A DNA stretch of 64,000 bases from Bryopsis sp. KO-2023 (Eukaryota; Chlorophyta; Ulvophyceae; Bryopsidales; Bryopsidaceae), in the NCBI GenBank assembly GCA_030272585.1, contig BSYQ01000014.1, forward strand, positions 744,001-808,000. The letters run 5' to 3'. Positions within the stretch are counted from its first letter, which is position 1; each line of letters begins with the position of its first letter. Below, in pieces: positions 1-64,000 of this stretch. A model generated the notes under the pieces. It made no database searches. It was not told the origin of the DNA and saw nothing but the letters and a program-made list of their open reading frames with translations. Both the position numbers and the translations under genes were made by a program.

Positions 1-3000
1 CAGGATAGCAGAGCCAGTGAGAAGCCTGGCATGAACATGAGGGGCCTTCACAGGTGATTGCCTCTTTATGTCGATATCAGATTTTGTGGAGGTAAAAAAA
101 CGCCTTAATGTGGCCAAGATATGGAAATATGGCTTGTGCTGTGGAAACTATCTGAAGGCAGAAACACAAATAGCAGATGTTTGGTGTGCCAGCCGTTAAT
201 TTTGAGGTTCGTCGGATGCTGTCGATAGGTGCATTCATGTCCACCAGTGTTTGGGACGAATCGTTGCTTTCCGAGACTACTACATGCAACAGCGGCGGAT
301 GCAAATGGACTCTGACCTCCGACCACCAGCTAATTTCCTCGAAGTTTACCAATCCTATCTTGCCCAGGTGAGCTGTCGCTACTGTAGCCTTCATTGACTA
401 GCTGGTATGTGAACTATGCATTATCATCTATGGGACCTTAAATGTCGGTCTGGGCGCAATGAACAAAATCGATGTCAGGATGTCAATTGCAAACACGGGA
501 GCTGCTTGGGCGATTTTAACTTTGTGAAGCCAAGCCAGCGTTGTGGGGGAGAAAGCCAAAATTCGTAACTTTGGAAAGCAAGGTTAACCACCACGGGCTG
601 CCTGCTCAATAGATTGAAAAAAAGGCCCTGGACCAAGATTGTGGGCAATGTGCAGGTGACAGGGTTCTTCATTATCGAAGACAATGTGCAGCGCATGACG
701 GAGGATTTGATAGATCAGCATGAGGTGGATGCCCTGTGGGAAATGGCGACAGCCACCCTCAAGAGCGTGGTGGACTCTGCGTTTGAAAGCATGAACTCTG
801 CGGCGGCCATGTTGTTGGTGAAGGATTTCCTGCTGTTGGTGTGCAGTGGACTGAGCAAATCGGGGTATCCTGCGGCAAATTTGAAGGAGATTCTCAGCAG
901 CAACATGGGGAAATATCATAATCTCATGAATGTGCATGTTGGGAAGGAGGTAGGCATCTGCAAAGAATGCCGCTGTAATGTGATGTACGATTTTTGCATG
1001 ATGAAATGATGTCAATGCCATGTGATGTGGTAATAGGCGTTACGTTCTGTAATGCTGATGTGACATAATGTGTTCAGATGATGATTTGATTTGATGTCAT
1101 ATTTTTGAATGGGATGTAACATGCAATAAGAGTAATATTGAAGTGATGTGATGCTGGATATATCGGTAGAAACGGAATCGATGCCATGTGATGTGGTTCA
1201 AGGGAGGGTGATGTGCTGTAGCATGTCAAAATTTGATGTCATGTCATGCATGCATGCATGCATGCCATGCGATGCGATGTGATGTAATGTAATGTAATGT
1301 AATGTGATGTGATGTGATTTGATTTGATCTTAAGATGTGTGAGATTCTTCCAGGTTGCAAGAATCTGGGACGCCGATGAGCAAGAGCGTGTCGGGATTCG
1401 GTCCGAAAAAAATGAGAGGGAAATCATCACGGACCTCGGCTTGCCTACTTCTTTGGAGAGCTGGGAACCGCCCACTCAATTCCCATACAGAGCCCCTTTC
1501 ACTTCCATGGTCCCCCACATCATTTGGCTGGTGCAAGAGTACGTGCGAGACTCGGTGGCTTACCTCAAGGGTTTGATAAATCCTGGCGATGTGCTTTCGG
1601 CTTCATGTTTAAATCGAGACAGGATGATCAAAGTGAGTGCAGGAAACAAACTTCTGTTCGATATCAGAGACTGACACAGAGAAATTTCAGCAGGGCCTCC
1701 AAAAGGCAAAAAATCGAACGAAGGCCTGCAAAAAAAGCCTTTGCATCGAATAACAGTCGACCATGGTGTCTCGCAGGTTACAGTGGATGCCATACAATTG
1801 AAACTGCATGGACTTTCTGCTGAGGGATGCATGCTGAAAGAGAGCATGCAGCTGGTGACTAACATGTGGTCCTTGACCTATGGCCTGGCGGCTTTGGAGG
1901 AATGGACAGTCACTCAAGTCGTGCAGGGAGGGGGCTCTTCGGAATTGGACGGAGGGGCTGGGAGGAAGCCAGGGAAAGCGAGGGCCTCACCCGGTACATT
2001 CAAGATCACATTCACCCAGCGAAAATAAACACTAAATTTGCATGATGTCATTTCCGCTGGCCAGCTGCTTTGAAAACAAACAGGCTACCTCTGTGTTGGC
2101 CCAGAAAAAGAAAAAGATTGAAGAAAAAAGAACATTCAGTGTGTGGGTGTGATGCTCAGGTTCGCACTTGCACACATTGATGCGTTCTGTGGAGGATTCT
2201 TCCGAGAGGCTTGTGTTGAGAATCGTTGGGGGCAAGATCGAAGAGCTGCTGCAGGTTGTCAAAGGCTGGGAGTGGACCCCCAAGACCTCGCCCCCAGCAG
2301 CTACTTCTCCAGTCATCGAGGAATTGATGATCTACCTCCAGGTTGGTTTTTTGTTGCCTTTTTCGATACGTCACGCTTTTTCTGCCTGAAAAATCCTTTT
2401 TCAAAAGAATTTTTCGGCTGTTCGTTGGTTGATACAGCTGAAGGGTTGATTTTTGTTTCTGCTATTGTCAGGGAGTGTTCGACCTCAGTAGGGAAACGAT
2501 GCCCAGGGACAATGCAGACACCCTCGTCCGCTCATCATTACAGGCAAGACACCGGGGGGGTTTGGGGGGGGGGGAGCAGAAAGAGGTGGCTGCAACTGTG
2601 GGAGTTTTTTTTGATGTTTATTCGACAGATCTTCATTTTTTGGTAAACTGTGGCTTGAAATAATGATTCATGCATGGCATCGACAGAATGACCTATTTGT
2701 GTCCAGGTGGTGGGGTCCAGCTTGACCAATGTGCTTACAGGAACAGAAGTCCCAATGATCAACGACAATGGGTTCCAGAGGCTGCTGGGGGATGCAACTG
2801 CTCTGGAGAGATTCGCGGAAAGATGTCCAGTGGGGGGATCAGGGCACGAACTCGCACAGTGCAGGGAGATATGCCAACTAATAGTCAACGGAAAGGTAAG
2901 CTCTCTTTTCGAGCCACAATTGATATATTCCACTTAGCACATGGGGTCGAATGAAAGCATCACAGGAATCGTGCATGACCGTGAACCCAAAATACAGCAG

Positions 3001-3624
3001 AGGGAATTGCTATACGTTTGTACGTTTCCTGTTGAATCACCGTACCTAAGGGCTGCTACAGAATCATTTCATGAAAGGCTGTCGGGTTTAGTTATGCCCT
3101 GAGTGCTGTCTCATTGGCCCTGGTTGTGGGGGTGGTTTTGGTTTTGTTGTTCAACTTGTGCATCCATAACCCCAGTCCAGTCTCAATGGAACACTCTCCC
3201 TTTCCCCCCCCTGTTGGCTGAATCCATAATGACCTCACAGTTGGCTCATTACCCAGTGTTCATCGACTACCAGCTGATCAACAACACACCTCCATTTTCT
3301 CATCAGCATTTTTTGGGGGTAAATTAAACATGACACCGCCCAGGTTCTTTTTTCCCTTCCAAACCTCACTCCTTGGAATCGTCTTTGTGCGCTCAGTTGG
3401 AAGAAGCAGCAGACCCCTCCAAATTGAAGCGCACATACCCCAACATCGACATCACTGTGTTGGTCTCTGTCTTGGACAAGTACCGGGATGTCGGCGGAGG
3501 GATGTCCAATTTCTTGACATCCAAAACTGGGCGAGCCCAGCCTCGGCGGAAAGACATGGAACAACTTGCCAAGCATCTCAGGGACAAAATGATCATCAAT
3601 CGATCGCAAAGCTCGCAAGGGTAG
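1..3624 (+). CDS. SEC15: Exocyst complex subunit SEC15 (EXOC6), 5' partial
   Basis: SEC15 is the exocyst subunit that links secretory vesicles, through Rab GTPases, to tethering at the plasma membrane. Exons I can place are 1-54, 229-367, 656-949, 1354-1632, about 1736-1993, 2160-2341, 2472-2543, 2707-2895 and 3397-3624 (TAG stop); phases agree at each join I could check. Recognisable family blocks, in order, are HQCLGRIVAFRDYY, VTGFFIIEDNV, FPYRAPFTSMVP, KIEELLQ...WEWTP and the C-terminal LDKYRD with a basic tail. The N-terminal third lies left of the window. The intron after 2543 starts with GC (CAG/GCAAGA), giving one GC-AG intron among GT-AG introns. The start of the fifth exon is uncertain: 1691 is an alternative acceptor but leads to a stop in that frame. 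The family assignment comes from recalled SEC15 sequences; the exon 1-54 call is the weakest. Confidence 0.86.
1247..1330. repeat. TGCA and TGATG/TAATG microsatellites in a SEC15 intron
   Basis: A (TGCA)n run is followed directly by a run of TGATG, TAATG and TGATT pentamers, ending just before the acceptor at 1353. The intron from 950 on is also rich in scattered TGATG words. It looks like ordinary slippage repeat. Confidence 0.8.
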
Positions 3625-4024
3625 CACAGCCACACGGGGTGATTTTCTTTGTTTAGAATTGTTTAGGGAAAAAATGCTGAGCGGAATCTGCTTCAGGTTG
3701 TAAGATTAATGCCAAGAACACTCCTCTCCATCCAAAGAGGAAAAAAAAATTACAAGTATGATCTGACAGAATCAACTGGTTATGGGAGTTGATCAAAAAC
3801 CCTATACAATCCTGGTGGGTTGAAATCCACATGCTTGAAAAGAAAAAAACCAGGTTCAAATCCACTGGTGCTGGCGGAAAGCGATAGGTGGGTGGGAGTC
3901 GATACCCAAGCCTTTTGGAATAACAATCAATCAATCAATCATTAATTACATTTGAGAGGCAGCCTCCTTTTGGAATAACACATGCAAGCTTGTCTGTGGA
4001 TGCATCCATTCGCCATTATGCCAC
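3625..4024. other. Convergent 3' region between SEC15 and the DNL gene
   Basis: No gene seen. The two genes converge here. The stretch has an A-rich tract, two box-B-like words (GGTTGAAATCC near 3818 and GGTTCAAATCC near 3853) without a tRNA cloverleaf around them, and an ATCA microsatellite near 3927-3940. Confidence 0.6.
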
Positions 4025-4477
4025 TCAAGCGGCGTCCTCGTCGATGTATCGCACCTCGTCGATCAGGTTCATGTTATCTTTGATTTTGTGCCAAGCTTCA
4101 CACCCACCGCATTGCACGAACACCGTCCCTCGCTCCCAAGCGTCGGGATTGACCATGCGATCTGTCCTGGATTCACATTTGTCGCATTTGAACGACACCA
4201 GCAGAGTACGCCGAGCGATTCGACCGATCACCACTTTGCCCGATTCGTTTTCGCTTGGAGGTGAGGGCTCCCCATCGATTTTCTGGTCGCTGCAGCAAAC
4301 AGTCACGGGTGCTAGAGGACGGTGGAGTGGGGAAACGTTGCAGAAAGCACGTTCGTGGTTTCTCGACCCATAGGGTGGCGGCCTGTTTGGTCGCTGGGGC
4401 GTCCACTTTCGGCAGGAAACGCATGTGGGGGCTTGCTTGTCGAAAGAGGAGGGTGCAGAACTGAAAACGATAATCAT
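4025..4477 (-). CDS. DNL-type zinc-finger protein (Zim17/HEP family)
   Basis: An intronless 150-aa reading frame. The C-terminal 65 residues are a DNL zinc finger: FKCDKC, then about 20 residues on FVQCGGC followed by AWHKIKDN. The two CxxC pairs bind zinc, and the following His/Lys/Asp patch matches the family. Zim17/HEP proteins keep mitochondrial or plastid Hsp70 soluble and support its ATPase cycle in organellar protein import and folding. The N-terminal 80 residues are rich in Arg, Ser and Pro with few acidic residues, which fits an organelle-targeting region; whether plastid or mitochondrion cannot be told. The start chosen is the first ATG in frame (4475-4477); an upstream in-frame extension has no ATG. 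The family assignment is firm and the compartment is inference. Confidence 0.83.
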   Translation of the reverse strand: MIIVFSSAPSSFDKQAPTCVSCRKWTPQRPNRPPPYGSRNHERAFCNVSPLHRPLAPVTVCCSDQKIDGEPSPPSENESGKVVIGRIARRTLLVSFKCDKCESRTDRMVNPDAWERGTVFVQCGGCEAWHKIKDNMNLIDEVRYIDEDAA

Positions 4478-7400
4478 CGGAGCAGATCCAAGCACTGTTG
4501 TGTAGGTGGATGGATGGTTGGTCAAAAAGAGTTGCCCGAGCGTTCAGTATGATTGGAGCGATTGTTTGCTGAAATCATACTGATTAAAGATTGTCCTCTG
4601 GAAGCTGCCCCCCACCCACCCAACCAACCAAGCCATGATGGCTGCATGCCTCCTTTGAAGCTAACCAGCATTGAGCGAAGAGAATCCTTGAATATCATAC
4701 AAGGGTGTGTTTTTTAACAAAGCATGGCAGCGCAAAGAAAACGAGACGATCGATCGCGAGTCCACCAAAATTCACCCAACGCTCCGACACCCTTGGTCAT
4801 ACCAATGACCCCAAAGTGTTTTTAATTTTTTTCTTTTTCCCAGGAGCATTTCTTGCACTCCCTTTCTTTTTCCAAGACATACATACCAAAACAAAAAAAA
4901 GGGGGGGGGGGGAAGTCGCTCAGAAAAACACTCAAAAAGACAGATTTTTCAAGTGCTAAATGTTTTATCTCAACCATACACTCATCTTCGACCCTGTCGA
5001 ACCCCCCCTATTTTTTTTTGTTTTTTCCCAACGGTCCCCCCAAACCTTTCCCCAATAGGCATCCCAGGTTATCCCAAAAATAAAAAAAAAGACCGTCATT
5101 CAAAACTCCAATGTACAGATTTACAATACAAAAACGGGCTACGAAAACTTCTTTCAGTTCGGGGGTTTCTAACGGAAATCTCCCCAAGAAGCAATAAATG
5201 ATATTAACTAAAAAAAAAGAAATAAAAAAAAAGACTGCTGATAAAAGGAGGCAAAAGAAAGCAACCCCCCGAAGACATACTCATATTCGATAATCTCTGT
5301 TTTTTTCATCTTTTTTTTTCTTTTTTTCTTATTGTTTTTTTTGTTCCCCCTCCCAAAAAACAAAGAAAGAAAAAAAGGAGGGGCATCTATAGCACAACAC
5401 CACAACATACCCATAAAAGAAAGCAGAGAAAAAAAAAAGGAAAACGAGACCCCCCAAAAAAAGCTTATAGACGAAACGCAATCAAACGCAACTGTCCTCA
5501 AAATACCCGACTGTATCATAGGCTCCAGCTAAAGATATACCCACCGTAAAAAAAAAAAGAAAAAGAAAAAACGCACATAGAAATTGCACAAAGATAGGAA
5601 CCCTATTTTTGGGCCTTCGAGGATAAGAACCCTTATCCGTTCAAAGAAACCGACCGCTTGACCCTGGAAGTCGAAACAGCAAAGCACGCACACAAAACCC
5701 ACTGTTGGGAAAATACATATAAATGTGTTTTTCTTCCTTTCTGCTGGGGAAATGGATGAACCGAGGTCAGCTGTACAACCCACTTCCGACTTCCTAGCTT
5801 CCTTAATTTTTTCCACTAGATTTTCGCTTTTTTGCACACCCTTACCCCCCAAACCATCCCTTCCCCCCCCACCCCTCCTGATTGGCTTTCAATGAATATG
5901 CCTGCTGTGCAGTCGCATATCTATCACCAAATCCTGGCTCTATTTTTCCTCGACCTACCCTTTTCCTCATCTGCTTACCATAGCCCCATGTTCAAACGAT
6001 CTCGCCAACAGGAAAATAAAAAAAGAAAGGGGGAGTGGGGGGGGGGGGGAAGCAAAAATATCACAGGAAAAAAAGAAAAAGAAAAACAGGGCGGGAATAT
6101 CCCCATCACTTGTATTTTTTTCCTCTGATTCTTTAATTTGATCAATTTTTTGTCTGGAGAAGCATGTACGGTAATTTTCTTGTTTTCTCTCTTTTTTTCT
6201 CAGGGTGTGCGGGGTTGGTTTGTTTTCCTTCCATAGCTTTCCTGTCTCATTGAATTTTTTCTTTTTCAAATGAGAAAAGGATTGCCATTTTTTTGAGGGG
6301 GGGAAGGAGAAAAAAAATGAAGGAAAGAAAACAAAAAAACCCCGAAAATAAATCCATTAAAAAAAAAAAAACAAAAGGATTTTTTTCACATCCCCAACAA
6401 CAAAATGAAATCTTGACGAGTCAGACATCAAATATAACCCCCCCCCTCCCCGCCTCCCTCTTTCCCTATTGTTTCTCGCAGGTTTTTTTTTTCTTTTCTT
6501 TCTTATGATCTCTTTTTCTGACTTCATTTTTATCTCCATCCCTCCTCTTCCTCTCTCTCACTCTCTTTTTTTTCTCACTCTTTTCTAAGAAAAGAAAAAA
6601 AATGACCACTAAAACATGATTGCTCATGAGGAAACGAACGGCAAACCAAGCCAAAAACACCCGCAAAAGCAAAAAGGAACAAAAACACGCAACGCTATAA
6701 AAAGACAGAACTGTCTGAATTTCGAAATCTCAATGGGATTCATGTGTCGCTTTTTTTTCTTTCTTTTCCCCCTTGTATGTTAGATGTGTGCATATACATA
6801 TTCTCATCCTCCTTTCCTTTTCTTCTTGATCTTGCTCGACAATGACGGGAGGGGGACCCCTATTTAGCTATACAAGCACGGAACTGACGATTCACATGGA
6901 AAGCTGCACCCTTTTCCCTCTCTTTCCAGCAACATCGGAAAACACCGAACGAAACTCGGCACCAAGAGAGAAACAAAACCCCCGAAAAAACACGGGCGGG
7001 TTTCTTTTCGGCTCGCTTGTTCATTCCAACCAACACCAAAACAAACATCCCAGCTCTATTTCGATCGAGACATTCTGGAAGGCATAGCACAGAAAGGATC
7101 AGATTTCAAGCGAGGGGGAAAACCTTTCCCCCGACAAAAAACCACCACCTGATCCTTTCTTTTTTCGTTTCCTGATCGATTTCCTCGCCAACATATAAAT
7201 CTCCTTAGCTATCACCCCCTCCATTTTTTTTTCCTATAGCAAGAATCGTTAAAAAAAAAGGGAGGCAAGGTGTCCCACACACACACAACCCTTTTCTTTT
7301 TCTTTTTAACTCAAAACAACTTTCTTTTTTATGCATACCATATACTTCTTTCAACGTGCTTGCTTTCTCTTTCTCACACACATTCACACACAAAAAACCA

Positions 7401-7742
7401 CCCCTCATTTTCTAAAGGGCCAAAAGCTCCGCTTCTTTCTCCACCTCCACCCCCCCCCCCCTTTCTTTTCCAGTGCGTTCTTTTTCTTTTCTTTTTTTGG
7501 GAGATATATGTATACATATTTGCAATCTCTTTTTTTCTTTTTTTGTACCCCATCCTCCATCCCTGTACAATTTTTTTACCAAGACCATTCCACCTGCAAT
7601 CGTTATGTATCTTCCAGCACCCCTCAGGAAATTACAAAAATACACACCCCAACACACACAACACAGACAAACCTGCCTGTTTTTTCAACCTTTTCGCTCT
7701 TGTCTGACAGAGCATTTCCTCCCCCCCCCTCCAAAAAAAAAA
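4478..7742. other. Gene-free low-complexity DNA
   Basis: About 3.2 kb with no supported gene. It consists largely of alternating polypurine and polypyrimidine blocks (A-rich with G runs, T-rich with C runs) and CA-rich words near 7280 and 7640. Reading frames here are all low-complexity Lys/Phe/Pro strings. Part of the right side is probably the 3' UTR of the NOT4-like gene. Confidence 0.6.
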
Positions 7743-10700
7743 TCACTTCCAGTTTTGCAATAATCTGGAGCCAGTTGGGTGGCCCGGTGCCTGCTCCTGT
7801 ATTCTCATACCAGCCAACTGCTGAGGCAAATTTTGTACTGGAAACGGGCGGTACATCCCAGGCGGTACACTTTGTGGGCTCCGGTTAAACAAACCCACTC
7901 CTCTTGCCGCTGCGATATCCGGTGGCAAATATTGAGGAATTTCCGGTTGCTGACCTCCCATCCACATGCCTGGACTGCCTATAATCATTCCAGGGCTGCC
8001 ATTCATCATTCCTGGGCTCCCAGATATCATTCCAGGACTGCTGCCCATCATATTCGGACTGCCCCCGATCATACCATGGAGAGCATTCCCACCACCACCA
8101 CCACCTCCGCTCAAATACTGCATTTCTGAAAGGGTGAGTCCATTCTGCCGCCCGTTGGTGTCTTTTCTCACCACCCCCATCATGCTTTCGTTGAGTTCCT
8201 GCTGGGTTGGGATGGAAATCGGTCCGGTGGGCTGCTGAAATCCAAAACCCAGATCGTCGTTTCGAACCCCTCGTTGGAGGCCGGTGGCATTCAAAGCTTG
8301 GTTGAACATGGGCTCCGAGGAGGAGTCCACCAGCCGGAATATGTCTTGTGCGAGGTTGGACGCCAAGCCATCGACACCAGTGAGGTTTTGGGAAATTCCT
8401 GGGGAGCTCCTGGTACTGAGATTCTGCCGGGCCTGTAGCTCTATTCCAGGCAGCCCTCGATCCGTCCATAACGAGTGTTGTTGAGATTGTTGATGCTGTT
8501 GCTGCTGCAGGGCTGCGTTCTGGAAAATGTCCCCTGCTTTTTGTGATAACGACGAGTAGTCGATTGCGCCTTGCGAAAACGGCGATGAGCCCTGCAGTCT
8601 GGCAGATTCCAGAGGGTTCGGGGGTGAAATCGGGCTGGCATTTACAGGCGGCCTATCCACAATGATGCTGGGTGTGTCTTCCAATCGTTCGGGGGGCTTT
8701 CCTCCACCCCAGTGAGATAATGATGGTACGCTCCTGTGGTGGACAGGGGTTTTCACACCAACAGAGCCGCTCCCCTCCGCAGCTTTCGCTGAAGCTGGGT
8801 TTTTCCGTATGTTCGACTGCCTGGATTTCTTGAGGTCCCCAGGCTTGACCCGTTCTCCGGCTTGCTTCTCCAATTTGTTCAAAACTGACATCAACCGGAC
8901 CGCACCCTCCGTGCTGCTGATTTTCCCCTCTCTCACGGCTTTTTTGGTCCTCCCCAACGACGCCACCCCTTCCGGATGCTTCTCTCCGCCCGGTAAATTC
9001 GAAAAATCGATCGGCACGCACACCGTTTTCCTTGAACCCCCAGCAATGCTGACGACCTCCGCAGTGAGGGTTCCTTGGAACCCTCTCTTCGGACCTCGCA
9101 TTCGAGGTGCAATCAATTCTGGATTTGACAATAAATCTATTGATCCCGACATGGAAGATCGCAATGGGCCTTGTGATTCCAAGGACCCCCCCTGCTGTTG
9201 TCTCGACCCAGGCCGACCGGTGCTGCTCTTCAGAGGAGGCCAGTCTTGACTCTCGGACCCCATGCTGCCTGATTTAGATGCCGAAGTCGTCCCGTCACAC
9301 ACGTCGCCATGAGTCAGCTCCCCGCTGGAAGCCGTTACATCCGTAGCAGCACTCCCGGGCTGATGAAAGCCGTTTGCCGACGGTGGTGGTTTGCTTTGTT
9401 TTGGTTGGGGGGGCGGTTGAGGGGCTGGAGCAGATTCCGCTAGAGAAGGCCAAGATGCCGCCGAAGTCGCGGGGGGAGGTCGAGAAGGTAAAGGCCCCGA
9501 AGCTTGTCTCTGTTGCGAGGGCGGCTGAGACTGGCCGTGGGGGGTTTGGGATCGTGCGAACGAAACGGGGTGTTTTTGCGTTGTTGGAGTTGCGGAGCGG
9601 GTGAGGGTCCTCGCTGGCATGGTGGCGCCGTTCCGGATGGGGGCTTGTTCGCTGCCGTATAGCGTTCTGCAACCCGGGCAGAGATTGTTGAATTCCTTGC
9701 TGATTCGATCATAACAGAAGAGGCAAATTTTGTACCTTCGATGCAAAGAGGCAAACACCCACTTCAGGCAAAAATTCAGTCCACATTTCCTTGCACAAAA
9801 AATACAAGTTCTCTCCCCCCAAAACGATATTTTCCCCCAAAAAAGAATATTCCCCCAGAAAAAAAAAATTGAAAACTTGACCAAAATAATAAACCAATTT
9901 TTTCCAATCATTTCAGGGATAAGAGTGTTGAAACAAGAACTCATCAAATAACGAGGAAAAACATTTCATGCCGACGTTATTCTGGGAGATTCAATAAAAA
10001 AAAAGCAGTGGAAATTAATGGATCTAGACATTAAAAAAAATCATGCACTCCAAATCATATCACAAAGAATCGATTTGCAGCAAAAGAAAAACATAAAATC
10101 AGTCCAAAAAAGAAGCTTGTTTTGATCTAAGTTTGGGGGAGAGAAATGTGCAAGAATTGAAAACGAAATGCCAAAAAAAAAAAGAAAGCTTACCCGCAAG
10201 GGCACGGTTTAAACGCAAGTTCTGTAGCATCGAATTTTTCTATGCAGAGAGGACAATGTGGTAGTTCCTGCTTTGTTTTGTTTTTCACACAAAAAAATAT
10301 GACCACATAGAACAGAGAAATAAAAAAAAAAGAAGAAAAGAAAGAAAGGCAAAAAAGAAAACAGTCGATAAATAAAGGGGGGAAAAGTGAGGAGGACAAA
10401 TAGAGAAAACGAAGTGACTGCAGCTGCAGCTTCCCCATAGTTTCCAAAATCTGAATACGAAAGGAATTAAAATGTCCTCTGGGCTAACCGCTGGGACGAC
10501 GGCAACACTGACGGTTGGCGTACGTAAATTTCTTTTCTTTCTTCGCAATAATAATTAAAACTCTGTGAAGTTTCGAAAAAAGCCCAACGTGCGGAAACAA
10601 GACATTTGACGAAAAAAACGACACACACTTTCATAAAACAAAAACGAAAGGTTATTCGAACAAAAAGAGAAGAAAACAAAAAAACAAGCGATTCAATTGA

Positions 10701-10904
10701 AATTACCTTTTTTCCCAACACCTCTTGTCGTTTCTGGGTTTTCGCTTTTGATCCCACAGCTACGCTGGCGGAATTTCGTCCAGGTCCATTCGCCTGGAAA
10801 GAATTGAACAGACGTTGCCGGAAAAGAAAAAAAGAAGAGAAAAAAAAACACGGACGGCAGCGACCTCAAAGTCAGTAAAAACATCAAACTCGTCGCTCCG
10901 CCAT
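7743..10904 (-). CDS. NOT4-type RING (C4C4) E3 ubiquitin ligase-like protein without RRM
   Basis: The gene reads right to left with coding exons 10707-10793, 10194-10267 and 7743-9735; a tiny first exon 10890-10904 (ATG GCG GAG CGA CGA) is a guess. Joining the middle exons gives PHCPLCIEKFDA...PCPCG/YKICLFCYDRI...LCPGCRTLYG, a C4C4 RING of the kind found in NOT4/CNOT4, the ubiquitin ligase of the CCR4-NOT complex that acts in mRNA decay and co-translational quality control. About 650 further residues are low complexity, rich in Ser, Pro, Gln and Gly, with a Gln/His run, a Gly run and a short GSPGM tandem repeat near the C-terminus. NOT4 proteins normally carry an RRM just after the RING; I see none here. 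The stop (TGA at 7743-7745) is clear. RING identity is firm; orthology to NOT4 is likely but not certain. Confidence 0.78.
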
Positions 10905-11588
10905 TTTCCGACCTTGCTGCTATTCGTACAAACAGCTCACGAAAAAAAATCCCCACGCAAGTGCAGCAGGAACTCGGACGAAAAGAAAATCTTTATCAAA
11001 ACCTTGTTGCGACCATACCTGACACTGTAGTTTGGATGCGAAACTGTTTCCTTGGGACCTCGCTCCCCGCGGCATCGCTGCTTTCGATTTAATATAACAG
11101 AAGGCGTTCATACACACGATAGACCTGTCTTCTTTTTTTCTTTCTGCTGCTTGCTCTTCAGGTTTTTTTTTCTACACACGAGCGCAAAACGGTGTTCGCT
11201 CCAGTCAGGTTTTCCTTCTTTTTTTTTTCACGCACCGAACTCTGCGGATCAATGTTGGTTGTTTTGGTCCAGCCCGTCCGCCGTGGAAAAAAAAAGTGGA
11301 GGTTGAGTAACACCACCAAGATTGCTTCCGTTTACATCGAAAATGACAAAGATTTTTTTTGAACACGCGCGCGCGACGGGGTTGAGCGAAAAATGACACG
11401 AATTGTGCGAGGTCGCGTTCTGTTCAATTTGACGCCTATTGCCAAGGTTCGGCCGACGTTCTCTCCCGATCAATTCTCGCTCCAGCATTTCTTTTGCACA
11501 TATGTTAGCCAGAAAATCCCAACGTTCGATCCAACTAATGTTCTATGTGGGTTGGAACTTGAGATTTTTTCTCAAGGACTCGCATAAA
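10905..11588. other. Upstream region of the NOT4-like gene
   Basis: No gene supported. It is presumably promoter and 5' UTR of the leftward NOT4-like gene. Several open frames overlap on both strands, but none has a recognisable domain or coherent splice signals. Confidence 0.5.
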
Positions 11589-12122
11589 CCCCCCCCCCCG
11601 AATACAGTCCCTCGGGGGACTATAGATTTGCAGTTGTGTGGGAGTTTTAAGGGGGGACTCTATTTGGGGGGGGATTGTATTCGGGGGATTATACAAAAAT
11701 TATGATAAATATGTCCCCTGACTTGTTTACATCCAGAACTGTAGCCAATGCCCCTGAAAAAAATCACTTGAACACATCTCTAGTAGTCACATCTTTTTTT
11801 CCCTCGTCCAGTTCGAGGTCGATGTCACTCTCGCCCATGTTTGGATAGAAGCGTCGCTCAGAAACGTCGAGTCGGACGTCGATGTAGCTGATGTGTGAAA
11901 AGAATCGTCACAACCGTTTTTCTGTTTGTTTGTTTTCGTGTCTTGGATTTCCACTACGCGACTCGCATCGTCTGTCGAACGTGGTTCTCCCCTACGAACT
12001 TGGATTTTTTTTTTAAAGGGGGGGACTGTATTTAGGAGGAAAACCACGTTCGACAGGGGGGGATTGTATTTGGGGGGGGGGATACTAATCGGGGGGGGAC
12101 TGTATTCGGGGGGGGGGGGGGG
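11589..12122. repeat. G-rich element with inverted C/G ends (possible MITE-like element)
   Basis: The left end is a run of 11 C followed by GAATACAGTCCC; the right end is GGGACTGTATTC followed by about 14 G, its reverse complement. The word ACTGTATT or ATTGTATT flanked by G runs recurs near 11665, 11680, 12025, 12063 and 12099. An internal 15-bp perfect inverted repeat lies at 11972-11986 and 12042-12056. No transposase frame lies inside and I could not identify a convincing target-site duplication. Each G-run cluster could form quadruplex structures; that is inference. Confidence 0.6.
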
Positions 12123-12604
12123 TTAATTGATTGGTAAAGAACCCCTCTCCACAAAGCAATATCGCCCGTTGCTTGTTTATTCGCAATCCACCTCCAGAGA
12201 GTTTTTATTGAGTGAAGATCGGCAGACTTTCCAGGGAAAAAAGCAAGATCAAGCCTCAATGCATCAGGATCAATGCTTTCGCAACGAAAGCAGATGGCTC
12301 AAAAAAAAATAAAAATATCAAAACATACAAAACAAAACAAAGAATCACCGAATCTGTCCCTCGCCGATCCAACCCCATGACTGAGACACACATCCACAAT
12401 AAAAAATAAATCACCCCCTCGCTCTCCACATGCCCATCGATGACAATCTCAATACTCTTACAATGATGCCAAAACTGGTGTCATGCACAGGGGAAAAATG
12501 CCACTCGAACATCAAAATGCTGATGCATCCCAGAAGACCCCCAGAATTGATAAAACCGAGAAAAAGAACCACCCAGGGAGCAATCCAGACATGCAATAAT
12601 TCGC

Positions 12605-13054
12605 TTAAATTGCTCCAGAGAGCCACGATGCCACGGCCAAGGCGCTGATTCCAACAATGATCCACAAGAAATAGTTCGCCCCCATCTTGGTGTTTTCAGC
12701 GCCCCCCAGGCCTAGGTACTCGGCTCTCATCTTATCCTTCATCGACTTCGACAGGTCGGCTTGCTTCACCTGGGGGAGCTCGTCCACGTAGACCGTCTCC
12801 CCCTTGGCTTCCGCGGGCGCTTTCTCGACGACTTCCTCAGTGACTTTCTCAGTCATTTCTGGCGCTGGGGACTCTTTCTTATCAGCGCTTGACGATTCTT
12901 TCTCAGCCCTGACGAGCACGCATCTCCTGTGAAGTCGACCGGAATCCAAGGCGCGCAACCCGGAGCAACCGCCGTTGACTTTCCTGGCCCCGACGCCGCC
13001 CCTGACGTGCGCTCCGAAGGTCGTCGCCTTGGTCGTGATCTTCAGGGTATCCAT
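12605..13054 (-). CDS. Small plastid single-pass membrane protein (unrecognised family)
   Basis: Intronless, 149 aa. Residues 1-49 are rich in Lys, Arg, Ser, Gly and Thr with no acidic residue until Asp37, ending CVLVRA/E, which looks like a chloroplast transit peptide with a typical VRA cleavage site. A charged, Glu/Lys/Ala-rich middle (about 50-95) follows. The C-terminal part has a soluble motif MRAEYLGLGGAENTKMG, then one hydrophobic segment (about 127-146, NYFLWIIVGISALAVASWLS) ending at the C-terminus. It is therefore probably a tail-anchored thylakoid or envelope protein. The compact motif before the TM looks conserved in style, but I cannot name the family. The ATG at 13052-13054 was chosen because it gives the cleanest targeting peptide; the frame stays open upstream. 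Confidence 0.72.
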   Translation of the reverse strand: MDTLKITTKATTFGAHVRGGVGARKVNGGCSGLRALDSGRLHRRCVLVRAEKESSSADKKESPAPEMTEKVTEEVVEKAPAEAKGETVYVDELPQVKQADLSKSMKDKMRAEYLGLGGAENTKMGANYFLWIIVGISALAVASWLSGAI

Positions 13055-13488
13055 GTTGGCAGAACTTTGATACTGGCGAATCCATCCATCCCTAGCTCTT
13101 AAAATCTGGGGCAGCCATGCAAAGATATGTTGCCGTACGTATCGTTCGATCTCAAGTCGGCCACGTGAAAGCAGCCGCCGAAAAGGTGTGCCACCCGCGA
13201 GACCTTCGAGCGTCTGTGCCGAGCACCGTCCGGTGCCTCTCCCGCTCTTGGTACACATTTCCACCACCACGTCGCGCTCGAACTCGTCTCGACGAAACCT
13301 CCATGCGAAACACACTTGACGCACGTGACGCACGTGATGCACGTGAGACATCACGTGTTTCCCCCTGATGTGTCACATCCAACGAAACGGAGGCTCAGTT
13401 GAATGTACTGCTGGCGTCTCCAGACAGAATTGACAGAAACTATGCGAAGCCCCCAGCACGCCTGCCCACTCCGTGATCGTTTCGAAGT
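13055..13488. promoter_or_regulatory. Divergent promoter region
   Basis: This 434-bp gap separates two divergently transcribed genes that both appear to encode organelle-targeted proteins. It contains four closely spaced CACGTG/CGTGAT-type words (13320-13360: gacgcacgtgacgcacgtg, gcacgtgagac, tcacgtg). CACGTG is the G-box core bound by bHLH and bZIP factors in plants. That this drives both genes is inference. Confidence 0.45.
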
Positions 13489-16127
13489 ATGCTACTCGTT
13501 TCGAAGCGATTTTTCTTGACTTTGCGGAGTCATGTAGTTGGACCTGCTGGGACTCGCGGCTGGGGGGTTCCGGACAAAGCGTGGCTCGCAGCGTGTCAAC
13601 CACCGGAACTCATCCACAGCCCAGAGGAAGCGATTGATGCAGGTATACCCTCCTCATTGTAAGAATTTAAGTGCAACTCTTTGTAGGAACCAACAGCTGC
13701 TCTTGGGTGGCTTGGGTTGTTGAAACTCCATCTTCTGGCTTTCTCTGAAGTTGAAAGTGGTGATTGGCTTGATATGAGATTTTATTGCAAAAAACCAAAC
13801 AGAATATGTAATGTTGGGTATTTGAGTACTGGAATGTCAACTTCCAGTGAAATTTATTCCAAGACAGTGACTGAGATGCCAAAATGGTGTGGGGGCCAAT
13901 TGCTGTTTCCCCAGGTTCGGAAATCCACGAGGAGATCATTCACTTTATCGATTACCTACCGACCCATGACATCAACTTGGCAATCCAGCTCAATCAACTG
14001 TATCTGGAGGAGCCGGGTAATGTGCAGCAAAGGGTGAAAAAGCTCACTTCTGTGGTAAGGATGCCCCTGATCGATCAAAGGAGTGCCGAATCCCAAGAAA
14101 TCAATGGAAGGTATTACGACCAAGTGATCGAACCCGCAGACATGGTGGGCTACATGATTCTCAACGACAGAGTGAAAGACTTCAGCCGAGGGCTGCGATA
14201 TCTGGACATTCTGGAAAGTGCGAGGCAGGGGGGGGCTCCGAACCACCACGAATCTGAATATTCAGTCCAGCTGGGGAGGGACATTCCGATCACGTTGATG
14301 CTGGCCGAAAGTGCAAAGATTTTGGGGAAGAAAATCGGGATGAGGGACAGCGAATTTGCGGTGGCTTTGGAGGAGGTGGGGATCTTGTTTCCTGACATAT
14401 GCGATGAGGTGGAAAAATTCACGGACCCCGAGAGGTTTGCATCTTTGGTGTTGCACCGATCGCTGGTGGTGAGGAGGTTCATGGCTTGCCGTTCTTTCCT
14501 CCCGGCTGGGACGACCTTGGTTGAAGCCGCGTTCGACATGCTGGGGGCGCCCAATGTTACGTTGGAGAACAGCGATTCGCACTTTGCGGAGTATCTGGCC
14601 TGGCTGGGAGCTTTTCAGAAGAAGGGCCTGAGTTGGAGCAACATGCTGAGGGCGGTGGACATGTTGATCCAGTGCAGAGATGATGTCCAGATTCGAGGGG
14701 ACTCCGTTTCGAAAAAAGTGCAAGATATGCTGGACGCTGTGCCGGTGGCTTTTCTGGGGACCTTGGAAGCGTCGGTGATGAATGGCAGCCCCACAAAGAC
14801 GATGTTATCGCTTTTCTCAAATTCAGATGATGTAATTTCGAGTGGGAAATCGTACGGTGCAACAGAGAAGGGCGATGTGCTGCAAGCCCTGGTTAACAGC
14901 GCTGAATTGCTCACCAAGGACTCCAGAAGTTTGATCAAAATCGAGAAAAATCTGGCTGAGCTGGATAAAATTTTTGACTTTGAGAGGGGGCTAGCAAATT
15001 TGAGGGTGCCCAACGTAGTTCAATATCGTCCCGAGTGGGTGGTGGATTTAGATAAGCATAAGGATGGTTTAGAGTTGGCAGTGGCTGCATTGAGGATGGC
15101 TTTCACCAACAAAGAAGGCAGCATATACGTCATGCATTTCGATGTCGTAAATTTGTTGTGGGGGGTGGAAAAATCGGTGGAGCTGTGTTTGGCATTGTCT
15201 GGCAAATTCAGCAGAGAAGCGATATTCGATATTTTCAAGAAGATTGGCGAGTGGGTTCGAACGCTGCTGTCTCCAGAGTTCATCCCGGTGTCCTTGTTTT
15301 CTTTGTTGGCACGATTCGAAGTCAAGGAAGTTATGGAATTTATGCTAAAGGATGATGAATCGAGGGCGAAAATACGGGAAGAACTGTTTTTGATATATGG
15401 CAGACATGCGAGAAAAATGTTGGAGGAACTCGCTGGATTTCCTGAGCTATTTACTGACGACAATCTCCGGGAAATCGCAGTCGATGTTTCAGGGTTGCGG
15501 AAAATATATAGGGAGGAAGATCTGCATGCTAGATATGTCCGATGGCCTTCAGAAACCCTCAGACCAGCGGTTTTAGCTGCCAGGATTGCCAGGGATGAAC
15601 ATGGGGTGGAAATGAAAGCTTGCATAGAAGTGTTGACTCGATTGGATGCCGTACGACTGCTGGAGCTTGATCGATTAGATCTAGCCCCCGTCGTCCTGGA
15701 AAGCTACGTCCCCTGTCTGGCCCGATTCATCAAAGCTTGTGCCGAGAACCCGTTGGGCTGGGATAATTTCATGTTTCTGGTGGAAGGCTTCCGAAAGAAC
15801 AAGCTGTACAAGATCAATCCCCAGGAGTTTCGACGGATGTGGCAATGTGCTTTCGACTCGATTTTGATGGCCCCCGAAGCTTTCTTGGACAAAGAAATGT
15901 TTGTGCGGGTGGTATCGACCATGCAAGCGGAGAAGTGGAATTTTGCGGAAATGGAAGTGCATGAGGTGCTTAGACGGGAGCCTCTGTTGGTGTACCACAT
16001 GATCCAGCTTCGATATAATCAGGAATTGGAGGCGGTCTCAAAAGGGGACAAAACGATTGAAGGTGGAGATGCAGCAGGAGACGCAGAATGGATGGAGGCA
16101 GCAGAAGAGAAGTTGGCTGTATCGTAG
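13489..16127 (+). CDS. 788-aa helical protein, probably mitochondrial, unknown family
   Basis: Two exons: 13489-13642 and 13915-16127 (phase 1 join rebuilding GGT; GT/AG borders clear). The ATG at 13489 gives MLLVSKRFFLTLRSHVVGP, positively charged, free of acidic residues and amphipathic, so a mitochondrial presequence is likely. The rest is almost entirely predicted amphipathic helix with recurring Leu/Ala/Arg-Glu patterns and no obvious enzyme motif, zinc site or transmembrane segment. It resembles organellar helical-repeat proteins in general style, but I could not define a repeat unit or find PPR/OPR/RAP signatures, so function is unknown. The tail is acidic (DAAGDAEWMEAAEEK). It is divergent from the plastid-protein gene at 12.6 kb. 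A long continuous frame of 737 codons after one intron makes the gene itself very likely. Confidence 0.75.
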
Positions 16128-16565
16128 TTAATACAAATTTCCATCAACATGCTGTCCGCCTTCAGTGACCTTTTTGATATCGTGGTGCTTCCCGACATAT
16201 TGACAGGTATAGGTGCCCCTAGTTTTTTCATATTTCTTGTCTCTCCACATAGATTGCAAAATCCTTTCTGTCTGGCTATATGGTGATGCGTCGTCTGGAC
16301 AGGTGCAACTTGTAATTCTTGTTTCATTCAATATTTCAAACCAATGGTGCTGAGAATACATTACAATCATTACTCAAAACTGCTATCACCTCTCCCTGAC
16401 AACAAACTTGATTCTTCCCATTACACTCATCTTCCCCAGAAACCTGAAACCTATCCACCAGCACAATACATTGTTCGGTGTGGCTGCATGTGCCTAGCTA
16501 AGAAAAAGTACATCACTTTTCACACAGACGTACTCAGCGGCTTTCTCCTGCCCCCCAAAGCTCAC
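16128..16565. other. Convergent 3' intergenic region
   Basis: No gene seen. It separates the 3' ends of the helical-protein gene (+) and the hAT-derived gene (-). I found no terminal inverted repeat matching the far side of the hAT gene. Confidence 0.5.
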
Positions 16566-19396
16566 TCAATTAGTTGTGGATGGTGGAGCCGAGTTAAGCT
16601 TGGCATTCCATGACTTGACAGCCAATGAGTATGGGAAATTCTTGTAGTTGGGTCCATTGCACATCACCACCGCCCCTGTATTTAGATGTTCGTCCTCCAG
16701 CCCCACACTGAAACTCTTCCGCAAAAATCTGACATCCCCAAATAAGCGTTCGTTCCACACTCCCCCCAAGGGCAAAACCAGAAACACCTTCGCTAAGCAA
16801 GCGAAGTTGGGAATCAACTGAGAAAAACTGTTGTTTCTAAAAGTGGAATGCCAGAAATTCGCAATCTCGCAACCTTTCGTGGTCTGCCGTTCGCTTCCCT
16901 CCCCTCGGCAGCCCTGCTGTTCGATCATGACTTTGAGATGGGGTAATTCCCCATCCAGGTCCCCCTCTACGATCAAGGGATTCACCACGTTGCATTCTGT
17001 CGTCATGGCTGACCGCCCATATCTTTCTTTCAGCACTCCCACATGCTTATGAATATCGCCTTCGCTGGGATTTGATTGCCAGTAATGAGGGTCCAACACA
17101 CAGAACGCCTCCAGAAGCTCCGGTGCAGGGAATCGGTCGGCAAGATCCAACAGCACTCGTTTCGCCAGGCATGCCATTTGTTGCTCCACCCCCTCTCGAG
17201 CAAGCCTGAATTCCTCTTCCCCCACGACTTGGCCAGCGCTACTCAGCCAATGCGCATCCCCAGATATCAACAACAATGCCCGAGTGGTCCCATGTGCGCA
17301 AAATCTAAGTGGCGAAGCTCCATCACAAGAAACCAGCAATTCATACTTCGACCCAAAAGGACAACTGATACTGGGCATCCCACTTCCACCCCTCGGAGAA
17401 GCTTCTTCAGGTGGAGTCGATAGGCCATCGGAATTGCCTAGATATGCCGCTTGGATCATTTTGGTCGTTTCTTTCAGACATTTAACCATGCCAGAAATTG
17501 TCCTTTGCTCCGACCGAAAAGATTCACAGAGGAGCTCGAGCTGCTCTATCAAGGGGTGCAATATTGCTGAAGCTAGGAGGGTTTCCACAGCCAAGAGCCC
17601 ACTGTATATCACGTCGGCTTCCAAGAACTGCCCCCTGAGATCCCGGAAAATGTGCAGCATCGACGGATAATCAGCATAAAACTGGGCGTTGCAGCCCACC
17701 ACACTCAACCACGACATATCGTGTGGGGAAAAAGCCCCTAGAGAAGCATTCGACGCCAAAACATCCTTGATCCCCAGCGGGAAAGCTTCAGCAGGGAAGC
17801 GACAGATCGTTGCGCTCATGGTTTGCATGAGCAGTTCCAAACCTCTGACCGAATTCACCTCCAGGGCGCCCAACGGCAGGATGTTGTATCGATGCGACAG
17901 GCCATGCACATTCCAGACGAATGGAGAGCATCTGGACATCAGTTGAGTCGCCACCATGCTTTTTGTTCGGGCCCCCCACTGGGAACCCAAACTGCCCAGC
18001 CCAACACAAGCTTTCAAGTCGTCAAAACATAGGCCTGCATTTTGCAACCCGGAGAGAATCCACTCCATCAGCCCTTCTCCGACGGTGCCCGACGGCATCT
18101 TAGAAAATTGAACGAGCATTTCAATGGGGAATTTCCCTTGCTTGAAGAAACGTATCGCCAGGGAGCAATACGCCACTCCACCACACGTGATCGAATCGTC
18201 CAGCACCAAGCTGAACGGTCCCCCCCCTTTGATGTCCCTAGCTAAGTCCTCCAGGAGAACGCTTTTCAAAACTCCGGCCATTTCCCAAGCCTCCGCGATC
18301 GACAAGGTTTCGTCGACCGGCACCTGAGATTGCATGAATCGAAGGAACCCCAGCATTTTGTCGATTTCATCCAACCCCCTGCCAGTCGAAATTAGGTGAT
18401 ACACACACTTGAACAGCCCTGCTCGCTTCAAATCCTCTCGGCCCAAGGTCTGCATGAATTCCGGTGGGGTTGTGTCGGGCAGAATCATGGCCGGAGGCAA
18501 AGGGAAATCCGGCTGTCCAATTCCAGAGTGCCATTTTTCGTAAGCTTGTTGGTGTTTCGAGGGTTTTCCGTCTTTGGATGGCCTCTCATGATCGGTCAAA
18601 CTGTCGATTCTGCACAAGTGGCCACTCGTGGCTGAAACACATTTGTCATGACATAGCAGCATGATTTCCACTGAGACCTATGCAGGGTTGAATCTTGTGA
18701 AAATCTCTATATTTGCCAGTGTTTTTTGGGCAAAAAATTCAGCTGGTACTATATCAAGAGTCTGGTCCTTAAATTAACAGATTCTGCTGAACCGCAGATC
18801 CCCCAGATGAGCAAAAAAACTGTGCATTATAAAAAATAAAGAGAACACTAATAAAGGATGGAAAACTGTATGGGTATTTATGTTTCAACGATTCAGCTCC
18901 TCTGTTTTGCATGAGAGGCACTGTTTCACCATAAACACACCGCAAATTATTTTGACCAGAGGGGCTATGCTTGGCTAGTTTTGCCTTCCATATGGGAAAA
19001 TTTTTATGTTTGGAAAGCTTTTTTTCCAGGGGGCTTGACACAGTTCAACGTCAACACCAAAGTTATCCATGCGTACCGAAATTTCCTCGTCCCCATCCCC
19101 AGGCCACAGCCGTGCAAAAGTCTGCAGGGTTGACAGTACATCATATCTTTCTCTGCGTCATATCGCAGCCAGTCGAACTTCGCCAGCCAGATACTTTGAA
19201 AGCGCCGGTTTTGATCGTATTTCCTGGACCAGCGGCCTCGCTTCGACTTCCTTTCGTCCACCAACGCTGGAGCCGATCTTTCGCCGACGCTTTCCGTGGG
19301 CAACGGCTGATCGAAACCGCTGCATGCACCAGGAACGGAGTCGCGAACTGGTACAGGGAACGAAGGGTCCAGATCGTCCATGATTCGTTGGAAGGG
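16566..19396 (-). CDS. hAT transposase-derived protein (ZNF862/TTF-finger type), catalytically altered
   Basis: Two coding exons are supported: 19077-19396 and 16566-18600, joined with phase 2 to give TRKFR/LTDHERPSKDG. The first carries a TTF-type finger, FQSIWLAKFDWLRY...MMYCQPCR, followed after the splice by the HERPSK...HQQAYEKW helix. The large exon has an hAT transposase fold: FSLVLDDSI (first acidic site), an RNase H-like core, and a C-terminal hAT dimerisation region LPLGGVWNERLFGDV...LEDEHLN. The second catalytic Asp, normally in an SDG motif before a conserved HC..HR, is replaced: the block reads GLGSLGSQWG...NVHGLSHR. The RW motif reads SWLS. An open frame of about 680 codons with dead active site suggests domestication rather than decay. 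An ATG at 19379-19381 could be the start, or there may be an upstream exon: a TLDSFF-like QPLDSFV peptide sits near 19570. Confidence 0.75.
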
Positions 19397-19748
19397 TCCT
19401 TGTTCTTCCTGCAATTTTCAGGATAACAAAAGACAGAAACTCAAATAAACATCGATACGCCAACCATCGACACGAAGCTTGACTCCGGGGACGCATAACA
19501 AGACTTCGAATCGAAAAATAACAGCTTGGAAATGGGCAGGTGGCAGCAAGTTGACCGAAACAAAACTGTCCAGCGGTTGGTTTCTGTACTTGAGTATCTT
19601 CTGGCGGTTTGCCGCCAAGGTACAATAACCGAGGAAAGCCCTCTTGGCGGGACTCCACCAAACCCGAGCAAAAAGAAGGAAACCAGATTCTCCATTGCGA
19701 AATTCAATTCATCAGTTCAAAAACTTGAATCCGGATTTCTTGAATCGT

Positions 19749-19953
19749 CTACACCCTTCATCGTATTTAGTGTAGCCTACACTATTTCCGTGTACGGCAG
19801 AAATTTTAGAAAACAGAAAATAGTGTGGGCCACACTATTTCCGAAATCTACACTTCTAGTTAACGTTTCGGTTTTCCATGAATTAGTGTGGCCTGCACTA
19901 TTACTGAGGTAACACTATTAAAAGACCCACACTAAATACGATTGAGGGTGTAG
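19749..19953. mobile_element. 205-bp MITE-like element with 28-bp imperfect terminal inverted repeats
   Basis: The left end reads CTACACCCTTCATCGTATTT and continues AGTGTAG; the right end is its reverse complement with two or three changes (CCCACACTAAATACGATTGA, then GGGTGTAG). Inside are three near-palindromic 17-mers of the form TAGTGT(A/G)GCC(T/C)(A/G)CACTA. There is no coding capacity. It lies about 350 bp beyond the 5' end of the hAT-derived gene, but I have no evidence that the two are related; a target-site duplication was not evident. Confidence 0.72.
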
Positions 19954-22659
19954 TTTCCAAATTTTGGAAACACTGACACATTGCTTCTTGCAGCAATTGG
20001 AAACAAACTGTTTACTGTTGTTATTGGAGCTTTCCCTCACTCTCCTGCTGAACATTTTGCATTTTGACCGGCAGTTCGACAAATAATCATTCATGAATGC
20101 TCTCCATAGATTGTAGCTGGACATCTCACCAGCCATGTTGCAACATTTCACCTTTGACCACTGATACCCGCATCAATGTAACGCCTCCCACATTCCTCAC
20201 TATCTAGCAACATAAGCAAAAGTAGTAACCTGAGTCTTACAAGTATTGGAGTTTGTGGATTGAATACGTGGGATATTGTTAAGAGCAACATTCCATAGTG
20301 TCTCGATTGTCCACCTCCTTGGTTCCCCTGAACTGTAATCCCAACTGAGTACATGAAGCACAGTTGGTGCCTGCAGCACAGTTTTATCAACACATCATTC
20401 TACTGGGTCAACCCCATCCACGTCCGCATTCATCCACTCCCGATCTCCGGGTTTTACTTGGTTTTGAAGGGGGCATTTTGGTGAAGATGCAATAGAGCAA
20501 CACGTTCCAAGTGCTTGCAGCCCTGTTCTGGGTTGGGCAACGAATTGTGGTGGAGGATTCAGCGATCAGGGCTTAGTCTGAAAACTAGACAGCCTCAGGA
20601 CCCGGTGGGATGCGTTACTGTGCCCATTTAAATATTTATGGTTTACTGGGTGTTAGTCTGGCGTAAGGATAACATGTCTTCACGATCTGTGTGAGAACAC
20701 CATTTTGCAAAATTGTACAATTTACAATTGTAAGGTCATGATCCGCTCGTCAAGAGAGCAACACTAAAAAATATCTCACTTTAAAATATGTGAATGGACC
20801 AAACCAAAATATTTCCTCCAGTTTTTCTCTTAGTTTAGAACCTTCTTGTTGGTTTTGAAAACAGATACACCGGACCTGCGCTATCTCTGTTTGCCGTTAA
20901 ATTTATTCTGTGTTGTTCATCAAAAACAATTCCCAGCTTGTAAGCCATAAATTTTGGGTAGTCATTGCTTGCTTGTTTGTTTTTGAATCCCCCCCCCCCT
21001 GTCAAAACTTGGACCATGTTTAGACTGATTCTGAATGTGACCTAGGAAGCTGTGGGGTTTTTCTTTAGTTGGTCAAGTTGAGTCCACAGTTCAATCAGAC
21101 CAAATCTCAGGTCTCCATGGCATAGTATCCCACCGTCGCACATCCCACACAGCTTGTGCAAGCCTTGACCGCCAACTTTTATCAAAGTGCCGTGACTCCA
21201 GGACATGAACAAAAATGGGACTTCAGGATCGGACCCAGTTTTACCACCATTTGAAGGATCACTTGTGCTTTCAAAAGCATGAGGTAGTGGAATTTTGCCA
21301 AAAGTTCGTTGTTGTAGGGATGTGCCGCAATTGAATGTCCCAGACGATATTTACGACACAATAATGCAACACGCAATTCAGACAAATTTCTTGGGGTTAC
21401 AGAAACAGTTTTGTGGGCTGGGAGGATGCTCTGAAGGGTGATACAAACTTCCCAAAAAAAATGAATGTGTTCTGCAAGCTGACTGATTGTTCAAATATTG
21501 GTAGGGAACACAATGAATATCGAGTATCCTCCCAAGCTCTTGTTATTTGTTGGTTTGGCCAACACACCTCCACAATCACCAGATATCGTCATGGTTGTGA
21601 GTGTGGATACTATTTGGGACTGTTTCGTTTCAGCTTCGGTTGTTTGTGATTTGGTACATCATCGCGAGCACGGTGCTGCCGCATTAACTGTTCAGCAGGA
21701 GAATGCACCACAGGGTGGAGGCTAGCGGACCCCCCCCTCAACCACCACGCTCATGCCACGCAAGGCAAACAGGAAATCCATCAGTCCAGGACATCGCGCG
21801 GAGTGTAGTTCCCAACACGAATTTTCTCGTTTTTCCTGAGGTTTTTCCAGGACGATTGCAACAGAAACCGCTGATGATCTCTCCACCCTCCCCCCCCCCA
21901 GGGAAACTCTAGCCCTGCTGGGAAAAAGAGGTAAAAACCCACGGACCGCGGCAAGATTGAGGTCAATCCCTAGCGAAAGCTCACCACCAAGATCCAATCG
22001 AGAGTTCGAAACGTGGACCAATGCGTAACTGTTCAGTCATTGGGGGAAAAACACAACAAGGACTGGTGCCTGCCCCAGATGCCGCTCACTCAATAGACTC
22101 TTTGGGTGAACTTTCCAGGAGGCGTGGAGATCGTCTACTGTTAAGAAAGGAAACGTCACGGGCTGCTCAAAATCTAAAAAGACTTTTCAAACTCCTGATC
22201 AGGAGGACTGCTGGTGTGGCACTGGGGGCACAGCTTTCAAGTACGCTCGACACGAAAGGCCTGTTTCGGTGCGCTGGGGGAGTTGAGCAACTGATCCGAA
22301 ACACAGGACCTCCTTGTTTGGAAAACGAAACACTTCATAGCTTGACTGGCGTTCCCTGCGGATTGACTCCACTGTCACCGCATCGACAGATCCTTGCGCT
22401 TGTTGAAAGGGCTCACGCTGGCGTTGGGGCAGGAAGCGCTCCACAAGAAAAACAACGAGCAGGGTGGAGCCGATAAGATATCCTGAGAGGGTGTGGGGCT
22501 ATCCATAATCGCGACTGCAGCAATCCAAGTTTCTGTCAAAAAAAAATATCATGTTCCCTGAAACACAATTCTGACAAGATCTTGAGAATCTGAAGATGAT
22601 CTCATTAAAACGTAAATAAATTAGGCGGGATTTTTCGTACAATTCCCCCCCCCCCGCCT
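19954..22659. other. Intergenic region with no supported gene
   Basis: About 2.7 kb in which I see only short unrelated frames, scattered C/G homopolymers (for example near 20990 and 21890) and no coherent exon chain. Unrecognised non-coding genes cannot be excluded. Confidence 0.45.
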
Positions 22660-22666
22660 ATAAAAA
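22660..22666 (+). promoter_or_regulatory. Candidate TATA box
   Basis: A TATAAAA word follows a C-run and lies about 220 bp upstream of the ATG of the Tudor-like gene. Position and sequence fit a TATA element, but no start site is known. Confidence 0.4.
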
Positions 22667-22883
22667 CTCCACCCCACTTTCCACAACACACTTTTTTATC
22701 TTTCAGTTTGCTTTCGGCCGTGGAAACTCGAGTCAAGGATCCGACAAACGGCGTTCAATCATTCGAAACGCCACGGGTGGTCGACGTACACGCGCTCAAC
22801 GTCTTTCGGCGTTCGAAAGGCAAAAGACGATTCTGTCGTTGCCAGGAGGCGGTTGGGCCAGAGGAACAGCTGGGTCAGTTGGA

Positions 22884-24143
22884 ATGACGAGTAGGCAACG
22901 CGTTGCAACAACAAGCGGAAGGCGGGAGCTCAATCGCGGGCACCGCGCCGACTCGGCGGGTTGCCACGACGGTGGGCGAGACGCGGAGCTTAAAGACTTG
23001 ATCGGGAAAGTGGTGGACATCCCAGCGATTCACTTCGGCGTCGACGTGCCGGAAATGTACTACAGGTAGGCGAACAGGTTTACAGCAATCTGTTTCTGTC
23101 AAGGTCCCAAAGAACGAACGCCGCATTCCTTGCAGTTTTTTTTTCCTCCAAAGCAGTCCAAAGACCTTCCAGGTTTTCTTGAGGGTAGAATAGGCGCGAA
23201 TATGAGCGAATCTCTGGTCAGCGGGTCAACGCATAACATCGAGCGGCTAGCCCGTGTTCAGTTCAGACGCACCGGGCCAAAAGTTCAGGTTGCTCTTCAA
23301 CCTGTGTACTTCTGCACTCGTATCCATCGCTCCAAAAGTACTTTTATTGCTTGCCAAGCAGTGAGGGGCTAGGGATATGTTTTTTCTAGCGGGCAGGCCT
23401 GTTGCAAGAAGCCAGATAGAACCTGAGATGCGATATGTGGCGGATAGAAACAAACTCTGACCTCAAAAAACTGGTCGGGAGTCTTTTTCATAACCGCGAG
23501 CGCGCGCCCCTCGATCAAACTCAGCCAATCACTCTTTCTCTTCGTCCTATTTGGATCGACACACTCCTTTCAGGGGCGCTGAATCAGGGCCGGTTTTACT
23601 AGCAGTAGACAAAGTATGAAATGGAGTGTAGATAAAGCAACGTTTTTAACCGCACTGACTTTGACCCCACGATCCACATGCTGAACTAGACATCTTCTTA
23701 GGCGGGACGTCGCACGATCATGCCGCTAGAGACCAAAACTCGGAGGTGGTTTCTCTTTCACAACAATTCGTTTGCAAACCAATTGGAGTGTTGGTTTTCT
23801 TTTGGTTTTTATCGCGCACCGTTCACGAACTCTGGACTCTCGTCTGGACGCCCCTTCGAAACGTGGCAACCCCTCTCAGATTTCCGCCGATGTTGTGTGC
23901 AGGGCGACAATACTTCGTCGAGACTCTGCTCGGCGAACCGCTGTGGTGGTCCGATTCCAAGAGGATGGCAGTCAGTATTGGCTTCCGATCAAAGATGTGC
24001 GCGCGTGGCTGGACAGCACGAGCCCAAGAAGGTCGGGCTGCACCGGGAAAGCGGCGGACGAATTTGCTGCATCTGTGTTGTTGGACATCCGTCAAAAATC
24101 CTTGCAGGGGCTGCAAATGAAACTGGCTGGAATAGCTTCATAG
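22884..24143 (+). CDS. Small Tudor-like domain protein (hypothetical)
   Basis: Two exons, 22884-23065 and 23903-24143, join in phase 2 to give VPEMYY/RATILRRDSA and a 140-aa product. The central block GKVVDIPAIHFG...YYRATILRR...AVVVRFQEDGSQYWLP ends in DVRAWL, the length and pattern of a small beta-barrel of the Tudor/agenet kind (V.A.V......V.V.F.DG...W.P...). Such domains usually bind methylated histones or act as protein adaptors in chromatin. The N-terminus is basic and Arg-rich. The seamless join across an 837-bp intron is the main evidence that the gene is real. Tudor assignment is by pattern only, and the frame is also open upstream of the chosen ATG (to about 22709), so a longer N-terminus is possible. 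Confidence 0.55.
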
Positions 24144-25900
24144 CGTTTTGTTCGTTGTTGGCGCCGCCAAGTGCATACATGATCCAACACACGGGCGGAC
24201 GTGCGCTTTGTGGCGCTTTATGGTTTGTGGGCGCGAGTTCATGAAATCCGCCGAGCCGCCGCCAACAGCACTCCAGTCAGGGCGGAAGAGCTATGAACAA
24301 CGATAATTTATGAGATTGCTACGTTTGATTGTGGTTTTTGGGGGGAGGGCGTTCGGTTTTACACGAGGCGCTGCGCTGGCGTTTGGGACGCTCTTGGCCG
24401 AGCGCGTTGCTGTTGGTGATAGGAAATTGCAGTTTACGTTTGTTTGGGCTTGTTGCAATGAAATGGTCGCGCGTACAGTTGCTGTAACGCCGTTGGGGTG
24501 GTGTTTTCCTGCGAGGTGAAATTAGGTAGGGGTTGAGCTGGGGGGTTGGGGAAGCGGGGCTGTTTTGTGTAATTGGACTTTGTCTCAGTCGACCAACTTT
24601 GTAACCATAAAAAGTTGAGGATGAATAAAATGGAAAAGGTCAGTTGTTGAAGGTGTGGATAACAGTACTGACAGTAACTGATATAAATATATTATTAGTC
24701 ACTTCAAACACAAGCAATAACATAATAGGAATGGAATGGCCACTGTCCTCTCCCAGGTAAGGTCAAAGCCAGAGTTATCAAAAGATTATTGAAAGAATAT
24801 CGGAAGAACTGTAAGCTATTTCTTCTTTTCTTTTTAGTTGTTTAAAAAAGTAACATATCGATTCTCAGGAAAGATCCTGCAAATTTCTAAGCTTTGGCAC
24901 ATATCAAAATAAGTACTGTCCTCTGTGTGTGTGCATTTCTTAATTGTCTTTTTGTCAATTGAGCTCCTCCCTGCCGTATCCCTTGCAAGCACATATTTCT
25001 TCAGCTTTCCACTGCATTTTTCCCCTTGCTTTAATTCTGGCCACCTTTTTTTTCCACTGTTCTGGAACAACCCCATTGATTACTTTTGATTTATCATTTT
25101 CTTGATTGTCTTATTTCTTTATCTTTCCTCCCCTCCCTCTCCCAACTTTTCCACCCAAAAGAGGTCAAGTTTTTGCTCAAGAAAGCAAAAAGTTCTCTTG
25201 GTCTGACATACATGGATAATATGGATGCAATCACAATTCCCTCTCTTTTGCAATCAATAATTTTTTTTTGTCAAAAACACAGAACCACCCCAAGAATTCC
25301 AAAATATCCGTATTTCCTTTCTCCCCTTCCGCCGAACCACCTCACAACTCCTGTCCATAACTCTAAACTTTTGGTTAACGATGCCCGTCCTCCAATGAAA
25401 ATATAGAATACAGCAATATGTTGTTTAAAATACATACCAGCCTAATTCCCCACCCCACCCCACCCCTTTTGTGTAAGTCCCCATTTTCTTTTGAATCGAA
25501 TCCAGCACAGATCAATCGTAGCAGGTTGTCACCGAAAAATTCCAAATCAGAAATTCGTGCAAAGCTCCACCCCTCGATGGTGAACATCATGTCGCTCCTT
25601 TCTATCCCAATAATATCTCGGAGCACAATCAACCAATTTTGATAATCCACAACCCCACCCCAACCCCAACCCCCCCCAAAATTCCATCCCTTCTCTTGAT
25701 GTATTATTCAGATTAAACACATCTCCTCTACCAACGAAGTCTACTCTAGTAATTGAGACAATCATTTTTCATCCTACCCCCAAAACTCCCCCACTACAAT
25801 AAGCAACCACCCGATTCTTCCCTCAACCGACCAATTCCACCACCTCCCCTACAAAGAGCCCCCACACAACCAACGGAAAATCACTCTCTAAGCCTCAACT
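24144..25900. other. Intergenic region with no supported gene
   Basis: No coherent coding exons. The left half has a GC-rich then AT-rich transition; the right half (25,100-25,900) is strongly C/A-rich on the plus strand with CCACCCC words, producing only low-complexity frames. Confidence 0.45.
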
Positions 25901-26601
25901 CTAGCCACCAACATTCCCTCTCGATATGTTCTGCCCAGCCAGGAGCGAAGTCAAAGGACCTGGCCCAGGTCGGGGGGTTGTCCCCCACGGAGCCCCAGGC
26001 CCACCGCTCTGCACCGACCCCACCAGACTCTTTCCAGAACTTATTCCCAGGGTTTTCCTCACAGTCGGTCTTGCACTCCTCATAGACAAAACCGCACTCA
26101 TATTATTCCTTTGCTCTTTGTATGAGCCCATATTCAGTCCAAGCCCTCCCCTCAAACCGTTATCTGTCGACAAATACGACCTTGGCAGGTAGGGGTGATA
26201 TCCCACTGGAACGCTGTAGCGCCCCGACACCGCCACAGGTCGGTCTGGCGGTTTCAGCAGAAGAGTGTCCGCCAGACATCTGTACAAAACAGGCACTGTG
26301 GGTATCTGGGAGTTGACGTAAACCGGGGGGCCCTGGCGGCCCTCGAAGTATAATCCCGCACGAAGGTCTTGACCTCTTTTCAACTCTCGACCTGGAGGGA
26401 AAAACCGGTCTTCGCGTAACGGCGATATTGACGAAACAAAAGAGCTGTGGTCTTTCTTTTCCGCGGAAAATTGACGAACGTCGAAGTTTCAGAGGGAAAA
26501 AGGCAGTCCTTACTTTCAAATTCTTCCAGTTTTTGCATCCGCTCCTTAACAGCACGAACTCGTATTAGGACTTCCAGTGAAGCTGGGTCGCCCTGGTCCA
26601 T
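25901..26601 (-). CDS. Hypothetical protein, about 192 aa
   Basis: Two exons, 26514-26601 and 25901-26391 (phase 1, A/GT gives Ser), starting MDQGDPASLEVLIRVRAVKE with a short amphipathic helix. The second exon encodes a Pro/Gly-rich stretch with GLYFEGRQGPPVYVN and a C-terminal low-complexity tail. No family recognised. The coding end is uncertain: the last 60 residues are compositionally biased and may be intronic or UTR. Splice sites (GTAAGG donor, TTCCCTCCAG acceptor) are good. Confidence 0.45.
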
Positions 26602-27290
26602 TCCACTCGACGCACTCACCCCGACGACAGCAAACGACGTATTCTAGCGTTTCCGAGCGAGTTCGCCAAACCGAAATATTCCACCAAAAACGCGAAAGGT
26701 ACAACAAATGCTTTTTCGAAGACTGCTGAACCAGTAGCCAGAGTCGCCAAATTGACAGCAGAAATGGTTTTGTCGTCGTGAGTGCCAGATTCTCGATCCA
26801 GGGTAGCGCAACGTCACCGTTTTTTCCTGCTTTTGCATGTTGACTAAGACCGGCCTGTCTGACTCCTCTGCGCAAACCGACGCGGACACGTGTTTGACTT
26901 TTGTCACTGCGGGCACGTGTCTGCGGAGCAGCAACAGAAACAGCCCGACCAGGAAGGCAAAGCAAGATGTATATTTTTTCGGCTCATCGAAACACCGTGC
27001 TGGTTTTGAATGCTTTTTGTGTGAGTACGCTTGTTACGTGTTAGATTCTGTGAAGGGAGTGTTCGCCGTGGGGAAGAAAACACACCCAAACAGATGCACA
27101 CCAAATCTAAATACCTATGCCTGACAGAAAATAGCGGCTTTCGGTCAACTATCAGAAGGCTTCCCAATGTCTTCAAACGGATGATAACAGAACCGAGAGA
27201 TTTGCTGACGGTCAAGGGAGAAATAATCGTATCCAGAATATAATTGGGGTCTGGCAACCATCAGTGAAAAAACGCCGTTTTTACAAGCCT

Positions 27291-27403
27291 CTAAACACCT
27301 TGTAAAGTGGATAACAAGCTTGTAAAGTGGATAACAAGCTTGTAAAGACTTGGCACTGTCTCCATCGTTACAAGCTTGTAAAGTAAGGATAACAAGCTTG
27401 TAA
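27291..27403. repeat. Tandem repeat of a 20-bp unit with a palindromic core
   Basis: Two exact copies of a 20-bp unit (TGTAAAGTGGATAACAAGCT) lie at 27301-27340, followed after a spacer by a diverged pair. The core ACAAGCTTGT is a perfect palindrome and occurs four times. Function unknown; no gene around it. Confidence 0.8.
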
Positions 27404-28332
27404 TCGAGGTATATTTTCACTAGTGAACAAGGTGGTAATAATTAACCGCAGAGGTCTTTTTGATAAGACTAGAACATGCCAGGCCCTCTGACATCAACAG
27501 TCAACAAACATCAACACATGAACACACTGGCATGAGGTCTGTAGCAGCATTGCCTTTCATTTCAAACCGGGACTGTCACACCCCTGCAGAACTTTAGAAC
27601 AGGAATCAATATCATCATTTCAACAATTTTCTTCTATATTACACGACAATTTGTCCACCAGAAATAATCATTCCTCAGCGAACATATAAAACGGATCAGG
27701 AATTTCCCTTCTCCTGAACTGTACCAAAACCAAATAACCTCCTCGAGACATTTGGCATGATCCCACTCAATTCTGCAGATCCTACACTCTTCTCACTCTT
27801 TTTTTTCATTTTCTGTGTCCACGAACATCCCAGCCACTCCAAATGTAAAAAAAATCACATATCCTCCAGCTCTGCAGAAATTTTGATATCGAATTAGGAA
27901 CCTGCCTGTAAATAAATTCTTGCCAGAACCACTAACCTTTCTCACCTGGCCATTTGAGAATAAAATTAGCAAGCATCCCTTCAAACCAATAGTTGAAATT
28001 TGAAGAAAGACACCCAGCCCACACTGGTGGCACCAAAGCAGCAGCTGCTGAAAAACTGCATATATATAACTTGGGACTTCATTTGCAACCCCACCCAACC
28101 AAATCGAAAAAACAAACACAGTGCAGAAACAAGCACTGAGAGCCCCCACAATAACTACTGGGGTCTAAACCAGTTCTAAACAATGCTTTCGAACGAACGC
28201 ACAGGATCCTTCTCAGAGCAGCGGTTTTATTTCTGACTTAACAACACAGGGGAGCCCTCTTCCGAGAGCTCATCTGTGGCTGCTCCCACTTGCAATTTCA
28301 AAACTTTTCGTTTTGCCTTGGGACAAAAAGAC

Positions 28333-29250
28333 TCAATTCAGGGAATTGTATCTAAGATGCGACCAGGCGTCCCGCTTCTTGAGCTGAGGCCCCATGGCAA
28401 ACTCAAACATATCCCTCTCGAATTCGTACACAGGGTTGTTCACCATCCACACCCCTTCACTGGCAGGGGGGTGTTTCTGGTGTCCCAACATCTTATGCCC
28501 AGCCTCAGCAATGGCCCCTCCAGCAGCAGCCAAATGCTTCTTTGCCCGGCGGACCCTCGACTTGAATCTGAAAAACCCCTTCCTGGTGCGTTTCTTGCCG
28601 CCTTCTATGGTCGACAACTCCGACTCCACGCCCCCACTCGAGGACTGCGACATTTCGGCGGCGTCGATATCGTCCACGGTGCCATCTCCAGAGAAGTCAG
28701 ACCCGCGGCTCGAATCCTCCGAATCGCTGGTGTCGATTTCGAATTCGGAGTCTGGGTAGGTGGTGGTGGTGCGTTCGACGCGGATCCTGGGTGAGTGGCT
28801 TGATGCGGAGTCGACGTCCCCTTTGAATCGGTGGGCGTCCACCCTCACCAAAGTCCTGGCGGAATGGCTGGTCAGCGAGTTCAAGTCGACGTCGAATCGA
28901 TGGGCGTCCATTCGCACCAGGGTTGCATTCATCTGGTCCTGTAACAAGCAACGGCGCCACTCGCAATATCACATGAAATTCTTGCCGACGAATCGCGAAC
29001 AAATATGCGAAACACGTGGGAATTCCTCGAGAAGTCTCGAGCATACGTTTTCTGCGGGAAAAATGTTGTTTTTTCGATACCAGCGCAGCCGAGCGAGAAA
29101 ACGCACCTTCAAGTTGTCGACGGCGTTATCCTTGTAGAGCCTTTGCGACAGCTTCCTGAAGAGAGCGTCGTTCTTCATCGAAGCCGATAAACCGGTCGTC
29201 ATGAACTCATTGTACCACTCTCCCTCAGGAACCGCAGCAGCAACGGACAT
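28333..29250 (-). CDS. Member 1 of an unrecognised family with a GVWMV-N-NPV motif (249 aa)
   Basis: Two exons, 29107-29250 and 28333-28938, phase 0 (AAG/GTGCGT donor, TTACAG acceptor). The product starts MSVAAAVPEGEWYNEF. Residues about 50-95 are two copies of a 22-residue unit beginning TLVR(M/V)DAHRF and ending SHS(A/P)R. An acidic Ser/Asp-rich segment (EIDTSDSEDSS...) follows, then a basic helical stretch KKRTRKGFFRFKSRVRRAKK, an Ala/Gly-rich helix and the motif SEGVWMVNNPVYEFERD near the C-terminus. The same basic helix plus motif recurs in the gene at 61.3 kb. I do not recognise the family and see no targeting peptide or membrane segment. An upstream exon (frame around 29400-29480) is possible but unsupported. 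Confidence 0.68.
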
Positions 29251-29865
29251 CTCTCTTCCAACAACGCTTTTCTTTCTTTCCTCGTTCTGTTCTCGAGTTA
29301 CTTTCGTTGGTACAACAACGATAATTCCTGCAGGCATCGAAACAATAAACCAATCAGCGTCCATCCACAGTCGCAGACTGCATTGATGGGATAGCCACCC
29401 CCTGCAGCCACGTATCGAAGTGTAAGATCCATCGCCCAGTGCAAAACGTCGGGCGTGAGTCCCGTGCTTGAGAGATCCATCAGCTCACCTTTTTCCCTCC
29501 TGTGGTTACACTCCACGAACCAAGGTCAGGGAAAAGCTTACAAAAGACAATTCAATAAAAACTGTTCGATAGCAGCAGCAGCAGCAGTAGAAGTTTTTTT
29601 TTTGAAGACAAGTTCGCGATCGCGCTTCTTAAATAGTGCTCGCCAGCAGCACTGATCCATGCAAATTTTTTCGCTCAGGGCAGTCACCGCAGCACGACAA
29701 ACGGCCAACAACACTGTACGTCATCGCTTCTCCACAGAAGCGAGTTTTTTGTTTCAGGTATTTGATTGATCATCTCGCGCGTCTGTATGGCAGTCTCGTA
29801 GATTATTTTTTCCCTTGGGTTGAGTTTTACTTCCGTGCTGGAAGCCAAACACGAGCGAAAACACC

Positions 29866-31948
29866 ATGAGCGACGCACAGTGGCACTTGAGAGAACCCAA
29901 TCCGGAAAACCCAGTGATCTTTTTCGGTAAATTCAGTTTGAGGGAGAATGCTGAATTGCCAGGGGGGGATTTCAGGGAGGGGATTTCAGGGGGGGCTGGA
30001 TGGATGCTGGCAATGTATTTCGCTTTATTGGGGATTGATCTGGTGGGTTGCTGTGTAGATGTCAACATCGGTGAGGCCTCCGCTGGCAGAATAAAAGCTG
30101 AGCTCTGGAAAGACATTTGCCCCCGAACTGCGGAGAATTTCAGACAATTCTGCACTGGGGAGTACAGGTGAGGGGCTTTGAGAATTCAACCAATCAAACC
30201 AATCAATCACCTGAGTCGAGAGGGAAACAAAATTCCAGAAGAGGATTGTTTCATTGCCTTGATTCTTGTCAGGAGGGGCATCTAGGACCGAAAAACTTAA
30301 GTTTAAATTTCCAGGATTGTCCAGAGAGTATCCACAAGATACTCTCTGATTGATTAAAATGTTGCTTTCTTTTTCTTGAATTTTTTGAAAGTTTATGTCA
30401 GTGCATGAATATGTTTACATAGTCGAATGCTGTGGTGAAATTCCTATGGAGGGAATGATGCACATCGCCCATTCCAGGGTTTCTAAAACCAACATAAAAG
30501 GGTGGGGTTAGGGATGTTTCTGTTTTGAACGTGGTGTTCGCTTTCAGGAAGAATGGCCAACCTGTCGGTTACAAGGGATGCTCTTTCCACAGAATCATTC
30601 GGGATTTTATGATTCAAGGAGGTGACTTTCAACAGGTAGGCTCACTCTTTTTTTTTTGGCTCTCTCACTATTTTCCCGATCCCTCCCCCTGTTTTTCATT
30701 TCCGCTGTTACTTATATAATCTGTTCGATCCAAGAAATGGGGGTCAGCATTTGCTTTTTTAAGCAAATTTCACGCCTCCTTTCAAATCGGAAAGGATGCA
30801 TTTATTTCTTGAGCTGATATATAATATGTTAGCTGACTGGTCGGCATCAAAACCCATTTCGTGGAAAATTATCTGGAATGCTGGAAAGAACTTTTTTTTC
30901 AATCCCTCCCTAGACATTGACAAGATGAGCCCAATATCGCTGTTGCTGGATGCCTAAATTTTTTGCATATGCAATCACAGGGAAATGGCACTGGGTGCAT
31001 AAGCATCTATGGGAGTAAGTTTGCTGATGAGAATTTTGTCGGTCGCCACACTGGTCCAGGACTTTTGTCAATGGTGGGTTGCAAAGCTGTTATGCAAAAA
31101 CATAATGCGATAATATCTTTACATTTCAGTATCAATGCAAACGATCCGTCTCTCTCTTTCAAAATATATTCACTGATCAAAACTCTCGGATGGAAAACCC
31201 ATTTCCCGTGGGTCCAGTCCATATCTGCATCAAATTGTGGATAAATTTCATGCTTATTTTTTGAATTCCTGCGACTGGCACTGCTGTGGTGAAGTGTCGA
31301 TTTGGAATTTTTTTTTTACACTTTGCTTTCTTTTTTCTTACTTCCTTTTCCTGAGATTGAATATTTTGCTGTGTGTTGTGCTGTATTTTGTTTTGCACAT
31401 CAGGCTAACAGCGGACCTGATTCAAATGGATGCCAGGTATACCCAGCCACCGAAAGTCTAGCCAAAACCCCAAATAAAAAGCTAACACACAGAGCTTAAC
31501 ATGCATACCAATGAACTGGGAGTGCGATTTTCTGAAAGAAATCTGATTTATTGTCCAGTTGCTTTCCTCACAAAGAACTGGAATTTCTGGGTGGAGCTTC
31601 TCATGTTTTCATAATATTTTACGTTATTTTTTAATTTGGTGTTTTCAATCTTGGATTATTGGGGAAAATTCTAGCTAAAATTTTACGACTCATCAAATTT
31701 ATTAACAGAAGAAAAAGTGCATAGATGATTAAAAACAGAAATATGTAAATCAAATGCCTTCGTGTGTGTGGTGATTGTAGTTCTTTATTTCTTGCGCGAA
31801 AGCTCCGTGGCTGGATGAAAAGCACGTTGTTTTCGGAAGGGTGCTAGGGGAAGGCCTCTTGGTGGTGCGAAAAATCGAAAACGTCACCACCGGTCCCAAC
31901 AACGTCCCTAAGCTTCCTTGCACTGTCGTCGAATGTGGAGAGATGTGA
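29866..31948 (+). CDS. PPIH: Cyclophilin H (spliceosomal peptidyl-prolyl isomerase)
   Basis: Six exons: 29866-29926, 30059-30167, 30548-30635, 30981-31073, 31404-31436 and 31781-31948, all phases consistent, 183 aa. The reading runs [86 protein letters not shown]...[13 protein letters not shown] and ends [12 protein letters not shown]. The active-site residues of cyclophilins are present: the FHR and MIQGGD segments, the FFI segment and the WLDxKHVVFG block. The short N-terminal extension and the GPNNVPKLP...CGEM tail are typical of cyclophilin H, which binds PRP4/PRP3 in the U4/U6.U5 tri-snRNP. An 11-codon microexon-like exon (31404-31436) is notable. Confidence 0.94.
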
Positions 31949-32855
31949 TAGAGCGCCTTTGGGGGGTTTTCCTGAGTGTTGTGAAATGAAAAAAAAACCA
32001 CTCTGGTTGGATGTGTTTGTGTGGGGGTTCTGCACGTTTAGTATTATTTTTTTTTGCTTCGTTTTATGGTGGGGAAAAGAAGGAAAAAAAAAAAAAGAGG
32101 GTGGAAGAGTGTCGTAGATAGAAATGGAAATGGAAAAATGAATCGTTAAGAGAATTGTAAGCAACAGGTTGCAGTGTTTCAAGAAGTCGTTGCGTGTGCC
32201 AAAATGCTTTGTTTAAAAAAGATTTATACAGAAATGGTTTTAAATAAACAAATAAATATCAATCAATCGATCGATCGAATAAATAAATGTACAAAATGTT
32301 TTTATATCTATATGTATTAATTAGTTACTATTGGTCTCATGTGTGTGTATCAGTTTTGTTTCATTCTTGTGGGGGTTTTAATGTGTTTCGGTGGCATGTT
32401 ATGAGTTGGTTATGGCCCTCCTGTGCTGTAATTATCGATTGATTGATTAATGAGGGGATAAATGGGGGAAATGCATTTTGGGGGGGGGAAGGTGGATGGC
32501 ATTTTGCTCGGTTAATTCAAGGCTGAATTTGGCTGTCACAAGTTTGTCCGTCCGTCATGCAGGAGAGAGGGAAGGTGTCGCGAAATTGAGTTGCTTGATG
32601 AGACGACGGTGTTCAATTGATTCGGGAGTTTGCGTTTGGTTTCTCGCTCGTGCCAGCCCCAGAGGAAAAAAGATAACTTTTTGTGGAAAGAGGTCTGAAA
32701 GGGAAGTCTGTCGGATACGTTTCTCTATCTGACGAGCATCCGCACACACACACCCAACCATCGTTGCGTCGGTTGTGGTTTCGTTTCCGTTGCTCTGTTA
32801 TTGCTGATCGAAAAGCAGAAGCCGCAAAAAGCCGCTTGTCTCCGGGGACGAAAAT
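31949..32855. other. Intergenic region between cyclophilin H and eIF2-gamma
   Basis: No gene supported. It contains the 3' UTR of cyclophilin H, an AT-rich simple-repeat patch (ATCAATCGATCGATCGAATAAATAAAT near 32250) and the GC-richer presumptive promoter of eIF2-gamma. Confidence 0.5.
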
Positions 32856-34483
32856 ATGGCGAAAAAAAGCGGCCTGCGCGAGCAGGTAAAGATCATTTTG
32901 ATCTCGGACGGCAACGAATCCAACGAAAGAAGTAGATAGGAAACTTTTCAACAAAAATTCTGTTGAAAAAAGAAGAACGATGGAAGACTGCGGGTGGGGT
33001 TGAGGAAGCCTGAATTGTCGCTCACTTGTTCGTTTTTTGGTTTTGCGTCTGAAGCCTAGGACTTGGAGTCGCTGGACATCACAAAACTCACTCCAGAATC
33101 ACCTGAGGTCATCAGCCGACAAGCAACTATCAACATCGGTACGTTCCACCTGTCTCCATAGAAAACCGAATCACCAAAAGATGTTGCGGAAAAACGTGAA
33201 GGAAAAGGGGCACCTATGAAACGACCCAGTTCTCCTTTCGGATCCAAATTTTTGGTGGGTGGACGCAATGGAGTAAAAAGAAAATTTCCTGTTCGAAAAC
33301 CAAGGTACGATTGGGCACGTGGCACACGGAAAGTCAACCCTCGTGAAGTCCATCTCCGGCGTCCTCACGGTGCGCTTCAAGAACGAACAGGAGCGTAACA
33401 TTACCATCAAGCTCGGTTACGCCAACGCCAAGATTTTCAAGTGCGTGGGTGAATGCGAACGCCCCGACTGCTACGCCGCCTACGGCTCAGGGAAGGAGGA
33501 CAACGCCAAGTGCGAGATTTGCGGTGGGCCGATGGAGCTCGTTCGCCACGTTTCTTTCGTGGATTGCCCCGGGCACGATATTTTGATGGCGACGATGTTG
33601 AACGGGGCGGCCGTGATGGACGGCGCTCTGTTGCTGATCGCGGCCAACGAGACGTGCCCCCAACCGCAGACCTCGGAGCATTTGGCCGCGGTGGAGATCA
33701 TGAAGTTGAGGGACATCATTGTCATTCAGAACAAGGTGGGCCAACCATAGATTCATTCTTTTTCGATTATTTTAAATTAGTTCTGTGTGAAGAATAAGGT
33801 AGGTTCCACTCTGGAAATATTGGAATATGGGCTGCAAAAATCTGGCCAAAAAATGTGCCGTGCAACCAGGTTGAATTGGTGGAAATACATGTATGCATGC
33901 CAAATAAAAATACCTAACACCGGTGCAGCACTAATTTTATTTTATTTTTCCTTTTTCCCGAAATGTTATTTTTTTTAATAGTCAAGGCAATCCCCTCCAC
34001 ATATCAAGGTCTTTCACCAGCACAGGCCGTTATGATGCTGATGACACTTTTTTGAAAATTATACATCTGCCAGATGGACATGATATTCAATGTTGTTTTC
34101 TTTCCCAGGTGGATTTAGTGACGGAGAGTGCTGCCCAAGAACAGCATGAGACGATCAGGGCTTTCATTCAAGGGTCCGTCGCAGACGGAGCCCCAGTGGT
34201 GCCGATTTCCGCACAGCTGAAATACAATGTGGATGTTGTCTGTGAATACTTGTGCAAGAGAATCCCTGTGCCTGTAAGGTATGATCAACCCACTCCATTT
34301 TTAAATTCCAAACAAATTTGCAATTTTTTATAGGGCATATCGTGAAATGTATCCAACAAACATACGTACACGTGGCAACTGTTGATGGATTCTGGTGAAA
34401 GGCAAGAGAAAAAAAAATGTGAGTGGGTTTGAATTTCAGAAGCTCTTGATACACGATATTACGGGGCTGGCATATGGTTGCAT

Positions 34484-34531
<48 letters not shown>

Positions 34532-36744
34532 GTACAGTGTGCGAGGGATCAAGAGTTGTATTTTTTTGGGCCTGTGATGAGTATAATAATGTCTCTGAGA
34601 TAAAAATCTTTGATTATAAAAGGCGTCCTTTTCTGAGGCCATGTTGCAGATGATACGTATTGACTTTTAACATAGCACCTGGTCGAGTCAGTCATTCCAG
34701 ACTTCAAATACACTCTATGCTTTTTTCCTTTCTTTTCTTTGGGTGGGGAAAACATCTGATCAGGAATTCTATCCTTTTTCTCTTAGTGTATATTCCTTCA
34801 AAAAATTAAAATTAAAATTGGTTAATGTTAAGAGTGGGTCCGCCAGTGACGACAAAACTTTTTCGCATTAAACTAGAAAACTGCGAATATCGCAGTTGTG
34901 AAGACTATCCTGCAATTCTGAGGCTCCCACTCATCTATTTTTTTTTTTCCTCTTGTACCTCTGTGCAAAAAAAAAATAAGCACAAAATTAAAAACATCAT
35001 TTTCGCAGTTTTCTCATTTTCTTTTTTTTCTTGCACGTTTTTAAACGTTTTTTCAGGGACTTCATTTCTCCTCCTCAGATGATTGTGATTCGATCCTTTG
35101 ATGTCAACAAGCCTGGCTCTGAGGTCGACGATATTAAGGGAGGAATTGCTGGAGGCAGTATTCTGCAGGTACTCAAACTGGTGCACATTGCTCCTATGAA
35201 AATCTCTATATATATAGAGAGATATATGTGTATTTATGTGGATTTTTCTGGGGGCAGCAAATACATAATATTTGGTGTACACCAGTAAGTTCGTTTCTCC
35301 AACCAATAAATCCGACTTCAGCTGAATTGAATTGAATTGATTGACCACCCGAGGTGAGGTTCCACTGTTTTGGTTTTCTACTCGATGAAAAAGTCATTGT
35401 AGTGTTCCAAGCTGTGCGTTTGGATTTGGCCCTCACTGGAACATGGTCAGATAATTTTATCACCATTTAGTGTCTTCAGCAGAAGGGACTGATCGTTGGG
35501 TTTTTTTTTCTCTCTGTTTCCTGTTTCAGGGTGTCTTGAAGCTTGGGCAAGAAATCGAGATCCGGCCAGGAATCCATGCAAAGGATGCAAACGGCGAGCC
35601 CATTTGCAGACCTATCAGGTCCAAAATCATATCTTTGTTTGCGGAGCAAAATGATTTGAACTTTGCCGTCCCAGGAGGTCTCATCGGAATTGGCACCAAC
35701 GTGAGTCTCCAATTTTTTCACATTTCTTTTTTATATACATTTTCTCTTCCTGCATCCCAGGTATTTTTGACTGAATCATTTGGGTTTTTTTATTAATGTT
35801 TTTGTCATTGTGCAAGAACCCGGTCAATTCACAAAGCGAAATTTACATCTTTCTTTTGAGGGTTTAATTTCCTCCCAACGTTGGAAGGGGTTCGCCAGCA
35901 TTTCTTTCTGAAGCAAGATACCAGTTTTAACAATTTGTTCGTATTTCAATTTAAGGTCGACCCCACGCTGACGAGGGCAGATCGTCTGGTTGGACAAGTG
36001 TTAGGGGAAGTGGGATGCCTGCCGGAGGTTTTCAAAGAGTTGGAAATCAATTTCTTTTTGCTCAGAAGGCTGCTGGGAGTCCGACAAGACAAAGACAAGA
36101 AACATGAAAAGGTATACTGACCCCCCCCCCCCCCCCAAGGACAGCCAAAACAATCACGATAATTGAATGCAGACTTTTACCAAAAGTCGTGAAAGCGCAC
36201 GTCATGTGTTTTTGTAGATAGGGATTCGACATTAATTTTTATATGTTCACTGCACAAATTTTTTTATTTTTTCCATGAACGTGTCTGACATGTGGTGTCT
36301 GAACAGGTTTCCAAGTTGAAGAAGCAGGAGGTTTTGATGTTGAACATCGGCTCCAGTTCGACAGGTGCCAAAGTGCTTGCTGCGAAACACGATTTAGCAA
36401 AACTGGAGCTCACGAGTCCAGTGTGCACAAAGAAGGGCGAAAAGGTAAAAAAAAAACTCATCTGTACTTTTCCCACCCCCAGAATCAGCGACTGTGTCGG
36501 TATCAAGCTTATCAGCTCAGTTCTAGTGTCATGTGAATTGAGATGCACCGGACGAAAGCACAGTACAAAATGGTGTGTCGACTGTGGATGTGTAGACCTG
36601 AATTGAGCTGACTTGCTGAGTATGTATTTTCTGGTGCTCTTTTGTGTGAAGGTTGCGTTGTCGAGGCGTGTGGATAAGCACTGGCGGCTGATCGGGTGGG
36701 GTCAGATCCAAGCTGGAGTAGAAGCCACGCTCGAGGAAATGTGA
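32856..36744 (+). CDS. EIF2S3: Translation initiation factor eIF2 subunit gamma
   Basis: Nine exons, all with GT-AG borders and matching phases: 32856-32885, 33060-33138, 33305-33735, 34109-34278, 35057-35168, 35530-35700, 35956-36111, 36307-36444 and 36652-36744; 459 aa. eIF2-gamma is the GTPase core of the ternary complex that brings initiator Met-tRNA to the 40S subunit. Visible elements are the G1 loop GHVAHGKST, the switch I/effector block [15 protein letters not shown], the zinc-knuckle insertion with [10 protein letters not shown] and CEICGG, G3 DCPGH, G4 NKVD across an exon junction, and G5-like SAQ. Domains II and III follow, with [29 protein letters not shown] and the C-terminal [14 protein letters not shown]. 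It matches the family end to end. The 5' GT donor of exon 1 leaves only ten coding codons. Confidence 0.96.
34485..34528. repeat. Uninterrupted run of 44 G
   Basis: A pure G homopolymer of 44 bases lies in the intron between exons 4 and 5 of eIF2-gamma, on the sense strand. It could be partly an assembly artefact, or a genuine tract able to form quadruplexes in the pre-mRNA. Confidence 0.9.
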
Positions 36745-37638
36745 TCTTGTGTGGAGTTCGTGTTTTTCTTTTAAATCCTTTGTTGACTGGAATTGGATGC
36801 ATCATTCATGTGTTTTGGGGTTGGGAGAGCGGGATGTGTAAAAGTGCGAGGGGAGGCCGAGGAGTCTCAGACAACAGCAAACTGTTTCGTTGAATCCATG
36901 CTTAAAATAACGATCAAAAACTGTTGTTGAATTTGCATTCTTGCATTGTAAAAACCATGGCCCCTGTTCCAACCAAAGTCTCTTTAAATACCACGATCTA
37001 GAGTCCCACCTGTACAAACTGCCAGTAACTACCCAAATGAAGTACTCCTTTCCACAGCACTAAAATGTAGCTGCCGATTGTGAAATCGAATGGCATGGGG
37101 TTGGGGTGTATCTTCTGTAATTTTCATCTATTTCACAGAAAAGAAATAGATGTGTGTCAAGAAATGGTTCAAGCGAATCGTATTTTTTCAGAGTCTGTCA
37201 TGGTTTGAATTGACACATTCCACACGCACATTAAAATGAATTCAAAGTGGAACAAAATTCAGGGAAGATTACACATCGAGTATGCAGGAAATCAGCATGT
37301 AGGAACAAGAAAAAGCCTCCCACATGTCTCACAAATACAAGGTTCATTGTCAGAAACGTCTCCCTCCCATTGCAACACCTTTCTTTCTAATTCACTTCTT
37401 AAGAATCCATAATTCCGTCATCACAGAAATTAAGTTGGCAACTATGTAATCCAGTTTGTCTGCCTGATGGAAAAAAACAACTCACAACAGAAAGATTCCT
37501 GCAAAATGAAAATCCCACAGCGAACAAGGAAGCAGGAGTGACACTAAAAAATCACCCTTTTTCCCTCCCACAAAACAGCAAATAGCTTGGAACAGAAAAA
37601 CTCCATTATTGAGCCAACACATGCTGCCGATTGGCCCA
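36745..37638. other. Convergent 3' region
   Basis: No gene seen. It lies between the 3' end of eIF2-gamma (+) and that of the small ankyrin protein (-) and is AT-rich without long coherent frames. Confidence 0.5.
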
Positions 37639-38970
37639 TCAATCATCAAGGAGCTCAGCGATTATGTCTTCATCATCCGGCTCTGCCACCGGCGCCAGCA
37701 ATTCCTTCACATCGGAGTCTATCAGCACGGATTTGGGGATTTCTACAAATTTGCACAGGGGGCAACATGAGAAAACAGTAAATTCAAGAAATACAGGGAC
37801 GCATATCTCTGACAAACCTCCACCCGCCCTGCGAAAGAACTCATCGTGTTTTTCGATCCGATTCTTCAAAATGTGGTTTCACATTCTTTGTATACATGTA
37901 AAACTCTGCCCGGCCATTTCATCAGATTTTTTTTATTTTTTTTTCTTTTTTATATGGCCTACGTGGGTTTCACAGCTAAAAATGCCAATCGCAAAAATGC
38001 AGTTGCTCGATTCTCTGTTTTTCTTTTCCCATTCATTTTCTCACCGCAGTCCTCTCCGACACACTCGACCACCTCTGAAAAAAGATCAACCAGGGGCTGC
38101 TGGAGCGAACACAGACAAACGACGTCGAAAGGCACTTTTTCATCTTGGTTTTCTATGTCGACAGAGGCTCCGTTTAAAATCATCATGTCAGCAATCAGAT
38201 GGTTGCCTAGATACAACGCCCAGTGAAGAGGAGTCCCCAACACTCCACTGACAGCATCAATATCAGCCCCAGCTTGCAGCAAGGCTCCAGCGATCGAGGT
38301 TTCTGTGTTGAAACTGGTAAGATGCAAGGGGGTCACTGCTCCAGCCACCTGTTTTTCCACTCAGAATGATCAATCGATATCATATTCAGTCCAACCGCTT
38401 TCTGAATTCTTGAAATTGGGTGGAGATGTTCTCCGTTAGTGAATCAAGATTGCTTCGAGGTTGAGCAGGTTTCCAATGAGGCGACCCCACCCCACCCCCT
38501 GCATTTTCAAATAAACTAAGTTGTTGTGGGAGGGGTTGGTACTTCTTGCATGTCGAAATTTTAAAAATTTTTGAAATTCGAAATTCGAGTATGGCCTCGA
38601 AATGCCTAGCTGCAAACAAAGCAATCGATATTTACCTCGGAGTTGATATCTTCCCCCTGTTCGATCAGAGCATTGACTTTTTCAACGTCCCCATCCATTA
38701 CGGCTCTGTGCAAATCTGTCATGATTTCGGCCTGCAGCAGATTCCTATCCAAATGGCTGCTTCCATTGCCTAGTCAAACAAACACTCCCATCAGCAAACA
38801 ATCAACATAAACGTATATGCACATGGATGCAGTTCTGGCAGAAAAAGATCCAGGACTTCGGCAATAGTACGTTGATAAAATCGCCTGACTGATTCACCTT
38901 CAGAAATTGGCAGGAGGAAACAAAATGCTGCGAACAATATGCAGCAACGCACAAGGAGAATAGAGCTCAT
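37639..38970 (-). CDS. Secretory-pathway ankyrin-repeat protein (small, 213 aa)
   Basis: Four exons, right to left: 38871-38970, 38636-38769, 38045-38348 and 37639-37742, with consistent phases. The ATG at 38968-38970 opens MSSILLVRCCILFAAFCFLL followed by PISEGES, a clear signal peptide. Two to three ankyrin repeats follow (TDLHRAVMDGDVEKVNALIEQGEDIN, TPLHLTSFNTET..., TPLHWALYLGNHLIADMMI...GASVDIEN), with diverged spacing. The tail is acidic and ends EPDDEDIIAELLDD, with no KDEL-type retention signal. Ankyrin proteins are normally cytosolic or nuclear, so a signal peptide is unusual. It shares this architecture, and an acidic EDII tail motif, with the larger gene at 43.8 kb. Confidence 0.72.
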
Positions 38971-40868
38971 CCTTGAAGAATCTGCAGAATTAAAAAAGCA
39001 AAAAAAACACAGAACACTAAAAAAAGGATGCAATGTTAAAAAAGACTGCATGCCATCAAAGCGATGAGTAAAGAGATGCACGCTGCAAACAAACAAACAA
39101 ACAAACATCAATTACATTGTGTAGGAGAGATATTCTCCTATTACAATGATCAGTAAAAATCAAATGTGACCATGTGTATTTTAATGTTGAAATTCCATTG
39201 GCTTTTGTGTGTACCCACAAAGACACTTGCACGTTGCAACAAGAGGGCGGATTTGCCCCAGCCAACTTGTAATTCCTTTTTCCTATCATGATAGATTGAT
39301 CAAACACAGTTCAATCGAGACCGCATGCTGCATAAAAAACTTCAAGTTTCGTCGTAACCAGACGAGACAAAATTTACGAGGTGTTTTTTTTGCGTCTGTG
39401 GAAAAAATCGCAATCGGGGTCCGTTCAAGTGCTGGCTCCGATCCAAATACGGCTGCTGGAAAACGGCGACTCCACCTTCAAAATTCTTCCTGTCTGTTCG
39501 GAGTTTGCGACGATTGCGCGCTGGGGACTCCAAGGTTCCAGAGGGTGCTATTCGATCAAGCTAGCTAGCTATAGCGGAAGCGCCCGCCACTCCGTTTTGG
39601 TGCTGCGCCTTGGTTTTCTCAGTCACATCGAGCTGGGTGATTGGTGATTCATGAGACTGTGGTTGGCTGGAAAGAGGCGGCCGAGGTTTGGAAACGTTAA
39701 TCGCTCGTTCAGGATCCTGTTGAGGAAAAAATAGTGGCGCTTCCCCGCCGCCGATAATGTGACGACGACGGCTGGGATGCGGTTCCGATGGTGGAGGAGC
39801 AAGAAAATGGATGCATTCGATATTAGCCGTGCGTGGCTTTTGTGTAATTCTCGGGTGAAATGGTGTAAGCTTCGTTCGATGCTGTAGAATGTTCGGCGCT
39901 GTATTGAGCCAGGTTTGAGCCTCTGTGTTCTGAATGCTCCCACGCCGAGCAATCCCGTATTCTCGACACTGGAGCACAATGTATGAAACAGGAGCGCTGT
40001 TTGCCGACTCCCCCGGCAAATACTAGAACAACGAGCCTGTGGGGTGAACAACTTCGAGTCGCACCGCGGTGTGGTGAATTATATTGCGACGGGACCACAC
40101 GGTTTCCCTTTAGTTCGGAGGAGAGGAGCCGCGAAAGCACACCACACTGTGTCCGATAGCTCCTCCACATTGGCCGTGGTTTGGGCTGAAGCGGTACGGA
40201 TTGTACGGCACGTGTATGGGGGTGTGAGCGTTTGAAGCGCATGTTGGACTTCCCATCTTGCGAAGTAGTTGTCAAGTTCATCCAGTCTCCTCTGACGGCC
40301 ATCCTCCACTCACGAAGCTCTCAGGCGTCGCGCGTGGGTCCACGCAAACACCAAGCGTTTCTTTTCTTGTTTCCTGTACTTCGGAGTGACTCGTTTTCTC
40401 CCACGGTCGAGTCCGAAATAAATTTCGCGAGGCGCACGAGGAGAAAAACACGAAATACGAGAGTCGGAGCAGCGTGGCGCTCGGCGCTCTTGGACGCTTT
40501 TTCCGTCTCCTTTGTCGGTAATCCATCCGGATTCGTGGGGTTGGGATTCGCAACTGAATTTTTCCGCGTTGAACGCTGCGTGGGGGAGTTGACGCGTGGT
40601 GTGGCGAATTGTGTGAGAGAGAGGCCAGAACGGGTGCGGTGAGGATACGACGCAGGTTGCGGTAAAAGTGGCAGGGGCGCTTCTCGGGCGGGTTTTGTTG
40701 GAGCGCGCACGACCTCGCCTCGGAGAATGGGCGGTGCGCGGTGTGGTTCTGGCCGACAGCGATTATCAGCGGGTGTTTTATCACTCCAAGTCCAACCCCC
40801 CTTGTAGCCCTAGGAATCTATCATTCACGCGCTCGGGGAGCGGGGACGAACAGGACAACGCAGGGAGA
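38971..40868. other. Divergent intergenic region
   Basis: No gene supported. Contains a CAAA microsatellite ((AAAC)n then ATCAATTAC, 39087-39112) and a GC-rich promoter-like stretch before the kinase. The kinase frame is open back to 40668, but has no ATG there. Confidence 0.5.
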
Positions 40869-42059
40869 ATGTCAGCTTTCGGAGCCGTGACGCGGCTAGC
40901 CCGTCGGGCAGTCAAACAATCGGCCTCTTCTCTACAGGAACTCGCCTCCTCCGGATTGTCGAAAAAACCTGTGTCGGGCGGTTTACCGCCAGACATACGT
41001 GAAGAGATTCTGGAGTACTCGCTTCGCAAACAGACGGGAGTGAGTTTGAAATATATGCTGGATTTCGGGTCGAATCCTATCGAACGCCAGTTCCTGCTGT
41101 CGGCCCAGTTTCTACACAGAGAGTTACCGGTACGCCTGGCGCATCGGGTGGCGGAGTTGGAGAATTTGCCATACGGGCTGTCGTCGAAACCGCAGGTGCT
41201 GCGTGTGCGGGATTGGTATATCGCTTCTTTCCAAGATATCCGTCGCTTCCGCAAAGTGAAAACGGTTGATGACGAGCAAGATTTCACCAAGCTTCTGGAG
41301 GCGATTTACGGACGTCACGGTAACGTCGTACCGTTACTGGCCAGGGGGGTGGCGGAGCTGCGCCAGGAGCTGTCCAGCGAAGTGGGCCTGAACGAACTCC
41401 CTGAGATTCATCAGTTTTTGGATGGTTTCTATTTGAGCAGGATTGGGATTCGAATTCTGATTGGCCAGCACATCGCCCTACATGAACCCCCCAGGGAAAA
41501 CTACATAGGAATGGTTTGCACCAAATGCTCTCCGGTCAAAGTTTCGGAACATGCCATGCTGGATGCCCGAGATGTGTGCATCCGGCAATACGGAAGCGCC
41601 CCGGTCGTCGACATTTACGGCGACCCGAATTTCACGTTCGCTTACATACCTTCCCACATCCATCAAATGGTGTTCGAGCTGGTGAAAAACTCCCTGAGGG
41701 CTGTCCAGGACCGATTCGAGAATTCCGATGTGGAGCCCCCCCCGATTCGACTGGTGGTGGCCGAAGGAGCGGAGGATATCACCATCAAGGTTTCGGACGA
41801 GGGTGGGGGAATCCCTAGGAGCGGTTTGCCTAGAATATGGACGTATTTATACACGACGGCGGATTCCCCTATGGAGCATATCGGGGAGGAGGATCCAGGT
41901 CCGACCGTGTTGGCTGGGTATGGCTATGGGCTCCCGATAAGCAGGCTGTATGCTCGTTATTTTGGGGGTGACCTGCAAGTCATATCGATGCAAGGATTCG
42001 GCACGGATGCTTATTTGCATTTGAATCGATTGGGGAATGTGCAGGAGCCCTTGCCTTGA
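40869..42059 (+). CDS. PDK: Mitochondrial pyruvate dehydrogenase kinase
   Basis: An intronless 396-aa frame from the first in-frame ATG (40869). PDK phosphorylates and inactivates the E1-alpha subunit of the mitochondrial pyruvate dehydrogenase complex, using a GHKL-type ATP-binding fold rather than a Ser/Thr kinase fold. The N-terminal four-helix region carries LLSAQFLHRELPVRLAHR and LENLPYGLSSKP, and FLDGFYLSRIGIRILIGQH. The ATP site shows the N-box ELVKNSLRAVQDRF, the G1-box DEGGGIPRSGLPR and the G2-box GYGYGLPISRLYARYFGG. The C-terminus GTDAYLHLNRLGNVQEPLP is that of plant PDKs. The start MSAFGAVTRLARRAVKQSAS is a fair mitochondrial presequence. The frame extends 67 codons upstream without ATG. 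Lack of introns in an otherwise intron-rich neighbourhood is notable. Confidence 0.95.
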   Translation: MSAFGAVTRLARRAVKQSASSLQELASSGLSKKPVSGGLPPDIREEILEYSLRKQTGVSLKYMLDFGSNPIERQFLLSAQFLHRELPVRLAHRVAELENLPYGLSSKPQVLRVRDWYIASFQDIRRFRKVKTVDDEQDFTKLLEAIYGRHGNVVPLLARGVAELRQELSSEVGLNELPEIHQFLDGFYLSRIGIRILIGQHIALHEPPRENYIGMVCTKCSPVKVSEHAMLDARDVCIRQYGSAPVVDIYGDPNFTFAYIPSHIHQMVFELVKNSLRAVQDRFENSDVEPPPIRLVVAEGAEDITIKVSDEGGGIPRSGLPRIWTYLYTTADSPMEHIGEEDPGPTVLAGYGYGLPISRLYARYFGGDLQVISMQGFGTDAYLHLNRLGNVQEPLP

Positions 42060-43794
42060 AAAAGGAAAAAGAAACAACATGAATTGTCTCCGATAATTGA
42101 ACAGGGGCTGGGGGGGGAGGGGTTGGGTGGAAGAAATTGAGAAAATGAACAGGGCATGCATATGTAACTATTCATGATTTAAGGGAATACCTATGGGTGG
42201 GGGAGTTTATCAGTCTATGGTTAGCCCATGGATGACCATCGTATTGTTGTCTTTCCTAAAACTGGGGCTGCTGTATGTGTAATGAGGGGGGATGCTATTC
42301 ATTTTTCTACCTGGTGGGGTCGATTTCAGTTTGTGAAGGTGGATATTCCCCAAGGGGTGGGAGTATGGTTGGCCCGTGGATGATATCTTGGAAGGGCTGT
42401 GTAACTTTTTATTTAAAAATTTTTGATTGTAGTCATCGATTCGAAGCAGAAGAAAAAAAAAGGGGGGGAAAGAAAAAATGAAATGAAATGTTGGAAACAA
42501 AAAAATTTGGAGGTGGGTTTTGAAGATGCTGGTTGGAAGCGGCTGGTGGAAAAATCGACTTGGGCGATTTGTTTGTTTTTCCTCATTTATTTTCCCTTTC
42601 TTTTTTTTTTTCTGAAGAAAACAATGGATAGTGAGAGGAGATGTTCGTCGAATCGATATTGAATTTTGAGGACCGATTTTTTTCGCTCTCAGAGATCTGC
42701 TGTGGTAGGCATCGATTTTTTTTTTCATCTTTTTTTTTGTTTTTTTTTTTTGGGAAAAAAACGGGGGATCCTTGACATTTTTTTTTCTTCAAGTTGTAAG
42801 CCCTACAGACCAAAACCCTTGGAAAAAAAAAAGTGGGAGAAAAATTTTACAATGCCTCAGTTTCCTCTGGTAACGAAAAAAAACACCCATCACCAGTCTG
42901 GGTTCCTGTTTTTTTTTTTAATTCTTTTGGAAATCATAACCGGGTTTAGACGTTTAGACCCCAGCAGAAAGGGGAAAAATATGTGTTTCTATTATGAGCC
43001 CGCTAGGTTTTTTTTTGTACAGGAGTATGAAGATCAAAAAAAATCATTTTTGGTGGACTGATAGTTGGGATGCGACGTCCTGCTTGCCGTCGTCTTTTCA
43101 AAATTGTAAATCTTTCTCATACAATGAATGACCTTGCGAATTTCCTTCCTCCTGCTTTTTTCTTTCTTTTGTTTTTTCCTTTGGGAAGGGGGCTTCCTTT
43201 CGGCTTAAGCTATGCACTCCACAACACCGACATTGTTTTTGGAGGAATAACGCCCCCCCCCCCATTTTACAGTCCCTTTTCAACTGCAGCGAATAGAGAA
43301 GAAACAACGCCAAACCGTGCGGCAGTCTGAGAAGATGAAAATGTAATTTCTGTTTCTGTTTCTGTTTCTGAGAAGATTTCACACCACACAACTCAAAACA
43401 AACAAACAAACAAACATCAATCACACAACTCCACCGATAATCGAATGGACTTCCTATCATAGCGCCGGACTGCGATCACCGTCAGAAACACAAGAAAACT
43501 CCTCAAACGCACAAAACAAACGACCAAGGCGTAAAACAGAAAAGCCACTACTTATTCAGGAGAGCCCTCCAATTCAGCACCCCAGCAATCAAACTGTGCC
43601 TTCCGTCTTTCGATCAAAGACATAAAAAATATCAACTGGTGGGCACATTTCAGTTTGGAAGAGAGCGACCCTGCTCCATCCAACGAGGTCTAGATTCGTG
43701 CCTAAATTCGACATCAAGAAAACTGGGATCAACAAGCTCGGGGGTCAGCACTTCAGAATCCGAGGGTGGGCTTCTCAGGTTCTGGCTGTAAGCG
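42060..43794. other. Gene-free low-complexity intergenic region
   Basis: T-rich and G-rich tracts with poly-T/poly-A runs (42430-43050), a (TTTCTG)4 repeat near 43350 and an (AAAC)n repeat near 43397 like the one at 39087. No coherent exons; the promoter of the larger ankyrin gene must lie at the right. Confidence 0.55.
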
Positions 43795-46700
43795 ATGTCC
43801 GCCGTGTGGTTGCTCTTGGCCGCCGTTTTGGCTCATGGAGTGGGGTCTTCATTCACGACGGCGGCGGATTTCGTTGAATCGAACACGTTCGCATGGAACA
43901 GCCCGACCCCAGGTTTTGAGGAAATGTCTCCTTTCTTGTGTGAAATTCGAAATTCACACGACGCGTGAAAAAATCGCCGAAATTTTGAAATTGAGCGGGG
44001 GCAACTCCATATCATTTTTCAACGATCAAACAAAATCGTGTCTTTTTTTTTCTTTCCTTTTTTGGTAAATTTTGAAACCAGGGGAGGGTTTGATTTCGAC
44101 ATTTGAAGTGTGCACTTGGGAGTAAAAACCGAATGGAGACGAAAGAGATTTATAAATGCTTGTGGAAAATGCAAAAAAAACATATGGTGGCAAAAAATCA
44201 GAAATCTATTTCCACTGAAGATATGCCTTTTTTTTGTTGGTTTGTACGTCAAACGTTTTCCCATTTTCACCCCTGAGACAAGGAAACAAAACAAAACAAA
44301 AAATATAATTTAAAAAAATAACAATAATAATATTATTTTTTTTCAAGAAAATGAAAAACCTCAAGCCCTCACCAATGAAGCGGCGGTAAAATCCAAACAC
44401 AGAAATAAAATCACTGCCCTCCAGACGTGAGAAAAAAACAAAGAACTTCCCGAAATGAAAAGTCTGACGCGAGGTTGGTTTTCCTAAATTCCCCAAGGCC
44501 GAAGTCTGAGTCAGACCGAGGAGCAATGGGCGGCACTGGATGATCTCTTTGATGGGGTCTTGAGGGGGGACACCAGCCAAGTCCAAGAAGCACTGGACGC
44601 TGGAGCCGACGTGAATGCTCAAAACATCAACAAGCAAACGGCATTGTGGGGGGCGGTTGCGCTAGGGAATCTTGAAGTCACTCAGGTGGGGGTTTGGATC
44701 AACTCATGCCTAAATTAGGTTCTCCTCGATTCCGCCTACAAGCTTTTTATAATCCAATAATGAGAAACATTTTAAACTCAGGGTGGGTTTCGAAGATCCC
44801 TCTGCAGCTTTCCTTATTTTTGGAGTCTTGTGGGAAAAATTCAGGACAGATCCACTTTTCAATTTTTTTTTTTTCCCACTTCCTTGTTGGATTTGATACA
44901 TCAATCGAGCGAGTCTTTTTTTTTCCGAATCTTATACTTTCTCGACTGTTTTTTTTTCCCTCTCTTGAGCAGCTGTTGCTGGATAATGGGGCAAACCCTA
45001 ACATCACTGATATCTCCAAGTACGCCCCCTTGACCATCGCAGCCATTCAAGACGAGATTCCAGACCAGCTAGGACTCCTTCAAGCTTTAATCGACAACGG
45101 TAGGACCAACACCAACGGAAAAAATATTTTACCCCCCCCCCCCCCTTTTTTTTTTAATGGTATTCTTCCCTTTCTGTCACTTCAGTTTTCTTAATTTCGA
45201 ATCACTTGAAACCTGGCCGTATCATTATGGCATATCTGAATCACATTCAGGTGCCAGCCTGGAGGCCAAAGCCCCTCGCTCCGAGAATGGGGAAACAGCA
45301 TTAGGACTGGTCGCTGGAAATGGAAACGTGCAAGCTGTGAAATTATTGCTGGAGGCTGGTGCCGATCCAGAGACCGCGAACTCGGATGGCCAGACGCCCC
45401 TCTCTGTGGCTTCCTTTTTTGGCCACTCCGAAGTCGTGAGGGAGCTGATCAGCAGCAGCTCCGTGGAATTGAACACGAAAGATGAAGGGGGAAACACACC
45501 GTTGCACTATTCAGCCCAGGCGGGGAATGATGAGGTGACTGGGCTGCTCATTCAGGCCGGTACGAGATGGGTCCTCACTTTCTACTGGATTAGGTTTTTA
45601 CTCTCTTTCTTGGGCACAAAGCAAAAAAATAGACATTGTAAAGTGAAAGCACACCAATACATAGATTACATAATCAGAAGATCAGACCTCTACTGCAGCA
45701 AGAAATATGAACCTCAATTAAGGTTCATAAAGTTATAACACACACAACATGCTTGAAGCCCAAATCCAAAGAAAGCTCAGTGTGATTCATTAAGGTTCTC
45801 CTTGAGCAAAATTTCCTGATCGATACTATAGGTCAGGCACTTTGCAGTATATCCAAACGAAAAGATGGGAGCTTTTGTGGTTTGTTACCTGGTACATATG
45901 CATGCATGAATGCATGCATTTTTGTATGCCACACACTTCAGTTTTCCACATGAATCACGACTGTCTGAATTGGATTTTCTGAAAGAGTGTGTGTTGTTTC
46001 AGGTGCGGACGTCGACGCTGTCAATGAGGGAAAAGAAACCCCATTGATGGTGTCGATACGCTGGGGGGGCGACATGCGGACCGTAACCACTCTGATCAGT
46101 GGCGGAGCGGACTCCTCGATCAAAGATGAAGGGGGCCTAGCACCCATCCACGACGCCGCCACTTTGGGCTATTCACAAGTGATCGACGCTTTGGTGAAAG
46201 GCGGCGGGGACGTGGATGCTCAAACGGACGGAGAGGAATTGACGCCCCTGCACTTGGCAGTGGAAACTCTCAAGGGACAGACGGTGCTGGAGTTGTTGGG
46301 TCTCGGTGCGAATGTGGGGTTGACGACTTCGACGTCTTTGACGCCTTTGCATGTGACGCCCTTGAACATGGGAAGCGAGGGAATCGCGCTGGCTCTGATT
46401 GCTTCTGGTAATGTTGTTGAGACATGCAATATGTATTGGATGATTCAGATTCTGTGTAATGGATGGGTTTGGAGGAGCTGACAGTGGTTGATTTGACCAA
46501 AATCTGCATGCACTTTAAGCGAATTATATACCAGCATCAATGGGTAAAAGTGACTGTGCTCCCGAAACAGATTCACTCTCAATAAACAAACGAAGCTTTC
46601 ATACTGAATATGACATATGGGTAAAGCCTTACGTTTAACTAAATACTTCATCCGATCCAAATTGCTGTCGTTTTTTTTGTTTCTATTTTTATTCCTGTTT

Positions 46701-47832
46701 TTTTTTCAATATTTCATGACCTTGTTGATTTGTTCTTTTTTTTTCTGTTCAGGGAGCAACATCGATGCTCTATCCAATTCCTCATGGACACCTCTCCATT
46801 TTGCCGCTTACTGGGGAAACGAAAAGGTGATGGAAGTTCTGGTCGAACGGGGGGCAAACGTCGAGGCAAAAGCGGAGGATGGAAAAACTCCTCGGGACCT
46901 CGTCTGTCAGTGTGAAGAAGCCGAAGTCCTGGCTGATTTATCGGAGCATCTGAAATCGGCCAGATACTGTCCAGTAGGAGCATGTGAATCCGAGGCGCAA
47001 AGTTTGGGACTGTTGGAATTGCTGAAGGCTCCAGAAAGTGAGGTGATTTCTTGTTTTTGAAATTTTTGTTTCTTTTGAACTTTTCTGTTTGAGATGCTCT
47101 GGGTCCCGAGTTTTTTTTCTTCCATTTCTCAGGGGGGGTGTTTTTGCCCATTCTGTCGGTGGCCTTTTGGAAATTGTTAAAATGAATCTGAACATGACAC
47201 AGGGTTTTATAAAAGAAAGTGCATATGTGGGGTCGAGCCATCCCCCAACAAAATCCGAGGGAAAAAAAAAAACGAGGAACAGTCTCGCCTGCACCATAAA
47301 AATTGCCTTTGCTTTTTCTCTTTCTTTCTTTGCAACCCCCCCCCCCCCCCAAAAAAAAAGTCTAATCCCGTGTGTGTTTTCTCCTCTGCTCCTATTATCA
47401 ACAGAAGAAGAAGCTCTGTTAGAGGGCAGCGTCCAGCCGCTCAATCCAGCAGCAGAACTAGAAATTTCTAGTCAAGTCAAGATGAACACCCCGAAGGTCG
47501 AAGAAGATTTTGGTGAGGATATCATCGATTTCGAAGTTGCGGGGAGCCCTGCTCTGGAATCTCTACCTGTGTTTCCGCACAAATTCGGTTCTGCAAAGGA
47601 TCCACCAAGGAAAGCAAGAAGAAACGAGAGTGGAGCCCATCAGGTTGGGAATTCGTATGAGCTATTTTGGCTGCTTTTTCTCTCATAGTTTGTGTTGTTT
47701 TTCCTTGATGTGCCGCCTTCCTGCAAATTTTCTCAAGTACTAATATCTAAAAGCCTCGAAGCGTTCATTTTGTTTGTTAATTTCAACATTCAGAATGATT
47801 GTGAAAATATATATCAAATCTGCAAATGGTAG
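43795..47832 (+). CDS. Secretory-pathway ankyrin-repeat protein (large)
   Basis: The first exon starts at the ATG 43795 with MSAVWLLLAAVLAHGVGSS, a clean signal peptide. Its donor and the join to the next exon are unresolved. Clear coding exons follow: about 44511-44685, 44973-45099, 45251-45559, 46003-46407, 46753-47037 and 47405-47643, with phases that chain exactly from 44973 on; a last exon 47794-47832 is plausible. They encode about nine ankyrin repeats (for example ALDAGADVNAQNINKQTALW, LLLDNGANPNITDISKYAPL, TPLSVASFFGHSEVV, TPLHFAAYWGNEKVM), then an acidic C-terminal tail VEEDFGEDIIDFEVAG. Introns repeatedly fall after the first G of the Gly codon in (N/A/S)-G-A/S, so exons are built as repeat modules. 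No membrane segment or retention signal is evident. It is probably related to the 37.6-kb gene. Confidence 0.75.
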
Positions 47833-50095
47833 TGATATAGGCCCACTGGTCTGACAAGAAGAAACTTAGCGTTCTGTTTTGCCCCTTCTCACCAAGCGAT
47901 ACCAGAATTCTTTGGTCGTGAATATGCAGGTGGTTTTCTCAGCAAGCACTATCCTATGGACAGCAGCAATTTTTGCCCTGATGTTGTAAGAAGAAGAAAT
48001 GCCCCCCTTATCCATGATGGCCATCTCGTTTTTTTTTCCCTTGCATTGCTCAATGCCAGCTTGGGAGGACGGCTGCTGTGGTGCATTTCGTTGCAGGGTA
48101 TATTTCAAGTGTAGTTCTGGATTTCAGGTCGGCATTTATTTTCAAGCAAAATTTTAATCAGTTAGAAATGAAAAAAAAGTATGCTTGCCCTTCGAGAGGT
48201 GGTTTTTGGAAGAAGATGCAATGTTCTGCTTACAAATGTGTTTTGACAAAAATGAGTTTTAATTTTGTGGGAGGCACATTTTCACATGAAATCCAGGCCA
48301 GAAAGGTGAAGGCCATTGGTCAATGGATATGGCCTTCTTTTCCTGGATTCCTTTTTTTCCTTGGTTTGGTTTAGATTTGAAAAAAAAAAAAAAAGTTGGT
48401 GGCGAGGGGAGTGGGGAAAACGACGAAGCTGTTTGTCAGCTTTTTTTTTCTGCGTTTCCTCTTTTCTTTTAATGCACAGGCAGTTTTTCTTGGTGTGTGG
48501 ATGTGTGTGTGGAGGAGAGGGGATCTTATGACAATAATAGTTGACTTGCAGTCAATCTTCTGAAAAATGCGTCAAATGCATGCATGGATGATGCATGCAT
48601 GCATGCATGGATGATGCATGCATGCATGCATCATCGCATGTTCGCTTGATTTGCTTTCTCAAACAACGAAATTTGTAGTCCAAGGATCTTTCCCTCTGCA
48701 AAAAGCTGTGTTTTGTGTTTTGTATATATTTTTTTACTTTGTACAATATTTGTGTTTTCTTCGTCCAACACAAAGAACGTAGCTGAAGCTCCCAAAACAG
48801 GTATTCAAAGGATTGGAATCTTCAAGTTCTGTTTGAGCGTGGTTTCCCTGTGGAACTTTTCCTTGGATGGCTTTGCCTCTTTTTTGTGTGAAATAAATAG
48901 CTATGAATTACAGTAATTTCGCAGAGGATGAAAAGTTTTTGAAAAACATCGAACCCTCGCGATCGCTTATAGAATCAAATCAAATATTCTTACAGAGATA
49001 GAATAATTAGATTGAATCAGTCGAGCATTTGGGAAATCGATGAAGTAGAGTTGAATTGAATCAATGTTCGTTCTGAAGAATCATCAAATTGTGTGGAGTG
49101 GGTTAAGTCCTTTGCAAGTGATTCTGTTGATTCACTTCAGAAGACTACCAGTGAAACATTGAAATTCTCTTCATTCCCAGCCACGAAAATCGGCTGGTTC
49201 GAATTTGCCTCTTGTTTATGAGTTGCCCCTGCGGCCTCGTTTCAACACTCTGCACACATGCTTTTCTTGTGTTGGCAGATTTCCATCAATTAAAATAAAA
49301 TTATAAAATAAAATTATAAAAAAAATTATGACACATCGCTGGTCTTCAGTTCAGCAGCTCTCCAAGTGTGCAGATATCTTTATTATCAATTTTAAAACCC
49401 ACCACTTTTCTCCTATGGGAAAGCAGAAGAAGAAGAAGTGGTGGTTTTGGTCCAATCATTACGGGGCTTGGAGGTGATTTATTTTAAGAGAAAAAAATAA
49501 AATAAAATAAATATTACATCAAAGATTACAATTGCAAGGGAACAGCAGAACACCAGCAATTACTTTCTCGTTCATTTCCTTACTTGTTGATTCACATGCA
49601 GAAATTGTTTCAAAGTCTGTACTTGTAATTTTGAGCCTCGAAAAGAGAAAAATAAGGGGATTTCCTTTTTTTGATCAATAACATGTCCCTCCTCTGGTGC
49701 TGGACGCCCGCGTGGTAAACTGAATGGGACTTGAATTTTCCAGACTTCCTTACTGGGGCGACCTTGGTGTCCAGTACGTCCCTTGTTAAAAGTTTTTCTC
49801 GATGGTTTACGCGAGTGTTTGCGATCGTTGTGAGGACGCAGGTAAACACACGACTGGGGGGGAGCAAACGAGAATTATGTGGGAAGTGTACAGGACAGGG
49901 CAGTGGGATCGTGCGTTGTGGCAGAGAGGGGGTGGTCCATTTTTCATCGTAGTGGCAGGGTGTTTTCTTGTTGGCCCCAACGGTGGGAGGGCGATGGAAC
50001 ACTTGTGCTACGAGGAAAAGGTGGAGAGCGTTGAAATACGAACTCCAGGCCTTTGTCTCTCCACCCAGACAAAACCCCGACGCACGAGGAGCACC
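47833..50095. other. Intergenic region with no supported gene
   Basis: No coherent exons. A TGCATGCA microsatellite with an inverted arrangement occupies 48576-48640; AT-rich simple repeats lie near 49300 and 49490. Some of the left side is 3' UTR of the ankyrin gene. Confidence 0.5.
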
Positions 50096-51094
50096 ATGTT
50101 GTTGCTGCTGGTCGTTTTAGGCGCCTTGGCCACGTGCCAGTCTGCCCACTCCGCTGGTGCGCTTCAGCTTTTGACTGATATTCTGTACACAACCTATCCA
50201 CGGCTAATTATTTTTTTCGCTGTTTCGGACAGAGCCATCGGCAGTGCCGCAGCTTGCTCTTCGCAGATCATTGCTGGAGATCATTGATGAGCCCCCCTGT
50301 AAGTTTGTGATTTAGCTGTGGTCACAGCACTTGCTGGACTGCATGCAAGGCAGCCGCCTCTTTGGTTGAACACGCTCTTGGTTATTCTCCAGGCGAAGAT
50401 GGGCTGCACGACAAGAATGTGAGGTGCCAGCGGGAATGCGGCGGCGGAGAGGTAATCACTTATGAGTCGTCTCGAAGGCAGCAACGATTCGCAAACAATG
50501 GGAATTGCTGTTGAATTTTGACTGAGGGCTGCTTGTCTTCGCCATCCGCAGTGCTCAAGAGCAGCAGAGATAGGGTGCACCTCTGTGACAAGCGCTCCCG
50601 AGAATCGTGAACATTGTCGATGTATCGTTGATGGCGGCGATTCGTCGTGTTGTAGTGGAGAGGTGAAAGAGGAGGGACCCAGTAGTGGATTGAGACGCCA
50701 GTTGGCCAAAAAAAGAAGATACAAGAGGCGTCCATACAACGGGTTGAGGCGTCTTTCAGCCAGAAGAAGGAAAGCACTCCCACCAGGGCCCCAACGAAAG
50801 GAAAACGGGTTGAGGCGTCTTTCAGCCAGAAGAAATGAAAAAGCACTCAGTGGTGGATTGAGACGTCAGTTGGCCAAAAGAAAAAGATACAGGAGAAGGG
50901 GAGGATTGAGGCGTCTTTCAGCCCGAGGAAATGGAAAAGCACTCCCCCCAGGCCCCCAAAGAAAGGAAAACGGGTTGAGGCGTCTTTCAGCCAGAAGAAA
51001 TGGAAAAGCACTCCCCCCAGGCCCCCAAAGAAAGGAAAACGGGTTGAGGCGTCTTTTATCCGGAAAAAAATCGGGCAGAAATGGTGGAGGTTGA
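50096..51094 (+). CDS. Secreted cysteine-rich protein with Arg/Lys-rich tandem repeats (242 aa)
   Basis: Four exons with consistent phases: 50096-50156, 50233-50298, 50393-50451 and 50552-51094. The start MLLLLVVLGALATCQSAHSA is a signal peptide. Residues about 43-100 hold nine cysteines in a short span (C-x10-C-x3-C-x4-C-x7-C-x12-C-x-C-x8-CC), a small disulfide-rich module with no family I can name. The rest is strongly basic and repetitive: units SGLRRQLAK(K/R)(R/K)RY(K/R)RR and NGLRRLSARR(N)GKALPPGPQRK, many with dibasic sites. The repeat unit is 69 bp, a multiple of three, so the frame stays open. The repeats could instead be intronic, since GAG/GTGAAAG just before them is a possible donor. 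Known analogies are repeat-bearing precursor peptides or mineral-binding basic proteins; neither is shown. Confidence 0.55.
50680..51072 (+). repeat. Minisatellite of 69-bp and 50-bp units within the Cys-rich gene
   Basis: A unit starting GGTTGAGGCGTCTTTCAGCC occurs five times (the last diverged), usually with a GGAAAAGCACTCCC...CAGGCCCCCAAAGAAAGG continuation. A second unit with GGATTGAGACG(C/T)CAGTTGGCC occurs twice. The two copies near 50940-51060 are nearly identical, which implies recent duplication or homogenisation. Confidence 0.9.
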
Positions 51095-51140
51095 GCCGTT
51101 TTCTGGGTATGAACAAAACAAGCGGTGGTTATAGAACCGC

Positions 51141-51162
51141 CGCGGCGGCGGCGGCGGCGGCG
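51141..51162. repeat. (CGG)n trinucleotide repeat
   Basis: Seven uninterrupted CGG units just downstream of the Cys-rich gene stop codon. Confidence 0.9.
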
Positions 51163-52135
51163 AAATTGACGACGTGGCAGCAACAACGGTGAGCTCCTTG
51201 TTGCTGTTCGGGAACTGAACTTGGGTTGGTATGAGAGGTGGCTTTTATAATTGCTTTGCAAGAGGCAGCGAGTCTTTCACTTCATTGCTTGATTTCAGAC
51301 TCAGTGTCGGAATCTTTTTTGCCAATGGAGGACATGGCTTTTGGGCAAATCAGTCGAGGATTGTTGGAGCGTATTTTTTTAGTTTGATTACATGATTGTC
51401 TGTAGTTTTTTTGGAGTTCTGTTTCAGGACGAAACGTTTCGTCTGAAACTGATTTTTTTTAAGTTCACCAACAATTCGTTGTTTGGTGGTTTGTTATTCA
51501 CAAGTAATGCAGTATTGGACTTTTTTTTTTTTATGAATGATTGCACCGAATCTTTTGTTTGAAGGGAAGTCTTGTAATATCATTTTGAATGAAAGTGAAG
51601 CTCGTTGGTGATGTTTCTTAAGCTGAAAACCGATATTAAAAATAGCGGGACAAAACAGTGTGAACAGGGGTGCTATGTTGTCTCAATCGCACCCCCGAAT
51701 TTCGCTCAAAAATTTAACTGTGTCTGAGCCGAACAGGAGTTGAATGGCTTTCATTCGTCGGTACGTTCAATCAAAACGTGCAAGAAACTCCACATTTGAT
51801 TGGCACGTTATTCAATCCCAAGCAGCCTTGCGTGATATCCTTTCCTGTTTTATGTCTGTTTGTTTGATATCCTTCTCGGAAGAGCTTTTTGTTTCTAATT
51901 CTCAAGTGGTCACCAACTATGCCAGCCTGCCGTGACAAAACCAATCGCAGGTATTCTGTACCAGTGCAGAAACAGAGCTTCCTTTTTTGGCATGCGAGAA
52001 GAACGCCTCTGGAGAAAGGGGAATCTTCTGATTTCCTAAATTTTGTTGATATCTTTCTCGATCAGACAGTTTCAATATTGAATACATTAATAGTGGTTCA
52101 ACACTATAACTGTTGTACATAACAGTTCAAGCTCG

Positions 52136-52143
<8 letters not shown>

Positions 52144-52198
<55 letters not shown>
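52144..52198 (+). repeat. (CT)n microsatellite ending in CAG
   Basis: A run of about 27 CT units ends in CAG/GG. It would serve as a very long polypyrimidine tract of a 3' splice site if the exon downstream is real. Confidence 0.85.
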
Positions 52199-52200
<2 letters not shown>

Positions 52201-52289
52201 GGTTTGATGTGAAGTGGGTTTGGTGTGAAGTGGGTGGAATGAAAATCTGATTAATTTCGAACAAACGAAACGTGTAAACGTGTTTGTTC

Positions 52290-52458
52290 ATGTTTGGTCG
52301 TGTTGAAAGACTGAATGCCCAGAACACAATCATCAAGCCAGTGAATCAAAGGATCCCAACAGCAACCGTTGGGCTGAGATTCAGCAACGGTTTTTTCCTC
52401 GAACCCAGTGACACGATTTTCAAGGCTGGTTCTTTTCTTCAGAGGGACGTCAAATTCG
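52290..52458 (+). CDS. Candidate coding exon of an unresolved gene
   Basis: An open stretch encodes NAQNTIIKPVNQRIP...VGLRFSNGFFLEPSD...DVKF and ends at a strong donor (TTC/GTGAGT). A possible first exon MAFIRR with donor GTACGT lies at 51744-51760, and other donor-terminated open stretches occur near 52,920 (SPPIQSSG/GTAAGA) and 53,340. I could not chain these into one consistent frame, so the gene is only a suggestion. The acceptor for this exon is uncertain. Confidence 0.3.
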
Positions 52459-54229
52459 TGAGTGAATGCCAATATGTTTTCATATAAAGTAAATGAATAC
52501 TGGTTCCTGGATCATATCCGAAATCATATTCTCTGAGTGTCATGTTCACCCGATGCCAAACAATAGCATTCTCCATTGAAATGCTTGATTCAGGGAAAAT
52601 CAGCTTTTTTCAAACTGTTGGAAGTATCTTTCTTTGATCCCCCCCCCTCCCCCCCTCCTGCCTTTTTATTTGAGTACAATTAGGTGAAGGAACAGAAAAA
52701 TTGAACACTTCTTGGTGTTGGTGGCCCCTGGTGATTCACCAGTGGTGAATGCTTTCTTTCTTAAAAGCCGTTCATCTGTTGAAAAAGGTGTCAATTGATT
52801 GAAGTGTAAAACATAGCATATGCAGCAGATGGATAATTTATCAATACATGGTGTGATCTTGAGGATGCAAACGCTGAAAGTTTCGGATGGCTTCTCTATG
52901 GCTGACTCACCCCCAATTCAGTCCAGTGGTAAGACAACTCATTGCAGCATTTAGTGTATTGTGATTCAATAACAAGGAATGATAGAAAATGGAATACTTG
53001 TTGAAATTTCTTCATAAAAACTACAAACATGTTTTATTTGGCAGTTTGTTTGGGACACTGTCGTTTCTTTTGCCCTGTTTTTCTTAATCAATCAGGCTAA
53101 ATTGAATGTCAGAGACTTCCACCCTTGTTGATATGGATGTTAAAAAAAACAACATTTGATTTTGGACAAACTGTGCTTGTGATCGGGAGCTGTTTGGGTG
53201 CCAGGCTTTTCGCTTTTTTTTTCCTTCATCGATGGAATTCTATCACTTTGGAAATAGTGATTCCTCCAGTGATTCCGACCCCGTTATTTTCAAGACGTTG
53301 AGGAGAAACAGTCGACACAGTCGCACAGTCGACCCTGCATTTCTTGCAAGGTTTTGATCAGCATCCCAACGCCGCCAGAGCCACTTTGGAAGGCGAAATA
53401 AACGCTCCCCAGACACCATATTTCCTCCCAGACGAGCCGAAGGCCTGGAGTATATTATCGATTCTTAGCAGAACTCATTCTCTCTGGAATTGTTATTTTT
53501 CTTCAAGGAGGTTTTTCTTGTTTCGCTTTTTCAACAAAGGAGGAGTTAACCAGTTCCAGTGCTTCGTTTCGAGCAGACCTCCCGAGTGTGAGGGCTTTAG
53601 TCGTTGTTGGTTCGAGACTGAAAAAATGTTGAACGCGTGGTGTGTTTGGGGATCTGAGACAGGGACGTCGCCATCGATCTGAGCCATGAAGTCGAAAAAC
53701 TTCCCACCCGAACAGGTCGGTTTTGTTACGGCCACTGCAACAGGTTTCGACTCTCGCTTAAGAAACGGCAAGTCGCAAACACAGTCGGCGAAACCATCGA
53801 CGCGTTCGAGCCGACGAACCGTTCGATAGCACCCACGAAAAAAAAAGAGCACCCGACAACGAAAACGCGGAGGAGGAGAAGCGTTGAAACATGCGATCCC
53901 ACGGATCGGGGAAGCGGATGATCCCGCTAATCGTGTCTCTCCCTTCAAACATGCAAAGTTCCACGGAAACTCGAAAAACACAAGGAGGAAAAACATTTAT
54001 GATTACACGTCGAGCGGAGTTTTCCGTTAGAGTTACACTGAACCGACGTCCCGCGCCTAGTGCCGGGATTAGCGCCCACCAAGTCCCTAGGGGGAGGTGT
54101 CGGTGACGTGTAATCTTCCCCGCCGAGAGAGGCTTTGAGCGGGTCTATTGGCTCGTGCGCGGGGGTGCGACCCGGACGCGTTGTCGTTCCGGGAGCGGGT
54201 AATCTCGGCGGGGTTGATACCGGTTGAAG

Positions 54230-54278
54230 TTCTTTTTCCCGCTTCCATTAGGGGTTTTTCTCTTCTTAAAAAGAAAAA
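54230..54278 (+). ncRNA. MALAT1/ENE-like triple-helix module A
   Basis: U-rich strand 1 is TTCTTTTT (54230-54237). A hairpin CCC (54238-54240), 10-nt loop, GGGG (54251-54254) follows. U-rich strand 2 is TTTTTCT (54255-54261), and the A-rich tract AAAAAGAAAAA is 54268-54278. Strand 2 is the exact antiparallel Watson-Crick complement of AGAAAAA, while strand 1 reads TTCTTTTT parallel to AAGAAAAA, so seven stacked triples form: six U.A-U and one C+.G-C. This order (U-rich, stem-loop, U-rich, A-rich) is that of ENE+A elements that protect RNA 3' ends. The fold is my reading of the sequence; no energy calculation was done. Confidence 0.6.
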
Positions 54279-54328
54279 GGCGATTCGTCGACGGGACGAT
54301 CATAGGGGTTCGAATCCCCTAACCGCCA
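54279..54328 (+). ncRNA. tRNA-like structure A
   Basis: The acceptor arm pairs GGCGATT (54279-54285) with AACCGCC (54321-54327), one mismatch. A small hairpin CGTC-GACGG-GACG follows, then ATCAT and a canonical T-arm AGGGG-TTCGAAT-CCCCT (54304-54320). The total is only about 50 nt, with no D-arm/anticodon-arm pair, so it is not a normal tRNA. It abuts the A-rich tract exactly as mascRNA abuts the MALAT1 A-tract, where RNase P cleaves. Confidence 0.62.
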
Positions 54329-54343
54329 TTGACCTTTTTTTTT

Positions 54344-55067
54344 ATTATAAAGAAGTCGATTAATTATTTTCTTAGTCTATTAGACCCTTCAACTTTTTGG
54401 TAAGAGTTATATTGGAAAAAAAGGCCCCTAAGTTAAAGTCGCTTTCCTTTTTCAAACTCAAGTCCTACTTTGTATAGCTTTTTTGTTTAAAAAAATAAAA
54501 AGGCTAGGTTCCTTAACTTCTTAAATGTTGAACGACTTGAGTTTATTGACATTTGTTAGTATCAAGTTAAGTAACTTTTGTTGGTGAACTCTTAAGTGGT
54601 GTGGGCTTGACACAAGTGGGGTATTTTTTTAATTCATAAGTTGGATCAATTTTGTCGACTCAATTTTTCCATGGACGATTGTGGCCAAATGCAATTGTTG
54701 CCGATTGAGGACAAAATCTGTCAATCAATAACCGATGCTCATTTCTAAACTTGTGGCTTTAAAGCATCAAAATTTTGGGATGTGACGAAGGCCTCAAACA
54801 AAAGGGGTTCAGTCCAGAAATACAGAATCAGTCCGATTTCTGTCCCCAGTTTTCGGTTGCTTCTGTTGCGCCTCCATCGACGCCAGATTCAGATGACTTT
54901 GAGGGCTGCGTTTCCAGAATGCCTTTCACAGCGGTGTACAGAATCCGGGTTACTGCCTGGGGTCCTCTAAAAATGCCTCCAGCGTCGGGGAAACCCTCGC
55001 CGAGCGTTCAGCGGATTACTTCGTTTTCCGTTTGCCAAAGCCAAATACATCAAAAGAAAAACAGAAA
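54344..55067. other. AT-rich intergenic region
   Basis: No gene supported. AT-rich on the left (54,344-54,780), becoming GC-richer before the next ATG; probably includes the promoter of the 55.1-kb gene. Confidence 0.45.
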
Positions 55068-55857
55068 ATGTCGAGCTCTGTTGCGGTGTTCATCTCGAAG
55101 GAGGTGGAATTGGTGATCGCGTTCGAGGGATGCAGGGCGATAGTTTCGCTGCGTGTAACTGGCGGCTTTGAGGAGTTTGGGGACGATTGTGAAAACGTCG
55201 CCCCTCGAGTCGAGGATCCCACAAACCTCCCCGCTCAAAGAGCACCACGAACACCCGATAGGTGTCCTTTTCAAGACATCACCGACCCAGACAGGCGAAG
55301 GGTGTTCAACGAAACCAGGCGCTTCGCCGAGGTGAGCCATCGTTTGCAAACGATTGCAATTGCTTGTTCCCTGCGATGGCATTATGGGCCCTCAGCGAAA
55401 GCGAAATCGATGCATGGCGTCAAGAACCAAAACGCGGTCATCTCATGAGGCTAGTTGATTGCAGGCGCAAACGCTGTTTCCACCCCTGTTTTCTGGAGTT
55501 GATGAGGCATGGAATCAATCGAGCTTCTCTGGAGAACGGAGGTGCCTCTCCTCTCGTTTCATGCGATACCTGCGCAATCGAGAAAACTCTCCGAAGGACT
55601 CCAAACGAAAAAAATGGAGTCGGACGACTCCAAAAATCCCACTTCGCAAGAAGATATTGAAAAAAATATTGACCGACCAGCCGCCAATGTCGGACGAAGC
55701 AGCGGCGGCGGCGGTCAGACCCACAGGAACCACAAGGTCGCTCGTGAATGTAATAGTGGAGCGATGCTCACGCACTGGATGTCCAAAGGACCCCAACGGG
55801 CCTGAGAGTTATTATCAGGCTGCGCCTGCTGATTGGCCCAGCGCTGGCCCCCTATAG
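55068..55857 (+). CDS. Hypothetical basic protein (218 aa)
   Basis: Two exons, 55068-55331 and 55465-55857, phase 0 (GAG/GTGAGC donor, GATTGCAG acceptor). It opens MSSSVAVFISKEVELVIAFE and contains RRVFNETRRFAE/AQTLFPPLFSG across the junction. A Lys/Arg-rich stretch (KRKKW...KIPLRKKILKKILT) and an Ala run follow, ending in TRSLVNVIVERCSRTGCPKD and a Pro-rich tail. No domain recognised; the basic patch could be a nuclear localisation signal. The clean splice join and long frame support a real gene. Confidence 0.5.
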
Positions 55858-55933
55858 TTTGATTTTATTTTCCTTTGTTCCTTGAGATTATGTTTTTTGC
55901 TTGCTCTTTTTTCTGGGAGGGAAGGGCAGAAAA

Positions 55934-58184
55934 ATGGGTGGTTGGGAGGGTCTGGACTTGGATAGCATATCACAGAACTACGTTGCCAACAGGAAGGGGT
56001 TTGGGGAATATTTTTCCCTTGTTGTAAGTTGCTTTTATCCCACTGGAGTGTCTTCCTTTAACAAACTAGTGTTTGCAAGTGGAACCGTCAATTCTCTGTC
56101 GGAGGAGAGGTAAAAAAAGATTTTTTTTTTTTTTTTTTGATTTTTTTTTCTGAAATCATCGAGGGGCTGATTAATATGGAAAGCAACTCATAAATAATAT
56201 TTGGTTCAAAAACGCTGACCTGAATCTTACAACTCGTGAAAGATGTTTTTCAGACGGAAAGCAACAAAAAGGAAACCAGCCAAGACTTATTGTGTTTCTG
56301 AAAATGTCAGACTACTTGGAGGGCGGAAAACTGCTTGAGTTCAACAGTACGCCCATGGGCATGTACATGTTACTTTATGTTCGTCCGTTGGGATGCAATT
56401 TTGATCCACAGTAGTTTGATAGATAGTTCAGAAATATCTTCAATATCTTTGTAGATTGAAGTGGCATGGTGCATGAGCAAAGTGATACTGGAGGAGTTGT
56501 CATTTGTCATTTTTTTTAATTTGGTATTTGTTATCGGTTGGAAGTCCATGCATCCTTGGTGGAGATTTGAGGAAGTCATCCCAGTTCACAGTGGGAAACT
56601 GTCCGTGACAAGAGGAATGCAACTCTTCCAGAAACTGTCATTGCCAGAAACTGTCTCGGCTATTTAAGCTCAGTCGTCTCAGTCGTCATCACCTGCGACC
56701 GAACACCCAAAGATGAGTGTTCAACTGTGCAACCTGTGCAAGGTGGTATCAGTAGTACTACCGACAGCTCTTTGCGTTAAGGTGTGTATTGACCTCCTCT
56801 TTCTTACGGTTGTCGGAGCCAGTGTAACACTCTTGTCGACGCTTGATGCTTCAATAACCACTTCTATTCATGCTTGCAGAAAGCAATCGGGAAGATCAAA
56901 GCAAGAAGAAGGTCTTCTCGACGACAGAATGGGCCTATAATCGAGGCTGGGGTCCAACTTGATCAGGCGCCGGCATCACAAGGGGCCAGTGTTTCTGAAA
57001 GTCTCTCCCTTGTGAGAGTCCGTCTTGGAGACGATCGGCAGCCCTCTGATGTCCGACATATCCTTCCTGCCCCTGGGAGGTTCTTGCGTCCTGGTTCCAC
57101 GCCTCGTGAAAACGGTGGAATTGTGGCACTCCCCAAGATGGCTGCTTTGGTGAGTGATTGTGATGCTCACACTCATACTGATTCCAATCTCGCAATTGCA
57201 GGCTGTTAAACTTTGTAGAGATTTTCCAAGCACCAGTGAACTTTTGAGCACAAATCTATATTGTGGTTAGGGTGACATACAGATTGGCTCGCTGGATAAA
57301 GATCGAAACATCAGTATTCTAATCGATCCGGATGTTTTTTTCCGAGCTTTGGCATCAACTGTGGGAACTGATGGGTCCATGAGGTGAGTAAGCCACTTAA
57401 AATGTGTCTGTGTTGTGGATACAGTTCTTTCTGAGTTGTTTGAGAAAAACAGCACTTCGTCAAAATGTGGCTTTGCTTTCAGTGCTACATTCCCAGTCAA
57501 ACCTCATACCTTTGAGTGAAAGTCGAAGCACCCAACAAATAAGCTTTTTGTTCAAAACGCAGGTCTCTTTTTGTTGACATGATGTCTCGATTCGGAGTGG
57601 ACAAGGAGCTCATGGAAAGTATGATATCGAGGCTTCCAGGGAAGTTTTTTACCAAACAAAGTGGCAAGTATTATCTCGAAGGAATCGGGAATGTTTGCAT
57701 TGACGGCGACAACCTCTGCGAGACCGACAACGCACACAGGCGGCGGAACAGGGGAAAAAGGAGCACTTTTTTATCTACCAGTCGAGTAGGGGAACAACAC
57801 GTTTGCCACCCCCTTGGGAAAATGAAGGTTGAAGAACCCCTCACATTTTTGCTACCCAAGTTTGTGAGTTTTGCAATTGCAAGCGAGACTGTCGGTAGTG
57901 GACGACAACGGATGCGGATCTCGGACACACCTGGTGGAATCGTCACGGGGAATGGTGTTCGCAGAGAACCCGGAGAAGTTAATCGTCCAGAGGATATACA
58001 TCCAAACTTCAATCAATCGATCAATGATCAAAACCTTCTTCGACCAAGGGGGGGGAGCCACGATTCTGATATGAATTTGGATCATCACCGTGATGACCAG
58101 CCCACGAGAACGCTCTGGGGAAGAATCAACGCTGTCCCGTTTATTTGCTTGGGTTGGGGTTTTCTTTTGGAATATACTTTTTAG
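55934..58184 (+). CDS. Hypothetical protein (about 364 aa) upstream of triple-helix module B
   Basis: Four exons chain in phase: 55934-56023, 56880-57149, 57271-57383 and 57563-58184. The best-supported part is the third/fourth exon join, ILIDPDVFFRALASTVG...GSMR/SLFVDMMSRFGVDKELMESM, followed by RLPGKFFTKQSGKYYLEGIG; it looks like a folded alpha/beta domain, but I do not know the family. An Arg-rich linker (HRRRNRGKR) and a disordered polar tail follow. The stop at 58182-58184 is about 165 nt upstream of the second triple-helix/tRNA-like element, so that element would sit in this gene's 3' UTR if transcription continues. Whether the first exon belongs to the gene is uncertain. Confidence 0.55.
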
Positions 58185-58349
58185 CTAAATATAAACGTAC
58201 ATATTAGGAAAAAAAAAGCAACAAAAAAAAAAAGAAAAAGCAAAAAAAAAAAAAAAAAACTTGTGGGGAGTGTTTGTGTTACTTACTTATTTGTGCATGT
58301 ATATATGATAAAAAACCATTTCAGGGGTAAATAGGGGTATAATTAGGAG

Positions 58350-58385
58350 TTTCTTTCCTTCGGGTTTCTTTTCTCTAAAAAGAAA
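58350..58385 (+). ncRNA. MALAT1/ENE-like triple-helix module B
   Basis: U-rich strand 1 TTTCTTT (58350-58356); hairpin CC-TTCG-GG (58357-58364), a stable UUCG tetraloop; U-rich strand 2 TTTCTTTT (58365-58372); A-rich tract AAAAAGAAA (58377-58385). Strand 2 pairs antiparallel with AAAGAAA and strand 1 lies parallel to it, giving seven triples: three U.A-U, one C+.G-C, three U.A-U. The C sits after three T in both U-strands here and after five T in module A, so the two copies differ in a coordinated way. Confidence 0.6.
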
Positions 58386-58432
58386 AAGGCAAGTGATTGG
58401 ACTGTCCATGGGGTTCGATCCCCCTATGCCTT
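58386..58432 (+). ncRNA. tRNA-like structure B
   Basis: AAGGCA (58386-58391) pairs perfectly with TGCCTT (58427-58432). Inside are a short hairpin TGGA-CTG-TCCA (58398-58408) and a T-arm GGGG-TTCGATC-CCCC (58410-58424). The element directly follows the A-rich tract. Its sequence outside the T-arm differs from structure A, so conservation is of shape rather than of bases. No T-run terminator follows. Confidence 0.6.
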
Positions 58433-58753
58433 CGTTTCTTTCTTGATTCATGTTAAATTGCTTTACAGTAAAATGTTGCATGCTCTAATTTGATTTTTTC
58501 TATTCTTGCTGTGCCAGAATAGGAATGCGAAGCGACTTCCATAATCATAATTACAACCCACAGCAAAAGAGAGCCATCACCCTCTATGAAGCGACTACAG
58601 CTTCAATATACTTCGTGAGTGGTGGCAAAAAATCGTGACCTCATGGACAAGGATGGGAAATTGCCAAAGTGGGTTCTGGGAGGGTTGGGGAGAGCATTAT
58701 TGAGAAAAAATCGGCCGCCAATTTTCAAGAAATAGACACCATTCTCAACATAC

Positions 58754-58784
<31 letters not shown>

Positions 58785-61283
58785 TAGTGCCTTAAGATGT
58801 CCCAGAGAAGAAGAAAATGTATCAATTGATACTTTTTAGCAATTTTTTTGATACTTCCTCAGCTTTGCCTGAGAGATCAGTCATCGATCAGTCCATGATA
58901 TTTTGGTTGGTTGGTTGGAAAAAAATGCCATCGACAGAGGCCATCAGAATAAAAAAAATTCGAATAAATAATTCAGAATATTTGTTACAGGCAGAGCCCT
59001 GAGCGAAGAAAATATTCTAGATACCCCCCCCCTTCTCTTTTCTTCCCTGACTACCAAATCAGTATCAACCCTTAGTATAACTCTTTCCCCCTTCAAAACC
59101 CCAATTAATAAAAAAAAAGTTCTAAGCAAATGCAAGTGCTATCTTTTTCCCCAATCAGAGAGAGCCATCAGAAAAACATCTCGTTTCTCGAACTGCTACA
59201 ATCCCTGGACCCCTCTTCTCCTTTAAACCAAAATATAAAATAACAAAGGCAGCATATATGGATGGACGGATGGGAGACATCCTTGTCTAAATCGATTTTC
59301 CCACAAAATATTTTTGATGGAAGTTTTGCCTCATTTCTCAGGAAGGTCCCCTCCACCACCCCCAAACAAAAAACACCCAAGAAAAAAAACACCCAAAAAA
59401 CTAAACACTGGGTATTTAGTAGCAGCCTCCCCTCCCCCACTGGTTTTCCTGACAAAATTCAACTTTTTACTTTTACTTTGTTTTTTTCTTGCTTTTTCTT
59501 TTTCTTCCTTAATCAATAATGTAAATCCAACTCTATATCTCTCCCAAACATCTTTTTGTTTCCTTCTTTTTTTTGAAATAGATTTTCATCCAAAGAGCGC
59601 CTCATTCAAACCCAAACAGCCTCACCAAAACATTCCCATTAAGGATTCATGAAAAAAGACAGGATGTATGTATGAAAATATATTGAAGCAGTATATATAT
59701 ATCCCTGTTTGATGCAGACAGATAAACCCATGATATTTTTACCAATGATTTTTTTGAACCACTGGAGACTGAAGATGGGGGTCGATCAACAAACTCATGC
59801 CCCAGCTAGGGATCTTATCCTTCCCATAAAAAAAAATGCCAGACGCATTATCAGCATTATATCTTCTCGGGGTGGGCGGGGAACAGAAAACAAAACAAAG
59901 CACTAGTAGCACCATATTAGGCCAGGAAGCTCTGGTGCAACCCCCCTCCCCCCCCCCAAAAAAAAAAAACCAGAAAGATAAGATAAGATAACATATCAAG
60001 ACTGACTAGCTGGACGCTTTTCCTCCTATCTCTCCACCCCCGAAATACTCCACCCCCAGTCAGACATATAGACATATGCAGTCCCACAGATAGGGCTAGC
60101 AAATAAAAAAGAAATTGTTTCCTAGTTGCTGTTCCCCATTGGTTCAGCCTTCAGTGTAAACAAGAAAAAAAAAACAAGTTATGAAAAAAAAAACAAGAAC
60201 TAAGCAAAACAAAACAAAACAGCCCCCTGCCTGCAGCCCCACAAAAAAAAAGTGAGGAAAAAACCCTCCAAAATGATATAAAAAAAGACAATTTCCAAAA
60301 GATATTTTTTGTTTTTTTTGTTTTTCTTTTTGAAGAAGGAAAAAATCCGTATGGATACGGAAAAGTGTTTTTTTGGTTTTTGGATTTTTAGAATTTTTGA
60401 GTTTTTAGCCCCTCCCTCCCTCCCGAATAAAATTTTCTCTTCTCTCCCCCTCCTTTTCCCCCCATCCTTACTCAATATTCGATATAGAAATTTCAAAAAA
60501 AGCAAACCACCAAGCATATCAATTCATGAAAAAGAAAGCCCATTTCCTTCAATCCAACCTCAATAAACAAAACAGTCCCTCTCACAACCACATCCCCAGA
60601 TTTTCTTGAAAAAGTTCTCACTCTTTTTTTTTTCTTTCACTTTTTTCAAAAACCACCACTGAGAGTATTTTGCCACTCCAAACCTTGACGATTTCTTAAC
60701 TGTGGTGTTTTTTTCATCTTCTTTTTTTAATACAAAATTCTTCCCCAACTAGCAATACTCAAGCCAATATATTCAAAATGTTCCAACAAGTTTTTTTCCC
60801 CCTTCTTTCTTGAGCCTTGCCTGCTTGTTCAATTTTCAGCCAAAAAAAAAAATTGGCCCCCAAAACCCCACTCCCCATCCCCCGGCCCCCCCTGACCCCT
60901 TCTTGTAATAATACCCCCTTGAAAAGCCTCATCTCTTGATATACGTATTTCCTTAATGAATTTTAAGTCTTTTTTTTTCTTTTTTTTTAATGTGTGGGGG
61001 GCAGCAGAGGGTTTGGGAAGCTCCCCCCTTTTTTCAAAAAAAAACAAAATGGAAGCCATATGCATTCCAGCTTTTCGTTTTCTTGTTCAAACAAACAAAC
61101 AAAACCTACCTATCAATAATCTTATCAACTTGTTCAGAGATCCCTCCGCTTGTATTTAAAATGATACATACAACAAAATTCCTTAATACAAAAACACGCA
61201 CACACACAAACACACAAACACAATTCTTGACCTTGCTCCTGAAGCTTTACTAATATATACATATAAATATATATATATATATA
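58433..61283. other. Gene-free low-complexity DNA
   Basis: About 2.8 kb of AT-rich sequence with A, T and C homopolymers, TA and GA microsatellites (58758-58785, 61258-61284) and no coherent coding exon. Confidence 0.55.
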
Positions 61284-62622
61284 TCAGGTTCTTGGCAAAT
61301 TCTCAACTACGCTTTCCCCTCCATCCGGCCAGAGAGGACATCTCCATTGCTCCTCCCCTTGGCCATCGCCCCACCAATCGACACTTATACAATTAGTCAT
61401 ACCAATCAAATGCGAGCCCCCCCTTCCTTCCGGCCCCCAAAAAGACACCCTCGGAAACCTGAACGCCTCCGGACAGCTATAATTCCTCTGAAATCGTCTC
61501 GCTAGAGCATCAAATCCATCCACCCTTTCATCCTCCCCACACGGGCAGCTGCAATTCACTTTCCCAAACCCTCTTTCGGCAGCACTCCACTGCCACCCCT
61601 CACTACATGGGGTCTCAGGTTCGAATCTCCTTGCCAACTCATCAAACCCATCCCTACCCCCGCTTTCGTTTCTCCCCTGATCGCTAGTCTGGTCCCCTTC
61701 CTTTTCCCAGCCCACCCCTGACTCATCAAACCCAAACACCGGATTCGAAACCATCCACACACCATACTCCTCCTCCTCCACCACCACCCTGTTTTCACTA
61801 CCAAATCCTTGCGATAATGACCTTTTCAGGGTTCGCTGGACATCCCCCAATTTCCCCGACGCCGTCGAAATCTGATGCTTGGCTTTTTTCACTCCGGAGG
61901 CGATTTTTGAAAGGCTCCTTCTCGGTTTGCTCAGGGCTGATTTGATCTTGCTGAGAGTTTTCGATGGCCTGGATGGGGGGCTGGCTTCCTCCAGGCTGTG
62001 GGCTGCTTTTCGTGAAACCGAGAAGTCCATGAGGTCCGTTTGATCTTCAAACCAATGCAGTTGCTGAGCGGAATTCACCTCGAAGGGAGAAGGAAAAGGC
62101 AATTCCTGGAGCTTGCGATAATGGAGGGGGTTTCGCAACGCCGATTTTATCATAGCCTGCCGAAACCACCACCGGATGGTCAGTTCAAATCAAATTTTAC
62201 CTGCTGGCTGCTGAGGGTTTCAAATTTCTCTCCTGAGGATTTTTTTTCCGATGCAGTTGATTGTTCAAGCAGCTTTTTTAATGTGGATGATGCTACATTA
62301 CGATTTGCATGAATCCCTGGCTCTTGGGTTCCACTGAACAGCGATCGAATGACCCTCGCCGGCTTAACCCGGCTAGGAACGAAAATTTCGATCTAGAACC
62401 GCGCGCGCGTATGTTAAGCGAAAGAGTTTGGCCACCCACCCTGACCGAATTCGAGGACATCGATCGGCTGTGTCCAGAATCGGGACGTCCCCTTACGCCC
62501 GTGGGGGCAGCTGTGCAGCTCGCGATATATTCGCTGGCTGTCTTGGTCAATCCATCGGCTGAGCATTGCCAGCGCTCCCGATTGGGGTCCGAATAGGCTC
62601 TCTGAAACGCTGCGTGAATCAT
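61284..62622 (-). CDS. Member 2 of the GVWMV-N-NPV family (415 aa)
   Basis: Three exons right to left, phase 0 throughout: 62440-62622, 62201-62392 and 61284-62156. The start MIHAAFQRAYSDPNRERWQ is the first ATG of the chain; the first exon is less certain than the other two. After a Ser/Lys-rich region comes a basic helical stretch (KTLSKIKSALSKPRRSLSKI, then GVKKAKHQIS), then the shared motif EYGVWMVSNPVFGFDE. The C-terminal part has a 23-residue unit repeated twice, (R/V)DGFD(E/A)LARRF followed by C(S/P)E and aromatic residues. Family unknown. The shared basic helix plus motif order with the 28.3-kb gene supports paralogy. Confidence 0.66.
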
Positions 62623-63507
62623 TGTGGAGGGGGGAGGTGTTGAACCTGCACGCACCATCCCCGAATTTATCCATGCCGGCGAGAATACGGCCCTTTTCCG
62701 CAAACAGCACCCCGCGAAAAAAAAGCGATCCACGAAACGCCACCATAGCAGGGGACGAGAAAAGTAACGCACCGCCTGCATGGAGCAAAAACACGGAGGG
62801 GTAGCGCAAAGTGGAAAAAGGGAAACGCCACTCATACCTTTTTTTGTGCAACGTTTTCGCGTTTCCAATCGGAAGACTACAAGAACTGGGCTCGAAGCCG
62901 GTTCGAACGATCGACCTTGCTTTCTTGAGGGAAAAAAAACAAAAATTCAAAAATTTGTGAACGATATGGCAAGCAGGAGCGCGAGGAGCGGTGGTGAAAT
63001 AGTTTGGAAGGGGGGGGGGTCAGGACAGATCCATCAAAAATCCGATAATATTGTGACGTCGTTTTGTTTTCTGTGGTTGGAGAGAGGTGCTTTATGTGAC
63101 GAAAATGTGTAGCTTTTCGCCTCTTTTTTTTTGGCCGTTAGAAGGAGAAAAAAAGGTGCTGTGGTGTCCTGTCATTTTTTTCAACGTAAAAACAAAAACT
63201 CAACTCAACGCGACGCCTAGAAAAATCGAAGCGATCAATACCAAAAACTAATGTCGAAACACACAAAAGCCAGAAGCTCTGCTTTCGGTGCTCAACGAAA
63301 AGCACAAAGATGGATCGAATTGGAAGGGTTGTTTTGAAGAATGACGAATCTAGGCGTGACGTCTTTTGCCACCAAACATCGGGATTCGGTTACTGGAAGC
63401 TTCTGCCGAGCATTGCTGAGAAAAGAGGGCATGAACGGTCTTTTCATCCAGTGACGACTTTGTTCGATTCTTTTTGTCGTTTTTTTGACGAAGCGATTTG
63501 CTGAGCG
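62623..63507. promoter_or_regulatory. Divergent upstream region
   Basis: Between the leftward GVWMV-family gene and the rightward gene at 63.5 kb. No supported gene; presumably promoters and 5' UTRs. A 215-codon-class set of overlapping frames on the minus strand up to 62950 is probably shadow. Confidence 0.4.
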
Positions 63508-63927
63508 ATGGCAGAGGAAGAGGAAGCTCCTCCACAACCGGTAGCGACGGTTTTCCGCAAAATCCACGATTAAATGTCAACGGAGACGTCTCATTCCGAA
63601 AACAAAGATCCCTGATTCAAGAAAAAGACGTCACTGTGACGCACAGTGCAAATGGATGTGTTTTTTTTTTCCGATTTCGTCTCCTTTTTCGGGAGAATCG
63701 TTGCTTTTTTGTTTTTTTTAGAGATTTGTGCAACTCCTTTTTATGAAGAAAAGGACGTGCAGAGGATTGAAATGTGCGTCAGTTTTGAGAATAGCTTTTC
63801 CCCCCCTTTCCGATGGCAGTCATGTCTTTCTGCAAAAATTTTCTCAAAAACTTTTTTTCTGTTTGTGGTGCTTTTGGTAAAGAGCTGGGAGGGAACTTTC
63901 AATGATGATGGATTGCCACATGGGCAG
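63508..63927 (+). CDS. 5' part of a possible MORN-repeat gene (runs off the window)
   Basis: A first exon candidate MAEEEEAPPQP ends at a donor (CCG/GTAGCG) near 63540. A later exon 63883-63927 reads SWEGTFNDDGLPHGQ/GTGTGC, which matches one MORN unit (YEG.F.DG.PHG.G). MORN repeats occur in radial-spoke and membrane-junction proteins. Only one unit is visible and the exon chain is not proven; the phase between the two exons is consistent with phase 0. Confidence 0.35.
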
Positions 63928-64000
63928 GTGTGCTGTCAAAATTCTGTGGAAAATTGTTATTGCTTGCAAACATAATACACTGACTCAGCAATAATTCAAT

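What the first reader, a model, noticed from the sequence alone, without database searches (positions are those of the whole stretch)
54230..54328. MALAT1-type triple helix plus tRNA-like 3' end in a green-lineage genome (copy A)
The sequence gives, in order, a U-rich strand, a GC hairpin, a second U-rich strand, an A-rich tract and an abutting 50-nt tRNA-like fold with a perfect T-arm. The three strands align as seven consecutive base triples including a C+.G-C. This is the 3'-end design of vertebrate MALAT1 and MEN-beta, where the triplex blocks decay and RNase P releases the small tRNA-like RNA. ENE triplexes are known in plant and fungal transposon RNAs near poly(A) tails, but I know of no green alga with a genomically encoded A-tract followed by a tRNA-like structure.
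Basis: partly seen in the sequence, partly recalled or inferred. Interest (0 to 1): 0.93.

Follow-up and report, generated by a model that had tools for sequence, protein, structure and literature searches.

The report
MALAT1-type RNA ends in green alga
A green alga's genome carries dozens of copies of an RNA ending built like that of the vertebrate RNA MALAT1 (a triple helix next to a small tRNA-like piece), on several unrelated RNAs and on one family of protein-coding genes, suggesting a second way to finish RNAs without an added poly(A) tail.

Summary
At 54226-54328 a U-rich strand, a hairpin, a mirror-image U-rich strand and an encoded A-tract end exactly at the 5' end of a 49-nt tRNA-like fold. 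A covariance model built without this RNA's own family finds the tRNA-like at E 5.8e-17 (rough E-value). Scanning both strands of the window, runs of seven strict triples end at 4 of 25,748 positions tested; two are the 5' ends of the window's two tRNA-likes, 54279 and a second module at 58346-58432. About 60 loci of six module types (A-F) carry the tRNA-like. In A, E and F the U-run and A-run lengths agree in 31 of 32 loci scored, including a concerted change inside F. In four paralogous protein-coding genes the module starts 13-14 nt after the stop codon. The tRNA-like covaries. A protein-only RNase P is encoded. Best reading: RNase P cleavage leaves a triplex-capped, poly(A)-independent 3' end, as in MALAT1, used here as a general module. 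Against it: 18 of 32 loci lack the C+.G-C triple, types B-D have weak or no triplex, no RNA data.

The parts
53982..54278 (+). Conserved body of the A-type non-coding RNA (start approximate; mature 3' end predicted at 54278)
   Evidence: Alignment of copies; identity to the window copy per 40 nt 0.89-0.99 over 53960-54319; no reading frame favoured, by inspection of the tblastn output
54043..54103 (+). 61-nt core shared by RNA types A and B
   Evidence: 82-84% identity to B loci over 59-66 nt; alignment
54226..54229 (+). Outer stem, 5' strand GAAG (pairs with CUUC 54262-54265)
   Evidence: Sequence; other types have GAG/CUC, CCAG/CUGG or GGGAG/CUCCC at the same place (by eye)
54230..54237 (+). 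U-rich strand 1, UUCUUUUU (predicted Hoogsteen strand)
   Evidence: mirror image of strand 2 in 6 of 6 families that have a C in strand 1
54238..54254 (+). Inner hairpin CCCGCUUCCAUUAGGGG
54255..54261 (+). U-rich strand 2, UUUUUCU (predicted Watson-Crick strand)
   Evidence: U-run length equals A-run length in 8 of 8 families and in 5 of 5 F loci
54262..54265 (+). Outer stem, 3' strand CUUC
54268..54278 (+). Genome-encoded A-tract AAAAAGAAAAA, predicted mature 3' end
   Evidence: triplex flush with 54278|54279
54279..54328 (+). tRNA-like fold: acceptor, short D-like hairpin with GG, T-arm, discriminator base
   Evidence: Held-out model E 5.8e-17; covariation over 24 sequences
58346..58385 (+). 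Second module in the window (E1): GAG / UUUCUUU / CCUUCGGG / UUUCUUUU / CUC, A-tract AAAAAGAAA ending at 58385
58386..58432 (+). tRNA-like of the second module (acceptor AAGGCAA/AUGCCUU, 6 of 7 pairs)

Best explanation
A 3'-end-forming module. The primary transcript runs through the hairpin, A-tract and tRNA-like. RNase P (here most likely the protein-only enzyme) recognises the acceptor/T-arm/elbow mimic and cuts 5' of the tRNA-like, at 54278|54279 and at 58385|58386. The new 3'-terminal A-tract folds back between the two U-strands as a flush triple helix, which hides the end from exonucleases and replaces a poly(A) tail; the tRNA-like is released as a small RNA, probably trimmed by RNase Z. 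Shown here: sequence, covariation of the tRNA-like, matched strand lengths, recurrence on unrelated transcripts, a near-fixed place after the stop codon in one gene family, and a PRORP gene. Inferred: transcription, cleavage, stability, absence of poly(A).
For: tRNA-like over types A-D (24 sequences): 97.4% of cells paired, 33 cells changed on both sides and covariation score 0.320, each reached by 0 of 500 shuffles; 8 of 16 pairs with changes on both sides (1 of 500); slid versions pair at most 54.2%. Held-out model. Triplex: number of U between inner stem and C in strand 2 equals number of A between G and the tRNA-like in 8 of 8 families (1 of 280 arrangements), and strand 1 equals strand 2 in 6 of 6 families with a C there (1 of 60); U and A strands of the same family give a mean run of 7.0 triples, swapped families 4.4. 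Type F, found by a pattern that does not mention the U-strands: 5 of 5 loci agree, 4/4 in four and 3/3 in L099. A tRNA-like pattern that says nothing of the U-strands hit 14 places against 0 for its reversed control, and 14 of 14 carry both U-strands and the inner hairpin. Flush 7-triple runs at exactly the two tRNA-like starts in the window. In four C6 genes the outer stem begins 13-14 nt after the stop; over 22 codons the most divergent paralog differs by 11-13 synonymous and 0-1 non-synonymous codons. GG invariant in the D-like loop of A2, as described for mascRNA/menRNA. PRORP domain, E 6.4e-38, above the curated cut-off.
Against: No RNA evidence of any kind. 18 of 32 A/E/F loci lack the strict C+.G-C triple (U.G-C instead: 8 of 12 A, 5 of 15 E, 5 of 5 F). 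One A copy, L009, has a U-run of 6 by plain count against 5 A; the script gave 5 because it let the last hairpin base be T. The expressions were written after looking at the loci. Type B can make only 2-3 triples, and in C and D I could define none (by eye). In one search the number of further pair types does not exceed shuffles (17 against a mean of 17.0; 359 of 500 as high). Within E the tRNA-like covariation is weak (cells paired 22 of 500, covariation score 18 of 500, pairs changed on both sides 300 of 500). The families may share descent, so the arrangement odds are not true probabilities. Minimum-energy folds of the window copies do not show the triplex-competent hairpin intact. RNase P RNA was not found, but nothing rang in the controls either. 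No second genome was available.
Confidence: 0.8

Rival explanations
1. Only the tRNA-like is functional: a small RNA gene of its own, read by RNA polymerase III from its B-box-like T-arm; the T- and A-tracts are low-complexity sequence or terminators.
For: The T-arm GGTTCGAATCC resembles a B box (recalled); T-runs follow the tRNA-like in A and B; the tRNA-like is kept in C and D where I see no clear triplex.
Against: No A-box-like D arm (by eye; motif recalled); conservation extends about 350 nt upstream in A; strand lengths are matched across the U and A tracts; T-runs inside the module should stop polymerase III (recalled); near-fixed spacing after a stop codon.
Confidence: 0.07
2. Transposon 3' ends: the module is the tail of a retroelement family, like the ENE elements of plant and fungal transposon RNAs, spread by copying.
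For: Many copies in clusters on several chromosomes, both strands; [quoted passage not shown]
Against: Upstream sequences of the types look unrelated to each other apart from the 61-nt core of A and B (by eye; the E1 query matched L079, L080 and L081 only over the module); in A the shared unit is one RNA gene plus about 1 kb upstream; one host is a conserved protein-coding exon family with near-constant spacing. Target-site duplications and element proteins were not searched for around the modules.
Confidence: 0.07
3. The A-tract makes an ordinary duplex with one U-strand, not a triplex.
For: Minimum-energy folds pair the A-tract with one U-strand; strand 1 lacks the C in 18 of 32 loci.
Against: A duplex needs only one U-strand; here both are kept, as mirror images about the inner stem in 6 of 6 families with C in strand 1, and the register ends flush with the tRNA-like at two different acceptor offsets (A against E and F).
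Confidence: 0.06

Closest known systems
Vertebrate MALAT1 and NEAT1 (MEN-beta) 3' ends with mascRNA/menRNA
   Same: Order of parts; encoded A-tract; two U-rich strands around a stem; flush abutment of triplex and tRNA-like; tRNA-like with acceptor, small D-like loop with GG, and T-arm.
   Different: Green alga; about 60 loci on several unrelated RNAs, one host gene family protein-coding; tRNA-like of about 47-50 nt; probably protein-only RNase P; no Rfam match. PMC10869381 (passages) places MALAT1 in jawed vertebrates; PMC12941219 (abstract and passages) calls MALAT1 and NEAT1 the only lncRNAs using tRNA-processing machinery.
ENE triplex elements of plant and fungal transposon RNAs (and viral PAN RNA, recalled)
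   Same: Outer stem, U-rich internal loop, inner stem, A-strand (anatomy recalled).
   Different: There the A-strand is the RNA's own poly(A) tail (PMC12501189, abstract in listing and passages); here it is encoded and followed by a tRNA-like.
Plant mitochondrial t-elements (tRNA-like structures cut by PRORP at mRNA ends)
   Same: tRNA-like used as an mRNA processing signal (recalled; listings only).
   Different: Megabase nuclear-type contigs here, with a triplex.

Membership tests
MALAT1/MEN-beta-type 3' end | Two U-rich strands flanking a stem, able to form consecutive triples with an encoded A-tract | tested here: met
MALAT1/MEN-beta-type 3' end | C+.G-C triple interrupting the U.A-U triples | tested here: inconclusive
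   Present in 14 of 32 loci, the window's two modules among them; U.G-C in 18
MALAT1/MEN-beta-type 3' end | tRNA-like directly 3' of the A-tract | tested here: met
MALAT1/MEN-beta-type 3' end | RNase P cleavage, no poly(A) tail, stability of the cut RNA | not testable with these tools
   No RNA data; a PRORP gene exists
Homologue of vertebrate MALAT1/mascRNA | Match to an Rfam family at its curated score | tested here: not met
   No Rfam match at gathering score in the window; so it works like MALAT1 but is not filed as a homologue
Retrotransposon ENE | A-strand is the RNA's added poly(A) tail | tested here: not met
   A-tract is encoded and ends at a tRNA-like
Retrotransposon ENE | Lies in a transposon RNA | tested here: inconclusive
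   One host is a conserved protein-coding exon family; element proteins and target-site duplications not searched for

The most novel reading that the evidence does not exclude
This alga has a dedicated poly(A)-independent pathway of 3'-end formation for nuclear mRNAs as well as non-coding RNAs: protein-only RNase P cuts at a tRNA-like and the encoded A-tract caps itself as a triple helix. It arose independently of vertebrate MALAT1 and serves many unrelated transcripts.
Probability: 0.6. Interest if true: 0.94.

Novelty: new variant of a known kind. Interest (0 to 1): 0.88.

Why it matters
The MALAT1-type 3' end is described in the papers whose passages I read as a vertebrate peculiarity of two lncRNAs. 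Finding the same architecture on many unrelated transcripts of a green alga, with one protein-coding gene family among them, would make it a general solution evolved at least twice, would give protein-only RNase P a role in nuclear mRNA maturation, and offers many natural variants in which triplex rules can be tested.

Tried and rejected
Rejected or unproductive: Rfam families (nothing at threshold; a sub-threshold tRNA match lies exactly on the tRNA-like of the window and of L041). Phage, viral and prokaryotic collections (none at those settings; one search gave 3 viral contigs, in which model R1 found nothing at E 0.1 or better). Coding reading of the A-type RNA: similar tblastn hits in frames of both strands (inspection, not a formal test). 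Coding reading of the window's E1 ORF 57543-58184: codon comparison with paralog L082 was rich in non-synonymous changes (15-17 of 34 codons in three stretches), and no Pfam match, so I do not claim it as an mRNA. Pattern controls: one search gave 47 hits against 24 for the reversed pattern (32 with no mismatch, 9 with one, 6 with two); one search gave 33 against 7, of which 23 are known A or E loci and 10 were not fetched; one search gave 36 against 5: 10 A, 15 E, 5 F and 6 others, of which L102-L105 lack the module and 2 were not fetched (C4:577816, C4:6952030). L074 and L076 score with model R1 but I saw no U-strand hairpin; L077 does not score. Left out of counts: L020 (insert inside the module) from the triplex table; from alignment A2, 3 of 13 A, 9 of 17 B (and 2 fragments), 1 of 6 C and 3 of 4 D loci. 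C14:854524 is an A-type upstream fragment with no 3' module beside it.

Full report
WHERE IT IS. The window is C14:744001-808000 of a 91-Mb, 28-contig genome. The BCDHK/PDK-like protein encoded at 40617-42059 has its best named matches in Chlorophyta, about 70% identity (Myrmecia, Coccomyxa, Ostreobium), so this is a green alga with no close named relative in that search. The species is not identified.

THE OBSERVATION. Reading: outer stem GAAG (54226-54229) with CUUC (54262-54265); U-strand 1 UUCUUUUU (54230-54237); hairpin 54238-54254; U-strand 2 UUUUUCU (54255-54261); A-tract AAAAAGAAAAA (54268-54278); tRNA-like 54279-54327 plus discriminator 54328. Seven strict consecutive triples, one C+.G-C, end flush at 54278|54279. 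Energy folding alone would have missed it (z -1.23; Rfam tRNA 18.3 bits against a threshold of 29).

COPIES OF THE WINDOW TYPE (A). Thirteen copies on C14, C12, C9 and C6. L010, L019 and L020 carry inserted sequence. Identity to the window copy among the 9 other copies is 0.89-0.99 per 40 nt from 53960 to 54319, then 0.61 and 0.45 (still further out the extracted stretches end): the conserved unit ends with the tRNA-like. About 1 kb upstream (52560-53520) is also shared by several copies, less strongly. tblastn hits occur in frames of both strands, so nothing points to coding (by inspection). In one search the acceptor pairs 7 of 7 (wobbles included) in 10 of the 11 other A copies listed; the window copy and L010 pair 6 of 7.

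OTHER LOCI WITH THE SAME 3' TRNA-LIKE. B: ten loci L037-L046 found through the 61-nt core, seven more copies and two fragments (L063 and L064 have damaged tRNA-likes), ending in CGAGAG-U(4-6)-CC(C)-UUCG-(G)GG-UU-CUCUCG, an A-tract, and GGCAAUU...AAUUGCC; L037 has the hairpin twice. C: five loci L067-L071, and a C-like L075, whose upstream sequence is A-rich repeats. D: four sites, C4:6298545, 6328700, 5894978 and 5895473. E: fifteen loci in seven groups by upstream sequence: E1 window 58.4 kb with L010, L082, L083; E2 L079; E3 L080; E4 L081, L088, L089, L090; E5 L084, L085; E6 L086, L091; E7 L087. F: five loci L097-L101. This makes 60 loci, damaged ones included; the genome search says that repeat counts are lower bounds. 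A and B share the core; the other types look unrelated upstream, by eye.

COVARIATION OF THE TRNA-LIKE. Over 24 sequences (alignment A2: 10 of 13 A, 8 of 17 B, 5 of 6 C, 1 of 4 D), 97.4% of cells pair, 33 cells change on both sides, and 0 of 500 shuffles reach the pairing, cell and covariation values; 8 of 16 pairs change on both sides (1 of 500); the number of further pair types is no better than shuffles (359 of 500); slid versions pair at most 54.2%. For E alone (10 sequences) 92.5% pair, with weak shuffle support (22, 300, 11, 326 and 18 of 500 for the five measures) and slid versions at most 65.8%. A model from 14 B, C and D sequences (A4) finds window 54271-54328 at 77.4 bits, E 5.8e-17, and 58380-58431 at 25.7 bits, E 3.9e-4; the next match is E 0.028. 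Two G of the D-like loop are invariant in A2 and present in E by eye; structural work on mascRNA/menRNA says two conserved D-loop guanosines build the elbow that RNase P and RNase Z recognise (PMC11693755, passages).

THE TRIPLEX. Counting U between the inner stem and the C in strand 2, and A between the G and the tRNA-like 5' end, gives 5/5 in A, 3/3 in E1, E2, E4 and 4/4 in E3, E5, E6, E7: 8 of 8 families agree (1 of 280 arrangements). Strand 1, where it has a C, agrees with strand 2 in 6 of 6 families (1 of 60). Same-family U and A strands give a mean run of 7.0 triples (U.G-C allowed), swapped families 4.4. Locus by locus 26 of 27 A and E loci agree by plain count; L009 has six U against five A and was scored as five because the expression let the last hairpin base be T. 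Type F was found later by a pattern that does not mention the U-strands; 5 of 5 loci agree, 4/4 in L097, L098, L100, L101 and 3/3 in L099, a concerted change inside one type. The expressions were written after reading the loci. The A-type register ends at an acceptor that starts GGCG, the E and F registers at an acceptor that starts AAGGCA two bases earlier; in both the triplex is flush with the predicted cut. Scanning both strands of the window, 4 of 25,748 positions tested reach seven strict triples; two are 54278 and 58385, the others 42761 (+) and 6288 (-). These odds assume independent families, which shared descent may break. Against: strand 1 lacks the C in 8 of 12 A, 5 of 15 E and 5 of 5 F loci, so 18 of 32 loci have U.G-C; B offers 2-3 triples; in C and D I could define none (by eye).

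MRNAS. In L081, L088, L089 and L090 a coding exon that follows a pyrimidine-rich AG splice acceptor (by eye) ends in ...DDSDDSGMSFSP[ED]KIRLRRAMK... and a stop; reading the gap strings, the outer stem begins 13 nt (L081, L090) or 14 nt (L088, L089) later and U-strand 1 17-18 nt later (the script prints 17-19 because it looks for eight T). Over the 22 codons of that stretch the divergent L090 differs from the other three by 11-13 synonymous and 0-1 non-synonymous codons. So in this gene family the module makes up nearly all of the predicted 3' UTR. L087 may be another mRNA (a predicted protein C-terminus about 330 nt upstream, by eye). I do not claim the window's E1 ORF as coding.

ENZYME. One PRORP (protein-only RNase P) match, C4:4591031-4591696, E 6.4e-38, above the curated cut-off; none of 14 control genomes rang. 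Nuclear RNase P RNA was not found, but that search also rang in no control genome and shows nothing.

LITERATURE. Nine searches of the held library were answered (one search failed). Among the rows listed (4 to 20 per search, of up to 118 papers), judged by titles and abstract starts, I saw no MALAT1-type 3' end outside vertebrates. PMC12941219 (abstract and passages) calls MALAT1 and NEAT1 the only lncRNAs using tRNA-processing machinery; PMC10869381 (passages) places MALAT1 in jawed vertebrates; PMC12501189 (passages) tells of around 200 ENE motifs, mostly from plants and fungi and tied to LTR retrotransposons. PMC10855403 and PMC10226581 (passages) added nothing decisive. Most subscription papers and preprints are not held, so absence in print is not proven. 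That U.G-C triples can be tolerated is recalled and was not checked.

VERDICT. Real, not chance, and broader than reported: a MALAT1-type, poly(A)-independent 3'-end module (function inferred) used on several unrelated RNAs of a green alga. It works like MALAT1; nothing indicates homology with it.

Noticed in passing
window 58346-58432 (+): Second complete module (E1), co-duplicated with the A-type RNA at C14:840-845 kb (locus L010).
   Followed up: yes
L010, L019, L020: A-type copies interrupted by inserted sequence of roughly 300-460 nt; in L010 the insert is flanked by about 10 repeated bases.
   Followed up: partly
L037, about 1694-1771: The U-rich hairpin with its A-rich linker is present twice in tandem before the tRNA-like.
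   Followed up: no
L067-L071: Type C loci are preceded by A-rich repeats of a unit like AATTTAAGGGATTTTAACTCTGA, a different kind of RNA with the same 3' tRNA-like.
   Followed up: no
L078: Two D-type modules in an inverted arrangement, nearly palindromic over about 680 bases.
   Followed up: no
L097-L101: Type F loci share conserved, possibly structured sequence upstream of the module; nature unknown.
   Followed up: no
L102 and L103: Two near-identical tRNA-like-looking stretches on C10 without a U-strand hairpin.
   Followed up: partly
window 54043-54103: A 61-nt core strongly conserved between types A and B, with a possible CCUAG/CUAGG loop-loop pairing (by eye; not kept in the A copies that read CUUCGG); function unknown.
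   Followed up: partly
window 50666-51082: Minisatellite-like array with spacings of 66-96 bases.
   Followed up: no
window 40617-42059 (+): Pyruvate/branched-chain dehydrogenase kinase gene used to place the organism in Chlorophyta.
   Followed up: yes
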